Shown: positions 1 to 64,000 of the stretch, in pieces | Position numbering within the stretch: position 1 is the stretch's first letter | Layout of the letters: the number at the start of each line of letters is the position of its first letter | NCBI RefSeq assembly: GCF_014396785.1 | Contig: NZ_CP060718.1 | Coordinates: 1,074,501-1,138,500, forward strand | DNA: 64,000 bases | Source of the DNA: Sphingomonas lutea | GTDB taxonomy: Bacteria; Pseudomonadota; Alphaproteobacteria; Sphingomonadales; Sphingomonadaceae | Reading direction: 5' to 3' | Position numbers and translations under genes: made by a program | Notes under the pieces: generated by a model | Seen by the model: the letters and a program-made list of their open reading frames with translations, nothing else | The model's database searches: none | What the model was told of the DNA's origin: nothing

Positions 1-289
1 TCACGAAGGAAGCGCCTTCGAATTCGCGCTGACGTCCCGCGGCGTCGCCGGGGTGAGTGCAGGCGACGGCGCAATCCTCGCGCCTATGCCGGGCAAGGTC
101 ACGGCGGTCGAGGTCGCGGCGGGGGATGCCGTGGTCAAGGGCCAGCGGCTATTGACGCTCGAGGCGATGAAGATGGAGCATAGCCTGACCGCGCCGTTCG
201 ACGGCACGGTGGCGGAATTGAACGCGACCGCCGGTGCGCAGGTGCAGGTCGACGCTGTGTTGGCGCGGATCGAGAAGCGCGACGACTAA
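1..289 (+). CDS. Biotin-dependent acyl-CoA carboxylase, biotin-carrier C-terminus (partial)
   Basis: Partial gene; the 5' part lies outside the window and the reading frame is already open at base 2. The visible part is the end of a biotin carboxylase/BCCP subunit of the methylcrotonyl-, propionyl- or acetyl-CoA carboxylase type. The biotinyl domain is clear: a PMPGKV turn, then the EAMKMEH biotinylation motif with the acceptor lysine encoded at 170-172, then the second half of the lipoyl-like fold (TAPFDGTV). The biotin arm carries CO2 between the biotin carboxylase and carboxyltransferase sites in the cytoplasm. The single-subunit layout with BCCP at the C-terminus is typical of MccA/PccA. 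Which acyl-CoA is used cannot be told from this fragment. Confidence 0.9.
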   Translation, partial: HEGSAFEFALTSRGVAGVSAGDGAILAPMPGKVTAVEVAAGDAVVKGQRLLTLEAMKMEHSLTAPFDGTVAELNATAGAQVQVDAVLARIEKRDD

Positions 290-302
290 CCCAGCCGATT
301 TC

Positions 303-368
303 CTGAGCTTGTCGAAGGACTGTCTTTCTCTTTCGCCTGTTAAAAGGGCAGGGCTTCGACAAGCTCAG
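303..368. repeat. REP-like palindromic element (CTGAGCTTGTCGAAG family)
   Basis: Inverted repeat with 15-nt identical arms, CTGAGCTTGTCGAAG at 303-317 and its reverse complement at 354-368, separated by about 36 bases. It lies between the carboxylase and sodC. Related cores occur at about 3762, 7084 and 9308-9383 in this window. Such elements are common between sphingomonad genes; here it may also act as a hairpin behind the carboxylase gene. Confidence 0.8.
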
Positions 369-417
369 CCATATCGGATGGGGGAAACGATCCCTGTCCT
401 CCTGTGTTGTGCTTCTC

Positions 418-957
418 ATGCATAAGCTCCTTCTCCCCGCCGCTGCCATCGCCACCCTCGCCGCTTGCTCGGTCGACGAACCGACCGGGGGCGCGCCGAT
501 GCCGCTGATCAACGCCGCCGGCCAGACCATTGGCACCGTTCGTGCCTGGCAGACTGCGGGCGGGGTCAGCTTCCGGGTTGACGCCACCGGCCTGCCGCAT
601 GGCGTTCACGGCATCCACGTCCACGCCGTTGGGCGCTGCGAAGGCCCGACGTTCGACAGCGCCGGATCCCACTGGAACCCGGCAAGCCGCAAGCACGGGC
701 TCAGCAACCCTGCCGGCCCGCATGCCGGCGACCTGCCCAACGTTTCGGTCGCCGCCAATGGCGTGCTCGGGGAGACGGTGACGGTCAGCGGCGCCAATCT
801 GGGCACGATTCCGGGCACCGCCGGCTCGATGCTCGACGCCGATGGCGCGGCGCTGGTGCTGCACGCTGCGGCCGACGACAATGTCACCGACCCCAGCGGC
901 AACAGCGGCGCGCGCATTGCCTGCGCGGTCATTCAGCCGGTCGCGGAAATCCGATAA
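418..957 (+). CDS. sodC: Cu/Zn superoxide dismutase family lipoprotein
   Basis: Converts superoxide to hydrogen peroxide and oxygen in the periplasm. From the ATG at 418 the protein is 179 aa and starts with a short hydrophobic signal ending in a lipobox, LAAC, with Cys17 the expected lipid-modified residue. The SODC domain follows: HVHAVGRC supplies two copper-ligand histidines (H67, H69), GSHWNP the bridging histidine (H85), and a PHAGDLPN block and a C-terminal SGARIACAVI strand with the disulfide cysteine are present. The usual HSDP-type histidine segment is replaced by LHAAADDN, a normal variation. A GTG at 409 would add three residues; no strong Shine-Dalgarno separates the two starts, and the ATG gives a more regular signal peptide. 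Confidence 0.9.
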   Translation: MHKLLLPAAAIATLAACSVDEPTGGAPMPLINAAGQTIGTVRAWQTAGGVSFRVDATGLPHGVHGIHVHAVGRCEGPTFDSAGSHWNPASRKHGLSNPAGPHAGDLPNVSVAANGVLGETVTVSGANLGTIPGTAGSMLDADGAALVLHAAADDNVTDPSGNSGARIACAVIQPVAEIR

Positions 958-1002
958 CGCAAAGCAGTTGTTTCACCGCCGTTACGGGCTAGAATATGGC
1001 CC

Positions 1003-1218
1003 GTGCATGACGTGAACATTATCGAGCGAGCGTATCAGCTCGCCGCCGAATCCGGGTCGGTCGACGAAGTCCGACGCAAGCTCACCCAAGAGGGCTACCT
1101 CCAGGTGGCGGCGCATTTGAGCGGTCCGCGGATCCGCGCCGACATCCAGCAGCGCCTGAATCCTCGGCTGGTGCCGCCAAAACCGCCCCGCAAGCAGCCT
1201 AGCGCCGACGCACCCTGA
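1003..1218 (+). CDS. Small conserved hypothetical protein
   Basis: 71-aa cytoplasmic protein from GTG 1003 (alternative GTG at 1012), with no membrane segment or signal. Its N-terminal half looks helical (IIERAYQLAAESGSVDEVRRKL) and the last 20 residues are proline- and lysine-rich. The pattern 'ERAYQLA-SG-VDEVRRKL-EGY' resembles small proteins annotated only as hypothetical in sphingomonads; I do not recognise a function. Its 3' end overlaps the convergent gene 1199-1729 by about 20 bases, so the two messages would be antisense at their ends. Confidence 0.65.
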   Translation: MHDVNIIERAYQLAAESGSVDEVRRKLTQEGYLQVAAHLSGPRIRADIQQRLNPRLVPPKPPRKQPSADAP

Positions 1219-1729
1219 CGTCGCGGACATAACCGCGATAGTCGACGGTGCAGCGGAAGGTCAGGTCGCCGCCGCCGCTGTAGGTCGGCCCCACATATTG
1301 CCCATATTGCCCGTACTGGTTGACGTTCATGCCGCTCGACATGAGGCCGCGGATACGCAGCCCGTCGGAGCGGCGTTCGACGTCGGTAATGGCGGTAACG
1401 CGGATATTCGCAGCGTAGGGATTGGCGTAGCCACCGCCGTAGGGCTGCGGGTAGCCATAGCCGCCGCCGTAGCCGCTATATTGATTCGCGGCCTGGGCCA
1501 CCGCCGCGGCGGCGCATTGCTGGATGGCGGTACGGTCGTTGCCGGCGTAACGGCCGCCAAGGATCTGATCGAGCACCTGGCCGATGACATTCCCGCCATA
1601 AGGCTGGGCCGGGTAGGGTGCCGGGTACGGCGCGGGGTATGGCGCTGCATAGGGATATTGTGCCGCCACCGGGGCAGCAGCGGAAGCGGCGATGGCGGCC
1701 GCGGTCAGAAGCCTGGCGAGAATGGTCAC
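1199..1729 (-). CDS. Exported Tyr/Pro/Gly-rich hypothetical protein
   Basis: 176-aa protein with an N-terminal signal peptide (TILARLLTAAAIAAS...PVAAQ) followed by a low-complexity stretch of four YPAP-type repeats and a Gly/Tyr-rich middle segment. The C-terminal 60 residues are ordered, beta-like and hold one cysteine (FRCTVDYRGYVRDVRVRRR). I chose the GTG at 1729 because a GAGGAG Shine-Dalgarno lies about 8-10 nt upstream and the signal peptide starts there; the frame is open much farther upstream but that part is not gene-like. No function is recognised; the composition suggests a periplasmic or envelope protein. It is convergent with 1003-1218. Confidence 0.75.
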   Translation of the reverse strand: MTILARLLTAAAIAASAAAPVAAQYPYAAPYPAPYPAPYPAQPYGGNVIGQVLDQILGGRYAGNDRTAIQQCAAAAVAQAANQYSGYGGGYGYPQPYGGGYANPYAANIRVTAITDVERRSDGLRIRGLMSSGMNVNQYGQYGQYVGPTYSGGGDLTFRCTVDYRGYVRDVRVRRR

Positions 1730-1834
1730 GACTCTACTCTCCTCGATTGCCGCCGCTGGGCATAGCATAGTCGCGCCGTAGCGGCGCGGCCTGGCTTGCC
1801 CTACACCTGGTGCCGTCGAGACGGGGGCGGCGGG

Positions 1835-2395
1835 ATGGACAGTTTCAGCTTCGTCTTTTCCTTGTTCGGGCTGCTGATGGGACTTGCCCTGGCCGAGGTG
1901 ATCAGCGGGCTCGGCACGGTGATCGAGTTGCGGCACAAGATCCGCGTCGGCTGGCTGACGCCCTTGCTCGCTCTGCTCATCGCCTTCGACCTGACGAGCT
2001 TCTGGATGGTCGCATGGCAGGTCCGCGAAGCGGTGCCGGTCAACTTCCTCAGCCTGATGGTCGGGCTCCTGGTGTTCGGCATCTATTACCTCATCGCCCA
2101 GATCGTCTTTCCCGACGACCTCGACCTGTGGCCCGACCTCGACGCTTATTACTGGCGGCACAAACGCTGGCTGCTGGGGGGCATGTACACCTGCAACATC
2201 GTCGCGCTGGCGGGGCAGCAGGCGATCGGCCTCGACCCCTTTGGCGCTCCCAAGACGATGCTTGCGCTGAGCGCGTTCAGCCTGGGCATGGCGGGCGCGA
2301 TCCTGCTGCCCGGCAAGCGCATCAACATCGCCTTCCTGCTCTACCAGATCGCGCTTTACCCGGCCTTCGCGATCGTTGGCATCATGGGCGCCTGA
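1835..2395 (+). CDS. Integral membrane hypothetical protein (5-6 TM)
   Basis: 186-aa inner-membrane protein. Hydrophobic segments occur near residues 4-24, 40-58, 70-88, 112-130, 140-155 and 162-182, with short polar loops (e.g. FPDDLDLWPDLDAYYWRHKRW between TM3 and TM4). The ATG at 1835 is preceded by a G-rich stretch usable as a ribosome-binding site; an earlier in-frame start would add a hydrophilic tail before the first helix. It has no known domain that I can name; similar proteins are found as uncharacterised single genes in sphingomonads. It stands alone between two genes on the other strand. Confidence 0.75.
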   Translation: MDSFSFVFSLFGLLMGLALAEVISGLGTVIELRHKIRVGWLTPLLALLIAFDLTSFWMVAWQVREAVPVNFLSLMVGLLVFGIYYLIAQIVFPDDLDLWPDLDAYYWRHKRWLLGGMYTCNIVALAGQQAIGLDPFGAPKTMLALSAFSLGMAGAILLPGKRINIAFLLYQIALYPAFAIVGIMGA

Positions 2396-2435
2396 CCGCC
2401 TAAAGCGGGGCCAGGCCGGCCACCCACATGACAAA

Positions 2436-2465
2436 GGGCCCGGCGGGTTTGATTCCGCCGGGCCC
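2436..2465 (-). terminator. Strong hairpin terminator of the 2487-2825 gene
   Basis: Perfect 11-bp G+C-rich stem (2436-2446 with 2455-2465) and an 8-nt loop, 20 bases past the stop of the minus-strand gene at 2487. On the minus strand it is followed by a short TTT run; on the plus strand no T-run follows, so it mainly serves the minus strand. Confidence 0.75.
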
Positions 2466-2486
2466 CATCGCTCAAGTTACGCGAGC

Positions 2487-2825
2487 TTACTTGTTCTGCT
2501 TGAGCTTCTGGCGCTGGACGACGTCCGCCAGCGCGGCCGAGCCGCTGGTCGCGTTGCAGGTGGCATTGCCTTCCTTGCGCAGCGCACCCAGCGCGTTGAC
2601 CGTGGTGCCGCAGACGTTGGCGGCGACGCTGATCGGCGCCTGGACGGTGATCGGCAGGCCGATGTTGTTCAGGGCGGCGATCTGCGTGTCGTTGAGGAAG
2701 TTGTTGAGGATGTCGACGTTCTGGATCTGAACGGCGACGAGCCCCTGCGAATTGCCGACCTGGGCGGCGGCGGGGGTGGCGACGGCAGTCACGGCCGCAG
2801 CAGCGGCGATCATCATCTTACGCAT
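2487..2825 (-). CDS. Small secreted protein with chaplin-like Cys-x17-Cys motif
   Basis: 112-aa exported protein: signal peptide of about 22 residues (MRKMMIAAAAAVTAVATPAAAQ), a beta-prone segment (GLVAVQIQNVDILNNFL), then a block around Cys72 and Cys90: NVCGTTVNALGALRKEGNATC. The sequence VQAPISVAANVCG followed by V-x-x-LG-x-L...GN-x-x-C matches the layout of actinobacterial chaplin domains (two cysteines 18 residues apart, the same NVCG and GN-C surroundings). The tail is charged (VQRQKLKQNK). GGAG lies 9 nt upstream of the ATG. Chaplins are secreted amyloid-forming surface proteins of Streptomyces; whether this is homology or convergence cannot be settled by eye. It is monocistronic with its own terminator. 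Confidence 0.8.
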   Translation of the reverse strand: MRKMMIAAAAAVTAVATPAAAQVGNSQGLVAVQIQNVDILNNFLNDTQIAALNNIGLPITVQAPISVAANVCGTTVNALGALRKEGNATCNATSGSAALADVVQRQKLKQNK

Positions 2826-3405
2826 TACATAGTCTCCATTTCACAAAAGAATGAGGGCGCCCGAAGACGCCCGCCCTTTTCCCGCATCATCCGTGCAGGT
2901 TGGGGGGTGAAACGCACGACAATCCAATGGTTTGCACGCTTGCGGCGGGCCGAGCCGCACCAGGGGCAGGCCCCCGGTGCGCCACCGAAACGGTCCCGGA
3001 AGGTCACAGAAAGTCGCACTCGCCACGCGCGCGCGATGCGACGGGGCGGGGGTGAAAAGCCCGGCCGGAGGGGGAGCCGGCCGGGCTTCCTACGCGCCGA
3101 TGGGGGAATCGGCTGACAAGGCGCGCCAGGCGCGCACTTGTTCGGGGAATGAGGGACATTCCGCCCATTTCGGCCGCCTCTTGCGGGCGGCTCGCGCCCG
3201 TCAAAGCGGCTGCGGCGGCCGATGGAAACGGCTTAACGGCGGGCCGAGCCGCGGCGGGGGCAGGAAGAGTCGGATGGCAGACTTTCACGCGCACAAGCGC
3301 CGCGATTAACTTTGCGTTGGCGAGCGGGCGTGCCCGCGCCGGCGCCGCACCTGACCTTAAGGCCGCAACGCGGAACGCGCGGCGCGACGGGCGGGTTAGG
3401 GGGGC
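2826..3405. other. Gene-free stretch (580 bp) with a large hairpin
   Basis: No convincing gene on either strand. Next to 2825 it holds the promoter and leader region of the small secreted protein. At 3057-3088 there is a 12-bp perfect hairpin (separate entry). The rest is G+C-rich and without a recognisable RNA family. On the minus strand a frame from about 3288 down through the hairpin stays open but is low-complexity Ala/Pro/Arg and I do not call it. Confidence 0.5.
3057..3088 (-). terminator. Orphan terminator-like hairpin
   Basis: Perfect 12-bp stem, arms 3057-3068 and 3077-3088, 8-nt loop. On the minus strand the stem runs directly into TTTT, the form of an intrinsic terminator, yet no protein gene lies upstream of it on that strand before 3405. 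It could end an unannotated small RNA transcribed leftward from about 3100-3400. Confidence 0.5.
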
Positions 3406-3645
3406 ATGGCCTTCACCCAGCTCGCCCCGCCGATCCCCCTGCACGTCACCGACCGCGGCACCGGCGTCGCCATCGCGGTGATCGATTACGGCCAGGATTA
3501 CGACCTGTTGTGGATGGTCGGCATGGACGACGGCGGCGAGATCTGGTGCGTCCCCAACCCGCAGGTGCGGCTGCAGGCCAATTGGTCGATGGGCCGGCGC
3601 AAGAAGACCCCGGCAAATACCAAGATCGCGGCGATCGGCGGGTAG
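3406..3645 (+). CDS. Small conserved hypothetical protein
   Basis: 79-aa soluble protein (MAFTQLAPPIPLHVTDRG...) with no signal or membrane segment. The sequence is beta-rich (GTGVAIAVIDYGQDYDLLWMVGMDDGGEIWCVPNPQVRL) with a basic tail (GRRKKTPANTK). An AGGGGGG Shine-Dalgarno directly precedes the ATG. The DYGQDYDLLWMVGMDDGGEIWCVPN core looks like a conserved fold of unknown function found in small sphingomonad proteins. Nothing nearby hints at a role. Confidence 0.7.
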   Translation: MAFTQLAPPIPLHVTDRGTGVAIAVIDYGQDYDLLWMVGMDDGGEIWCVPNPQVRLQANWSMGRRKKTPANTKIAAIGG

Positions 3646-3979
3646 CCGCGGGCCCAGACCCGAAAAGTCACAAAGTTCACGTTCGAGCGCGTGCGCGATG
3701 AGGCCAGCGCCTCCGTGTGCGCGCGGCGCGGTGTGACCTTTTGTTAGCGGCGAGAGGCGCCCTTCGACATGGCTCAGGACCGGCATCCGGCAGGGTAAGG
3801 CACGGATGGGGTGCTGTAGGACAGCGAAATCGATGCGAGTAGCGGTCGCACGTCCGATGGCGGCCAAGCCAAGTTGGTAAACTTTTTGCATAACTGAAAA
3901 AGTTGATGCAGCTTTAATAAGCTGGAGCTCGGGGCACGAGTCGGGTCGAACGTCACGACCGCGATGGAAGGAGCAGACC
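3646..3979. other. Intergenic stretch with REP remnant and upstream region of 3980 gene
   Basis: 334 bp without a gene. An imperfect pairing GTCACA (about 3667) to TGTGAC (about 3731), followed by TTTTG, could act as a terminator for 3406-3645. Around 3762-3785 there is a half copy of the REP family (CCCTTCGACATGGCTCAGGA). The AT-richer last 100 bases probably hold the promoter of the small gene at 3980; I see no clear sigma or EcfG (GGAAC-N16-CGTT) match. Confidence 0.5.
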
Positions 3980-4132
3980 ATGAGCAATGACAACATCGGA
4001 AAAGACGTCGGGAAAGGCCTGAAGGGCATCAAGGACATGTACGGCAAAGGCGGAATGATCGACCAGTTGAAGACCGCCGGCGAAAAGCCGACCGGTCCCG
4101 CCTCCGGCGACAAGACCAAAGGCGGAAAATAA
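3980..4132 (+). CDS. 50-aa Lys/Gly-rich small hydrophilic protein
   Basis: Small gene encoding MSNDNIGKDVGKGLKGIKDM... and ending TKGGK, 50 aa. GGAAGGAG lies 7-8 nt before the ATG, which supports real translation. The protein has no cysteine or aromatic core apart from one Tyr, is rich in Lys, Gly and Asp, and is likely disordered. It is the first of three adjacent genes for short, charged proteins (4211, 4569), which suggests a stress-protein cluster; that role is inferred only from composition and context. Confidence 0.65.
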   Translation: MSNDNIGKDVGKGLKGIKDMYGKGGMIDQLKTAGEKPTGPASGDKTKGGK

Positions 4133-4210
4133 CCCTCAAACCATGGGTGTAAGCCCGCACCGTTTCCGGACGGACCCACAGAATGTGCGCAATGCACAGG
4201 GGAGAAAGCC

Positions 4211-4503
4211 ATGAAACCCAAGGACGAGGACGAGCCGTTCGAACCCGGACCGAAGGACTTCCCACCGGAACCGACCTATCCACCGTGGAAGGACCCCAAG
4301 CCCAAGGAAGTGCCGGGTGGCGGCTGGAAAGAAGCCATCCACCCGGAGGAGGGTCAACACCCGGAGATTCCCGGCGACGAGGTGCGGAAAAGGGCGTGCC
4401 CAAATTCAAGGAGCCCGGGGATTACCCCGATAAGCCTCCGGCCGAGCCCTATGACGGTCTGCCGAAGGACTGGAAGGACGCCGAAGACAAGAAGGCCTTC
4501 TGA
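4211..4503 (+). pseudogene. Frameshifted Pro/Asp/Lys-rich small hydrophilic protein
   Basis: Starts at ATG 4211 after a GGGGAGAAAG ribosome-binding site and reads MKPKDEDEPFEPGPKDFPPE... for about 58 residues of proline- and charge-rich sequence. Near 4383-4392 (GTGCGGAAAAGGG) the same composition continues in the -1 frame (AEKGVPKFKEPGDYPDKPPA...DAEDKKAF) to a stop at 4501-4503, while the starting frame turns into Arg/Ser-rich noise. One base is missing compared with an intact gene of about 97 codons. Either this is a real inactivating deletion, a sequencing error, or a -1 frameshift; the site is not a canonical slippery heptamer. Confidence 0.65.
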
Positions 4504-4568
4504 GGCGGTCGACCAGATCAATTCCGACTGTACCCGCGTTCCAATCGAATTCGTGAAGGAGAATGACG

Positions 4569-4751
4569 ATGGCCGACGATAAAGCACCCGACACGGGTCA
4601 CACAGAAACCGATAAGGCAATGGAAAAGCTGGTCGACGACCCCGACTTTGGCACGATGCAAAATACGCCCGAGCCCACCAAGGCCGAACCCGCAGACCTT
4701 GAGAAAGAGGCGAAGGAGTGGGAGCAGAACCACCCAAAGGGTCCGTTCTAA
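4569..4751 (+). CDS. 60-aa acidic small hydrophilic protein
   Basis: Reads MADDKAPDTGHTETDKAMEK... and ends EQNHPKGPF; strongly acidic with many Lys and Glu, no signal, likely disordered. The ATG at 4569 has GGAG 8 nt upstream; the ATG at 4563 is too close to it, so 4569 is preferred. Third member of the cluster of short charged proteins at 3980-4751. Function unknown; the composition recalls hydrophilin or stress-induced proteins. Confidence 0.65.
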   Translation: MADDKAPDTGHTETDKAMEKLVDDPDFGTMQNTPEPTKAEPADLEKEAKEWEQNHPKGPF

Positions 4752-4810
4752 GGTTTGCTGGCCCGGCTTAGACGGCGGCCGCCGTGGCCGGGCCGCTCTC
4801 GTAACAGATC

Positions 4811-5149
4811 ATGTGGCAGACGATCGCAACCGCCGCGGTGACGGCGCTGCTGACGTCGGGCGGGGCCTACCTGCTCGCGCGGCAGCGCATGCGCGAGGAA
4901 TTCCGGCTGCAGTTCCGGGCCGAAACCTTAATCCGCAAATTGCTGTCGAACGAAACCTGGGCGCTGCGCAGCTTTGACGTGATCAAGCACCATGTCGGCG
5001 GCTTTGAGGATGACGCATTGCGCCAACTGCTGGTCAGAGCCGGCGCCGTCCGTTTCCACGCGAAGGGCAAGGAAATGTGGGGTCTTTATGAGCGCACGCA
5101 GCATGCGCTCGACGGGACCGACAGCTACGACAAGCTGCTCAAGCCCTAA
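4811..5149 (+). CDS. Hypothetical protein with one N-terminal membrane helix
   Basis: 112 aa. Residues 2-22 (WQTIATAAVTALLTSGGAYLL) form a membrane anchor, followed by a charged helical cytoplasmic part (RMREEFRLQFRAETLIRKLL...) ending in EMWGLYERTQHALDG. Looks like a helical, possibly coiled-coil, membrane-tethered protein. No recognisable family. Its stop codon directly abuts a DUF2726-like fragment in another frame, suggesting a rearrangement point at about 5150. Confidence 0.65.
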   Translation: MWQTIATAAVTALLTSGGAYLLARQRMREEFRLQFRAETLIRKLLSNETWALRSFDVIKHHVGGFEDDALRQLLVRAGAVRFHAKGKEMWGLYERTQHALDGTDSYDKLLKP

Positions 5150-5150
5150 G

Positions 5151-5345
5151 GCGCTCCACAGGATCGAATATCAGGGCGGCGGCCACTACAAAGGCGCCCA
5201 CACCATCGCCGCGCGCGACGCGGTCAAGAAGGAAGCCCTGCGGCGGGCGGGGATTGGGTATGTTGAGGTTGTCGCCGGTGATACGCCCGCTGAGCTGCGG
5301 CGGGTGGAGGAGCGTTTGGTACTGGCCGCTCCGTTTAACACCTAG
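5151..5345 (+). pseudogene. C-terminal remnant of a DUF2726/endonuclease-like protein
   Basis: An open frame without a plausible start encodes RIEYQGGGHYKG...ARDAVKKEALRRAGIGYVEV, which matches the C-terminal core of DUF2726-type proteins (PD-(D/E)XK-like; conserved VEYQGxxHY and RDAxKxxALRxAG). About two-thirds of such a protein is missing. The fragment follows directly on the 4811-5149 gene and precedes the reverse transcriptase, marking an edge of the accessory segment. Confidence 0.6.
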
Positions 5346-5411
5346 ACTCCGGCAACCGATTACGGCAGCGTCACTTCGCCGGATCGACGCGAATTACTAA
5401 GAGGCCTGGGA

Positions 5412-7040
5412 ATGGCTACGTTTGGTCTGGATGGCCCACTTATTAAGCGTCTCAAGAAAGAGGTTGATGTTGGGCGTGTCCGACAGGACCAGTTCAATGA
5501 CTTCTTTGTGTTACCGCAACTCGACGCCATCTACGTACATTGCGCAGACAAGTTGAAAGATTTGGTAGCTGAGAAGCTATCCAAAAGTGCTTACGGCCCA
5601 AAGTCGCCTATCGAAATGGAAGTTCCAAAAGGAACTCGCGTCTCCACGAGGCAGGCGCCAATAATCGGCCCAAACTACTTCCGCCCGGGAACCGTCCTTC
5701 TTCCTGAGGATCGGATCGTATATCACTTCATTGGGCAAGAGGCTCAGCCGATTGCTGAAAAGGGGATAGATAGGGATCACGTATACAGTTACAAACCAGC
5801 GAAGAAGAAAGGTGAGGGCTTTCTACTGGCTTCTGGGCAGTGGACTGCTCTCCGCGAAGCTTTCGAGATCGAGGCGACTTCTGGCAAATACACCCTAGTT
5901 TTGAAGTGTGACGTTGCGCAATATTTCACTACCGTTAATCAGCATGAGTTGGTTAATCAGCTTGAACACCAAGGTTTCTCTTCAGAAATGGTGAAATTTA
6001 CGGAGAGATTTCTAGGCGGACTGACAATAGACCGAAGCTCCCGCGGATTGGTTCAAGGTTCATTTGGATCGGACGTTCTTGGAAACGCTTACCTTATTGG
6101 TGTCGATGAATTCGTAGGGGATAGCGGACTCGCCTACTATAGATATGTTGACGATTACTATATCCTCTTCGAAACACAAGACCAACTGAAGGATCTTTTC
6201 CCTAGGTTTGTCAAAAGGTTGCGGGAATACGACCTTGCCTTAAATGAAAGCAAGTCATTTATTACGTTACCAAAACGGCTTCTTCGTGACGAGACGGAAC
6301 TGGACAAGGCGTTTGCTAGAGCGAAGGCAGAGGCCGAGGAGTTGCTTACAGACTACGAGGAGGTCGAAGTAGAAGGAGATTATGGGTCTGAAAGTTACAT
6401 CGAAACCGTAGAGACGGTGCCGGATCAGGAGGAAGTGGAACTGGCAGCTACTCACGAGATTTTCGATCGATTGGAAGAATTTAAGGGAGACGAACGTGAT
6501 CGGGCGGAAGCGTTCTGCCTCGCATTTTTTCGTCGCGCTTCAGATCCTGCTGCCCTCGATTACGTACTCAGCCGATGGGCGAGGAGTCCGGACAAGGCCA
6601 AGGAGTATGCCCTGTACCTCAACCGGTTCGTAGCCGACGAAAAACATCGTCCCAAAATCGATAAGGCATTCGTCGATGCTGCGGAGCAGATGCTAGATTT
6701 TCAATGGGCTTGGGCTGCATTAATTGCGAGGCGAATGACGAAAGTGTCAGGCGAACTTTTGGCACTCGCAGCCAAATACCAATCGGATGGCGACCGTCAC
6801 GAGGTGGTGAGGTCTCTGCTCACATACATTGTGTGTAGGCAGGGTTCTCCGGCCCGAAAAAAGGCGATCCGAGATGGTTATGCCGGGGCCCCGCTCTTGG
6901 TCCAACTAGCGACACTACACGCGAGTGGCGACTTCACGTCAGCCGAGCAGGCCGGTCTACTCACAACTGCAGAGGCCCACGGCGAACTGCAGGGATTGAT
7001 GTGCGACGCTGTTCGAGCCGCTAAGAAAGCTGCGAAATAG
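5412..7040 (+). CDS. Reverse transcriptase of the abortive-infection/DRT-like ('unknown group') kind
   Basis: 542-aa RNA-directed DNA polymerase. N-terminal block 90-126 (FRPGTVLLPEDRIVYHFIG...RDHVYSY), motif A LVLKCDVAQYFT with catalytic Asp167, motif B RGLVQGSFGSDVLGNAYL (211-228), motif C YRYVDDYYILFE with Asp247/Asp248, motif D LALNESKSF (275-283). An acidic linker (about 300-345) leads to a C-terminal helical region of some 200 residues. There is no maturase X domain, HNH, integrase or protease, so not a group II intron or retroelement RT; no HEPN RxxxxH motif is evident, unlike AbiA. This architecture is known from phage-defence RTs (Abi/DRT). Base composition is near 50% G+C against about two-thirds around it, indicating transfer. 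Stands alone, ending 2 bases from convergent uvrA. The exact class is unassigned. Confidence 0.88.
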   Translation: MATFGLDGPLIKRLKKEVDVGRVRQDQFNDFFVLPQLDAIYVHCADKLKDLVAEKLSKSAYGPKSPIEMEVPKGTRVSTRQAPIIGPNYFRPGTVLLPEDRIVYHFIGQEAQPIAEKGIDRDHVYSYKPAKKKGEGFLLASGQWTALREAFEIEATSGKYTLVLKCDVAQYFTTVNQHELVNQLEHQGFSSEMVKFTERFLGGLTIDRSSRGLVQGSFGSDVLGNAYLIGVDEFVGDSGLAYYRYVDDYYILFETQDQLKDLFPRFVKRLREYDLALNESKSFITLPKRLLRDETELDKAFARAKAEAEELLTDYEEVEVEGDYGSESYIETVETVPDQEEVELAATHEIFDRLEEFKGDERDRAEAFCLAFFRRASDPAALDYVLSRWARSPDKAKEYALYLNRFVADEKHRPKIDKAFVDAAEQMLDFQWAWAALIARRMTKVSGELLALAAKYQSDGDRHEVVRSLLTYIVCRQGSPARKKAIRDGYAGAPLLVQLATLHASGDFTSAEQAGLLTTAEAHGELQGLMCDAVRAAKKAAK

Positions 7041-7042
7041 GC

Positions 7043-10120
<3,078 letters not shown>

Positions 10121-10121
10121 T

Positions 10122-10136
10122 GTTCCGTTTATGTTC
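10122..10136 (-). promoter_or_regulatory. SOS (LexA) box of uvrA
   Basis: GTTC-CGTTTAT-GTTC, an exact match to the alphaproteobacterial LexA operator GTTC-N7-GTTC, directly upstream of the uvrA ATG (10118-10120). LexA bound here would block uvrA transcription until DNA damage. The closeness to the start codon implies a very short leader or leaderless message. Confidence 0.8.
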
Positions 10137-10287
10137 TAGCTTAGCGTGAGGTGTCGCGTCGGGTCAACGCTCGCGCCGCGATGTGGGTGCGACGCGCTTG
10201 CCGCGCAACCATCCGCGCTTGCGCGGCGGCCGATTTCGTGCAGGTTGCCGCACCGTTGTTGTGACTTGTTGCGTGGAGTGTGTTGGT

Positions 10288-12333
10288 ATGCGTCCTGTTG
10301 CCCGCGTGGCCGCTTTCCTGGCGGCCGTATCCATCCCGATATCGGCCGTTCGCGCGGACGAGGGGATGTGGACCTTCGATGCTTTCCCCGCCGCCAAGAT
10401 GCGCGCCGACTACGGCTGGGCGCCCGACCAGGCCTGGCTCGACAAGGTGCGCGCGGCGGCGGTCAGGCTGACCGGCGGCTGCTCGGCCAGCTTCGTCTCG
10501 CCCAGCGGGCTGATCCTGACCAACCACCATTGCATTTCGTCGTGCCTGCAGGACCTGTCGAGCGCCAAGACCGACTATCTCAAGAACGGCTTCAACGCGG
10601 CGACGCGGGCGGCTGAAAAGCTGTGCCCGGGCCAGCAGGCCGAAGTGGTGACCCAGATCCGCGACGTCACCGCCGAGATCAAGCACGCCACCGGGAACGC
10701 GACCGGCGCCGCGGCGGTCAAGGCGCGTAGCGCAGCTTCGGCGGCGCTGGAAAGCGCGGGCTGCCCGGACACCAAGACGACGCGCTGCCAGGTGGTGACG
10801 CTGTACGGCGGCGGTCAGTACAAGCTCTACACCTATCGCAAATATAGCGACGTGCGGGTGGTGTGGGCGCCGGAGGCGGCGGCGCCGCAGTTCGGCGGCG
10901 ACCCCGACAATTTCAACTTCCCGCGCTACTCGCTCGATGCCGCGTTCCTGCGCGCTTATGAAAACGGGCAGCCGGTGAACACGCCGCAGCATTTGGCGTG
11001 GGCGCCGCGGGCGCCGGTCGTGGGCGAGGCGACCTTCGTCGTCGGCAATCCGGGGTCGACGCAGCGGCTGCTGACCCAGGACCAGCTGGCCTTCTCACGC
11101 GAGATCAGCGCGCCGATGAACGTCACGCTCTATTCGGAGCTGCGTGGCCGGCTGATCAGCGCAATGAAGCAAAGCCCGGCGCGCTACCGCGAGGGGAAGG
11201 ACGAACTGGATAGCGTCGAGAATGCGCTCAAGGTTTATCTCGGCCGCCAGCGCGCGTTCAACGATCCGGCGTTCATGGGTCGGCTTGCCGAGGCCGAGCG
11301 CGACTTGCGCGCGAAAAGCGCGAACAATGCTGCCATCGGCAATCCGTGGAGCGACATTTCCACCGCGACGGCGGCGTATCGCACAATCTACGTGCCCTAC
11401 CGCTTCATCCAGCCGACCAGCGACCTCTACAGTTACGCCGCGACCCTGGTGCGCGCCGCCGCCGAGCGCGCCAAGCCCAATGGGGAGCGGTTGCCCGGAT
11501 ATAGCGACAGCGCTCTTCCGCTGCTCGAAAAGCAATTGCTCGATTCGAAGCCGATCGTGCCTTGGCTCGAGCAATTGTATCTCGAGTGGAGCCTGAGCAA
11601 GGCACGCGAATATCTGGGCGCGGACGACCCCGACACGCGCCTGCTGCTGGGCAAGGAATCGCCCGAGGGGCTGGCACGGCGGCTAGTGACCGGAACGCGC
11701 CTGGCCGACCCCGCTTATCGCCGCGCCTTGTGGAACGGCGGGCAGGCGGCGATCGAGGCGTCCAAGGACCCACTGATCGTCTATGCGCGCAAGCTCGACC
11801 CGCGTTATCGTGAGCTGACCGAAGACTTCGACGAGCGCTACCAGGGTCCGGTCACCGCGGCGCAAGCCAAGCTCGCCGACGCGCGCTTCGCGGCCTACGG
11901 TGACACCATCTATCCCGATGCGACGTTCACGCTGCGCATCAGTTACGGCAAGGTCGCCGGATGGACCGAGCGCGGACGCGCGGTGCCGCCGGTGACATTG
12001 ATGGGCGGGACATTCGACCGCGCCACCGGCGCCGAACCCTTCGCACTGCCGCGCGGGTTCATCGCCGCCAAGGCGAAGATCGATCCCAATACGGTGTACG
12101 ACTTCGTCACCACCAACGACATCATCGGCGGCAACAGCGGATCGCCGGTGATCGACCGCAACGGCGCGGTGATCGGTGCGGCGTTCGACGGCAACATCCA
12201 CAGCATCGCCGGCAATTATGGGTATGACGGGACGCAGAACCGGACCGTCGTAGTGTCGGCCGATGCAATCCAGGAGGCGCTGGAGAAAATCTACCCGGCA
12301 CCGAACATCGTCGCGGAGCTTGGCGGGCGTTAG
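10288..12333 (+). CDS. S46 family dipeptidyl-peptidase (DPP7-like)
   Basis: 681-aa exported serine peptidase that removes dipeptides from oligopeptide N-termini in the periplasm. Signal peptide at residues 1-23 (VARVAAFLAAVSIPISAVRA). Trypsin-like halves carry the histidine motif TNHHC (78-82), the FGGDPDNFNFPRY/D..LRAYENG block characteristic of S46, and the nucleophile in GGNSGSP (Ser617). The residue after FD in FDGN (Gly635) corresponds to the position that is Gly in DPP7 (hydrophobic P1) and Arg in DPP11 (acidic P1), so a DPP7-like preference is inferred. The ATG at 10288 is chosen because it begins the signal peptide; the frame is open farther upstream. Single gene, divergent from uvrA. 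Confidence 0.9.
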   Translation: MRPVARVAAFLAAVSIPISAVRADEGMWTFDAFPAAKMRADYGWAPDQAWLDKVRAAAVRLTGGCSASFVSPSGLILTNHHCISSCLQDLSSAKTDYLKNGFNAATRAAEKLCPGQQAEVVTQIRDVTAEIKHATGNATGAAAVKARSAASAALESAGCPDTKTTRCQVVTLYGGGQYKLYTYRKYSDVRVVWAPEAAAPQFGGDPDNFNFPRYSLDAAFLRAYENGQPVNTPQHLAWAPRAPVVGEATFVVGNPGSTQRLLTQDQLAFSREISAPMNVTLYSELRGRLISAMKQSPARYREGKDELDSVENALKVYLGRQRAFNDPAFMGRLAEAERDLRAKSANNAAIGNPWSDISTATAAYRTIYVPYRFIQPTSDLYSYAATLVRAAAERAKPNGERLPGYSDSALPLLEKQLLDSKPIVPWLEQLYLEWSLSKAREYLGADDPDTRLLLGKESPEGLARRLVTGTRLADPAYRRALWNGGQAAIEASKDPLIVYARKLDPRYRELTEDFDERYQGPVTAAQAKLADARFAAYGDTIYPDATFTLRISYGKVAGWTERGRAVPPVTLMGGTFDRATGAEPFALPRGFIAAKAKIDPNTVYDFVTTNDIIGGNSGSPVIDRNGAVIGAAFDGNIHSIAGNYGYDGTQNRTVVVSADAIQEALEKIYPAPNIVAELGGR

Positions 12334-12394
12334 GCAGCGGGCGGCATTGGCTTATTCTCCCGACTGGCTAAGCTGCCCGCCGGGGGAGTAAGCG

Positions 12395-14284
12395 ATGGGC
12401 GATGTTGCGGCCGCGGGGGAGGAAGCAGGGCCCACGCGCGAGTGGCGCGCGATCCCGCCGCTGCGCGGGCGGGTGCTGGCGGCGTACACCGGCTTCTGGT
12501 GGCTGGCGCTGGCGATTGCGATCGCGGCGATCGGGTTCGGCGCATACTCCCAATATGGCAAGAGCATGCGGCCGGTGTTCTCGCCGCTTGGCATCGACAT
12601 GCACTCGAACGACGGCTTCTTGCAGATTTCCGCCGTGCACAGTGATGAGGCGCGCCGTTCGGGTGTCCGGTTCGGCGACGAAGTGCTGGCAATCGATGGG
12701 CGCGAGGTGCCGCGCGGCCTATATGCGGATGTGTCAATTCGGCCCTTGCTGACGAAAAGCGAAGGGGAAACGGTCCGCCTAACCTTGCGCGGCGCAAACG
12801 AGGCCAGTCGCGAGGTCGTGCTCACCAGGCGCCAGGCGCATGTCGCGGAAAAACTGGCCGGAACCGGCGTCAGCCATGAGACCGTCACCTGGGTCGCGAT
12901 CCTGACCAACGTCGCGGTGGCCGCGCTGTTCGTCGTCGCAGCGATCTTTCTCTATCCCATTCGGCGAGCGCCCGTTGCCGCTTTGCTTGGTGCGGCCTTC
13001 TTGTGCATCGCGATGACCCACCGTGGGGACCTGTGGGATGTCGCCGGATTGATGGTGCTTAGCGACAGCATCAACCTTCTCGGCTGGACGGGAATGATCG
13101 CGACGATGCTGATCTTTCCCGATGGCCGCTTCCCATCCCGCTTCGCCGTCGGTGTGGCTCTGTTCTGCGTCGCTTCACTCCCGATCACCGGTCCAAACCC
13201 GTTCGGTCAAACAGTCACCAACCTGATATTTGCACTGCAGTTCGTGCTGGTTGCTGCAGTGATGGCGCGGCGTTACCGCAGTATTCGCGCGGGCAGCGAG
13301 AAGCAGCAAATGCGCTGGGCCTTTTTCGGCTTTGCGATCGGGGTACTCATCCTGATGTGCGCGATCGCCACACTGACGTTTTACAGCTCGCCGGCGAGTG
13401 CGACGCCCTGGCGCCAGGCATGGCTGCCGATCATCGCTACAACATTGTTCGTGCTTGCGATTGCCAGCATGGTCGGCGGGCTGCTGGTGTCGGTGCTGCG
13501 CTTCCGCTTGTACGATGCCGATGCCGTAATCGGACGGTCGGCGGCGATCGGTGTGTTGACGCTCGGCTTCGTCGCTTTGTTCGCGGCAAGCGAGAAAGTG
13601 GTTGAGATCGTCGGCGAACGCTATTTCGCCGACAGCATCGGGGTTGGCGCGGGCATCATCGGCGCGGCGATGGCCGCGGTGCTGATCGTGCCGCTGCACA
13701 ATCGCGTCCACATCTGGGCCGAGCGACGCTTCCAGAAAGGGCTGATCAGGCTGCGGCAGGGCTTGCCGCAATGCGTCGATGATCTGCGTGAGACCGCCAC
13801 CGTCGAGCGGTTGGCCGCCGCCGTTACCAGCCGCGTTGAGGCGGGCGTACGGTCGTCGCGCGCGGCGGTGGTGATCGGCGAGGGCAGTCATGCGTTGATT
13901 GCCGGACTGCGCGGGGTCGGCGCCGATGCCGTGCAGCAATGGCGCGGCGGCTGGACCGGCGCGGCGGGCGGGCCGTTAATCGAGATCGACGGCGCCGACC
14001 CGCTGTTCCCGACCCGCGTCGAGCTTCGCGTCGACAGCGGCGATGCACCCGAGACGATCGGGTGGCTGCTGCTCGGTCCGCGGCCTGACGGCAGCCTGTT
14101 CGGCAAGGACGAGCGCGAGGCGCTGGCCGACATTGCCGAGCGGGTTGCGCGCGCGCTTCACATTGCCCGCATCCGCGAACAGCGCGAGCGCGACGCTGAG
14201 CGCCGGATGTCGCGGATCGAGCGAATGATCGAGGAAGTGGCCGGCGGCCTGCGCTCCCCAGGCATGGGAACCCTGACGGCCTGA
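12395..14284 (+). CDS. PDZ domain and multi-TM membrane protein with GAF-like C-terminus
   Basis: 629 aa. TM1 at about 29-49; a periplasmic PDZ-like domain at about 60-150 (GFLQISAVHSDEARRSGVRFGDEVLAIDGREV); seven further TM segments up to about 430; a cytoplasmic part beginning RVHIWAERRFQKGL, then a GAF-like alpha/beta region (about 460-590) and a closing coiled coil (IREQRERDAERRMSRIERMIEE). The layout resembles the sensory half of membrane histidine kinases and cyclases, but there is no kinase, phosphatase or cyclase domain. GGGGGA precedes the ATG. It stands alone, 60 bases behind the S46 peptidase, and overlaps nothing. A signalling or scaffolding role is plausible but unproven. Confidence 0.8.
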   Translation: MGDVAAAGEEAGPTREWRAIPPLRGRVLAAYTGFWWLALAIAIAAIGFGAYSQYGKSMRPVFSPLGIDMHSNDGFLQISAVHSDEARRSGVRFGDEVLAIDGREVPRGLYADVSIRPLLTKSEGETVRLTLRGANEASREVVLTRRQAHVAEKLAGTGVSHETVTWVAILTNVAVAALFVVAAIFLYPIRRAPVAALLGAAFLCIAMTHRGDLWDVAGLMVLSDSINLLGWTGMIATMLIFPDGRFPSRFAVGVALFCVASLPITGPNPFGQTVTNLIFALQFVLVAAVMARRYRSIRAGSEKQQMRWAFFGFAIGVLILMCAIATLTFYSSPASATPWRQAWLPIIATTLFVLAIASMVGGLLVSVLRFRLYDADAVIGRSAAIGVLTLGFVALFAASEKVVEIVGERYFADSIGVGAGIIGAAMAAVLIVPLHNRVHIWAERRFQKGLIRLRQGLPQCVDDLRETATVERLAAAVTSRVEAGVRSSRAAVVIGEGSHALIAGLRGVGADAVQQWRGGWTGAAGGPLIEIDGADPLFPTRVELRVDSGDAPETIGWLLLGPRPDGSLFGKDEREALADIAERVARALHIARIREQRERDAERRMSRIERMIEEVAGGLRSPGMGTLTA

Positions 14285-14818
14285 TCAGGCCAAAGCATAG
14301 TCGGCCACCGACTCATAATGCGCGCCATGTTTGGACAGGCGGCTTTCGAACAAAGTGAAGCGGTCGACCGGGAAGGGGTCGCTCGACAGGTCCTTGCGGC
14401 GTTCGAGGAAGCTTTCGAGTTCGAGCGTGCGGCGGCCTTTCCAGCGGGCCAGCGTGATGTGCGGGTGGAAGGCGCGGCGCTCCGGCGCGAGGCCGACGGA
14501 CTGGCAGGCACGCTCGATTTTCGCGGCGAGCGCGGCGAGCGGCGCTCGCGGTTCGACGCCGGCCCACAAGGCGCCGGAATTTCGACGCTCGAAGCGGCCG
14601 ACGCCGCTGATGCGCAGCGCGAACGGCTCGGCGCGGATCTGGGCGAGCGCCGCAACGAGGTCGTTGGCGGTCGGCCGCTCGACCTCGCCGATGAAGCGCA
14701 ATGTCAGGTGCAATTGCTCGTCGCTTTGCCAGTTGAAGTCGGGGCTGTCGTCCATCGCGTCGATCAACCGGTCGACGATCGCATCGGGCGGGCGGATGGC
14801 GACGAACAAGCGGTGCAT
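14285..14818 (-). CDS. thpR: RNA 2',3'-cyclic phosphodiesterase (2H family)
   Basis: 177 aa, the usual length of ThpR/LigT. Hydrolyses 2',3'-cyclic phosphate ends of RNA to 2'-phosphate. Both catalytic HxTL motifs of the 2H superfamily are present: HLTL (37-40) in HLTLRFIGEV and HITL (120-123) in FHPHITLAR. It is followed on the same strand only by the convergent end of the PDZ protein gene; upstream on the same strand is the Nudix gene, ending 10 bases before this start, so the two are probably co-transcribed. Confidence 0.93.
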   Translation of the reverse strand: MHRLFVAIRPPDAIVDRLIDAMDDSPDFNWQSDEQLHLTLRFIGEVERPTANDLVAALAQIRAEPFALRISGVGRFERRNSGALWAGVEPRAPLAALAAKIERACQSVGLAPERRAFHPHITLARWKGRRTLELESFLERRKDLSSDPFPVDRFTLFESRLSKHGAHYESVADYALA

Positions 14819-14827
14819 GCGGTGGAT

Positions 14828-15295
14828 TTATAGCGCGTCGCGGATGGCGGCGATCCAGCGCGCGGCGCGCGGGGACATGTCGCGGGGCAAATCGTCGAGC
14901 TCGGCTTCGCAAATGCGCTCGATCTCCCACGACCAGCGGCGCGGCGTGTAGCGCACGTCCTCGACCACCAGCAGCGAAGCGAGATCGCGCTTCCAATCGG
15001 TCACCTCGTCAAGCTCGCACGACAGACGGACGCGGCCGTGGGCGGTCATGCCGATCTCCTCGCGGAGCTCGCGAAGCACGGCTTCGGCCTTGTCTTCATC
15101 TTCGCCGCGGCCGCCGCCGGGCAGGCGCCAGCCGGGCGCGTAACGCAGCTTGACCAGGATCGCCTTGCGGTCCGACGTCAGCGCCAGCGCATGCGCGCCG
15201 AAAGTGCGCGGGCGGCGCACGAACCAGCCAAGCTTGAGCGCCTTGTGCGCCGCCGTGAACGCCGCGCGGGCAAGAGGGTCGATCAAGCGGCGCAT
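14828..15295 (-). CDS. Nudix hydrolase
   Basis: 155-aa pyrophosphatase of the Nudix superfamily. The complete Nudix box is visible (G-x5-E-x7-RELREEIGM in GGGRGEDEDKAEAVLRELRE), preceded by LRYAPGWRLPGG typical of proteins acting on nucleoside diphosphate-linked substrates; the substrate cannot be predicted. The N-terminus (MRRLIDPLARAAFTAAHKAL) looks like an amphipathic helix. I use ATG 15295; ATG 15331 (MEHFGAAARRAAMRR) is possible, neither having a strong Shine-Dalgarno. Divergent from ppk2 and in a likely operon with thpR. Confidence 0.88.
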   Translation of the reverse strand: MRRLIDPLARAAFTAAHKALKLGWFVRRPRTFGAHALALTSDRKAILVKLRYAPGWRLPGGGRGEDEDKAEAVLRELREEIGMTAHGRVRLSCELDEVTDWKRDLASLLVVEDVRYTPRRWSWEIERICEAELDDLPRDMSPRAARWIAAIRDAL

Positions 15296-15373
15296 GGCCG
15301 CCCGACGCGCCGCCGCGCCGAAGTGTTCCATTCTGCAAATGGCCGTGCCAAAGTGCGCGCAGGGGGCCGATGC

Positions 15374-16201
15374 ATGAGTGGGGACAGCAAGCTCAACCGT
15401 CCGGAATATGAGGCGCTTCTGAAGCCGCTGGGCAAGGAGCTCGTCTCCTTGTCGCGCTGGGTGGGCGAGAAGGGCAAGCGCATCGTCGTCATTTTCGAAG
15501 GGCGCGACACGGCCGGCAAGGGCGGATCGATCGACATGTTCGCGCGCGTGCTCAACCCGCGCCAGTGCCGCGTCGTCGCGCTGCCCAGTCCGTCCAAGCG
15601 CGAACAGAGCCAATGGTATTTCCAGCGCTACATAGACCACTTGCCGGCGGCGGGCGAGATCGTGCTGTTCGACCGCAGCTGGTACAATCGCGCCGGCGTC
15701 GAAAAGGTCATGGGCTATGCCGATGAGGCGCAGGTCGAAGCCTTTTTGAAAGCCGTGCCGGAATTCGAGCGGCATTTGGTCGACGACGGCATCATGCTGT
15801 TCAAATATTGGCTGTGCTGCGACCAGTCGGTGCAGGAATTGCGCTTCGGCAACCGGCTGCGCAACCCGATGAAGCGCTGGAAGCTGTCGCCGATCGACCA
15901 GCAGGCGCGGCTCCACTACGACGCCTACACCGAGGCGCGAGAAGAGATGCTGAGGGTCACGCATACCGACTTCGCGCCGTGGACCCTGATCGAATTCAAC
16001 GACCAGCAGGTCGGGCGGCTGACGTTGCTGCGCGACTTCCTCGACCGCGTGCCGGATACCGAGTTGCCGCTGGCCGAAATCGACTGGCCGCCGCTCGATC
16101 ACGAGCCGTCGAAGGAGCGCTACAGCGTCCTCCAGCCGCTTGAGCCGTACAAGCTGCCCGACGAGATCGAGCAGCGCGACATGATCCATAGCTGGGATTG
16201 A
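15374..16201 (+). CDS. ppk2: Polyphosphate kinase 2 (PPK2, single-domain class)
   Basis: 275-aa cytoplasmic kinase transferring phosphate between polyphosphate and nucleotides. Walker A FEGRDTAGKGG (41-51), Walker B-type segment ending in FDRSWYNRAGVE, and the lid sequence RNPMKRWKLSPID are all hallmark PPK2 features; the length fits the one-domain class. The ATG at 15374 follows a G-rich ribosome-binding site (GGGGGCC). The DUF4956 membrane protein starts 22 bases downstream on the same strand, so both are likely one transcript; together with the CotH-like gene behind them this suggests a polyphosphate or phosphotransfer locus. Confidence 0.95.
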   Translation: MSGDSKLNRPEYEALLKPLGKELVSLSRWVGEKGKRIVVIFEGRDTAGKGGSIDMFARVLNPRQCRVVALPSPSKREQSQWYFQRYIDHLPAAGEIVLFDRSWYNRAGVEKVMGYADEAQVEAFLKAVPEFERHLVDDGIMLFKYWLCCDQSVQELRFGNRLRNPMKRWKLSPIDQQARLHYDAYTEAREEMLRVTHTDFAPWTLIEFNDQQVGRLTLLRDFLDRVPDTELPLAEIDWPPLDHEPSKERYSVLQPLEPYKLPDEIEQRDMIHSWD

Positions 16202-16223
16202 AGCCGGTCAAGGGGGAAAGCAG

Positions 16224-16904
16224 ATGGAAGAAACGCGGATGACAGCAGCGCGGCTGATCGGCCTGCTGGTGATTTATTACGTCGGCATCGGCCTGCTGAT
16301 CTACTTCGCGCTGATGATCTGGCCGCAGTTGCGCGAATCCCTGCCCGTCGGCGGGGTCGAGCAACTGATCAGCCAGCCGTCGAAGGGCCCGCTGGAAGCG
16401 CAGGACACGATCAAGGCCGAGAATGTCGGCAACATGGGCGAGAGCCTGTTCTGGCTGGCGGTCGCGCTGGTGGGGGCGATCCTGTGTTCGATTCCCGTCA
16501 GCCGGGTGTACATGGCGGTGCGCAGCGGCGCGGAATATGACCAGAGCCTGGTCAACACGATCATCATCCTGCCGATGGTCGTCACCGGCATCGTCATCAT
16601 CGTCCAGAACAGCCTGGCGCTGGCCTTCGCGCTGGCCGGCATCGCGGGCGCGGTGCGGTTCAAGAACAGCCTCAAGAGCTCGGGCGACGCGCTGTTCATC
16701 CTGTGCTCGGTGGCGATCGGGCTGAGCGCGGGCATCGGCGCGGTCGAGCTTGCGGCAACGATCAGCATCGCCTTCAACTTCGTCTTCGCATTCCTGTGGC
16801 TGACTGAATATGGCGAGCGCAAGGGGATGAAGCGCTACCTCGCCGACTATGACGGCGTCGACGAAGCGGCGCCGCCCGAGCCGGACAAGAAAAAGAAGGA
16901 ATAG
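16224..16904 (+). CDS. DUF4956 membrane protein
   Basis: 226 aa with about five TM helices: residues 10-32, 72-92, then a hydrophobic block from 108 to 190 containing the family signature YDQSLVNTIIILPMVVTGIVIIVQN and GAVRFKNSLKSSGDALFI. The cytoplasmic tail is short and ends in lysines (PEPDKKKKE). GGGGGAAAG lies about 6 nt before the ATG. DUF4956 proteins are often encoded beside CotH-type kinases and VTC-type polyphosphate polymerases; here the neighbours are PPK2 (22 bases upstream) and a CotH-like protein (convergent, 3 bases downstream). Biochemical role unknown. Confidence 0.9.
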   Translation: MEETRMTAARLIGLLVIYYVGIGLLIYFALMIWPQLRESLPVGGVEQLISQPSKGPLEAQDTIKAENVGNMGESLFWLAVALVGAILCSIPVSRVYMAVRSGAEYDQSLVNTIIILPMVVTGIVIIVQNSLALAFALAGIAGAVRFKNSLKSSGDALFILCSVAIGLSAGIGAVELAATISIAFNFVFAFLWLTEYGERKGMKRYLADYDGVDEAAPPEPDKKKKE

Positions 16905-16907
16905 GCC

Positions 16908-17927
16908 TTAGCCGATACAGGTCTTGAGCAGCTTCCCGCTGTCAAGGTCCTTGAAAAAGCCTTCGAGATAGCTCGCGGCCTTGGCCTGCGTCTTGGGCTC
17001 CATGCCCGGGATGCTGGCGAGGATGCCGATCAGCTGGGTCCGCTTGGCCGAAGTCGCCGCCGCGAATGCCGCCGAATGGGCGTTATGGGCGCAATAGCCG
17101 CGATATAGCCGCTGGCGGACGTTGTTGACCTTGATCCCTTCCGGCGGCGTTGCGTAGGGCGCATCGACCAGACCTGAGAAGTCGAAGTCATAGGGCACCG
17201 GCTGATATTGCGTTGCCCCGGGCGCGGCGACCAGCCGGCCATTGTGGCAGCAGCCTTCTTCCGGCGGCCCGGCGCGCATCGACCAGTCGAGGTTGCCGAT
17301 CATATAATTGAAGACGGCGAAACGCGCGCCGGCGCTCGGCTCGATCTGCGCCAGGGGAACCATCGCCCCGGTGTTCGCCTTCACCACGCCGTTGCGGCGG
17401 GCAACGTCGTCGATATCTTCGATGAAGAAACCGACCCGCGACGTCACCGGGCGGCCGCTGTCGTCGACATAATCGATATTGGCGAGCCGTGCGCGGAAGC
17501 TGAGCGGGGTCATCGCGTTGTAGAGGCGATAGGCGGCATATTCGAGCAGCACCTTCTGCTGGAAATCGGCCGAGCCCTTGCAATGCGTGACCAGCTTCAG
17601 CCGGCCCTGGCCTTCAAACAAGGTTCCGGCAGGGGGGCGTTGCGGGAATTCCACGCGCAGCGGCGGGAAGGAGCAGATGTTGCTCATCTTGCGAGTGATC
17701 CCGCGCGGGGTGAGCATGATCGGGAAGCTGGCGCCCGTATCCTTCAGCGTCAGCGTGCCCGGCCGGGCGTTTTCCGACCTTTTCGAGGCAAGCGAGTTGA
17801 TGGGCCCGCGGATGACGAGGTTGATCGGCGCATCGCTTGCGAACAAGGGCGTTGCCGGTGCGGCGGTTTGCGCCCCCACGGGCGCTGCCAGTGCCAAAGC
17901 GGCGGACCCAATCAGCCAGTTCCCCAT
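16908..17927 (-). CDS. Exported CotH-like protein
   Basis: 339 aa with a signal peptide (NWLIGSAALALAAPVGAQ). The body follows the plan of CotH/spore-coat-type protein kinases: a beta strand block RVEFPQ...FEGQGRLKLVTHC, the helix LEYAAYRLYNAMTPLSFRARL, a GFFIEDIDDVARRNG segment, GNLDWSMRAGP for the catalytic GNxD region and YDFDFSGLVDAPYA for the metal-binding DFD. The similarity is distant, so 'CotH-like' is inferred from motif order. The ATG at 17927 lies 5 nt behind a strong GGGAGG Shine-Dalgarno. It starts 2 bases after the phosphatase gene on the same strand, so the two are an operon; the DUF4956 gene is convergent. An envelope role in phosphate transfer is possible. Confidence 0.65.
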   Translation of the reverse strand: MGNWLIGSAALALAAPVGAQTAAPATPLFASDAPINLVIRGPINSLASKRSENARPGTLTLKDTGASFPIMLTPRGITRKMSNICSFPPLRVEFPQRPPAGTLFEGQGRLKLVTHCKGSADFQQKVLLEYAAYRLYNAMTPLSFRARLANIDYVDDSGRPVTSRVGFFIEDIDDVARRNGVVKANTGAMVPLAQIEPSAGARFAVFNYMIGNLDWSMRAGPPEEGCCHNGRLVAAPGATQYQPVPYDFDFSGLVDAPYATPPEGIKVNNVRQRLYRGYCAHNAHSAAFAAATSAKRTQLIGILASIPGMEPKTQAKAASYLEGFFKDLDSGKLLKTCIG

Positions 17928-17929
17928 TG

Positions 17930-19000
17930 TCACCTCCCTGCTTGTGCCGGCGCTCCTGACCTTGCGACATTATGCGTCGTGACCCGTTCGCCGACGATTT
18001 CGACATACGCCAACTGCCCGCCGTAATGGCGTGCGTTGCCAGTATCTGCGCGGATGAGGCGGCCGTTGGCGCTGACGATCACGCCGCGCAGCGAGGGCGT
18101 GTGACCGACCACCATCCGCTTGGTGCCGGTGGCCGCGAGGACGGCGGTCAATTCGTCATCCTGCGAGAGCCGGGGCTTGCCCGCCAGCGCCCGCGCGGCG
18201 TCCCCATCGACGCGGGGATCGCGCGTGACCAGGCCGCGGTACCAGAGCGGTCCCAGCGCATCGGAGAGCACCGAGGTTGGGGCAGCTTCGGCCCGGGCCA
18301 TGGCGGCAGCCACGCGCCGGTTGACCTCGTCGATGCCGAGCGCGGCATATTGCGAGCTGAGACCGCCGTGGACGAACAAGGTCTCGCCGATCTTGACGAC
18401 CGCGGGGTTGGACGTCGCCCACCGTCCGATCGTCCCGCTTGGGGCCCATGCGGCGCGATGCTCGACCCAGCCGAGCGGGGTCTTCTCCAGCCATTCGTCG
18501 CGGATTGCCGACGGCGACATGCTCGGATTGTCCTTGCGCGCCGCCGCTTCGATCTGGCGCCGGTTGGCAATGTAGACCCGTTCGCGGCGCGCCTGCGACC
18601 GCGCGTCGCGGAAGGCGGCGAACTCCCCCGGCGTCGTATAGCGCAGGTCGCCGAAGACGTTCATCGCCTCATGATTGCCGAGGACAATGACGACACGTCC
18701 GCCGGCGGTCATGGATTCGCGCTGCAATTGCTGAAGGTTGCGGATGATCCTGAGGGAATCAGGGCCGCGGTCGGTGAAGTCGCCGAGCTGGACGAGGGTG
18801 GCGGTGCCGCCAATCCATTTGCCCGCGGAATCGGTCAGTTTGGCGGCCTGCGCGATCGCTGCCCAGGCCGCATAATCGCCGTGCAGGTCGCCGATGGCGA
18901 CGATGCGGGCGGGTGCCTGCCGCTGGGCGGCGGCGGGCACCGCGCCAAGCGCCAGCGCGCAGAACAAGGCGATAATTACGCGAACGATACGATAAACCAC
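17930..19000 (-). CDS. Exported calcineurin-like (PPP-type) metallophosphatase
   Basis: 356 aa with an N-terminal signal (YRIVRVIIALFCALALGAVPAAAQ), hence periplasmic. Metal-binding motifs in order: GDLHGD, GDFTDRGPD, GNHEAMN, a VHGG-type block (FVHGGLSSQY) and GHTPS. This matches the bacterial PPP/Shewanella-like phosphatases. The GTG at 19000 has GGAGCGGG upstream; the frame runs on beyond it but into sequence without gene character. The CotH-like gene begins 2 bases after its stop, so a kinase-like and a phosphatase protein are exported from one transcript. Confidence 0.88.
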   Translation of the reverse strand: MVYRIVRVIIALFCALALGAVPAAAQRQAPARIVAIGDLHGDYAAWAAIAQAAKLTDSAGKWIGGTATLVQLGDFTDRGPDSLRIIRNLQQLQRESMTAGGRVVIVLGNHEAMNVFGDLRYTTPGEFAAFRDARSQARRERVYIANRRQIEAAARKDNPSMSPSAIRDEWLEKTPLGWVEHRAAWAPSGTIGRWATSNPAVVKIGETLFVHGGLSSQYAALGIDEVNRRVAAAMARAEAAPTSVLSDALGPLWYRGLVTRDPRVDGDAARALAGKPRLSQDDELTAVLAATGTKRMVVGHTPSLRGVIVSANGRLIRADTGNARHYGGQLAYVEIVGERVTTHNVARSGAPAQAGR

Positions 19001-19166
19001 ACCCGCTCCCCGCCCGTCGTTCCGGCGCCGGACTGTCGCACTGTGGGACGCCAGAGGCAATGGCCCTGCCGCGCTCCGTCGTGTTTCGCTTGAATCCCCT
19101 CTGTGCTTCACCGATATTGTGGAGGCGCGAGACGGAGCCCACTGCTCCGGCGCAGAGGAGTAGATA

Positions 19167-19916
19167 ATGGCCAATTGGCAAGACCCGCAAACGACGACAG
19201 GGGTGAACCCCGCCGCCGCAACGGTCGGCGTTCCGCGCGCTGCCCGCGATGCGGGCCTCCGGTCGTATATGCTTTCGGTTTACAACTATATGGCGTCGGG
19301 CGTCCTCCTGACGGGCATCGTCGCCATGCTGTTCGCGCCTTATGCGCGCGACGTACTGATCAACCAGGCCGGCACGGGCATGAGCCTGATGGGCTGGGTG
19401 ATCATGCTGTCGCCGCTGGCGTTCGTGATGGTCATGAGCTTCGGCATGCACCGCATGCAGACGGCGACCCTGCAGTTGCTGTTCTGGGCCTTCGCGACCG
19501 TGATGGGCCTGTCGATGTCGACCATCTTCATCACCTACACCGGCACCTCGATCGCCCAGACCTTCTTCGCGGTCGCAGCGGCGTTCATGGGCCTGTCCTT
19601 GTGGGGCTACACCACCAAGAAGGACCTGAGCGGCTGGGGCACGTTCCTGATCATGGGCGTGGTCGGCCTGTTGGTGGCGATGGTCATCAACATCTTCCTG
19701 AAGTCACCGGCGATGCAGCTGGCGATCAGCGCCATCGGCGTGCTGATCTTCGCCGGCCTGACCGCCTACGACACGCAGAAGATCAAGAGCATGTACGCCT
19801 ATGTCGCGGGTACCGACATGATGGGCAAGGTCGTGATCATGGGGGCGCTCAACCTCTACCTCGACTTCGTCAACATGTTCACCTTCCTGCTGAGCTTCAT
19901 GGGCAACCGCGAATAG
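19167..19916 (+). CDS. Bax inhibitor-1/YccA family membrane protein
   Basis: 249 aa, seven TM helices, starting after a 30-residue cytoplasmic N-terminus (AARDAGLRSYMLSVYNYMASGVLLTG is the family entry signature). The signature near the end, LTAYDTQKIKSMYAY...GALNLYLDFVNMFTFLL, is the conserved BI-1 di-aspartyl region. Members are calcium/proton leak channels or stress-response proteins in the inner membrane. GAGGAG lies 9 nt before the ATG. It is a single gene with its own terminator (19942-19975). Confidence 0.95.
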   Translation: MANWQDPQTTTGVNPAAATVGVPRAARDAGLRSYMLSVYNYMASGVLLTGIVAMLFAPYARDVLINQAGTGMSLMGWVIMLSPLAFVMVMSFGMHRMQTATLQLLFWAFATVMGLSMSTIFITYTGTSIAQTFFAVAAAFMGLSLWGYTTKKDLSGWGTFLIMGVVGLLVAMVINIFLKSPAMQLAISAIGVLIFAGLTAYDTQKIKSMYAYVAGTDMMGKVVIMGALNLYLDFVNMFTFLLSFMGNRE

Positions 19917-19941
19917 CGGCGGCGTCCGAAGCAAAGAGGCG

Positions 19942-19975
19942 AGGGCCGTCCGGGCGACCGGGCGGCCCTTTCTTT
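19942..19975 (+). terminator. Intrinsic terminator of the BI-1 gene
   Basis: Stem of 12 pairs (19942-19953 with 19958-19969, one G-U), 4-nt loop GCGA, followed by TTTCTTTT. Lies 26 bases after the stop codon at 19916. Confidence 0.85.
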
Positions 19976-20029
19976 TGGCGGCAGGCGGCGTAAATTCGTG
20001 GATGGGGGAAGGCCGCACAGGGGGGAAGA

Positions 20030-20836
20030 ATGCCGTACCGTCACGCGCACTGGTATCTGCTAGCGCTATTTCCGTTCATCGGCCTCGCCTTCTGGCCGCA
20101 ATATCTGTCCCAGATCACGACCGCGTCGATGGAGCTGCACGCCCACGGCATCACCGCCACCCTGTGGCTGATCCTGATGATCGCGCAGAGCTGGACGATG
20201 GCGCGCGGCCAGCGCGACACGCATCGGTCGCTCGGCGCGCTGAGCCTGGTGCTGTTTCCCTTGTTCATGGCCGGCGGGGCGAGCATCTTCATGGGCATGG
20301 CCGACCGCTTCGCGATGGGCCTGCCGTTCCACGTCCTGTTCGCGGCCAAGCTTGCCTGGCTCGACATCGTCGCGGTGGGCGGGTTCGCCTTCTTCTTCTT
20401 CGAAGCGCTTCGTCTTCGCCGCAAGGTGCATCCGCACGCCGGGTACATGCTGGCGACGGTCATCTTCCTTATTCCGCCAATCTTCGGGCGGCTGTCGGCG
20501 ATCCCGCTGGGCATCGGCGGGCCGGAGGACCTGCCGCGGCTGGAAATCGGCTTCCAGGCCGCCAACCTTCTTGCCGCCGGAATCGCTTTCTTCGTCGCCT
20601 ATCGCCGCCGGCCGCACGGGCGGCCGTTCGCGATCGCCGGCCTGCTGACGATCCTGGCGTCGATCCTGTTCGCGGTGATCGGCGGATCGGCGGCGTGGCA
20701 GGACTTCTATGCGCGTCTTGCCCCGCTGCCGACCGCGCCGTTCGCGCTTGCCGCTGGACTGGCGGGGGTCGCAATTGCTTATGCGGGGTGGGTCGCAGGC
20801 AAGCGCAGCGGGCCGCCGCGGGCGCTTCCGGCCTGA
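20030..20836 (+). CDS. Seven-TM membrane hypothetical protein
   Basis: 268-aa inner-membrane protein with TM segments at about 8-25, 37-57, 70-92, 102-126, 143-163, 175-195 and 215-260. Histidines at the start of helices (MELHAHG, DTHRSLG, FHVLF, VHPHAGY) recall heme- or metal-binding membrane proteins such as the cytochrome b561 or DUF2306 types, but no family can be assigned safely. GGGGGAAG precedes the ATG. The M48 peptidase gene begins about 41 bases downstream on the same strand, and the two may be co-transcribed. Confidence 0.8.
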   Translation: MPYRHAHWYLLALFPFIGLAFWPQYLSQITTASMELHAHGITATLWLILMIAQSWTMARGQRDTHRSLGALSLVLFPLFMAGGASIFMGMADRFAMGLPFHVLFAAKLAWLDIVAVGGFAFFFFEALRLRRKVHPHAGYMLATVIFLIPPIFGRLSAIPLGIGGPEDLPRLEIGFQAANLLAAGIAFFVAYRRRPHGRPFAIAGLLTILASILFAVIGGSAAWQDFYARLAPLPTAPFALAAGLAGVAIAYAGWVAGKRSGPPRALPA

Positions 20837-20877
20837 CCGCCGGAACCCGGGCGGGCAGCCGCGCGTCCAGCACGCCA

Positions 20878-22311
20878 ATGCGTGCCCGTTTCCTTGCGAC
20901 CCTGGTGATGGCCGGCGCCCTCACGGCATGCGGCGGCGCGCCCGACGGCCCGGCGGTGAGCGACGCCGACCGCGCGGCCGGCGCCAAGGCGCATGAGCAG
21001 CTCCTGACCGAATTCGGCGGCGCCTATAGCGGAGACGAAGCCACTTATGTGAAGCGCCTGGGCGAGACCATTGCCGGCGCCGCGGGGCTCGATTCGCAAT
21101 GCACCTTCACCCTGGTCAACAGCGACGTGGTCAACGCCTTCGCGGTGCCCGGCTGCTATATCTACGTCACGCGCGGGCTGATGGTTTTGGTCAACAGCGA
21201 GGCCGAACTAGCGGCGGTGCTGGCCCATGAAGTCGGCCATATCAACGCGCGCCATTCGCAGCGCCAGCAAAGCCGGTCGCTGTGGCGCCAGCTTGGGGTG
21301 ATCGCGGTCGGCGTGCTGACCGGATCGGAGCGGCTGACGCAGATCGCCGGCGCTGCGGCGGGACTGTTCACACTGCGCTATTCGCGCGCCCAGGAGTTCG
21401 AGGCCGACGATCTTGGCCTGCGTTATCTGCGCGCGGCCGGCCACGACCCCTATGCGTCGGCCGACATGCTGGCGACGCTTGGCCGCCACGAGCAATATCT
21501 GGCGCAAACGCGCGGCCGCGACGAGGCCAAGAGCATCCCCGAATGGGCGCGCACCCATCCGCTCAGTGGCAACCGCGCCGAACGCGCGCGCGCGGCGGCG
21601 GCGGATACGGGCATCAGCGACGGGCAGGTCGCCGAGCATGAGGCGCGTTATCTGGGGGCGTTGGACGGGATGCTTTACGGTGACGATCCGGAGCAGGGCT
21701 TCGTCATGGGCCGCGCCTTTGCTCACCCGGTGATGCGCATTGCCTTCGAAGCGCCCGAAGGCTTCACCCTGACCAACAGCCCGCAAGCGATCCTGGTCGA
21801 AGGGCCCGACGGCATGCGCGGCGAATTCGCCGGCGGACCGATGCCCGCAGGCGGACCGGCGGCCTATACCGAGCAGGCGCTGCAGCAATTGCTGCGCGGT
21901 GCGCAGGTCAGCGGCGCCGAATCCCGGCCGGCGCGGATCAACAGACTCGACGCGCTCATCACTCGCGCTGCCGTGCGCAGCGGCAACGAGCAGGTGTTGC
22001 TTACGATGGCCGTCTATGATGCCGGGCAGTCGGGATACCATTTCATCATGCTGTCGAAGGACGGCGCCCCGGCGCCGCTCGACGCCCTGTTCGGATCCTT
22101 CCGGCTGATCGGCCAGGCGGAAGCGAACGCCCTGCGCCCGCGGATCATCGACACCGTCCGCGCCGGGCCGGGCGACAATTGGCGGACGCTCGCCGCGCGG
22201 ATGGCGAGCGACGACAAGCTTGGGCATATCCTGATGCTCAACGGCCGGCGGGAAGACGAACCTCTGCGCCCAGGAGAACCGGTCAAGACCGTCGTCTACG
22301 GCACCCGCTGA
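20878..22311 (+). CDS. M48 family Zn metalloprotease lipoprotein with C-terminal LysM-like tail
   Basis: 477 aa. N-terminal lipoprotein signal (MRARFLATLVMAGALTACGG, lipobox LTAC). The peptidase domain shows VAGCYIYVTRG-like entry, the zinc motif AHEVGH followed by NARH, and the third-ligand segment QEFEADDLGLRYL. This is the YfgC/BepA-like group of periplasmic M48 enzymes, which act in outer-membrane protein quality control. The last 70 residues (IDTVRAGPGDNWRTLA...ILMLNGRREDEPLRPGEPVKTV) look like a LysM-type module. Its stop codon abuts that of the convergent dienelactone hydrolase gene at 22312. Confidence 0.93.
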   Translation: MRARFLATLVMAGALTACGGAPDGPAVSDADRAAGAKAHEQLLTEFGGAYSGDEATYVKRLGETIAGAAGLDSQCTFTLVNSDVVNAFAVPGCYIYVTRGLMVLVNSEAELAAVLAHEVGHINARHSQRQQSRSLWRQLGVIAVGVLTGSERLTQIAGAAAGLFTLRYSRAQEFEADDLGLRYLRAAGHDPYASADMLATLGRHEQYLAQTRGRDEAKSIPEWARTHPLSGNRAERARAAAADTGISDGQVAEHEARYLGALDGMLYGDDPEQGFVMGRAFAHPVMRIAFEAPEGFTLTNSPQAILVEGPDGMRGEFAGGPMPAGGPAAYTEQALQQLLRGAQVSGAESRPARINRLDALITRAAVRSGNEQVLLTMAVYDAGQSGYHFIMLSKDGAPAPLDALFGSFRLIGQAEANALRPRIIDTVRAGPGDNWRTLAARMASDDKLGHILMLNGRREDEPLRPGEPVKTVVYGTR

Positions 22312-23169
22312 CTAGAGATACTGGCGGAAGAAGCGGAGCGTCCGCGCCCAAGCCAAATCGGCCGCGGCCTTGTCGTAGCGTTCGGCCGAGGTGTCGTTGT
22401 TGAAGGCGTGGTTGACCCCGTCATAGAGATAGAAGCGCACCGTCTTGCCCGCGTTGCGCAGCGCGGTGACCCAGGGAAAGCCCGTGCGATTCACGCGCTC
22501 GTCGAGGCCGGCGAGATGGATGGCGAGGGGCGCGACGACCTTGCTTGCTTCGGATGGCTCCGGCGCCGGGCCGTAATAGGACACGCCGGCGTCGAGCTTG
22601 TCGCCGGCCGCCACGGCGAGCCGGTTGACGAAGCCGCCGCCCCAACAAAAGCCGACCGCGCCGACCTTCCCACCGCGGCTCGACCGCGCCAGCTCATCGA
22701 GCATGGCGATGGCGTCATTGACCGACTTGCCGAGGTCGAGCTTGCCGATCGCTTCGCGCGCCGCATCTTCGTTCGCCGGCGTGCCGCCCTGGAGCGACAG
22801 GAAATCGACCGCGACCGCGCGGAAATTGCCGAGCGCGAGGCGCCGCGCGACGTCCCTGGTGTGCGCGTTGAGGCCGCGATTTTCGTGGATGACGATGATG
22901 GTCGGCTTGAGCGAGCGGCTGCGCGGCTCGGCCACATACGCAGTGTAGCCATTGGCGAACTTGTGCGTGCGCGTGGTCAGTCGGCGGTCGTTTTCCGCGA
23001 CGACCGCGGCAGCGGCGGGGGAGGCGGCAATGCCGGCGATCAGCATTTCCGCGGCGGCGACGCTGCCGGCCAATTTGACCATGTCGGCCATGAAGGCGCG
23101 GCGATCGGTGCCTTCGTGGGTGAAGCGGTCGTAAAGGGCGATCGCCTGCTGGCGAAGGTCGTCGGTCAC
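22312..23169 (-). CDS. Dienelactone hydrolase family protein with Tat-type signal
   Basis: 285-aa alpha/beta hydrolase. The nucleophile elbow is GFCWGG with cysteine, as in dienelactone hydrolases, and the catalytic histidine lies in GVNHAFNND; an acid is in the region HLAGLDERVN. The N-terminus has a long n-region and DRRAFMADMVKLAGSVAAAEMLIAGI, consistent with a twin-arginine signal seen in many family members. Substrate not predictable. Overlaps the upstream GST gene by 4 bases (ATGA), so the pair is co-translated. Confidence 0.92.
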   Translation of the reverse strand: MTDDLRQQAIALYDRFTHEGTDRRAFMADMVKLAGSVAAAEMLIAGIAASPAAAAVVAENDRRLTTRTHKFANGYTAYVAEPRSRSLKPTIIVIHENRGLNAHTRDVARRLALGNFRAVAVDFLSLQGGTPANEDAAREAIGKLDLGKSVNDAIAMLDELARSSRGGKVGAVGFCWGGGFVNRLAVAAGDKLDAGVSYYGPAPEPSEASKVVAPLAIHLAGLDERVNRTGFPWVTALRNAGKTVRFYLYDGVNHAFNNDTSAERYDKAAADLAWARTLRFFRQYL

Positions 23170-23834
23170 TGGGCGCTCTCCGTCGGTTGTTGCTGCTTGG
23201 CCTGCATTTCGGCGATGAGCTTGCCGTCGATGGCCTTGGCGCGCTGGTAAGCCTCACGCTGCGCCAGGCGGTCGCGGTAGGCAAGGAATGGGTCGAGCTT
23301 GGGCATGGTGCCGAATTCGACGCCCCACATCACCTGGCTGCCGACATAGACGTCGGCGGCGGTGAAGCGGTCGCCGCAGACATAGTCGCGGGTGGCGATA
23401 TGCCCGGCGAGCGCGTCCATCGCCCGATCGAAGCTGCCATAGCCGAACATCCGTTGCTGTTCCGGTGTCGGATCCCACTTGGCATAATGGTTGGTCACCG
23501 CATGTTCGACCGGGCCGGCGGCGAAGAACAGCCAGCGGTAGTAATCGGCCTTCTCGTCGTCCCGCGGGGCAAGACCCGCGGCCGGGAAGACGTCGGCGAG
23601 ATAGGCGCAGATTGCCGCCACCTCGGTCACGACGGCGCCGCCGTGGACGATCGCCGGCACCTTCCGCATCGGGTTGACCCGGGCGTAATCGTTGTCCTGC
23701 ATCACCGCGCTATTGTCGCCCAGGACGGCATAATCGACGATGCGCTGCTCGTACGGCGCGCCTACTTCTTCGAGCATCCAGCGGACGATTTGCCCGCGCG
23801 ACATCGGATTGGTGTAAAAGATGAGGTCGGCCAT
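23166..23834 (-). CDS. Glutathione S-transferase family protein
   Basis: 222 aa. N-terminal thioredoxin-like domain (MADLIFYTNPMSRGQIVRWMLEEVG) with Ser12/Arg in the glutathione-activation region, the NPMRKVPAIVHGG cis-proline segment and a VVTEVAAICAYLAD loop; the C-terminal helical domain begins around residue 95 (DYYRWLFFAAGPVEH) and includes GDRFTAADVYVGSQ, the N-capping box. A cytoplasmic detoxification enzyme or related binding protein. First gene of a two-gene unit with the dienelactone hydrolase. Confidence 0.93.
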   Translation of the reverse strand: MADLIFYTNPMSRGQIVRWMLEEVGAPYEQRIVDYAVLGDNSAVMQDNDYARVNPMRKVPAIVHGGAVVTEVAAICAYLADVFPAAGLAPRDDEKADYYRWLFFAAGPVEHAVTNHYAKWDPTPEQQRMFGYGSFDRAMDALAGHIATRDYVCGDRFTAADVYVGSQVMWGVEFGTMPKLDPFLAYRDRLAQREAYQRAKAIDGKLIAEMQAKQQQPTESAQ

Positions 23835-23896
23835 CTCGTATCTCCCGGCGTTGGCAGCCGTTGGCCTAGGCCCGACTGGGGCCGATCTCCACCCCT

Positions 23897-25603
<1,707 letters not shown>

Positions 25604-25753
25604 CGAACGGCTCCTTGCAACTTGAGGTCGCCTCCGCCCATGCCGCTTCGGCGGCGCAAGGGAAAGACCCCGATTTTCTCGCTAACCTAAAGCAACGTCG
25701 GTGAGCCTTTCCCGACTACGGTTGTTGGCACGGCGTCGAGGAAAGGAGGCGTC

Positions 25754-25882
25754 ATGGCCGAGGCGAAGAAAGCCAAGAGGGGATTTGCCGCGATGAGCCC
25801 CGAAAAACAGCGCGAGATTGCCAGCTTGGGCGGAAAGGCCAGCCACGGCGGCGGCCGCCGACCGGCGTCTGCCAAGAGCTGA
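25754..25882 (+). CDS. KGG-type stress-induced small protein
   Basis: 42-aa protein beginning MAEAKKAKRGFAAMSPEKQR and continuing EIASLGGKASHGGGRR. The RGFAAMSPEKQREIASLGGKA block is the KGG/'stress-induced bacterial acidophilic repeat' motif (also in fungal con-10 and E. coli YciG/YmdF). A near-perfect GGAAAGGAGG Shine-Dalgarno lies 4-5 nt before the ATG. Likely expressed under general stress; no EcfG promoter match is obvious. Isolated gene between the M28 peptidase and clpA. Confidence 0.85.
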   Translation: MAEAKKAKRGFAAMSPEKQREIASLGGKASHGGGRRPASAKS

Positions 25883-25937
25883 AGGGAGGCGCCGGACGAC
25901 GTGCGTCGCCCGGCTCCAAATCTGGCCAGCGTGACGC

Positions 25938-28283
25938 TTATTCCGCCGCGGGAGCGTCGTCGCTGGCTTTTTTCTTCGTCGGCTTGTCGGCCTTGGGCTT
26001 GGCCGCCTTGCCTTTGGCCGCCTTCGGCGGAGCGGGGACGATTTCGAACGCCGGGGCATTGTCCTTGATGCGGACCTTGACCTCGCCGCCGTTGACCAGC
26101 TTGCCGAACAGCAATTCCTCGGCGAGCGGCTGCTTGATCTTCTCCTGCACCAGCCGGCCCATCGGGCGCGCGCCGTAGAGCTTGTCGTAGCCGCGCGTGG
26201 TCAGCCATTCGCGCGCTTCGTCGTCAAGCTCGATATGGACGTTGCGGTCGGCCAGCTGCAGCTCGAGCTGGAGGATGAACTTGTCGACGACCCGCGCCAC
26301 GACGGCCGGCGGCAAGTAGCTGAACGGCACGATCGCATCGAGACGATTGCGGAATTCGGGCGTGAACATCTTCTTGACCGCATCTTCCTGCGCATCCTCG
26401 CGGCTCGCCGCGCCGAAGCCGATGCTTTCGCGCGCCATGTCCGACGCGCCGGCATTGGTGGTCATGATGAGGATGGTGTTGCGGAAATCGACGGTCTTGC
26501 CGTGGTGGTCGGTGAGCTTGCCGTTGTCCATCACCTGCAGAAGGATGTTGAACAAATCGGGGTGCGCTTTCTCGATCTCGTCGAGCAGGAGCACGCTGTG
26601 CGGATGCTGGTCGACCGCGTCGGTCAGCAAACCACCCTGGTCGTAACCGACATAGCCCGGCGGCGCGCCGATCAGCCGGCTGACCGAGTGGCGCTCCATG
26701 TATTCCGACATGTCGAAGCGCTGCAGGGGGATGCCCATGACGCTTGCCAGCTGACGCGCGACCTCGGTCTTGCCGACCCCGGTGGGGCCGGAAAAGAGGT
26801 AGTTGCCGATTGGCTTGTCGGGATCGCGCAGGCCCGCGCGCGACAGCTTGATCGCCGACGCGAGCTTCTCGATCGCCAGGTCCTGGCCGAACACGACGCG
26901 CTTGAGATCGGCTTCGAGATGCTGGAGCACCTGTTTGTCGTCCGACGACACCGATTTGGGCGGGATCCGCGCCATGGTCGCGACCACGGCCTCGATTTCC
27001 TTGGTCGTGATGACTTTCTTGCGGCGCGACGGCGGCACCAGCATCTGCATCGCGCCGACCTCGTCGATCACGTCGATCGCCTTGTCGGGCAATTTACGGT
27101 CGTGGATGTAGCGCGCGCTGAGTTCCACCGCCGACTTGATCGCATCGGGGGTGTAGCGGACGTTGTGGTGGCCTTCGAACGACGAGCGCAGCCCGGCGAT
27201 GATCTTGATCGTGTCCTCGACCGTGGGTTCGTTGACGTCGATCTTCTGGAACCGGCGCAGCAGCGCGCGGTCCTTTTCGAAATGGTTGCGGAATTCCTTG
27301 TAGGTGGTCGACCCGATGCAGCGGATTGTGCCGCTCGAAAGCGCGGGCTTGAGCAGGTTTGACGCGTCCATCGCCCCGCCCGAGGTCGCGCCGGCGCCAA
27401 TCACGGTGTGGATCTCGTCGATGAAGAGGATGGCGTGAGGCAGCTTCTCGAGCTCGCCGACGACCGATTTCAGCCGCTCCTCGAAATCGCCGCGGTAGCG
27501 CGTGCCGGCGAGCAGCGCGCCCATGTCGAGCGCGTAGATGACGGCGGGCTTGAGCACCTCGGGAACGTCGCCCTCGATGATCTTGCGCGCGAGACCCTCG
27601 GCAATCGCGGTTTTCCCGACGCCGGGGTCGCCGACGTAAAGCGGATTGTTCTTGGAGCGGCGGCACAGGATCTGCACCGTGCGGTCGACCTCGGGCATGC
27701 GGCCGATCAGCGGATCGACCTTGCCGGCCTTGGCCTTCTCATTGAGGTCGACGGTGAATTGCTTGAGGGCGCTTTCCTTCTTCGCTTCTTTTTCGGTGCT
27801 CTTTTCTTCGGCGCCTTCCGGGGCGCGCGGTTCGGGCGCGGTCTCGCCCTTGCCGACGCCGTGACTGATGTAGGTCACCGCATCGAGCCGGCTCATGTCC
27901 TGCTGCTGGAGGAAATAGACGGCGTAGCTTTCACGCTCGGAGAAGAGCGCGACGAGCACGTTGGCGCCGGTCACTTCGTCGCGGCCCGATGACTGGACGT
28001 GGAGGATCGCGCGCTGGACGACACGCTGGAACCCACTGGTCGGCGTCGGGTCGGTCGCGCTGTCGGCAACGAGCGCGCCGAGTTCATTGTCGAGATATTG
28101 CTTCACCGCCGTGCGCAGATCGTCCCGGCTGACGCCGCACGCGGTCATCACCTTGGACGCATGCTCGTCATCGATCAGTGCGATGAGCAGATGTTCGAGG
28201 GTCGCATACTCGTGCCGGCGGCGGCTGGCCTCTCCCAGGGCATTGTGGAGAGTCTGTTCGAGTTCGCGAGCAAAACTAGGCAT
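25938..28283 (-). CDS. clpA: ATP-dependent Clp protease ATP-binding subunit ClpA
   Basis: 781-aa Hsp100 unfoldase feeding substrates to ClpP. N-domain (1-145: two ClpA/B repeats, FARELEQTLHNALGEAS...HEYATLEHLL), first AAA+ module with GDPGVGKTAIAEGLA and DEIHTVIGAG, second with GPTGVGKTEVARQLA and LLDEIEKAHPD, and an IGFGA loop near residue 617 for ClpP contact. The last 30 residues are a Lys/Ala-rich low-complexity tail. No clpS is next to it; 28284-28520 upstream holds only a small 7-bp hairpin (28302-28320) in the leader. Confidence 0.96.
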   Translation of the reverse strand: MPSFARELEQTLHNALGEASRRRHEYATLEHLLIALIDDEHASKVMTACGVSRDDLRTAVKQYLDNELGALVADSATDPTPTSGFQRVVQRAILHVQSSGRDEVTGANVLVALFSERESYAVYFLQQQDMSRLDAVTYISHGVGKGETAPEPRAPEGAEEKSTEKEAKKESALKQFTVDLNEKAKAGKVDPLIGRMPEVDRTVQILCRRSKNNPLYVGDPGVGKTAIAEGLARKIIEGDVPEVLKPAVIYALDMGALLAGTRYRGDFEERLKSVVGELEKLPHAILFIDEIHTVIGAGATSGGAMDASNLLKPALSSGTIRCIGSTTYKEFRNHFEKDRALLRRFQKIDVNEPTVEDTIKIIAGLRSSFEGHHNVRYTPDAIKSAVELSARYIHDRKLPDKAIDVIDEVGAMQMLVPPSRRKKVITTKEIEAVVATMARIPPKSVSSDDKQVLQHLEADLKRVVFGQDLAIEKLASAIKLSRAGLRDPDKPIGNYLFSGPTGVGKTEVARQLASVMGIPLQRFDMSEYMERHSVSRLIGAPPGYVGYDQGGLLTDAVDQHPHSVLLLDEIEKAHPDLFNILLQVMDNGKLTDHHGKTVDFRNTILIMTTNAGASDMARESIGFGAASREDAQEDAVKKMFTPEFRNRLDAIVPFSYLPPAVVARVVDKFILQLELQLADRNVHIELDDEAREWLTTRGYDKLYGARPMGRLVQEKIKQPLAEELLFGKLVNGGEVKVRIKDNAPAFEIVPAPPKAAKGKAAKPKADKPTKKKASDDAPAAE

Positions 28284-28520
28284 TTAGCTGGGCACTCCGG
28301 ACCCGCTGAACCCCAGCGGGCTTCGGGAAGCAATGTCATACGCAGTTGCGCGGCAATCAAGGGCCGAGGGCGCGCTTATCCCCAATTTATCGTCGGTTGG
28401 GCTGCGCGGGGCTTCCTAAGCGTCACTGCAAGCCACCAACCCGCCCATCATGAATAGGCCGCGTCAGCGGCGTATCGAAGACCGTGGTGCGAATTTCGTT
28501 ATGGGTCTTTGGTGCGGTGG

Positions 28521-28721
28521 TCAGCCCTTCTTGAACAGCTCTTCAGCGGCCGAGCGGTGCTTGGAAACGCGGTCCATGTGGGCTTCGACCCGCGTGATCT
28601 CGGCGTTCAGCGCCACGATCCGCTCGGCCAGTTCGTCCTGCGACATGGGATCGAGGTCCTGCTTGGCGAGCGCGTTGAGCGGATCGTCAGGTTTGCTCGG
28701 AAACAGATCGTCAAGGTCCAT
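28521..28721 (-). CDS. DUF1192 family protein
   Basis: 66-aa acidic protein (MDLDDLFPSKPDDPLNALAK...). The patterns MDLDDLFP at the start and LSQDEL-type SQDELAERIVALNAEITRVEAHM helical segment are those of DUF1192, a small alphaproteobacterial family of unknown role, usually a short coiled coil. It begins 11 bases after the stop of the gene at 28733-30235 on the same strand, so the two are likely co-transcribed. The start at 28721 was chosen from the conserved MDLDDLF. Confidence 0.88.
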   Translation of the reverse strand: MDLDDLFPSKPDDPLNALAKQDLDPMSQDELAERIVALNAEITRVEAHMDRVSKHRSAAEELFKKG

Positions 28722-28732
28722 GGCGACGCGTT

Positions 28733-30235
28733 CTACATCGCCTCCCGGCGGAAGTGAAATGTGCCCCCGCTGTGGACGAACTCGAGCCGGTCCCCTGCAG
28801 GCCGCACCGTGATCACCCCGTCGGTGTCGAACAGGAACGCGGGATACCAATGGTCCTGGTTCTTGGGACAGCTGCTGAGGTCGGGCTTGGGAAGGGTCAG
28901 TTCGAGCACCCGCCCGGCAAAGCGATAGCTGCCTTCGGCACGGGCGCAGGGCATGGCGGCGACCGCACGTCCTTCGCGCAGATCGAGCGTGAGCACCTTT
29001 TCGCCGAACTCGAGCGTATCGCCTCCGGTCATCCGCCAGCGGCCAGTGATCGCGCTTGGCGGTAAGTCCTGGCCCGCAATGCCAGTCAGGCGGCGGTGCG
29101 CCTCAATCGCGGTCACGGTCGGCAGGCTGGCGGATTGCGAGCGGAACGCATCCGCGATCCGCCCGCGCACAAGGCGCGCGGGAGTGACCTCCGCCACCTC
29201 GGGAAGAACGGCAAGTCTGCGCCAGATTGCGTCGTCCCCGACGATGCCGACAGTCGTGAATCTCGGCAAACCGGCCTCGGCCGGAGCATCGAGCAGCGCA
29301 AGTATTGCGCGGGCGTAGGTCATCCATGCACTGTCGTTGGCAAGGTCGCGGACAGCGATCGTATCGAGCAGGGTGGCGACATGCGCCTTGAGCAGTGCCG
29401 GGTTCGTCGTGCGCGCACCGGCCCAGCGCGCGGCGTCGGTGATGAGACCATCGTAAGCAATGTCGCTGCCCAGGCGGTAGTCGGCGGAGACCCCATTGCG
29501 CACAAGCGTGGCGGAGAACGGTATGGCTTTCGCCTGGCCGAGCAAGCGGGAGACCGCGGTGGCGTCCAATGCTCGGCGGAAGCGGACGAATGCGTGTCTG
29601 GGTGCGACTGGCGCATCGGCCGGTATTGCCGACGTACGCGGCGGTTCGCGCAAATAGCTGAGTTGGCGCGCCCAGTCGTCGTTCGGCCACAGCGGGGCGG
29701 CGGCGATCGCCGTTCCACGGCGCGCGTGCGCTCCGGCGTGGAATTCGACCGCGCCAAGGAGACGGCCGTCGGCTTCGCGCAGCACGACATAGGTCTGACC
29801 GGCCTTCGCCATCAGGGCTGGCGGATCGCAGCTCGTCATGCCGGCTGGCGGAAGCGCGCTTGCCTCACGCACGCTTTCCCATGGCTCGATGCGGCCTTTG
29901 TCGTCGACCCAATGGCTGAGCGACCAGCCTGGACCATTGGACCCGTCGAGACCGCCGAACAGGATGAAGCGGTCGGACGACTGCCCCTTCCATCGGTCAA
30001 TGACGCGGAAACTGATTGCCTTGGCCCAAGGACTGACCTTGCCATCGGGACCGCGAACATCGGCAGCACCCTCGGCCATGGCAAGATCGATGAAGGTCGC
30101 GGCGGCACCCATCTTGCGGGCAAGGAATTGCGCACTTGGCCCGCCGACGGGTTCGGGCGCGAACTCATATTGGCAGGCCATCGCCGGCATAGCGCCCCCT
30201 AGGAGAGCGGCAGCGAAGGCCCTGACAAATATCAC
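28733..30235 (-). CDS. Exported hypothetical protein
   Basis: 500 aa. N-terminal signal (FVRAFAAALLGGAMPAMA) with cleavage expected before CQYEF. The first part (about 20-170) has FIDLAMAEG...VIDRWKGQSSDRFILFGG, like periplasmic proteins of unknown fold; the middle is helical (about 230-400); the end (about 410-500) is beta-rich (GRWRMTGGDTLEFGEKVLTLDLREG, GSYRFAGRVLELTL) and lipocalin-like in feel. I do not recognise a family. The GTG at 30235 is the best start for a signal peptide, with AAAGG upstream. Possible operon with DUF1192. Confidence 0.7.
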   Translation of the reverse strand: MIFVRAFAAALLGGAMPAMACQYEFAPEPVGGPSAQFLARKMGAAATFIDLAMAEGAADVRGPDGKVSPWAKAISFRVIDRWKGQSSDRFILFGGLDGSNGPGWSLSHWVDDKGRIEPWESVREASALPPAGMTSCDPPALMAKAGQTYVVLREADGRLLGAVEFHAGAHARRGTAIAAAPLWPNDDWARQLSYLREPPRTSAIPADAPVAPRHAFVRFRRALDATAVSRLLGQAKAIPFSATLVRNGVSADYRLGSDIAYDGLITDAARWAGARTTNPALLKAHVATLLDTIAVRDLANDSAWMTYARAILALLDAPAEAGLPRFTTVGIVGDDAIWRRLAVLPEVAEVTPARLVRGRIADAFRSQSASLPTVTAIEAHRRLTGIAGQDLPPSAITGRWRMTGGDTLEFGEKVLTLDLREGRAVAAMPCARAEGSYRFAGRVLELTLPKPDLSSCPKNQDHWYPAFLFDTDGVITVRPAGDRLEFVHSGGTFHFRREAM

Positions 30236-30308
30236 GCGCAAAAGGCCTTTCGCCAGACAGAAGGCGGTCGCATAACCCGTCTTTTCTTGCGTCAGGATGA
30301 AGGCACAG

Positions 30309-31310
30309 ATGGCGGGACCGACCTCCACCATGCGCGCGATCGTCGCGCCGCAGCCCGATGGCGCGGAGGAACTGGTGCTGGTCGAGCGGCCGGTGCCGCG
30401 GCCGGGCGCGGGCGAGGTGCTGATCCGCGTCGCGGCGGCGGGGATCAACCGCCCGGACATCCTGCAGCGGCGCGGGCTCTACCCGCCGCCGCCGGGCGCG
30501 CCCGACATCCTCGGGCTCGAAGTGGCGGGCGAGATCGTCGAGGCAGGGGAGGGCGCGGAGCCGTTCGTCGGCCAGCGCGTCTGCGCGCTCGTCGCGGGCG
30601 GGGGCTATGCCGAATATTGCATTGCGCCCGCAGGCACCTGCCTGCCGGTGCCCGATGCGCTGACGCTGATCGAAGCGGCGGCAATGCCCGAGACGCTGTT
30701 CACCGTCTGGGTCAATCTGTTCGAACGCGGGTTCGCTGCGGACGGCGATTGGGTGCTCGTCCACGGCGGCACCAGCGGAATCGGCACGATGGCCATCGCG
30801 CTCGGCCAATTGTTCGGCCTCAACGTCATCGTAACCTGCGGCAGCGACGCCAAATGCGCCGCGGCGCTGGAGCTGGGGGCGAAAGCGGCGGTCAACTACC
30901 GCACGCAGGATTTCGTCGAAGTCGCGCGGCGGCTGAGCGGCGGCGACGGGGTGGCGGTCGTGCTCGACATGGTCGGCGGCGACTATCTGCCGCGCAACCT
31001 CGCCGCGCTGGCCGACGACGGGCGCCACGTATCGATCGCCTTCCAGCGCGGGGCCAAGGCCGAAATCTTGATCCCCGACATCATGCGCCGACGGCTGATG
31101 CTGACCGGATCGACGCTTCGTCCGCGCTCGATCGACTTCAAGACGATGGTCGCGGACGAGATCGGCAAGGCCGTCTGGCCCTATGTCGAGGGCGGACGCC
31201 TGAAGCCGGTGATCGACCGCGTCTATCCGCTTGGCGAGGCAGCTGTGGCGCATGCGCGGATGGAAGCGGGCGAACATATCGGCAAGATCGTGCTCAGCAT
31301 CGAATCATAG
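30309..31310 (+). CDS. NAD(P)H-quinone oxidoreductase (zinc-independent MDR family)
   Basis: 333-aa medium-chain reductase. N-terminal GroES-like domain (GEVLIRVAAAGINRPDILQRRGLYPPPPGAPDILGLEVAGEI), nucleotide-binding Rossmann fold with VLVHGGTSGIGTMAIALGQ, and a C-terminal EAAVAHARMEAGEHIGKIVL signature. The GxYPxPPGxPxxxGLE motif is that of PIG3/quinone oxidoreductase-like enzymes, which reduce quinones by one or two electrons using NADPH. The ATG at 30309 follows GAAGG and gives an N-terminus eight residues before MRAIV, as in relatives. Terminator at 31356. Confidence 0.93.
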   Translation: MAGPTSTMRAIVAPQPDGAEELVLVERPVPRPGAGEVLIRVAAAGINRPDILQRRGLYPPPPGAPDILGLEVAGEIVEAGEGAEPFVGQRVCALVAGGGYAEYCIAPAGTCLPVPDALTLIEAAAMPETLFTVWVNLFERGFAADGDWVLVHGGTSGIGTMAIALGQLFGLNVIVTCGSDAKCAAALELGAKAAVNYRTQDFVEVARRLSGGDGVAVVLDMVGGDYLPRNLAALADDGRHVSIAFQRGAKAEILIPDIMRRRLMLTGSTLRPRSIDFKTMVADEIGKAVWPYVEGGRLKPVIDRVYPLGEAAVAHARMEAGEHIGKIVLSIES

Positions 31311-31355
31311 CGCCTTGCCCCCGGGGCGGGGCGGGTTTACATCGCGCGCCAAGCC

Positions 31356-31390
31356 GGCCGCTCCGTGAAGGGGCGGCCCTATTCGTTTTT
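31356..31390 (+). terminator. Intrinsic terminator after the quinone oxidoreductase gene
   Basis: Stem GGCCGCTCC (31356-31364) with GGGGCGGCC (31370-31378), one wobble pair, then CTATTCGTTTTT ending at 31390. Separates the oxidoreductase from trcR. Confidence 0.7.
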
Positions 31391-31410
31391 GACGCTGGAG
31401 AATTTTTGTC

Positions 31411-32124
31411 ATGGCCCAGTCCGTGCAGCCTCTGATGCCCCATGCGACCGCCGCCTGGCTGGTCGAGAACAGCTCGCTCACCTTCGAGCAGATCGCCGAA
31501 TTTTGCGGGCTCCATATCCTCGAGATCCAGGCGATTGCCGACGATACGGCGGCGACCAAGCTGACCGGGCGCGATCCGATCCGCGCCGGCGAGCTCACCC
31601 ACGAGGAAATCGAGAAGGGCCAGGCCGACCCCGATTATGTCCTCCAGATGCACAAGGCGCCCGATCCGGTGCGCCGCACCAAGGGCCCGCGCTACACGCC
31701 GGTCAGCAAGCGCCAGGACAAGCCCGACGGGATCGCCTGGATCATCCGCAACCACCCCGACGTGACCGATGGCCAGATCAGCAAGCTGATCGGCACCACG
31801 CGCACGACCATCGCCGCGATCCGCGACCGCAGCCACTGGAACATCGCCAACATCACGCCGAAGGACCCGGTAACGCTCGGCCTGACCAGCCAGCGCGAGC
31901 TCGACGCCGCCGTGGCCAAGGCGGCCAAGGCGAAGGGCATCGAGGCGCCGGTCGATACGCGCTTCGAGGGCGATCGCGATGCCCTCATCGTGCAGCTGCG
32001 CCAGGAGCGCGAGCAGCATGCGCGCGACGCCGAAGCGGCACTTGCCGCGGAAAGCGGCGAGCCGCAGCCGGACGATATTTTTCCCGGCATCCGCGACCCG
32101 TTCAAGCCGACGCCGGCGGCTTGA
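31411..32124 (+). CDS. trcR: Cell cycle transcriptional regulator TrcR (DUF1013)
   Basis: 237-aa alphaproteobacterial regulator. The family features are complete: MPHATAAWLVENSSLTFEQIAEFCGLH, a first helix-turn-helix at the N-terminus, DPDYVLQMHKAPDPVRRTKGPRYTPVSKRQDKPDGIAWIIRNHP, and a second HTH-like segment DGQISKLIGTTRTTIAAIRDRSHWN. A C-terminal helix follows, then the tail PDDIFPGIRDPFKP. In Caulobacter this protein is associated with RNA polymerase and cell-cycle transcription. It stands alone behind a terminator and ahead of the xseB-ispA-coaD operon. Confidence 0.92.
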   Translation: MAQSVQPLMPHATAAWLVENSSLTFEQIAEFCGLHILEIQAIADDTAATKLTGRDPIRAGELTHEEIEKGQADPDYVLQMHKAPDPVRRTKGPRYTPVSKRQDKPDGIAWIIRNHPDVTDGQISKLIGTTRTTIAAIRDRSHWNIANITPKDPVTLGLTSQRELDAAVAKAAKAKGIEAPVDTRFEGDRDALIVQLRQEREQHARDAEAALAAESGEPQPDDIFPGIRDPFKPTPAA

Positions 32125-32166
32125 GCGCGCCTTGATTTGGGCCCGGCGGTCGCTCATTGCTGAATC

Positions 32167-32409
32167 ATGGACGCTGCGGACGCCAGCCAGCTGAGTTTCG
32201 AGGATGCGCTCAAGCGCCTCGAGGAGATCGTGCGCACGCTCGAGAAGGGCGAGGCGCCGCTCGACCGATCGATCGAGCTGTACCAGGAGGGTGACCGGCT
32301 GAAGCGCCATTGCGAGGCGCGGCTGCGCGATGCCCAGGCACGGATTGAGCAGATCTCGCTCGGCAGCGATGGGCAGCCGACCGGGCTGCGGCCGTTCGAT
32401 GCCGGTTGA
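32167..32409 (+). CDS. xseB: Exodeoxyribonuclease VII small subunit
   Basis: 80 aa, normal length. [55 protein letters not shown] is the whole XseB helical hairpin that binds the large subunit XseA. The large-subunit gene is not in the window. It overlaps the ispA start by about 11 bases, so the two are translationally coupled, the common alphaproteobacterial xseB-ispA arrangement. Confidence 0.95.
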
Positions 32410-33313
32410 AACGATCGACCGCAGCGCGACCGACATGAAGGCCGAAGCCGCTCAGGTTTCGGCGGACATCGACGCCTTTTTCGATGGCTTGCTGACCCCC
32501 GTCCAGGACGGGCGCGAGCGTCTGTTCGCGGCGATGCGCCATGCCGCGCTGGGCGGCGGCAAACGCCTTCGCCCCTTGCTGACGGTCGCCGCATCGCGCC
32601 TGTTCGCGATCGACCGCGACCGTGCGTTGCGAGTCGGCGGGGCGATCGAGGCAATCCACGTCTATTCGCTGATCCATGACGATCTGCCGTGCATGGACGA
32701 TGCCGAGCTGCGCCGCGGCAAGCCTACGGTGCACACGGTCTTTGGGGAGGCCGATGCGGTGCTTGCCGGCGACAGCCTGCACGCGCTGGCATTCGAGATC
32801 CTGGCCGATCCGGCGACTCATGAAGACCCGTGGGTGCGGTCCGACCTGGTGCTCGAGCTGGCGCGGGCGGCGGGCACGTCGGGCATGGCCGGCGGGCAGA
32901 TGATGGACCTTGCCGCCGAGGGCCAGGCGCTCGACCTGCCGGCAATTACCCGGCTTCAGCAGCTCAAGACCGGCGCGCTGATCGAATATGCGGTCGAGGC
33001 GGCGTGCATCATGGCCAAGCTGCCCGCGGACGCGCGCACGCCCTATCGCGGCTATGCACGTAACGTCGGGCTGGCGTTCCAGATCGCCGACGACCTGATC
33101 GACCATAACGGCGACACCGCCGCGGCGGGCAAGCCCACGGGGCGCGACGCCGAGGCCGGCAAGGCGACCTTCGTGTCCCTGCTGGGCGAGGACCGCGCGC
33201 GGCAACAGGCGCAAATGCTGATCGAGCAGGCGATCGAGCACCTCGCCGATCATGGCGATGAAGCCGACCTGCTGCGGGGAATCGCGCAATATGCGGTGGC
33301 GAGGAATCATTGA
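32399..33313 (+). CDS. ispA: Farnesyl diphosphate synthase
   Basis: 304-aa prenyltransferase making C15 diphosphate from IPP and DMAPP/GPP in the cytoplasm, feeding quinone, carotenoid and undecaprenyl synthesis. First aspartate-rich motif [18 protein letters not shown], second motif [21 protein letters not shown] substrate-binding arginines, and [10 protein letters not shown]. The ATG at 32399 overlaps the end of xseB; ATG 32435 would make a shorter N-terminus. Ends in a 1-base overlap (TGATG-type) with coaD. Confidence 0.95.
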
Positions 33314-33798
33314 TGAAGACTGCGGTCTACCCCGGCACGTTCGATCCCATCACGCTCGGCCACCTCGATATCATCCGGCGCGGGGTGCATCTGGTCGACA
33401 AGCTGGTGATCGGGGTCACCACCAACCCGTCCAAGGAGCCGATGTTCTCGGTCGCGCAGCGGCTCGACATGGTTCGGCGCGAGATCACGGAAATTCCCGG
33501 CAATATCGAGGTGGTCGAGTTCGATTCGCTGCTGATGGATTTCGCCGAGGCGCAGGGCGCGTCGATGATCCTGCGCGGACTGCGCGCGGTCGCCGATTTC
33601 GAATATGAATTCCAGATGGCGGGCATGAACCAGCAATTGAACGACGATATCGAGACCGTCTTCCTGATGGCCGACGTGTCGCTGCAGCCAATCGCGTCCA
33701 AGCTGGTCAAGGAAATCGCGCGCTTCGGCGGCAAGATCGACAAGTTCGTGCCGCCCCGCGTGGCGGAGGACGTGCGGCGCCATCTCGGCCAGCGTTAA
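33313..33798 (+). CDS. coaD: Phosphopantetheine adenylyltransferase
   Basis: 161 aa. Catalyses the fourth step of coenzyme A synthesis (4'-phosphopantetheine + ATP to dephospho-CoA). The nucleotidyltransferase HxGH motif is in TFDPITLGHLDII; RGLRAVADFEYEFQMAGMN is the substrate-binding block; SKLVKEIARFGG corresponds to the ISSS-type end motif, here starting LQPIASKLVKE. The start overlaps the ispA stop, so xseB-ispA-coaD form one tight transcript. Confidence 0.96.
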   Translation: MKTAVYPGTFDPITLGHLDIIRRGVHLVDKLVIGVTTNPSKEPMFSVAQRLDMVRREITEIPGNIEVVEFDSLLMDFAEAQGASMILRGLRAVADFEYEFQMAGMNQQLNDDIETVFLMADVSLQPIASKLVKEIARFGGKIDKFVPPRVAEDVRRHLGQR

Positions 33799-33853
33799 GG
33801 CGGCTTTCAGGCGCGAGGCCGCAGGCCGCGGCGGCTATTCGGGAGGGTGAAGG

Positions 33854-34462
33854 GTGTTTGCCAAGTCGTTGCTGATGGGGCCGCTGCTGGCCGTGGGTCT
33901 GGCCAGCGCTGCGTTCGGCCAGGCGGTGCCCTCGATCGCGCCGCCGCCGGCGGTCGCGGCCAACCCGGCGAACAAGCTGACGCTCAGCCTATCGAACGGC
34001 GGCACGGTGGTGATCCTACTGCGCCCCGATTTGGCGCCCAACCACGTCGCGCGGATTCAGTCGCTGGTACGGCGCGGCTTCTACAACGGCCTCATCTTCC
34101 ACCGCGTTGTGCCCGATTTCATGGCCCAGGGCGGGGACCCGACGGGGACGGGCGAGGGCGGATCGGACCTGCCCGACCTCAAGGCCGAATTCACCTCGGT
34201 CCCGTTCCTGCGCGGGACGGTCGGTGCAGCGCGCACCGAGGCGCCGGATACGGCCAACAGCCAGTTCTTCATCATGTTCGTGCCCAACGCCAATCTCGAC
34301 GGTAATTACACCGTGCTGGGCCGGGTGATCTCGGGCATGGACGCGGTCGACAAGATCGCGCCGGGCGAGCCGCCCGCCGAGCCCACGAAAATTGTGACCG
34401 CGAAGCTGGGGGCTAAGGCCCGCGTGCATGCGCGTTGCCGACTTCGATTTCGACCTTCCTAA
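33854..34462 (+). CDS. Peptidyl-prolyl cis-trans isomerase, cyclophilin type, exported
   Basis: 202 aa with a signal peptide ([19 protein letters not shown]). Cyclophilin core: [37 protein letters not shown] with the catalytic Arg and FHRV, then ANSQFFIMF and [18 protein letters not shown] start at 33854 with GGGAGG upstream. It probably assists protein folding in the periplasm. Oddity: after [10 protein letters not shown] the frame runs 13 residues past a place where the homologues end and overlaps queA by 35 bases; one extra G in the run at 34409-34413 would give a stop directly (TAKLGG) and remove the overlap, so a missing base is suspected. Confidence 0.92.
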
Positions 34463-35465
34463 CGATCGGATCGCGCTTCGCCCCGCGCGGCCGCGGGATA
34501 GCGCGCGCCTGCTAAAGGTCGCCGGCGGTGTCATTTCCGATCATGAGGTGCTCGACCTTCCGGGCATGCTCCGGCCCGGTGACGTTCTGGTGTTCAACGA
34601 TACCAAGGTCATTCCCGCGCAGCTCGAGGGGAGGCGCGGGGAGGCGTCGATCGGCGCCACGCTGCACAAGCGCGAAGGGCCGCGCGAATATTGGGCGTTC
34701 CTGCGTAATGCGCGCCGCGCGCGGGTCGGTGACGCGATCGATTTCGGCGCAGGGGTCGCGGCTTCGGTGGTCGAGAAGGCCGACGATGGCTCCGCCCTGC
34801 TCTGTTTTCATGGCGAGGAACCGCTGGAACTGCTGCTCGAACGCGCGGGGCAGATGCCGCTGCCGCCTTATATCGCCAGCAAGCGCGCGATCGACGATGC
34901 CGACCGCGCCGACTACCAGACTTTGTTCGCGCGCGAAGAGGGGGCGGTGGCGGCGCCGACCGCGGCGCTGCACTTCACCGACCGTCTGATCGCCGCGCTC
35001 GATGCGCGCGGCGTGAAGCGCGAAACGCTGACCCTGCACGTCGGCGCGGGCACCTTCCTTCCGGTCAAAAGCGAGACTGTCGCCGAACATCGCATGCACG
35101 CCGAATGGGGGCGGATCGATGCGGCGACGGCCGAGCGCCTCAACGCCGCGCGGCGCGCGGGCGGGCGGATCGTCGCCGTGGGCACGACTTCGCTACGCTT
35201 GCTGGAAAGCGCGGCGGGCGACGACGGCAGCATCGCGCCGTTCGAAGGCGATACCGCAATCTTCATCACGCCGGGCTATCGCTTCAAGGCGATCGACGGG
35301 CTGATGACCAACTTCCATTTGCCGCGGTCGACATTGTTCATGCTGGTCAGCGCACTCATGACCATCGGCACTATGCAGCGCGCCTACGCCCATGCCATCG
35401 CGAATGGATATCGATTCTACAGCTACGGCGACGCCAGCCTGTTGCTGCCGGGTGGAGACGCATGA
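34428..35465 (+). CDS. queA: S-adenosylmethionine:tRNA ribosyltransferase-isomerase
   Basis: 345 aa. Transfers and rearranges the ribose of SAM onto 7-aminomethyl-7-deazaguanine in tRNA, giving epoxyqueuosine. The family signatures are all present: [51 protein letters not shown]...[49 protein letters not shown], and [11 protein letters not shown]. The partner tgt lies 3.4 kb downstream, behind three other genes, instead of adjacent. Overlaps the next gene (35462) by 4 bases. Confidence 0.97.
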
Positions 35466-35974
35466 TGCGATTGCGACGGACGACGGCCGGACTGATTGCT
35501 CTTGCGGCGGCCTGCCCTGCGTTCGCGCAGGCCGATCCCCATGCCGGCCACACGCAGCATGCCCCGGCGGCGACGCCTGCCGTCGATCCCGACATCGACG
35601 CCTTCGTCTGCACCTATTTCGGAACGGTCGAGAAGGGCGATCCGGCCGAAATCCTGGCGACGATCGACCAGGATTTCGTGATGAAACGGCCGACCGGCGC
35701 ACCGATCACCGACCGCGCGCAGCTGCAGCAGGCGCTTGAAGCCCTGCGCGGGCGGGTGCAGCAGACGATCCGCTGGCAGACGCTGGAGACTCATGTCCAC
35801 GGCGATTGGGCATGGGCGCGGGTCGCGGAAACATCGGTGCACAAACCGCGCGCGGGCGGCACGCCACGAACGTTCGACGGATCGCATCTGATGATCCTGC
35901 GCAAGGACGGCGGTCGGTGGCTGTTGCATCGCGATTATGGCGCGCTGAACGCCGGGCCGGCGGCAACGCGCTAA
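35462..35974 (+). CDS. Exported NTF2-like (SnoaL/DUF4440-type) protein
   Basis: 170 aa with a signal peptide ([19 protein letters not shown]), then a histidine-rich linker ([14 protein letters not shown]) and a cone-shaped NTF2-like domain: [57 protein letters not shown]. Such domains serve as small-molecule-binding pockets or enzymes; no catalytic residues are identified. ATGA overlap with queA means co-translation, so it may have a role or merely share expression with queA. Confidence 0.85.
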
Positions 35975-36038
35975 GCTTTCGCTAACCATCTTCGTTAGGC
36001 GGCCATGCGCATCGGCCGGTTAACATGGGCGTTGCCGA

Positions 36039-37397
36039 ATGCTGCACCAGGTCATCCTTCCGCCGTCAACGGCCACTGCCGTCACCCGCGCCGAAATCGT
36101 CGCGGCCTTCAGCTATGCACTCGACATCACCGAGGGGCAGCCCGCCGGCCATTGCATCCGCGCCTGCTGGATCGGCTTCCAGGTCGGGCGCGAACTCGGG
36201 CTTAGCGACGCCGAGCTCAACGACCTTTATTACACGCTGCTGCTGAAAGACCTCGGCTGCAGCAGCAATGCCGCGCGCATTTGCGAGCTTTACGAAGCCG
36301 ACGATCGCGCCTTCAAGCAGGGCTACAAGACGGTCGGCAACAGCCTCGCCGCGACGCTGCACTTCGTCTTTGCCAAAACCGCGCAGGGCCGCCCGGCGCT
36401 GCGCCGCGCGGCGGCGATCGGCAACATCCTCAAGAATGGCGATGCAATCGCGCAGGAACTGATCGTCGCGCGCTGCACGCGCGGCGCCGACATCGCGCGC
36501 TCGCTGCGCTTTTCGGACGCAATATGCGACGGCATCTACCGCCTCGACGAACATTGGGACGGGTCAGGACGGCCGGGCCGGCTGCGCGGCGATGCGATCC
36601 CGCTGGCCGCGCGGATCGCGCTGCTGGCGCAGGTGGTCGACGTGTTCCACACGCATGCGGGGCGTGCGGCGGCGATGGACGAAGCCACGCGACGTTCCGG
36701 GAACTGGTTCGACCCCGAACTGGTCGTTGCGCTGCATCGCGTCGCAAACCGCGACGGCTTCTGGGCGACGCTCCGATCGCCGGTGATCGAACAGCGCGTC
36801 GTTCGGCTTGCGCCCGAAGCGGAAGCCATTTCGGTCGACGACGCTTATCTCGACGCCATCGCCGCTGCCTTCGGCCAGGTGATCGACGCCAAGAGCCCGT
36901 TCACGTCGGGACATTCGGGCCGCGTCGCCGATCTGACCGACGCGATCGCCGCAAAGATGGGCATGCTCGGCCCGCGCCGGGCGTGGCTGCGCCGCGCCGC
37001 CTTCCTGCACGACATCGGCAAGCTCGGCGTGTCCAACGCCATCCTTGACAAGCCCGCCGGCCTCAACAGCGACGAATGGGTCGAAATGCGCGCGCACGCG
37101 GCACATACGCGCGCGATCCTCGGCCGGATCGGCGTGTTCGTCGACCTCGCCGACGTCGCCGCGGCGCACCACGAGCGGCTCGACGGTTGCGGCTATCCGC
37201 TCGGCATCGGCGAAGCGCAAATCTCGCGCGAGACGCGCATCATCACGGTGTGCGATTTCTACGATGCGCTAACCGCCGACCGCCCCTACCGCAGCGCGCT
37301 GCCGGTCGAGGAGGCGCTGCGGATCATGCAGCAGGAAGTCGGCCGCGCGATCGATCCGCAATGCTTCGAAGCGCTACGTGCGATCGCCGAAAGTTGA
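36039..37397 (+). CDS. HD-GYP domain protein with tandem HD domains
   Basis: 452 aa. The N-terminal half is an HD-like domain (residues 20-260) that has lost the canonical HD metal pair but keeps IYRLDEHWDGSGRPGRLRGDAIPLAARI. The C-terminal half (about 270-452) is a standard HD-GYP phosphodiesterase domain: GHSGRVADLTDAIA, HDIGKLG at 324-330, HHERLDGCGYP at 377-387 (GYP present), and VCDFYDALTADRPYR. It likely hydrolyses cyclic di-GMP; no sensor or receiver domain is visible. It separates queA from tgt. The ATG at 36039 is the first in frame; ribosome-binding site weak. Confidence 0.92.
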   Translation: MLHQVILPPSTATAVTRAEIVAAFSYALDITEGQPAGHCIRACWIGFQVGRELGLSDAELNDLYYTLLLKDLGCSSNAARICELYEADDRAFKQGYKTVGNSLAATLHFVFAKTAQGRPALRRAAAIGNILKNGDAIAQELIVARCTRGADIARSLRFSDAICDGIYRLDEHWDGSGRPGRLRGDAIPLAARIALLAQVVDVFHTHAGRAAAMDEATRRSGNWFDPELVVALHRVANRDGFWATLRSPVIEQRVVRLAPEAEAISVDDAYLDAIAAAFGQVIDAKSPFTSGHSGRVADLTDAIAAKMGMLGPRRAWLRRAAFLHDIGKLGVSNAILDKPAGLNSDEWVEMRAHAAHTRAILGRIGVFVDLADVAAAHHERLDGCGYPLGIGEAQISRETRIITVCDFYDALTADRPYRSALPVEEALRIMQQEVGRAIDPQCFEALRAIAES

Positions 37398-37489
37398 TTG
37401 AATGTTTGGCTGCGGCGAAGGGGGCCACGCTGCCTGTAGGCCGCTTCTGATCATGCGCGTTTTGCGCTATACAGAAGCGGGGGTGTCTG

Positions 37490-38719
37490 ATGTCACCACG
37501 CTGCCTGCTGATGCTCTCGCTGCTCCAGTTACTGGGCTGCACTGGATATGGCGGGCCAAGCAGGTGGAACCAGTTTCACGGCGACATCGGCAACAGCGGT
37601 CAGAAATTCGTCGCGACCATCCCGCCCGCGACAACCCGCAATTTTCAGCTGGCCCTTTCGGGTCGCGAGATCGTGTCGTCGTCCGTGGTCGCGCCAAGTG
37701 GCGATGTCGTCATCTCTACCTTCGAGCCGCCAATGCAGCCCGGCGGCCGGCGAAGCGCGCTCCATATCCTGACACCCGGGAACACGCCGTCCGTGAAATT
37801 ATCCTACCAGGGTGATGGCCAATTCTCGACCGCCGCGATCGACGATGCCGGAAATATTTACGTCGTGCTCGACCCTCCTGGCGAAGGCGATTGGGTGTTG
37901 CTCAGCCTCAATCCCGCAGGCCAGCTGCAGTGGCAGCGGAATTTCCGAAGCAACGGGCGCGCATTCGGGCCGCCTAAACTTTTACCATATCCTGGTGGGT
38001 CGATTCTGGTCGTGCCGAGCGCAGGCAACAAGATCAGCATCTTCAACGACCGCGGCGACCTCCTGCGGTCGGACTTTGTATGCGTGGTCGTGGAAGGAGG
38101 GTTGCGCAACCCGTTCGAGTTTAAGGTTCGCCCACTTGAATTCCCGCCGCCCTACTTTGAGGGCCCGGTGCCCGGCCTTGCGGTGTTCGAGGATAGCGGA
38201 CCCCGAAACGTCTACATGGCGATCCCGATCAATCGATGCGGGATCGCCTTTTATCAACTCCAGCTTGGCGCGACCGTCAAGGACATGCCTAGACTTATTC
38301 CAGCACCCAACCAGCACATCGAGGATGTGTATTATCGCTCGGCCGCGATTTCAGCCGACGGCGTGGCGATCGTTAGCGCCAGCGACGGAGAAGTGACCGG
38401 CTTCAACATTCGCACCGGGAAGCAGATCTTCAACCGCGCGCTAATCCGGCCCGAATATGGGGCGGAGATTGCATTCCTGCCGCTGGCGATCAACTTCGCC
38501 TATCTCCTGACCGACGAGAAACTTCACAAGGTCGATATCACGACCGGCATCGACGTCATTCCCGCAATACCCGTCTTGCACGGCTACGGCCTGGTGAGCA
38601 GCGCATCCTATTTGCACGTGGTCAGCGAAGGAAGATCAGAACCTTCGATTTCGACCTGCAACCTATCAACGAGCTGGACTATCCGCTGCAAAATCGCCCG
38701 CCGGCGCTCGGTCCGTTAG
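37490..38719 (+). CDS. PQQ-propeller-like lipoprotein with frameshifted C-terminus
   Basis: As read, 409 aa: lipoprotein signal (CLLMLSLLQLLGCTGYGG; lipobox LLGC), then WNQFHGDIGNSGQKF, the start typical of quinoprotein-type beta-propellers, and several VVAPSGDVVIST/DDAGNIYVVL blades. At about 38628-38638 the frame changes: the -1 frame continues RTFDFDLQPINELDYP... and ends LAGKDAVLHVFRPTN at 38778, a proper last blade, while the read frame degenerates to Ser/Arg-rich sequence. One base is missing compared with an intact gene. It is probably an extracytoplasmic protein of unknown binding role. The full intact gene would span 37490-38778. Confidence 0.75.
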   Translation: MSPRCLLMLSLLQLLGCTGYGGPSRWNQFHGDIGNSGQKFVATIPPATTRNFQLALSGREIVSSSVVAPSGDVVISTFEPPMQPGGRRSALHILTPGNTPSVKLSYQGDGQFSTAAIDDAGNIYVVLDPPGEGDWVLLSLNPAGQLQWQRNFRSNGRAFGPPKLLPYPGGSILVVPSAGNKISIFNDRGDLLRSDFVCVVVEGGLRNPFEFKVRPLEFPPPYFEGPVPGLAVFEDSGPRNVYMAIPINRCGIAFYQLQLGATVKDMPRLIPAPNQHIEDVYYRSAAISADGVAIVSASDGEVTGFNIRTGKQIFNRALIRPEYGAEIAFLPLAINFAYLLTDEKLHKVDITTGIDVIPAIPVLHGYGLVSSASYLHVVSEGRSEPSISTCNLSTSWTIRCKIARRRSVR

Positions 38720-38800
38720 GGGAGCTGTACCTGGCTGGAAAGGATGCCGTGCTTCACGTGTTCCGTCCGACCAATTGAGGGCGGTCAGGGGCTGAGATAG

Positions 38801-40016
<1,216 letters not shown>

Positions 40017-40020
40017 GGCT

Positions 40021-40923
40021 TCAGATCGCGTCGTCCTTGACCGCCTCGGCGCTATTCGCCGCGCCCTTGATCTTGTCTTCGGTGCGCAGGTCGAAGTCGC
40101 TGGCGTCGTGGCGCTCGTGGAGTTGCTCGCGTTCGTCGCCGGTCAGCTTGTTGACGATGCGGCCGCGCCTGACTGCGGGGCGAGCGTCGATCGCTTTCGC
40201 CCAACGCATGACATGCGCATATTCGTGCACGGCGAGGAATTCGCTGGCGCCTTCGTAGGTGCGGTTCAGCGCGACCCCGCCGTACCAGGGCCAGATGGCC
40301 ATGTCGGCGAGCGAATAATCGGCGCCGGCCACATATTCATGTTCGGCGAGGCGGCGGTTGAGGACGTCGAACTGGCGCTTGGCCTCCATCGCGTAGCGGT
40401 TGATCGGATATTCCTGCTTGGTCGGCGCGTAGGCGAAGAAATGGCCGAAGCCGCCGCCGAGGAAGGGCGCGCTGCCCATCTGCCAGAACAGCCAAGACAG
40501 GGTTTCCGCGCGCTCGGGGCCGGACGTGGGAAGAAATTCGCCGAACTTTTCCGCGAGATAGACGAGAATCGCGCCGGATTCGAAGATGCGAACCGGTTCG
40601 GGACCGCTGCGGTCGACCAGCGCGGGGATTTTGGAGTTGGGGTTGATGTCGACGAAGCCGCTGCCGAACTGATCGCCATCGCCGATACGGATCGGCCAGG
40701 CGTCATATTCGGCGTCGGGATGGCCGCGTTCGAGCAGTTCCTCGAACATGATCGCCACCTTTTGCCCATTGGGCGTGGCGAGCGAATAAAGCTGGAAAGG
40801 ATGCTTGCCGACCGGCAGCGGCTTGTCATGCGTGGCGCCGGCGATGGGGCGGTTGATGCTGGCGAACCGGCCGCCGCTCGGCGCGTCCCAGGTCCAGACC
40901 TTGGGCGGGATATAGTCGGTCAT
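40021..40923 (-). CDS. yghU: Glutathione-dependent disulfide-bond oxidoreductase YghU
   Basis: 300 aa. GST-fold, nu-class enzyme. The marker sequence ATHDKPLPVGKHPFQLYSLATPNGQKV is nearly the E. coli YghU signature, followed by FGSGFVDINPNSKIPALVD and a helical domain with YSLADMAIWPWYGG. Nu-class GSTs bind two glutathiones and reduce disulfides. The C-terminal 30 residues are charged (DEREQLHERHDASDFDLRTED). Convergent with tgt, sharing the repeat at 39954-40016 as a boundary. Confidence 0.94.
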   Translation of the reverse strand: MTDYIPPKVWTWDAPSGGRFASINRPIAGATHDKPLPVGKHPFQLYSLATPNGQKVAIMFEELLERGHPDAEYDAWPIRIGDGDQFGSGFVDINPNSKIPALVDRSGPEPVRIFESGAILVYLAEKFGEFLPTSGPERAETLSWLFWQMGSAPFLGGGFGHFFAYAPTKQEYPINRYAMEAKRQFDVLNRRLAEHEYVAGADYSLADMAIWPWYGGVALNRTYEGASEFLAVHEYAHVMRWAKAIDARPAVRRGRIVNKLTGDEREQLHERHDASDFDLRTEDKIKGAANSAEAVKDDAI

Positions 40924-40996
40924 TGTGCAGTCCCTTTTGCGTGTCGGGACCGAAGCTGGGAAGGCGCGCGACGCCTTTCCAGACACACGCATGTGC

Positions 40997-42343
40997 CTAT
41001 CCCGCGCTTTGCGACAGGAAGCCGGGGAGCGGCCCGTTCCACTCGTTCTTGAGGTCCTCGACCACCAGCGAGCGTTCGGGGACGGGTTCGTCGCGCGGTT
41101 CGGGTTGCGGTTCAGGCTTGGCTGCGGCGGGCTTGCGCTCGCCGCGCGGCTTGCGTTCGGGGCGCGGCTTGCGCGCTTCGCGCTCCGGTTCCGCGGGCGG
41201 CGCATCTTCGGCGGGCGCGGCAGTGGGCGCTACTTCACCGGCACGCGGGATCTTGTGCCCGATCAGCTTCTCGATCCGCTCGACCGCTTCGGCATCCTCG
41301 CGCGTGGCCAGCGTGATGGCGATGCCCGTCATTCCCGCGCGGCCGGTGCGGCCGATCCGGTGAATGTAATCGTCGGGCTGCCACGGCACGTCGAAGTTGA
41401 CGACATGGCTGACGCCTTTGACGTCGAGGCCGCGCGCGGCGACGTCCGACGCGACGAGGATGTTGATCTCGTCCTTCTTGAAACGGTCGAATTCGGCGAT
41501 GCGGTCCGACTGGTCCATGTCGCCCTGGATCTGGCCGACCGAAAAGCCCGAGCGCTTGAGGCTGGTCGCAAGCTCGCGCACCGTAGTCTTGCGGTTGGAA
41601 AAGACGATCGCGTTCTTGAATTCCTCGTGGCGCAGGATGTCGCGCAGTGCGTCGCGCTTCTTGTCGCCGCGAACCACGACCAGGCGCTGTTCGATGTTGA
41701 CGTTGGCGGTCGCCGGACGCGCGACCTCGACGCGCTTGGGATCGTTGAGGAACTTGGCCGCCAGCTTCTGGATCGGCGGCGGCATGGTCGCCGAGAACAG
41801 CAGGGTCTGGCGCGATTTTGGCAGCTTCGAGCAGATTTCCTCGATGTCCGGGATGAAGCCCATGTCGAGCATGCGGTCGGCTTCGTCGATGACCAACAGT
41901 TCGCAGCCGGTGAGCAGGATCTTGCCGCGGCCGAACAGGTCCATCAGGCGCCCAGGCGTGGCGATCAGCACGTCGACGCCCTTTTCGAGCGCCTTGACCT
42001 GGTCGCCCATCTGAACGCCGCCGATCAGCAGCGCCATCGAAAGCTTGTTGTACTTGCCGTATTTCTCGAAATTCTCCGAAACCTGCTGCGCCAGCTCGCG
42101 CGTCGGTTCGAGGATGAGGCTGCGCGGCATGCGCGCGCGGCTGCGGCCGTGGCCTAGGATGTCGATCATCGGCAGGACAAAGGCGGCGGTCTTGCCGGTG
42201 CCTGTTTGCGCAATCCCGATCAGATCCTTGCCCATGAGAATCGACGGGATGGCGGCGCGCTGGATCGGCGTTGGCTCGGGATAGCCGCTGTCGTCCACGG
42301 CGCGGAGCAACTGGTCGGAAAGGCCGAGATCGGCAAAAGTCAT
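40997..42343 (-). CDS. DEAD-box RNA helicase (RhlE-like)
   Basis: 448 aa. Motifs in order: Q motif (FADLGLSDQLLRAVDDSGYPEPTPIQ), motif I AQTGTGKT, Ia PTRELAQQ, Ib TPGRLMD, II DEAD, III SAT, IV-V (VFSNRKTT; VASDVAARGLDVKGV) and VI HRIGRTGRAG. After about residue 360 the C-terminus is a Pro/Lys/Glu-rich, likely disordered, RNA-binding tail (EAPP...RKPRGERKPAAAKPEPQPEP). This fits RhlE-type helicases acting in ribosome assembly or RNA decay, perhaps cold-induced. Its promoter region lies at 42344-42438. Confidence 0.93.
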   Translation of the reverse strand: MTFADLGLSDQLLRAVDDSGYPEPTPIQRAAIPSILMGKDLIGIAQTGTGKTAAFVLPMIDILGHGRSRARMPRSLILEPTRELAQQVSENFEKYGKYNKLSMALLIGGVQMGDQVKALEKGVDVLIATPGRLMDLFGRGKILLTGCELLVIDEADRMLDMGFIPDIEEICSKLPKSRQTLLFSATMPPPIQKLAAKFLNDPKRVEVARPATANVNIEQRLVVVRGDKKRDALRDILRHEEFKNAIVFSNRKTTVRELATSLKRSGFSVGQIQGDMDQSDRIAEFDRFKKDEINILVASDVAARGLDVKGVSHVVNFDVPWQPDDYIHRIGRTGRAGMTGIAITLATREDAEAVERIEKLIGHKIPRAGEVAPTAAPAEDAPPAEPEREARKPRPERKPRGERKPAAAKPEPQPEPRDEPVPERSLVVEDLKNEWNGPLPGFLSQSAG

Positions 42344-42438
42344 TCAGGTTCCGGAAGAAAGAGGGTGGCGCACGTGTTCTTTTGCACGGTGCCAGATGCT
42401 ATCGCGTAGGCCGCAGAAGCGCGGAAAAGTCAAGGATT

Positions 42439-42903
42439 CTAGTCGCGTTCCCTGGGGACCAGATGACGAAATCGCTCGATGGTGCAGCTTGCGCCCATCC
42501 GCGAATGGACTTCGTCGCGTTCGGCGCAGATTCGCCAGTCCTCCGGCTGCAGATAGAAACCGGCATAGAAATCCAGCGCTTCGCAGCCGTCCTCGAGCCG
42601 TGCGCGGACGCGCTCGCGGTTGGACAGGATGAAATCGACTTCTTCCGGGCCGGACAGGATCGCGCGCCGGATTTCGGTCGCGGGAATACATTTGGGACCC
42701 TTCTTTTCGACCCACTCGACGCGCGGCGCGGCGGGGCGGGGCATGACAGGGACGCGCAGGATCACCTCGTCCTGGACGACAAGCCGCGTTACCGATTGCA
42801 CCGTGCCGGACTGGACGGCGAACACGCCGACCAGCACTGGCACAAGTCCGAGGAACATTGCCGGAGTCACTTCAAAGGGCCCGCCATCGCTGCGCCGGGG
42901 CAT
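42439..42903 (-). CDS. Membrane-anchored hypothetical protein
   Basis: 154 aa. After a short N-terminus there is one hydrophobic helix (residues 15-31, AMFLGLVPVLVGVFAVQ), then a soluble, probably periplasmic, part with two conserved-looking segments: CIPATEIRRAILSGPEEVDFILSNRERVRARLEDGCEALDFYAGFYLQPED, and RICAERDEVHSRMGASCTIERF. Five cysteines suggest disulfides. Proteins like this are seen as uncharacterised single genes in sphingomonads. Divergent from sapC, 157 bases away, and ends 95 bases before the helicase start on the same strand. Confidence 0.75.
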   Translation of the reverse strand: MPRRSDGGPFEVTPAMFLGLVPVLVGVFAVQSGTVQSVTRLVVQDEVILRVPVMPRPAAPRVEWVEKKGPKCIPATEIRRAILSGPEEVDFILSNRERVRARLEDGCEALDFYAGFYLQPEDWRICAERDEVHSRMGASCTIERFRHLVPRERD

Positions 42904-43060
42904 CGCAGCGGGGCGTTGAACAACTGATGAACTCGATCACTGGTGCAAATGGTGGCGGCTTGCCTTTGCCGGTCAACCTTAATAGAGCCTGCGCCGATAC
43001 GGATTTGCCGGGCTGTTCGCATGGCGACCCCGTAGTCCGGACCCCAGGAGATCGATCAAA

Positions 43061-43852
43061 ATGGCGAGCGTAGCGCCGAATCAAAACCTGCCCCTGTTCT
43101 ACAATGCCATCGAGCCGATCAATGTCGGCCAGCACGGCAAGATGAAGCTTCGCACCGGCCTCAAGGTGCCGCGCTTTGCAGCCGGCCATGCCGTCCCGGT
43201 GACGGTGGATGAATTCGCGCTTGTCCAGCGCCACTTCCCGATCGTGTTCGCGATCGGCGACAATCCGGTTCCGATCGCGCTCATGGGCCTCAATGAAGGG
43301 GTCAACGTCTTCCTCAACGACGACGGCAGCATGCGCGACGAGACGGTCTACATGCCCGCTTACCTCCGCCGCTTTCCGTTCCTTCTGGCGCGGCTGCGTC
43401 CGGAATCGGACGAATTGTCCTTGTGCTTCGATCCCACGTCGGAAGTGCTCGGCACCGGCAAGGAAGGCGAGGCCGTGTTCGACGGCGAACAGCCGAGCGA
43501 AGCGACCAAGTCCATCCTGAGCTTCTGTGAGCAGTTCGAGGCCGCGGGCCAGCGCACCGCCGCCTTCGTCGAGGAACTCAAGAAGTCGGAGCTTCTGATG
43601 GAAGGCGAGGTCGCCATCCAGCCGCAGGGCACCGAGCAGCCATTCGTCTATCGCGGGTTCAAGATGGTCGACGAGGAAAAGCTCCGCGGCCTGCGCGGCG
43701 ACGAGCTGCGCAAGATGAATCAGACCGGCCTCCTGCCGCTGATCTACGCGCACCTTTTCTCGCTGACGCTGATGCGCGATGTGTTCGGCCGCCAGGTGGC
43801 ACAGGGCAAGACGCCCAACCTGCCGGTCCAGCAGGCACCCGAGACGGTCTGA
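43061..43852 (+). CDS. SapC family protein
   Basis: 263 aa. The SapC signature is visible throughout: PLFYNAIEPINVGQHGKMKLR, FAAGHAVPVTVDEFALVQRHFPIVFA, DETVYMPAYLRRFPFLLARLRPESDELSLCFD, FKMVDEEKLRGLRGDELRKMNQTGLLPLIYAHLFSL. Relatives are linked to S-layer or outer-membrane surface components and to TonB-dependent uptake loci; the molecular role is unresolved. A clean CAGGAGA Shine-Dalgarno precedes the ATG. The stop is 6 bases from the convergent N-formylglutamate amidohydrolase gene. Confidence 0.92.
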   Translation: MASVAPNQNLPLFYNAIEPINVGQHGKMKLRTGLKVPRFAAGHAVPVTVDEFALVQRHFPIVFAIGDNPVPIALMGLNEGVNVFLNDDGSMRDETVYMPAYLRRFPFLLARLRPESDELSLCFDPTSEVLGTGKEGEAVFDGEQPSEATKSILSFCEQFEAAGQRTAAFVEELKKSELLMEGEVAIQPQGTEQPFVYRGFKMVDEEKLRGLRGDELRKMNQTGLLPLIYAHLFSLTLMRDVFGRQVAQGKTPNLPVQQAPETV

Positions 43853-43858
43853 CCCGTC

Positions 43859-44698
43859 CTACTCGGCCGCCGTCGCGTACGGCTGATCGAGCAAGGCTTG
43901 ACCCAGGCCGACCGCCAGGGCTTCGATCAGCAAGGAAGCGCGGTCGAAGCCCGGGCCCGGTTCGCTCAATCCGCCATCCAGGTACCAGCGGCGGTCGATT
44001 TCAATCTGCAGCGCATGGACGCCGCGGGCCGGCGCGCCGTGCCGCTCGACCACGTGGCCGCCCGCGAACGGCTCATTGAGCCCCGCGTCAAAGCCCTGGC
44101 GTCGGGCGATGGCCAGCGCTTCATCGGCGACCCACGCGCTCGCCGAACGGCCGCGGGCGTCGCCGAAGACGATGGGCGGGACGCCCGCGGCCGGCGGCGG
44201 CATCGAGTGGCAGTCGAGCAGCAGGGCGCACCCAAAGCGGTCGAGCAGCAATCCCAGCTGGTCCTCGATCGCACGGTGATAGGGTCGGTGCGCCTGCTCG
44301 AGCCGATCCTCAAGCTGCGCGCGGGTGACCGCCCGCCGCCACAGATAGCCGTGCTGCTGCGTGCGCGCGGGAACGATGCCCAGGCCGCCGCGCGCTCGTG
44401 CGGTCATCGGGCCGCGACGCGCGCCTTCAATGATCGCCGGATCGACCTCGTCTTCAGCGCGGTTGCAATCGACCGCGGCGCGCGGCGCGCGCGCAACGAC
44501 CGCGCCGCAGCCGCGCTGGATCGCGCGCCAGGCGAGCCGGTCGACCAAAGGGTCCTCCAACTTGGCCAGAGCGGCGCGTCCCCGGCAGGCCGACGCAATC
44601 AGCCAATCCGGATAGTCGCGGCCCGAATGCGGCACCGAGAGGAGCACGGGAAGCGGGCCGCGCGGCGGGTGGACAAGGGGTGGGGCGAGGAGGGTCAC
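43859..44698 (-). CDS. N-formylglutamate amidohydrolase
   Basis: 279 aa. Hydrolyses N-formyl-L-glutamate or related N-formyl/N-acyl amides (histidine degradation). Conserved blocks: LLSVPHSGRDYP (metal-binding His), RAAVDCNRAEDEVDP, LLDCHSMPPP, and GVHALQIEIDRRWYLD. The GTG at 44698 is the first reasonable start; a GGGACGG stretch lies about 10 nt upstream, and the frame continues farther without a good start. No other hut gene is nearby; divergent from cpdR, with only about 100 bases between the two starts. Confidence 0.9.
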   Translation of the reverse strand: MTLLAPPLVHPPRGPLPVLLSVPHSGRDYPDWLIASACRGRAALAKLEDPLVDRLAWRAIQRGCGAVVARAPRAAVDCNRAEDEVDPAIIEGARRGPMTARARGGLGIVPARTQQHGYLWRRAVTRAQLEDRLEQAHRPYHRAIEDQLGLLLDRFGCALLLDCHSMPPPAAGVPPIVFGDARGRSASAWVADEALAIARRQGFDAGLNEPFAGGHVVERHGAPARGVHALQIEIDRRWYLDGGLSEPGPGFDRASLLIEALAVGLGQALLDQPYATAAE

Positions 44699-44801
44699 AG
44701 TTAAATTCCGTCCCAGATTAGGACTTTGCACAGGGGGCTGCAACGCGCCGGCCGCCCATTCGCTTCTGGCAAATCGCAAATGATGGGCGCATAAACGGGC
44801 A

Positions 44802-45179
44802 ATGGCGAGAATCCTGCTGGCTGAAGACGACACGTCGATGCGCGAATATCTGCAGCGCGCGCTGCAGCGTGTGGGCTATGAAGTGGCCGCCGTCGGCTGC
44901 GGCACCGAGGCCATTCCGCTGCTCGAGACGGAGCAGTTCGATTTGCTGTTGACCGACATCGTGATGCCCGAAATGGATGGGATCGAACTGGCCCAAAAGG
45001 CAAGCGCCATCGACCCCGCGATCCGCGTCATGTTCATCACCGGCTTTGCCGCCGTGGCGCTCCAGGGCGGCCGCACCGCGCCCGAGGCCAAGCTTCTGTC
45101 CAAGCCCTTCCACCTTAAGGATTTGGTGATGGAGGTCGACCGCATCTTCCAGACCGAGGACCAGCACGGACGCCTCTAG
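44802..45179 (+). CDS. cpdR: Cell-cycle response regulator CpdR
   Basis: 125-aa single-domain receiver. Phospho-acceptor Asp51 lies in LLTDIVMPEMDGIELAQKAS; acidic pocket AEDD (8-11); switch residue T80 in VMFITGFAAVALQG; Lys106 in LLSKPFHLKDLV. The sequence FDLLLTDIVMPEMDGIELA-KAS...MFITGFAAVAL is diagnostic for CpdR, which in its unphosphorylated form directs ClpXP to the cell pole to degrade CtrA. No kinase gene is next to it. The convergent gene 45115-46019 appears to overlap its 3' end. Confidence 0.94.
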   Translation: MARILLAEDDTSMREYLQRALQRVGYEVAAVGCGTEAIPLLETEQFDLLLTDIVMPEMDGIELAQKASAIDPAIRVMFITGFAAVALQGGRTAPEAKLLSKPFHLKDLVMEVDRIFQTEDQHGRL

Positions 45180-46019
45180 ACGCCGTAACCGACGCGGTTG
45201 CGTGCCACAGGTCGCCAAGCCAGTCGTCAAGGTCAACGGGATCGAACGGGTCGAGGCCCGACCCCGGAAACAGGCAGAATTCGCCGAACTGATAGCGGCC
45301 ATCGATGTTGAAGAAATCGGTGCGGATGAAATCGTGCCCGGCCCCCAGGCGCTCGGCGGCGGCGAACATCGCATCGAGGTTCGCTGGGGCTGATCGGCGG
45401 CTTCGTTGCCGGGACAGGATGCGCCAATCGCGGTCGAGCTGCGTCCAGCGGTGCTGCGCGGTGCCGCGGCCCTCGTGAAGCTGGATCATCTCCGCGCGCC
45501 CGCCGAAGACGTAGATTTTGTAGTCCAGCGGCAGCCGATCGGGGAAGAGAGATACGGTTCGACGAGCAGCGCCCGGCGCGCAATGCCATAATGCCATTCG
45601 CCGAGCGCCGCGCCGTAGGTGCTGCGCATCCACGCAAAGCTGCGGATCCGCGCGCGGCGCCAATCGGCCATGTTGCGCACGACGACAAACTGGCCGCAGC
45701 CGTGATTGGCCTTGACCACGAATGGCATCGGCCAATGCGGTGTGCCCGGCAGGCGCTGCCCGTGCCACAGGACTGGAACGACATGCTGATCGCCCAGGCG
45801 CTCGGCGGCGATGGCCTTGGCCTGCAGCTTGTCGGTCAGGCGCGCGAGGGCCACGCGGCGATCGTTGAGCTTGCGCCACTGCACCCATTCGGTGAAGCGG
45901 CGCGGCCGCTCAAGGTCAGGCCAGCGGCCGTGCCGCCACAAATATAATAGCGACAGTGCCCGCGCCGTCGGCGGCCTGTGCGCATCGCCCAAGGCCCGCG
46001 GCAGCGCGGCCGCGGGCAT
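45115..46019 (-). pseudogene. ATP-grasp (TupA-like/amidoligase) protein, frameshifted
   Basis: From ATG 46019 the protein reads MPAAALPRALGDAHRPPTARALSLLYLWRHGRWPD..., then ATP-grasp segments KLNDRRVALARLTDKLQAK, PFVVKANHGCGQFVVV, and ALLVEPYLSS. At 45541-45544 (four Gs on the plus strand) the frame is lost; with one more base it continues PDRLPLDYKIYVFGGRAEMIQ...RTDFFNIDGRYQFGEFCLFPGSG, the C-terminal metal- and ATP-binding part. Total about 300 codons. The pattern (KANHG; DYKIYVFGG; DFFNIDG) is that of ATPgrasp_TupA/'ATP-grasp fold amidoligase' proteins, which join amino groups to acids. It starts 2 bases after the DUF1989 gene, as the last member of that operon. Real decay or a sequencing error. 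Confidence 0.75.
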
Positions 46020-46021
46020 CG

Positions 46022-46603
46022 TCAATCGACCTGCCAGTGGATCGGCTTGAAGCTGCCGTTGTTCGACTGCAGCGCCGAGCAAGCAGTGAGGCCGATGATC
46101 AGGTCCATGCGTGCCTCGAACACGATCCGATCGCCGGCCTTCGACAACGGCGGATCGACGCTGATCGCGCCTGACGTGCCGTCGACCTGTACGTTCATGA
46201 AGCAATTGAAGGCGGCGGGGATCATATCCTCTTCAATAGCATAAGGTGCCAGCGCCTGCGCGAGGTTGCCGAAGCAGCCCTGATGCGGGTCGCTGTCGCC
46301 ATAGATGATCCGGAACGTGTCCTTCGAGCAGGGCGTGAGCAGGAAATCATGCCGCCCGACGCTGTCTTCAACGATGTCGAGCATGATGTTCGAACGGTTG
46401 GAATAAAGTGGGTCGCCGGCGGTGAGGAAAATCTTGCTGGCATAATCGAACGTGCGCCCCGCGCTGATGACCTCCCGCACGTCGGCGCGGTTGAAGGCGA
46501 GGAGGTCGGCCACTTGCTCGCCCTGGGGATCGATGATCGTCAGCCGCTGCCCACGGTCGAGCGTAAACGCCACGCCCGAGCGCGGCGCGATCTCATGCGG
46601 CAT
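46022..46603 (-). CDS. DUF1989 / urea carboxylase-associated family protein
   Basis: 193 aa. The family pattern is clear: AFTLDRGQRLTIIDPQGEQVADLLAFN, EVISAGRTFDYASKIFLTAGDPLYSNRSNIMLDIVEDSVGRHDFLLTPCSKDTF, NCFMNVQVDG, and DLIIGLTACSAL. DUF1989 proteins accompany urea carboxylase (UAAP1/2), and characterised members are the two subunits of carboxyguanidine deiminase in guanidine breakdown; here only one copy is present and no carboxylase is near. GGAG lies 8-9 nt before ATG 46603. It overlaps the end of the YqcI/YcgG gene by 11 bases, and the ATP-grasp gene follows 2 bases later: a tight operon. Confidence 0.88.
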   Translation of the reverse strand: MPHEIAPRSGVAFTLDRGQRLTIIDPQGEQVADLLAFNRADVREVISAGRTFDYASKIFLTAGDPLYSNRSNIMLDIVEDSVGRHDFLLTPCSKDTFRIIYGDSDPHQGCFGNLAQALAPYAIEEDMIPAAFNCFMNVQVDGTSGAISVDPPLSKAGDRIVFEARMDLIIGLTACSALQSNNGSFKPIHWQVD

Positions 46604-47285
46604 CGCGCTTGCTCCGCCCGCTGAACGGGCAGGTCCAGCCCGGTTCGACCGCGCGGCCGCTATACTGCCGCGCCGCCGAGACCGAGCCATGCGGCGCAAG
46701 CATCGGATTGGGCGATCCGGCCAGCTTGACGTCCCGGTCGATGATCGTTTCGCGCAGCCGGTCGTAGCGGCCTTGCGCGCGCAACTGCTCGAACTGGTCG
46801 TGGAGGTTGAAGACCAGCGCGGGGTAGGCGAAGCGCCGCGCGGGCCGGCTTGCCTTGGGATGGAGGCCGACGACGAAAAAGGCCTCGCCGCCAAAGCTCA
46901 TCGCGAAATGCGGATCCTCGGGGTCGTGCGCGACGCGCCGGTCGGGCTGCTGGCCGAGCCATTCGTCCTTGGCCGTCAGCGAGTTCAAGCGCGTCCACAG
47001 CAGGCGTTCGAAGGCCGCTTCATCGTCAGGGGCGCCGGACGCGAAGATCACCGCCAGCGACTGAAACAATTGCGGGTCGGCGCGGTAGGAGCGGGCAAGA
47101 TCGAGCAGCGCGGGTATGATGCGCAAATCGTCCCACGCCGAGCCGAGGTCGCGCGCGACGACGAAGCGCATCCCGGCGCGGTTGAGCGCGGCCTTGGCGC
47201 CCACGCAAGGAAAGCCCGCGCCGGCGATGAAGTCGGTGAACCGCCCAACGAGCGGATGATCGAGGTCGTTTTCAGGGGAAAGCAT
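46593..47285 (-). CDS. YqcI/YcgG family heme-dependent N-oxygenase-like protein
   Basis: 230 aa. Matches YqcI/YcgG (PF08892): FIAGAGFPCVGAKAALNRAGMRFVVARDLGSAWDD, FQSLAVIFASGA, AFERLLWTRLNSL, SFGGEAFFVVGLHPKASRPARRFAYPALVFNLHDQFEQLR and a C-terminal PGWTCPFS with a late Cys. Characterised relatives (GntA of guanitoxin synthesis, DcsA of D-cycloserine synthesis) are heme enzymes that N-hydroxylate arginine or related guanidines. It is the first gene of a three-gene operon (46593-47285, 46022-46603, 45115-46019). Substrate here is unknown, but DUF1989 also acts on guanidino groups. Confidence 0.85.
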   Translation of the reverse strand: MLSPENDLDHPLVGRFTDFIAGAGFPCVGAKAALNRAGMRFVVARDLGSAWDDLRIIPALLDLARSYRADPQLFQSLAVIFASGAPDDEAAFERLLWTRLNSLTAKDEWLGQQPDRRVAHDPEDPHFAMSFGGEAFFVVGLHPKASRPARRFAYPALVFNLHDQFEQLRAQGRYDRLRETIIDRDVKLAGSPNPMLAPHGSVSAARQYSGRAVEPGWTCPFSGRSKRDAA

Positions 47286-47425
47286 GCCGCCTCTCAACGA
47301 GGCTCGCATGGGTAAGTTGCGAACCAGGACCTTTGCCCGTAGCGGCGGCGCGGCAGGGCCATGCGATCCGCACGCCGCGACAGGGTTGCGCCAGCCCGGC
47401 TCGCCGCTTAGATGCGCGTTCGAGT

Positions 47426-47500
47426 GGGCGTGTAGCTCAGTGGTAGAGCACTGTGTTGACATCGCAGGGGTCGCAAGTTCAATCCTTGCCACGCCCACCA
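47426..47500 (+). tRNA. tRNA-Val(GAC)
   Basis: Complete cloverleaf with encoded CCA. Acceptor GGGCGTG (47426-47432) pairs with CACGCCC; D stem GCTC/GAGC; anticodon stem CTGTG/CGCAG around loop TTGACAT, anticodon GAC; T arm GCAAG-TTCAATC-CTTGC. Discriminator A at 47497, CCA at 47498-47500. A TTTTT run follows immediately and may terminate transcription. Confidence 0.95.
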
Positions 47501-47534
47501 TTTTTCCCAATCAGCACAATCGCTTGAGCCGCGT

Positions 47535-48404
47535 TTAGCGGCCGCGTTCGGCCTGTGGCGGTGGGCTGCTCGCCGTCGCTGGCTTGACGAATTTCAGCGT
47601 CATCCGGTCGCTTTCGCCGATCGCGGCATATTTGGCGCGGTCCTGGTCCTTGAGCGCGAAGCTGGGCGGCAGCGTCCAGACGCCGTTGGGCCAGTCGGCG
47701 GTGTCCCTGGGGTTGGCATTCACTTCGGACGCGCCCGCGAACTGGAATCCGGCAGCCTCGGCCAGCCGGCGCACGGTCGACACCTTGATGTAGCCGCTCT
47801 TGCGCTCGCGCTCGGCGTCGGCGCTTTCGGGCAGGCGGTGGTCTTCGATCCCGAGCACGCCGCCGGGCTTGAGCATGGCGTAGATCTGCGCGAACGCCTG
47901 CGGGCTGTAATCCGCCTTGTCGTCGCGGCGATAGCCCATCCGCCAATTGTGGACGTTGCGGAAGGTCAGCACCGCATCCGCCGTCCCCGCGGGGATTTCC
48001 GCGGCCTTGCCGTCGAACACGGGGAAATCGGCAACGGGCAGCGATCCATAAAGCGCCGGATTGGCGGCCTTGAGCTTGTCGATCCCGCTACGGCCCCAAG
48101 CCGGGGCGGCGAGGATCAGCTTGCCGCCGCCCGACGCGAGATAGGGCGCAAGGATTTCGGTGTACCAGCCGCCGCCCGGCCAGATTTCGACCACCGTATG
48201 GTTCGGGCGGACGCCGAAGAAGGAGAGTGTCTCGGCGGGGTGGCGGTAGGGGTCGCGTGCGACATTTGCGACGGTGCGCGTCGGGGCCTTGATCGCAGCG
48301 GAGAGGGCTGCGGAGTCGTTTTCCGGTTGCGCGCTGGACGGTGCGGCGACGAGCGCGAGCAAGGCTGCTCCGGCGAGGCTGATCAGGGCACGGCGTGACG
48401 GCAT
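47535..48404 (-). CDS. Exported class I SAM-dependent methyltransferase-like protein
   Basis: 289 aa with a classical signal peptide (RALISLAGAALLALVAAPSSAQ). The mature part is a Rossmann methyltransferase-type domain: motif I VVEIWPGGGWYTEIL, DAVLTFRNVHNWRMG, YAMLKPGGVLGIEDHRLPES, and a late STVRRLAEAAGFQFAGASEV. The signal sequence is odd for an enzyme using cytoplasmic SAM, but this family of exported methyltransferase-like proteins is widespread in sphingomonads; the domain may have another function outside. GGGAGCAA precedes the ATG. Downstream gap to cpaF (48405-48572) shows nothing. Confidence 0.88.
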   Translation of the reverse strand: MPSRRALISLAGAALLALVAAPSSAQPENDSAALSAAIKAPTRTVANVARDPYRHPAETLSFFGVRPNHTVVEIWPGGGWYTEILAPYLASGGGKLILAAPAWGRSGIDKLKAANPALYGSLPVADFPVFDGKAAEIPAGTADAVLTFRNVHNWRMGYRRDDKADYSPQAFAQIYAMLKPGGVLGIEDHRLPESADAERERKSGYIKVSTVRRLAEAAGFQFAGASEVNANPRDTADWPNGVWTLPPSFALKDQDRAKYAAIGESDRMTLKFVKPATASSPPPQAERGR

Positions 48405-48572
48405 GAGTTGCTCCCTTGTTTTCGGGGGTCGGTTTAGGCGGGGCGGTCATGCGAGTAAATCGTAGGACGTCGATCCTGTCCGCTGGCGCGGCAGGTCGGC
48501 CGGCTTTCGCGCTCTCTTCGACATAAGGCCGGCGTCGCTGCGCGCCGGCGGCCTTATGCTCGGGCGCTCAAG

Positions 48573-50108
48573 CTACAGGCATGCCTCCAAATATGGCTGG
48601 TCAAACCCGTACTGCTTGGCCTTCTCGAGCGTGTACGGGCGCAGGCCCATCGAGCGATATTCGCCGATGATCTTCCCGTCGGGCGTCTCGTCGAGATATT
48701 CGAACTTGAACAATTCCTGCGTGACGATGACGTCGCCTTCCATGCCGATCACTTCGGTGACGTTGGTGGTGCGGCGCGAGCCGTCGCGGAGGCGCTTGAC
48801 CTGGACGATGAGGTCGACCGAATCCGCGATCTGACGGCTGATCGCCTCCTTCGGGATCTTGATGTCCGACATCATCACCATGTTTTCCATACGCGCCAGG
48901 CATTCGCGCGGGCTGTTGGAGTGGAGCGTCGCCATCGAGCCGTCGTGGCCGGTGTTCATCGCGGCCAGGAGGTCGAAACACTCCTGACCACGAATTTCGC
49001 CGAGGATGATGCGGTCGGGGCGCATACGCAACGCGTTGATGACGAGGTCGCGGATCGAGATCGCGCCCTGGCCTTCGAGGTTGGCCGGCCGCGTTTCAAG
49101 CGGGAGCCAGTGCGGCTGCTGCAAGCGAAGTTCGGCGGCGTCTTCGATGGTGATCACGCGCTCGCCCGGGTCGATCATTTTCGACAAAGCGTTGAGCATG
49201 GTCGTCTTGCCCGAGCCGGTACCGCCCGAGATGATGACGTTCATCCGGCTGGCGCCCGCGATCTTGAGTATGGTCGCCATCTTGTCCGACATCGAGCCGA
49301 AGCCCTTCATCATGTCGAGCGTGATCGGCTTTTCCGAGAACTTACGAATCGAGATTGCGGTGCCGCGCAGGCTGAGCGGCGGCACGATGACGTTGACGCG
49401 GCTGCCGTCCTGCAAGCGCGCGTCGCAGAGCGGCGTGGTCTGGTCGATGCGGCGGCCGACCTTATTGACGATGCGCTGTGCGATCTGGAACAGATGCTCT
49501 TCGTCGCGGAACTGGATCTGGGCGAGCTCGAGCTTGCCCTTGCGCTCGACGAAGGTCTGGTCGGGGCCGTTGACCATGATGTCGCTGATCGCCGGATCGG
49601 ACAACAATTCCTCCAGCGGGCCGAGGCCAAGCAGCTCGTCCACCAGCACCTTTTCCAGCGCGAACTGCTCGCGGCGGTTGAGGTTGATCTTGAGCTCGGC
49701 AAGCACCTCGCTGATGATCGGCCGGAATTCCTCGGCCAGCTCATCCTTGCTCAGCGTCGCCGCCGCTTCCGGGTCGACGCGCTCGAGCAGGCGCGGGAGC
49801 ACCTGTTCCTTGATGCGGTGAACCGCGGCCTCGAAGCCTTCTTGCTTGCTGCTGGCGGCATCGCCGCTGGCGTTCTGGCGCGCAGTGAGGCGGTCCATCG
49901 CGCCCATTTGGGCGGGTGCGGCCTGGCCGCTTTCGGCGAGGTCGATCGATTCCGGCAGTTCCTCGATCGGCGGGAATTGGTCGCCGCCGCCAGGAAGTTC
50001 GGGTCCCGGGATCACGGGCGCCGACGGCCCGCCTTTCATCGGCTTAGCAACGCCGAAGCTCGGCCGTCCTCCGCCGCTGATCCCACCACGCTTGCCGAAT
50101 GCGCTCAT
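48573..50108 (-). CDS. cpaF: CpaF family type IV/Tad pilus ATPase
   Basis: 511 aa. Secretion ATPase driving assembly of Tad (Flp) pili. The N-terminal 110 residues are low-complexity (Gly/Pro-rich, QEGFEAAVHRIKEQVLPRLLERVDPEAA). The catalytic core has the CpaF pattern DIMVNGPDQTFVERKGKL, Walker A GGTGSGKTTM near residue 300, the Asp box ITIEDAAELRLQQPHWLPLETRP, and Walker B RIILGEIRGQECFDLL with ATLHSNSPRECLARMENMV. No other tad/cpa gene lies within the window, so this copy is separated from, or the end of, a pilus cluster. Confidence 0.94.
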   Translation of the reverse strand: MSAFGKRGGISGGGRPSFGVAKPMKGGPSAPVIPGPELPGGGDQFPPIEELPESIDLAESGQAAPAQMGAMDRLTARQNASGDAASSKQEGFEAAVHRIKEQVLPRLLERVDPEAAATLSKDELAEEFRPIISEVLAELKINLNRREQFALEKVLVDELLGLGPLEELLSDPAISDIMVNGPDQTFVERKGKLELAQIQFRDEEHLFQIAQRIVNKVGRRIDQTTPLCDARLQDGSRVNVIVPPLSLRGTAISIRKFSEKPITLDMMKGFGSMSDKMATILKIAGASRMNVIISGGTGSGKTTMLNALSKMIDPGERVITIEDAAELRLQQPHWLPLETRPANLEGQGAISIRDLVINALRMRPDRIILGEIRGQECFDLLAAMNTGHDGSMATLHSNSPRECLARMENMVMMSDIKIPKEAISRQIADSVDLIVQVKRLRDGSRRTTNVTEVIGMEGDVIVTQELFKFEYLDETPDGKIIGEYRSMGLRPYTLEKAKQYGFDQPYLEACL

Positions 50109-50215
50109 GCCATCCCTACCATCGGTTTTTTCGCGGAAACGTGGGTGGTGAATAAGAGAGAAACTTTTAGAAAAGACTAACTCCGTTTAGTCGAGGTGTG
50201 CGGGAGGGCTGCACG

Positions 50216-50644
50216 ATGTGGCTGATCGCGTTGGCGGCACTGGCCGCAAGCGAACCAGGGAACGCGATGCCAAGCTGGCTGGCTGGTGGCTGGACGACCG
50301 AGTCCGCGGACGGAAGCTGGGTCGAGGAATGGTGGACCCCGCCCAAGGCCGGCCTGATGATCGGCGCAGGCCGGAGCGGCAAGGCCGGCAAGCTGGACTG
50401 GTGGGAGCATACGCGGATCGAGCTGGCCGATGGCAAGCTTCGGTTCTGCGCGCTCCCGAAGGGCCAGGCCGGCGCGTGCTTTCCAGCGACCAGGGTCGCG
50501 GCGTCGGAAATCGTGTTCGAAAACCCGGCGCACGATTTTCCAAATCGCATCGCTTATCGGCGCGAGGGCAAGGCGTTGTTCGCCGAAGTGAGCGGAAAAG
50601 ACGGCGCCAACGTCCAGCGCTGGCGCTTCCGGTTGGTCGATTAG
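50216..50644 (+). CDS. DUF6265 family protein, exported
   Basis: 142 aa. Short signal-like start ([17 protein letters not shown]), then [49 protein letters not shown], the marker of DUF6265, and [39 protein letters not shown] small lipocalin-like beta-barrel fold is expected. A GGGAGG Shine-Dalgarno lies 7-8 nt before ATG 50216. Its stop codon (50642-50644) overlaps the end of the convergent atpC gene by 4 bases. Confidence 0.88.
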
Positions 50645-50907
50645 GCGGTTTCGCCCGCGCTTTCGGCAAGAACCGTAAGGCCGCGCTCGCTGACCTCGGC
50701 GAAGCCACCGGTGACGGCGATCGTTTCGGGCTGCCCCGTGGCGCTGCGGTAAACCGCGATGTCGCCATTGCGCAGCGTCGTCATGTAGGGCGCGTGGCCG
50801 GCCATGATGCCCGACTGGCCCTCAGTCCCCGGGACGACCACCATGTGGACGTCGTCCGACATCACCAGCCGGTCGGGGGTGACGAGTTCGAAGTGCAGGT
50901 CGGCCAT
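50641..50907 (-). CDS. atpC: ATP synthase F1 subunit epsilon
   Basis: 88 aa. The beta-sandwich domain is complete ([49 protein letters not shown]...[17 protein letters not shown]). The C-terminal helical inhibitory domain of E. coli epsilon (about 45 more residues) is absent, which is normal for many alphaproteobacteria. The start overlaps the stop of the small Cys-rich gene at 50907-51092 (ATGA). Last gene of the F1 operon. Confidence 0.95.
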
Positions 50908-51092
50908 CAGTCCTTGCTTTCAATCGCACGGTCGAAGGCGCCTGTGGCGGCTTCGAACTTGTCGCGGCATCCGGGATTGCAGAAGCCGACCACCTTGCCG
51001 CGATAGGTCGTCAGGCTGTCGGCGCCGACCGGCTTGCCCGACCAGGGACAGACGTCGTTGACGCAGTCCGCAAGGTCAGGCGTGCCGGCCAT
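50907..51092 (-). CDS. Small Cys-rich YHS/TRASH-like protein inside the atp operon
   Basis: 61 aa. Four cysteines are spaced C10-x4-C15...C38-x3-C42 with the flanking pattern CPWSGKPV...[28 protein letters not shown]. This resembles YHS and TRASH metal-binding modules (CPV-G...Y-GK-YFC--C---F---P). It lies between atpD (4 bases upstream on the strand) and atpC (start overlapping its stop), so it is expressed with the F1 subunits. Function unknown; metal binding or a link to ATP synthase assembly could be considered. Confidence 0.85.
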
Positions 51093-51096
51093 GCCC

Positions 51097-52647
<1,551 letters not shown>

Positions 52648-53532
52648 TTAGAGCGCTTCGGCGCCTGAAATGATTTCGATCAGCTCGGTCGTGATGACCG
52701 CTTGGCGCTGCCGGTTGTACTGGATCGACAGCTTGTTGATCATGTCGCCGGCGTTGCGCGTGGCATTGTCCATCGCGGTCATTTGCGAGCCGTAGAAGCC
52801 CGCCTGATTCTCGAGCAGAGCGCGATAGATCTGGATTGCGATGTTGCGCGGCAGCAGGTCGGCGAGGATTTCCTCCTCGTCGGGCTCATATTCGATCGCC
52901 GCGAGGGAGGCATTGCCCTTGTTCTCATTGGCGGCGGCCGGCTTCACGGGGATGATCTGGTCGACCACCGGTTCCTGCACCAGCGTCGAGCGGAAGTTCG
53001 CGTAGGCGAGGTGGACCACGTCGATGCCGTCCGTCTGATAGCGGTCGATGACATCCTTCGCGATCTTCTGCGCGTCGGCGTAGGTCGGCGCCTTCATCTC
53101 GCTCGTATCGTACTGCGCGATGATTCCCTTGGGGTAGAAGCGCTGCAGCACCGGGCGGCCCTTGCGGCCGACGATGTAGAAGAACACCGTCTTGCCGGAA
53201 GCGGTCAGCTCGTCAGCCGCCTTGCGCGCGGCGCGCACCACGTTGGTGTTGAACGCACCTGCAAGACCACGGTCACTGGTCGCGACGATGATTAGATGCG
53301 TGTCGTCCTTGCCCGTGCCGGTGAGCAGCTTGGGGCTTTGCGGCCCCGGCGTGACGTTCGAGGCCAGCGAGGCGATGACGCCGCTCATCCGCGACGAATA
53401 GGGACGGCCGGATTCGGCATTCTGCTGCGCACGGCGCAGCTTCGCCGCGGCGACCATCTTCATCGCCTTGGTGATCTTCTGCGTCGACTTCACCGAGCCG
53501 ATGCGAAGTTTGAGGGCCTTGAGTGAGGCCAT
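52648..53532 (-). CDS. atpG: ATP synthase F1 subunit gamma
   Basis: 294 aa. Central rotor shaft. N-terminal helix MASLKALKLRIGSVKSTQKITKAMKMVAAAKLRRAQ, DRGLAGAFNTNVVR, and the C-terminal partner helix MTAMDNATRNAGDMINKLSIQYNRQRQAVITTELIEIISGAEAL are all canonical. A small Glu-rich insert (NENKGNASLAAIEYEPDEEE) occurs around residue 200. Follows atpA with a 1-base gap. Confidence 0.98.
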   Translation of the reverse strand: MASLKALKLRIGSVKSTQKITKAMKMVAAAKLRRAQQNAESGRPYSSRMSGVIASLASNVTPGPQSPKLLTGTGKDDTHLIIVATSDRGLAGAFNTNVVRAARKAADELTASGKTVFFYIVGRKGRPVLQRFYPKGIIAQYDTSEMKAPTYADAQKIAKDVIDRYQTDGIDVVHLAYANFRSTLVQEPVVDQIIPVKPAAANENKGNASLAAIEYEPDEEEILADLLPRNIAIQIYRALLENQAGFYGSQMTAMDNATRNAGDMINKLSIQYNRQRQAVITTELIEIISGAEAL

Positions 53533-53533
53533 C

Positions 53534-55661
<2,128 letters not shown>

Positions 55662-55797
55662 GCGCGAAAAGCTCCAGAACTGGAATTGCCCCGATGCGAA
55701 AAACGGGGCGTGAAACGGCTGACGCCGCACGCCCCCCATCGGTTGGCGCGGCCCCTAGCAAGGGGTCGCGCGCGATGCAAGGCGGTGGTCGCCCGGA

Positions 55798-56262
55798 TCA
55801 GATTTCGCGTGTGAAAAATCGCGTGAACGGGGTGTCGGCGTAGCCGCCGAACGGCCCGCAGGGAACGAAGCCTTCTTGCGCGTAGAGGCGCAGCGCGGCG
55901 GCGAAGGGCGCGGTGCTGCCCGTTTCCAGGCTGAGCCGGCGATATCCACGGCGTCGCGCTTCGCCGATGATATGGTGCAGCAGCGCCCGCCCAACGCCGC
56001 GGCCGAGCGCGTCGGGCGCCGTCCGCATCGATTTCACTTCGCCATGGTCAGGCGACAATTGCTTGAGCGCCCCGACGCCGAGAAGCCGGCCATCCTCGCG
56101 CGCGGACCATAAGGTCACTTCGGCATCGCGCAGGCCGTCAATGGGAAGGACGTGACACGCATCCGGCGGCGAATTCGACCGCATCTGCGCGAAATGCGAG
56201 TCGAGCAGCGCTTGGACGTCGGGACTGTCGAGATCGTCCTGATGGAAGGAGAAGCCGGACAT
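55798..56262 (-). CDS. GNAT family N-acetyltransferase
   Basis: 154 aa. Acetyl-CoA binding motif A is GEVKSMRTAPDALGRGVGRALLHHIIGEARRRGYRRLSLET (Q/RxxGxG/A as ALGRGVGRA); the end, RLYAQEGFVPCGPFGGYADTPFTRFFTREI, resembles YsnE/PhnO-like GNAT proteins. The substrate is unknown; small amines or amino acids are usual. Single gene, divergent from ada. Confidence 0.92.
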   Translation of the reverse strand: MSGFSFHQDDLDSPDVQALLDSHFAQMRSNSPPDACHVLPIDGLRDAEVTLWSAREDGRLLGVGALKQLSPDHGEVKSMRTAPDALGRGVGRALLHHIIGEARRRGYRRLSLETGSTAPFAAALRLYAQEGFVPCGPFGGYADTPFTRFFTREI

Positions 56263-56330
56263 TTTTCTCTTTTGACCGCAAGCTTGTGGAAGCGGGGCCT
56301 AAACCCGGCGATTATGGTAGGTCCATATTG

Positions 56331-57401
56331 ATGCGAAATCTTGACCTGGCGATCGACCCAGACACGGCGTGGACGGCCTTCATGGACCGCGACCGTCGAT
56401 GGGACGGCCGCGTCATCGGCGCCGTGAAGACCACCGGCATCTATTGCAAGCCAAGCTGCCCCGCGCGCCGTCCGAGGCGCGAGAATGTCGAATTCTTCGG
56501 CTCGGCGGCGGAGGCCAGGAGCGCGGGCTATCGCGCCTGCTTGCGTTGCAAGCCCGACGAGGTCGGGCGCGACCGCGATGCGGTGGCGAAGGCGGTGAAG
56601 CTGATCGAACAGGCCGAGGAGGCGCCGGCGCTCGCCGATCTCGCCGCCGCCGTCGATTACGCGCCGCATCATTTCCAGCGGTTGTTCAAGCGCGACCTAG
56701 GCGTATCGCCGGCAGAATATGCGCGCGCCTTGCGCAACCGCCGCGCCGAGGCCGCGCTCAAGGGCAACGGACGGATCACCGATGCCGTGTACGACGCCGG
56801 CTACCAGAGCCCGAGCGGCTTTTATTCGGATGCGAAGGAACGGCTGGGCATGAAACCCTCGGCGTGGCGCGATGGTGGGCGCGGCGAAACGATCCGCTGG
56901 ACTCAGTTCGACAGCCCGATCGGCCCGATGATGCTGGCCGCGACGCCGCGCGGCATCTGCCGGCTGACGTTCGACGAGGACGAGGCCGCGCTGCGCCGCC
57001 TATTCCCCAACGCCACGCTCACCAAGGACGATGGCGGGCTCCGCGAGCTGGTCGAAGGCGCGCTCGCGGCCATCGCGCAGCCGGCCAGCGCGCGCGAACT
57101 GCCGATCGACGTCGCCGGCACGGCGTTCCAGGAGGCCGTATGGCGCGAATTGCGCAAGATCCCGCTTGGTGAAACGCGCAGCTATGCGCAGATCGCCGCC
57201 GCGATCGGCCAGCCCAAGGCGGTGCGCGCGGTCGGGACGGCGAACGGCGACAATCATGTCGCGGTCCTCATTCCCTGCCATCGCGTGATCCGCAGCGACG
57301 GGTCGCTTGGCGGTTACGCCGGCGGGCTCGACCGCAAGCGGCACCTGCTCGCGGCCGAAGGGTGCGGCGAACGCGCGCCACAGCTGCCGCTGGTCGAATA
57401 G
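56331..57401 (+). CDS. ada: Ada: O6-methylguanine-DNA methyltransferase / transcriptional regulator
   Basis: 356 aa, full Ada layout. N-terminal Ada zinc domain with TTGIYCKPSCPARRPRRENVEFF and ACLRCKPDE (Cys methyl acceptor and zinc ligands), AraC-type DNA-binding domain (about 85-180: HHFQRLFKRDLGVSPAEYARALRNRRAE), and C-terminal methyltransferase with PCHRVIRSDGSLGGYAGG (active-site Cys). It repairs alkylated DNA irreversibly and, when methylated, activates the adaptive response. ATG 56331 is in the register of relatives; a weak Shine-Dalgarno (TAGGTCC) precedes it. Confidence 0.96.
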   Translation: MRNLDLAIDPDTAWTAFMDRDRRWDGRVIGAVKTTGIYCKPSCPARRPRRENVEFFGSAAEARSAGYRACLRCKPDEVGRDRDAVAKAVKLIEQAEEAPALADLAAAVDYAPHHFQRLFKRDLGVSPAEYARALRNRRAEAALKGNGRITDAVYDAGYQSPSGFYSDAKERLGMKPSAWRDGGRGETIRWTQFDSPIGPMMLAATPRGICRLTFDEDEAALRRLFPNATLTKDDGGLRELVEGALAAIAQPASARELPIDVAGTAFQEAVWRELRKIPLGETRSYAQIAAAIGQPKAVRAVGTANGDNHVAVLIPCHRVIRSDGSLGGYAGGLDRKRHLLAAEGCGERAPQLPLVE

Positions 57402-57454
57402 CATCTTGCCGCGTGCCATCCGATCGGCTGAAAACGCCGCTTCGGGGGGACGGC

Positions 57455-58384
57455 ATGCACGACGACAGCGACGAGGACGACTTTCGGCCGAACTGGCACA
57501 AGATCGCCGATTTTCCACTTGTCACGCTGCTGATCGCCACGACCTTGTTCGCGCTTGCGCTGGGCGGCGGCATCCTCGCCGGGCGCGCCTTGCCGCCGAT
57601 GGACCCCTTGCTGTCGCTGGTCATCCAGTCGCTGGTGACGATCACGCTGGCAATGATCGTCTACAAGGTCGTCATCGCGCACATCGGCTTCATCCATAAG
57701 GACGAACTGCGGTTCGATGGCGCGTTGCGCGAGACGGGGATCGGGCTGGCTTTCGGCGCGGGCTTGTTCACGCTGATCGTCGCGCTGGCTGCGCTTCTCG
57801 ACGTCTACAACATCATCGGCATGGGCTCGGCGCGCCAGCTGCCCAACATCCTGCTGGCGACGACGATCGTCCCCGCGGTGATGGAGGAGATGTTCTTCCG
57901 CGGCATCCTGTTCCGCTGGGTCGAGGAATTTACTGGAAGCTGGGCGGCGCTGGTGCTGACCTCGGCGCTGTTCGGGCTGGCGCACATCGGCAACGACAAT
58001 GCGACCTGGTTCTCGTCCTTCGCCATCGCGGTCGAAGCGGGGGTCCTGCTGGGCGGTGCCTACATGCTGACGCGCAGCCTGTGGATGCCGATCGGCCTCC
58101 ACGCGGCGTGGAATTTTACGCAAGGCTTCATCTTCGACGTGCCCGTGTCCGGCATCGATTCGCAGGGCATCGTCGAAGCCCGCCTGTCGGGTCCAGAACT
58201 GCTGTCGGGCGGGCAGTTTGGGCTCGAAGCGTCGATCCTCGCCTTGCTTGTCGCGACCGCGGCGGGTGTTTGGCTGATCCGGCGCGCGATGCTGGAAGAT
58301 CGGCTAGTCGAACCGTGGTGGGTGCGGCGGCGGCGGTCACAGGAAGCTGTACGGATCGACGTCGACGCTGACGCGGGTCTTTGA
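57455..58384 (+). CDS. CPBP family intramembrane glutamic endopeptidase
   Basis: 309 aa with 7-8 TM helices. CPBP (Abi/Rce1-like) motifs are in order: EEMFFRGILFRW (Glu-Glu and Arg), FGLAHIGND (His), and a third HAAWNFTQG (His/Asn). Such proteases cleave prenylated or membrane-bound substrates; the target is unknown. GGGGGGAC lies about 7 nt before the ATG. The acidic N-terminus (MHDDSDEDDFRPN) is cytoplasmic. Its 3' end overlaps the end of convergent priA by 48 bases. Confidence 0.92.
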   Translation: MHDDSDEDDFRPNWHKIADFPLVTLLIATTLFALALGGGILAGRALPPMDPLLSLVIQSLVTITLAMIVYKVVIAHIGFIHKDELRFDGALRETGIGLAFGAGLFTLIVALAALLDVYNIIGMGSARQLPNILLATTIVPAVMEEMFFRGILFRWVEEFTGSWAALVLTSALFGLAHIGNDNATWFSSFAIAVEAGVLLGGAYMLTRSLWMPIGLHAAWNFTQGFIFDVPVSGIDSQGIVEARLSGPELLSGGQFGLEASILALLVATAAGVWLIRRAMLEDRLVEPWWVRRRRSQEAVRIDVDADAGL

Positions 58385-60601
58385 CCCCCATTCGACGCCC
58401 GCCAGCCAGTCGCGGATGACGTCCTGCACGTCGAGGCTCCGCCGCGCATGGACGAGAATCCGTTGGCGATGGCGGCCGCGCAGCATGGCGAGCGGGGCGG
58501 GCGCGGGGCCGAATACCACCATCCCGTCCACCTCCGGGGCGGCATGGCCGATGCGGCGGGCGACCGCCTCGGCCTCGCTCGCATCCTCCGCCGAGACGAC
58601 GATCGCCGCGAGGCGGCCGAAGGGCGGCATTGCCGCATCTTTCCGCGCTTCGGTCTCGGCGGCGTAAAAGCCGGGCGCGTCGCCCGACACCAGCGCGGCG
58701 ATCACCGGCGCCTCCGGATCGTGCGACTGGATGAGAACGCGCCCCGGCTTGTCGCCGCGCCCGGCCCGGCCCGCGACTTGCTGGATCTGCTGGAAGCTGC
58801 GCTCGGCCGCGCGCAGGTCGCCGCCCGCGAGGCCAAGGTCGGCATCGACCACGCCGACCAGGGTCAGATTGGGGAAGTGATAGCCCTTGGTCACCAATTG
58901 CGTGCCGATGACGATGTCGATCTCACCCCCGTCCATCGCCGCGACGAATTCGGCGGCGCGCTGTGGCGACCAGATGGTGTCCGAGGTGACGATCGCGGTG
59001 CGCGCCTCGGGTAGCAATTCGGCCACCTCGTCGGCGATGCGCTCGACGCCAGGCCCGCAGGCGACCAGACTGTCCTCTTCGCCGCACTCGGGACACGCCT
59101 GGGGCGGCGGCATGACATGGCCGCAATGGTGGCAGGCAAGGCGCCGGGTCAGCCGGTGCTCGACCATCCACGCGGTGCAATTGGGGCATTGAAAGCGGTG
59201 GCCGCAGTGGCGGCACAAGGTCAGCGGGGCAAAGCCGCGGCGGTTGAGGAACAGCAGGCTCTGCTCGCCCGCGGCGAGATTGGCCTCGAGCTCGCCGACT
59301 AGCTCCGGCGCAAGCCAGCGGCCGCGCGGCGGCGGGTCCTGCGTCAGGTCGAGGGCGCGGATGCTGGGCAGCTGCGCGCCGGCGAAGCGCTGCGCCAGCG
59401 TAACTTCGCGGTAGCGGCCGATTTCGACCATGTGGCGGCTCTCGATCGCCGGAGTCGCCGACGACAGGATCACCAGAATGTCCTCGAACTTGCCGCGCAT
59501 CACAGCCGTGTCGCGGGCGTGATATTGGACGCCGTCTTCCTGCTTGAAGGTCGGCTCGTGCGCTTCGTCGACGACGATCAGGCCGAGGTTCCGGTAGGGC
59601 AGGAACAAGGCCGAGCGCGCGCCGACGGTGACCTTTGCCTCGCCGCTGGCGATGCCGCGCCAGTTGCGCCGCCGCTCCGACGACCGCAGCCCCGAATGCC
59701 ACGCGACCGGGGCACAGCCAAAGCGCGCTTCGAAGCGCTTGAGGAACGGCTCGGTCAGCGCGATTTCGGGGAGCAGCACCAGCGCCTGCCGCCCTTGGCG
59801 CAGGCATTCCGCAATCGCTTCGAAATAGACCTCGGTCTTGCCGGATCCGGTGACGCCGTCGAGCAAGACGGGGTCGAAACCTTGGCCGATGGCTGCGGAA
59901 AGGCTCTGCGCGGCGGCGGCCTGCTCGTCGTTGAGGTCGGGCGCGGCGTAATCGGGGTTCGGGCAGGCGAGCAGCCGGTCGGCATCGACCGCCACAGGTT
60001 CGAGCGCACCGGCGTTGACCAGCCCGCGCAGAACGGCATCGCTGACCTGCGCGATGTCGGCGAGTTCGCGGATCGTGCCCTGGCGGCCGTCAAGCGTAGC
60101 GAGTGCTCGTTCACGCTGCGGGGTCAGGCGATCCGGGATTTGGCCGGTCGGCCGATATTCCGTGAGCTGGCGCGGGCCGTCGAGCGCGGCGGACGAGGGC
60201 AGCACCATCCGCAGTACCGCCGCAAGCGGCGCGAGATAATAATCCGCGGTCCATTCGCACAGCCGCCGCAGCGGCGCGGCGATCGGCCGGACGTCGAGCA
60301 TGCCGGCCAGAGGACGGAGGCGATTATCCCCGACCTCCTCGCTGGGCAGCCGATCCGCTTCCCATACGACGCCGAGCATTTGACGCGGGCCGAGCGGGGC
60401 AACGACCACCGACCCCGGCTCGACATTCATGCCATCAGGTACGCGGTAATCGAGCGGCCCAAGCGCGGCGTTCAAGGTGACGATGCGGGCGCGGGGAGGC
60501 TCACAGGCCCTCCCCCTCGATGGGGGAGGGTTGGGCGGGGGTGCGGTTCGAGACAGCCGCGGCCTGTCCGGAGACGTCACCCCACCCCAACCCCTCCCCA
60601 T
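58337..60601 (-). CDS. priA: Primosomal protein N' (PriA helicase)
   Basis: About 720-754 aa. Restarts stalled replication forks. 3'-DNA-binding domain (ARIVTLNAALGPLDYRVPDGM...LGPRQMLGVVWE), helicase motif I GVTGSGKTEVY, DEAH box, motif III SSATPAIES, zinc-binding cysteines (CRHCGHRFQCPNCTAW; CHHCGHVMPPPQACPECGEED), and C-terminal GRAGRGDKPGRVLIQS. The first about 35 codons (60601 to about 60500) come from a palindromic repeat (Arg/Pro-rich, MGRGWGGV...PPPSRGRACE) and do not look like PriA; no other ATG or GTG is in frame before ARIVTL, so the true start is uncertain. Confidence 0.93.
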   Translation of the reverse strand: MGRGWGGVTSPDRPRLSRTAPPPNPPPSRGRACEPPRARIVTLNAALGPLDYRVPDGMNVEPGSVVVAPLGPRQMLGVVWEADRLPSEEVGDNRLRPLAGMLDVRPIAAPLRRLCEWTADYYLAPLAAVLRMVLPSSAALDGPRQLTEYRPTGQIPDRLTPQRERALATLDGRQGTIRELADIAQVSDAVLRGLVNAGALEPVAVDADRLLACPNPDYAAPDLNDEQAAAAQSLSAAIGQGFDPVLLDGVTGSGKTEVYFEAIAECLRQGRQALVLLPEIALTEPFLKRFEARFGCAPVAWHSGLRSSERRRNWRGIASGEAKVTVGARSALFLPYRNLGLIVVDEAHEPTFKQEDGVQYHARDTAVMRGKFEDILVILSSATPAIESRHMVEIGRYREVTLAQRFAGAQLPSIRALDLTQDPPPRGRWLAPELVGELEANLAAGEQSLLFLNRRGFAPLTLCRHCGHRFQCPNCTAWMVEHRLTRRLACHHCGHVMPPPQACPECGEEDSLVACGPGVERIADEVAELLPEARTAIVTSDTIWSPQRAAEFVAAMDGGEIDIVIGTQLVTKGYHFPNLTLVGVVDADLGLAGGDLRAAERSFQQIQQVAGRAGRGDKPGRVLIQSHDPEAPVIAALVSGDAPGFYAAETEARKDAAMPPFGRLAAIVVSAEDASEAEAVARRIGHAAPEVDGMVVFGPAPAPLAMLRGRHRQRILVHARRSLDVQDVIRDWLAGVEWGSKTRVSVDVDPYSFL

Positions 60602-60613
60602 CGAGGGGAGGGG
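60508..60613. repeat. Two-hairpin palindromic repeat at the priA start
   Basis: Two hairpins in inverted order: arms 60508-60516/60522-60530 (CCCTCCCCC-TCGAT-GGGGGAGGG) and 60591-60599/60605-60613 (CCCCTCCCC-ATCGA-GGGGAGGGG), with GGTTGGG/CCCAACC flanks also paired. A third repeat family in the window, common as AACCCCTCCCC-type elements in sphingomonads. It lies 6 bases from the purC stop and covers the apparent N-terminal codons of priA. Confidence 0.75.
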
Positions 60614-60619
60614 CCAGAA

Positions 60620-61399
60620 TCACTTCCCCCGCTTCTTGCGGTGGCTGTCGAGGTCCAGCACCGCAAATTCTTCGTCGGGCTGGAGCAGGCCGAGGCGGCG
60701 GGCAACTTCCTGATAGGCTTCCTCGACATCGCCGAGGTCCTGGCGGAAGCGGTCCTTGTCGAGCTTGTGGTTGGTCTTCGTGTCCCACAGGCGGCAGCCA
60801 TCGGGGCTGATTTCGTCGGCAAGGATGACGCGGGCGTAATCGCCGTCCCACACGCGCCCGAACTCCAGCTTGAAGTCGACCAGGCGGATGCCGATGGCCG
60901 CGAACATGCCGCACAGGAAGTCGTTCACGCGGATCGCCATGTCGGCGATGTCGTTCATCTCGTCCTGGCTGGCCCAGCCGAAACAGGCGATATGTTCGTC
61001 CGCGATCATCGGGTCGTTAAGCGCATCGTCCTTGTAATAATATTCGATGATCGTGCGCGGCAGCTGGGTGCCTTCCTCGATCCCGAGGCGCTTGGACAGC
61101 GAGCCGGCCGCGACGTTGCGGATCACGACCTCGATCGGGATGATCTCGACCTGGCGGATAAGCTGCTCGCGCATGTTGAGGCGGCGAATGAAGTGCGTCG
61201 GCACGCCGATCGTCGCCAGCGCCGTGAAGATATGTTCGGAGATGCGGTTGTTGAGGACGCCCTTGCCGGCGATGGTCCCGCGCTTCTGCGCGTTGAACGC
61301 CGTCGCATCGTCCTTGAAATATTGCACCAGGGTGCCCGGCTCGGGACCTTCGTAAAGGATTTTGGCCTTGCCTTCATAGATTTGGCGGCGGCGGGACAT
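60620..61399 (-). CDS. purC: Phosphoribosylaminoimidazole-succinocarboxamide synthase
   Basis: 259 aa. Ligates aspartate to CAIR with ATP in purine synthesis. [32 protein letters not shown], the substrate and ATP-binding segment [55 protein letters not shown] are SAICAR synthase signatures. The tail is basic ([11 protein letters not shown]). It is upstream of priA on the same strand with the repeat between; other pur genes are absent here. Confidence 0.97.
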
Positions 61400-61497
61400 C
61401 TGGGTCGCTTCACTCCAATGGCGGGGAAGCGGCGGCTATAAGCGAGGAGCGCGGTGCGTGCTAGCCCGCGCTCCTCCTCATCTCGGCGATCCGCGGA

Positions 61498-61671
61498 TCA
61501 GCCGAGGTGGGCCTTGTTCGCGCTATCCCAGGGCGCGCTCCACTGAACGCGATGAAGCGAGCGGAAGGTGGCGTCGATGCGGCGCGCGATCCGCTTCAGG
61601 CCGCGGTCGATGCCGGCGTTCAGCTCCGTCCGTCCGGACTGGTAGCTGCGGTCGAAAATCTCATCCATCAT
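61498..61671 (-). CDS. 57-aa microprotein divergent from a LysR regulator
   Basis: Reads MMDEIFDRSYQSGRTELNAG..., with an Arg-rich helix (RGLKRIARRIDATFRSLHR) and a tryptophan-containing end (QWSAPWDSANKAHLG). AAAGGA lies 8 nt before the first ATG at 61671, a good ribosome-binding site. No known domain. It follows the 62-aa gene (61702-61890) 30 bases downstream, so the two form a small operon transcribed away from the LysR gene at 62047. Confidence 0.65.
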   Translation of the reverse strand: MMDEIFDRSYQSGRTELNAGIDRGLKRIARRIDATFRSLHRVQWSAPWDSANKAHLG

Positions 61672-61701
61672 CACTCGGTCCTTTCTTCAGGCAATGCAGG
61701 C

Positions 61702-61890
61702 TCAAAGCGCCAGCGGGAATGCGTCGATCAGGTCGTTGGCGGGCGGGCGAAGCGCCTGCTCGACCAAGGCCAACCGACAGTCGTGGGGGATGGCGCGCCA
61801 CGGGCGGGCCGAGCGCTCCTCAAGTGCCCGCGACGATTGCGCCTGGGGGCCGTTTTCGCCGAACGCACGCGTATCGAGGCCATAAAGCAT
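61702..61890 (-). CDS. 62-aa microprotein divergent from a LysR regulator
   Basis: Starts MLYGLDTRAFGENGPQAQSS and ends PANDLIDAFPLAL. The ATG at 61890 has GGAAAGGGA about 8-10 nt upstream. The protein is soluble with a helix at the end (CRLALVEQALRPPANDLI). I do not recognise it. The intergenic region 61891-62046 between it and the LysR gene should hold a shared divergent promoter region, so these microproteins are candidate regulator targets. Confidence 0.6.
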   Translation of the reverse strand: MLYGLDTRAFGENGPQAQSSRALEERSARPWRAIPHDCRLALVEQALRPPANDLIDAFPLAL

Positions 61891-62046
61891 GGCGCAGTCC
61901 CTTTCCTTGTCGTTGGCCGCCGGCGAGAGGGCTGGGGAGTGGAGGGTTTCGCGCTCCGCCAGCGGCTGATCCTGATGTACGAATGCCACCGTCGTTTCGC
62001 CAATCAAACGCTCGACAGAATCGATAAATGAGGCTTATGGAGTCGC

Positions 62047-63006
62047 ATGGTTCGACGACTGCCGCCGCTCGCTGCCATCCGCGCCTTCGAAGCGGCCGCG
62101 CGGACCGAGAATTTCACCGCCGCCGCGGCCGAGCTTGGTATGACCCAGGCCGCGGTGTCCTATCAGGTGAAGAGCCTCGAAGAGCGGCTGGGCGCACCTT
62201 TGTTCGTGCGCGAGAAGGGGCGCGCGCGACTGACTCCACTGGGGGCGCGCCTGCTGCCGTCGCTGACCGGCGCATTCGACGCGATCGAGGCCGCCTTCGC
62301 CAGCCATCGCGAGGAGGATGAGACGCTCCTGACCGTCACCACCACCCACACCTTCGCCAATACCTGGCTGGCGTGGCGGCTGGGCGGCTTCCAGATGGAA
62401 CACCCCGACCTGGCGGTGCGGATGACAACCAGCAACGACGTCGTCGACCTGCGCGCGGGCGATGCCGATATCGCCATTCGCGCCGGCACCGCCGAGTGGG
62501 AAGGGCTCGAACGCCACCGCCTGTTCGAATCGGGCTTTACGCCCGTCGCCAGCCCATGCTGCGTTGCGGAGGCGGAACGGCGCCTCGGCCGTCCGCTCGA
62601 GCCGCGCGACATGCCGAGCCAGACGATGATCAGTCCGAGCGATAGCTGGTGGCAGCAATGGTTTACGGACAATGGCGTCGCCGTCGACGACCAAGTCCAG
62701 CGCCGGCCCGGCGTCCTGCTCGATAACCAGGCGAACGAAGGCCACGCGGCGATGGGCGGGCAGGGCTTCGCGCTGCTGACGCCCCTGTTGTGGAAGGGCG
62801 ACATTGCCGCGGGGCGGCTGGTCATGCCTTTCCCAGACCGCGTTTCCGCGCGGGGCTGGGCCTATTGGCTGGTCTATCCCAAGGAGCGGCGCATGGTGCC
62901 CAAGGTCAAGCGCTTCCGCGAATGGCTGTTGGCCGAAATGGCCATGGCGCTGGCCGAGGACGATGGCGGCTGGCGCCATGCACATACGGCGGCGGCCGCC
63001 GAATAA
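62047..63006 (+). CDS. LysR family transcriptional regulator (GcvA-like)
   Basis: 319 aa. N-terminal winged HTH (residues 4-64: LPPLAAIRAFEAAARTENFTAAAAELGMTQAAVSYQVKSLEERLG), linker helix, then the periplasmic-binding-type effector domain (about 95-300) with VTTTHTFANTWLAWRLGGFQMEHPDLAVRM and DLRAGDADIAIRAG, the GcvA-group pattern. C-terminal helix ends in alanines. The effector is unknown. It is divergent from the two microprotein genes, the usual layout for a LysR target, with about 156 bases between. Confidence 0.94.
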   Translation: MVRRLPPLAAIRAFEAAARTENFTAAAAELGMTQAAVSYQVKSLEERLGAPLFVREKGRARLTPLGARLLPSLTGAFDAIEAAFASHREEDETLLTVTTTHTFANTWLAWRLGGFQMEHPDLAVRMTTSNDVVDLRAGDADIAIRAGTAEWEGLERHRLFESGFTPVASPCCVAEAERRLGRPLEPRDMPSQTMISPSDSWWQQWFTDNGVAVDDQVQRRPGVLLDNQANEGHAAMGGQGFALLTPLLWKGDIAAGRLVMPFPDRVSARGWAYWLVYPKERRMVPKVKRFREWLLAEMAMALAEDDGGWRHAHTAAAAE

Positions 63007-63066
63007 TCCACGGCTTTCCGCAACCGCCCCTTGGAAGCATCGCTGCGGGGTTGCTAGTCAAGCGCC

Positions 63067-64000
63067 ATGCCTGACTCCGATATGTCCTCGGTCATCGAAA
63101 CGCCGTTCGATGCCGCGCTGTCCGAACGCTACCTTGTCTATGCGCTGTCGACGATCACCGCGCGGTCGCTGCCCGACGTCCGCGACGGGCTGAAGCCGGT
63201 CCACCGCCGCATCCTGTGGGGCATGCGGCTGCTCCGGCTCGACCCCGCCGGCGCATACAAGAAATCGGCGCGCGTGGTCGGCGACGTCATCGGCAAATAT
63301 CACCCGCACGGCGACCAATCGGTCTATGATGCGATGGTCCGCCTCGCGCAGGATTTCGCGCTCCGCTACCCGCTCGTCGACGGGCAGGGCAATTTCGGCA
63401 ACATCGACGGCGATAACGCCGCCGCCTACCGCTACACCGAAGCGCGACTGACGGCGGTGGCGATGCAGCTCATGGCCGGGCTCGACGAGGGCTCGGTCGA
63501 CTACAAGCCGACCTATAATGGCGAAGAGGAAGAGCCCGAGGTTTTCCCGGGCCTGTTCCCCAACCTCTTGGCGAACGGCGCGAGCGGCATTGCGGTGGGC
63601 ATGGCGACCAGCATCCCGCCGCACAACCTGACCGAGCTGGTCGATGCCGCGGTGCATCTGATCGACAACCCCAAGGCCGACGACCGCGAACTGCTGCAGT
63701 GGGTCAAGGGCCCGGACTTCCCGACCGGCGGAATCCTGGTCGACGACGAGGACGTCATTGCCCGCGCTTATGTCAGTGGACGCGGCGCGTTCCGCCTACG
63801 CGCGCGGATCAGTGTCGAGCGCGAAAAAGGCGGCGGCTGGCACCTGCTGGTCAGCGAGATCCCTTATGGCGTGCAAAAGGCCAAGCTCATCGAGCAGATC
63901 GCGGCGCTGATCGGCGACAAGAAGCTGCCGATCCTGGCCGACGTCAAGGACGAGAGCGACGAGCAGATCCGGCTGATCCTTGAGCCACGCGCGCGCACGG
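63067..64000 (+). CDS. parC: DNA topoisomerase IV subunit A (5' part)
   Basis: Runs off the window end; 311 codons visible. Decatenating type IIA topoisomerase subunit. [42 protein letters not shown], the [22 protein letters not shown] helix, and the catalytic tyrosine Y123 in [12 protein letters not shown] are visible. [27 protein letters not shown] is the ParC rather than GyrA version. The ATG at 63067 starts [18 protein letters not shown]. Confidence 0.95.

Follow-up and report, generated by a model that had tools for sequence, protein, structure and literature searches.

What kind of reverse transcriptase (RT) is encoded next to uvrA in Sphingomonas lutea, and what might it do there? An earlier note on this DNA had singled out a solitary RT gene as a candidate anti-phage system that it could not place in a known DRT class. 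The gene and its surroundings in the window, the whole stretch of 64,000 nucleotides that was analysed, are as follows.

5148..5321, forward strand: 3'-end remnant of a DUF2726 gene, with the left edge of the insert at its end; 86% identical to the intact DUF2726 of the same-genus genome G238
5346..5411, forward strand: leader of the RT gene, with AAGAGG at 5399-5404 as putative ribosome-binding site, read by eye from the sequence
5412..7040, forward strand: RT gene of UG20 (sub-clade beta), 542 aa, by ORF, RVT_1, RT_UG20 profile and alignment
7043..10120, reverse strand: uvrA, convergent with the RT gene, with 2 bp between the stop codons; fixed right edge of a hotspot

The RT open reading frame is intact, matches RVT_1 of Pfam (E 1.5e-14) and has a start codon position in agreement with its relatives. 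The core motifs that the earlier note had read in the gene at 5412 were found, and residues D167, R211-G212, Q215-G216 and D247-D248 were invariant among 90 aligned relatives, with Y245 nearly so. The reported drop in G+C content to about 50% over the gene was likewise borne out by measurement: the value is 50.7% versus 65.5% +/- 2.7 for stretches of 1629 nt, with no lower value anywhere in the 64 kb, and third-position G+C is 52% in the RT gene versus 90% in uvrA.

The best profile for the protein was RT_UG20 of PADLOC, with 568 bits over residues 3-534 of 542, which rules out an RT of no known class and supplies the class that had previously been missing. The next PADLOC profiles were UG21 with 144 bits and Drt8 with 132 bits, and a DRT8 identity was rejected on this score; no NCBIfam model reached its cut-off. 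A group II intron RT/maturase was rejected at 76 bits against a cut-off of 300 (TIGR04416) and by its position outside that group in the tree, and an St85-type retron at 32.9 bits against a cut-off of 235 (St85-family RT model). The protein search yielded 55 rows, namely the RT itself, 53 homologues or fragments with 52-88% identity, and the DRT8 protein P0055. We refer to the mostly metagenomic set that contains the window RT as beta and to the UG20 core as alpha, the latter with members in G538, G1081 and G1653 and on plasmids of Candidatus Manganitrophus and Sinorhizobium medicae. Alignment A3 comprised the window RT, 43/43 other full-length beta proteins (P0002-P0044) and 46/120 alpha proteins; P0055 was present in A1 and excluded from A2 and A3.

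For the phylogeny of the RT domain, we used 56 chosen rows and left out L013 (UG13a). The 15 beta and 15 alpha rows joined with support values of 95/87 (91/95 for beta alone and 99/97 for alpha alone), and DRT8, UG9 and three group II intron RTs fell outside this join. Clustering within the group II intron RTs, which the earlier note had named as speaking against its proposal, was thus not seen in a tree that took them in. With a midpoint root, the branch placed next, on the side of UG20, is that of the group II RTs (98/88), the order of the deeper branches being loose because of this root and of long-branch warnings. Judged by profile and tree, the window RT is a UG20 enzyme from a beta sub-clade that is sister to the UG20 core. 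The classification scheme for UG/Abi RTs of Mestre et al. 2022 reportedly includes UG20, a named, little-studied RT group linked to phage defence. The name was absent from the relevant papers in the literature searched, in which the chemistry of the group therefore looks unstudied.

The structure model (pLDDT 91) contains an RT domain, a flexible acidic linker and a helical repeat, the last two being the acidic linker and helical C-terminus that had been read from the sequence.

5412..6347, forward strand: RT domain, residues 1-312, with D167 at 5910-5912 and YVDD (245-248) at 6144-6155, by model and alignment
6348..6425, forward strand: predicted flexible acidic linker, residues 313-338, with the candidate priming Tyr324 at codon 6381-6383, by model and alignment
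6426..7037, forward strand: predicted C-terminal helical repeat, residues 339-542, 12 helices, by model and by whole-length matches to DRT6, AbiK and DRT4

Residues 321-330 of the linker have a pLDDT of 56. A check of the C-terminal fold, as proposed earlier, gave the 12-helix repeat and, among the structure matches listed, whole-protein matches to DRT6, AbiK and DRT4, whereas the match to structures of the ncRNA-dependent DRT2 and DRT9 was confined to the RT domain. Group II intron and DGR RTs reached the highest Z values among the structure matches listed (20-23 over 249-288 residues of the RT domain), so the fold evidence for Class 1 rests on coverage. The combination of an RT with a helical (HEAT-like, alphaRep) domain that marks Class 1 of the UG/Abi RTs is predicted by the model, in the form of the helical repeat.

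The occurrence of UG20 is patchy. High-scoring genes were limited to the window among 397 genomes of its family, with 12 other genomes at 76-118 bits; 9 of 13 weaker matches to the profile were classified, as six DRT8, two UG9 and one UG13a. Counting the window each time, 2/385 genomes of the class sample and 2/398 of the phylum sample had a high-scoring UG20, and in the respective families of these samples' two additional carriers, UG20 was present in 1/40 and 1/297 genomes, the carrier itself in both cases. One genus of the window's family had it in 2/280 genomes, G1711 (beta) and G1653 (alpha). Within the window's own genus, matches were obtained in 2/61 genomes, the window RT and a DRT8 in G238 with 26% identity. 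Vertical inheritance throughout the relatives, the other finding that the earlier note had set against its proposal, does not apply to a gene present in 1/61 same-genus genomes. No relatives were confirmed in collections of viral contigs and genome contigs, a blank that is weak evidence because other genomes searched do carry UG20, and a phage collection gave a single partial RT match (26% identity over 44%).

Several UG20 loci have the same solitary RT layout, and no recurring partner gene was found among the UG20 loci compared. The order in G1711 is HsdM, Fic, resolvase, RT, a 187-aa gene and an integrase, while a 337-aa gene of G1653 (6688-7701) overlaps the RT start (7701) by one base and is accompanied by a resolvase-like gene afterwards, read by eye; the 187-aa and the 337-aa gene were each seen a single time among these loci. 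Integrase and RES genes are present at the G1081 locus, toxin-antitoxin genes near UG20 on the Candidatus Manganitrophus plasmid, and DarT, macro-domain and SIR2 genes near an interrupted relative on a plasmid of Rhizobium acidisoli.

By its composition and patchy occurrence, the window RT gene is foreign-looking and probably horizontally acquired. Such a recently arrived gene might no longer be expressed or functional here, as could be argued from a scan of 5100-7200 for sigma-70-like promoters, the only promoter type scanned, which found 0 sites versus 1.0 in shuffles, and from the adjoining DUF2726 gene, which is a remnant. We consider this very unlikely for an RT that is full-length and retains every invariant residue, and of which 84% identical relatives exist in metagenomes; the limitation of the scan to one promoter type also weakens the argument.

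The truncated DUF2726 fragment next to the RT, noted earlier, is real. It scores 19.9 bits, below the Pfam cut-off of 24.7, and is 86% identical to residues 165-222 of the intact G238 protein, a run of 58 residues that stops two short of its C-terminus. At the DNA level, similarity to 12 loci of the same genus falls within 5148-5328, and the edges of the insert lie near 5321 and 7041. The suggestion of a non-coding RNA in 5151-5411 fared less well, the region being mostly gene remnant. If the RT were Class 2-like, an RNA from in or next to its gene would serve as template for a cDNA of defined repeats. This is the case for DRT2, DRT9 and DRT10, for which ncRNAs encoded in cis are reported. We regard a Class 2-like mode as distinctly unlikely here: the 261 nt of 5151-5411 folded no better than shuffles (z +0.61), an Rfam scan of 4400-7600 gave no match at E up to 1, and DRT2 and DRT9 align on the RT domain alone. 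The flanks of the window, G1711, G538, G1081 and L017 likewise shared chance-level words only (E at least 0.38), although this comparison covered just five UG20 loci and was made without a positive control, which leaves the Class 2-like alternative some room.

We also compared the 3' side of uvrA in 41 of the 57 other same-genus genomes that gave a match, a total of 42 loci with the window. The distance between sodC and uvrA was <=150 bp in 8 loci and 2.8-6.1 kb in 12, and the stretches of the other 22 loci yielded no sodC. The RT gene had been described as sitting between conserved genes, which holds for the uvrA side, whereas the other side differs among relatives. G+C content was 0.578 in the 2 kb adjoining uvrA versus 0.665 in the 2 kb at 5-7 kb (n=38, Wilcoxon p 2e-10), and values <0.58 were observed in 20/42 adjoining and 0/38 distant stretches; the comparison of hotspot and control is one of base composition only, the defence genes being listed with no enrichment figure. 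The uvrA 3' side (958-7042 in the window; loci L064-L103 and L023) is a cargo hotspot in the genus.

The DRT8 RT occupies the slot in G238, where its 3' end faces that of uvrA, as is the case for the window RT. The ORFs in the slots were picked with a home-made filter, so some of them may not be genes, and the contents were counted by family. They include DarT1 with NADAR and an Mrr-type gene (L068), SMODS (L089), SIR2-STAND (L074), AAA_15/AAA_21 of OLD-like type (L066, L083, L094, L096), YaaC (L064), DndB-like (L076), AlkB-like (L090), RadC (L080), CBS (L081) and HD (PADLOC dGTPase; L070), alongside others without a Pfam match. The slot is a small, well-bounded site in the genus at which to search for new defence genes. 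The convergent arrangement with uvrA could also hint at a cellular role outside defence, for example in repair or mutagenesis, but a gene that lies beside uvrA in 1/61 same-genus genomes, and whose UG20 relatives are located at other sites, close to integrases, toxin-antitoxin or defence genes, makes such a role highly improbable.

Other features of these loci were recorded along the way. Large AT-richer ORFs by uvrA in L086, L088, L092 and L079 (547, 547, 594 and 429 aa) had no Pfam match at the limits used and are possible unrecognised defence genes. Diverged additional copies of the uvrA 3' end (36-66% identity) lie by uvrA in L073 (7734-9001), L081 (8335-9100), L087 (2077-2489) and L094 (8495-9001), as elements inserting at a gene's end would leave. 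Pieces of the DUF2726 3' end recur in the slot (L068 5278-5424, L070 3263-3394, L081 5901-6002, L086 6206-6331 and window 5148-5321), accompanied in L068 and L086 by a nearly complete copy, and the window's DUF2726 stretch has a further copy elsewhere in the same genome. Near the uvrA 3' end, 7083-7109 of the window is a 27-bp dispersed short repeat, found at 100% at several sites of the same genome and in sister genomes.

How the enzyme might start DNA synthesis is suggested by the linker. In an alignment of 281 proteins, the column of Y324 holds Tyr in 44/44 beta and 120/120 alpha (164/164 UG20) and in 116/117 DRT8 proteins, and it is the sole one of the linker columns 313-338 that is common to the three sets; the linker sequence of the beta sub-clade otherwise differs from that of the alpha core. 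The exception, P0055 of DRT8, has a Tyr three columns further (FDPYS) and aligns with Y324 in another alignment. Six further DRT8-type proteins were read by eye, with such a Tyr in L009, L012 and L113 (FDPYS), L014 (DPYT) and L004 (VYDD) and no clear counterpart in L005 (DRT8-like) or in two UG9 proteins, L013 (UG13a) being left out of this reading. The counterpart in the G238 DRT8 (P0176) is Y303, which is invariant in 63 aligned proteins and is placed by the DRT8 model at a helix end, adjoining the least confident stretch, 305-311.

By place and conservation, Y324 is a candidate primer, and the prediction, if true, bears on DRT8 as well. According to one study (PMC11077055), AbiA has a conserved priming Tyr298 in the loop between its RT-like and helical domains, while the priming Tyr of AbiK is N-terminal. 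By analogy with AbiK, Y41 may be a second candidate, with a conservation of 0.98 in beta, 0.88 in alpha and 0.33 in DRT8.

From the observed group, fold model, invariant active site and Y324, unusual base composition, scattered distribution and defence-type slot, we think it rather probable, by analogy with characterised systems, that the window encodes a horizontally acquired single-gene UG20-beta defence RT with Class 1 architecture and self-primed untemplated DNA synthesis. The original idea of a candidate anti-phage solitary RT thus gains from the profile, the predicted fold, the slot and the distribution. By the same analogy, the RT would oligomerise and join the first nucleotide to Tyr324 of its flexible linker, from which DNA would then be lengthened with no nucleic acid as template. 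The DNA product would be stabilised or unleashed by a trigger that the phage makes, whereupon the infected cell would cease growth. Such a mechanism would be closest to that of DRT4, which is reported to be Tyr-primed and template-independent (PMC13314766).

Protein priming without a template is also ascribed to Class 3 DRTs, which counts against the Class 1 reading. The product of a Class 1 enzyme could moreover be patterned and protein-templated, not random, as for DRT3b of the same class, which is described as making poly(dC-dA) without a nucleic-acid template; we consider this unlikely for the window RT. Beyond the self-primed, untemplated synthesis that we prefer, we tentatively propose that UG20 and DRT8 may constitute a branch of the UG/Abi RTs in which priming takes place in the linker. 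DNA would be built on one Tyr (Y324; Y303 in the G238 DRT8) of the flexible acidic linker that separates the RT domain from the helical repeat, as in AbiA and unlike AbiK, and the product, possibly patterned, would be held tethered at the hinge by the helical repeat. New here are the beta sub-clade, the Tyr common to UG20 and DRT8, and a slot that UG20 fills in the window and DRT8 in a sister strain.

Compared with known systems, the window RT shares the RT plus helical domain with AbiK, Abi-P2 and AbiA at 10-13% identity. AbiK matches over the whole length (455 residues) but primes on an N-terminal Tyr, unlike the Y324 candidate, whereas Tyr298 of AbiA is situated in the RT-helical loop like Y324. 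AbiA also carries a HEPN domain, to which no Pfam match was obtained with the window RT. DRT4 (UG15) and DRT6, both of Class 1, are single-gene systems with a whole-length fold match, yet with 12-14% identity. DRT8 occupies the same slot in G238 and has the linker Tyr in common, but differs in its profile score (132 vs 568 bits), in forming a separate clade and in having an identity of about 25-26% over the RT; two reviews present it as antiphage with an unsettled mechanism. The closest likeness by profile is to the UG20 core, as the best full-length profile, sister clade and solitary layout indicate, from which the window RT differs by its score of 568 versus 718-759 bits for core members, by an identity of about 31% and by the distinct beta linker.
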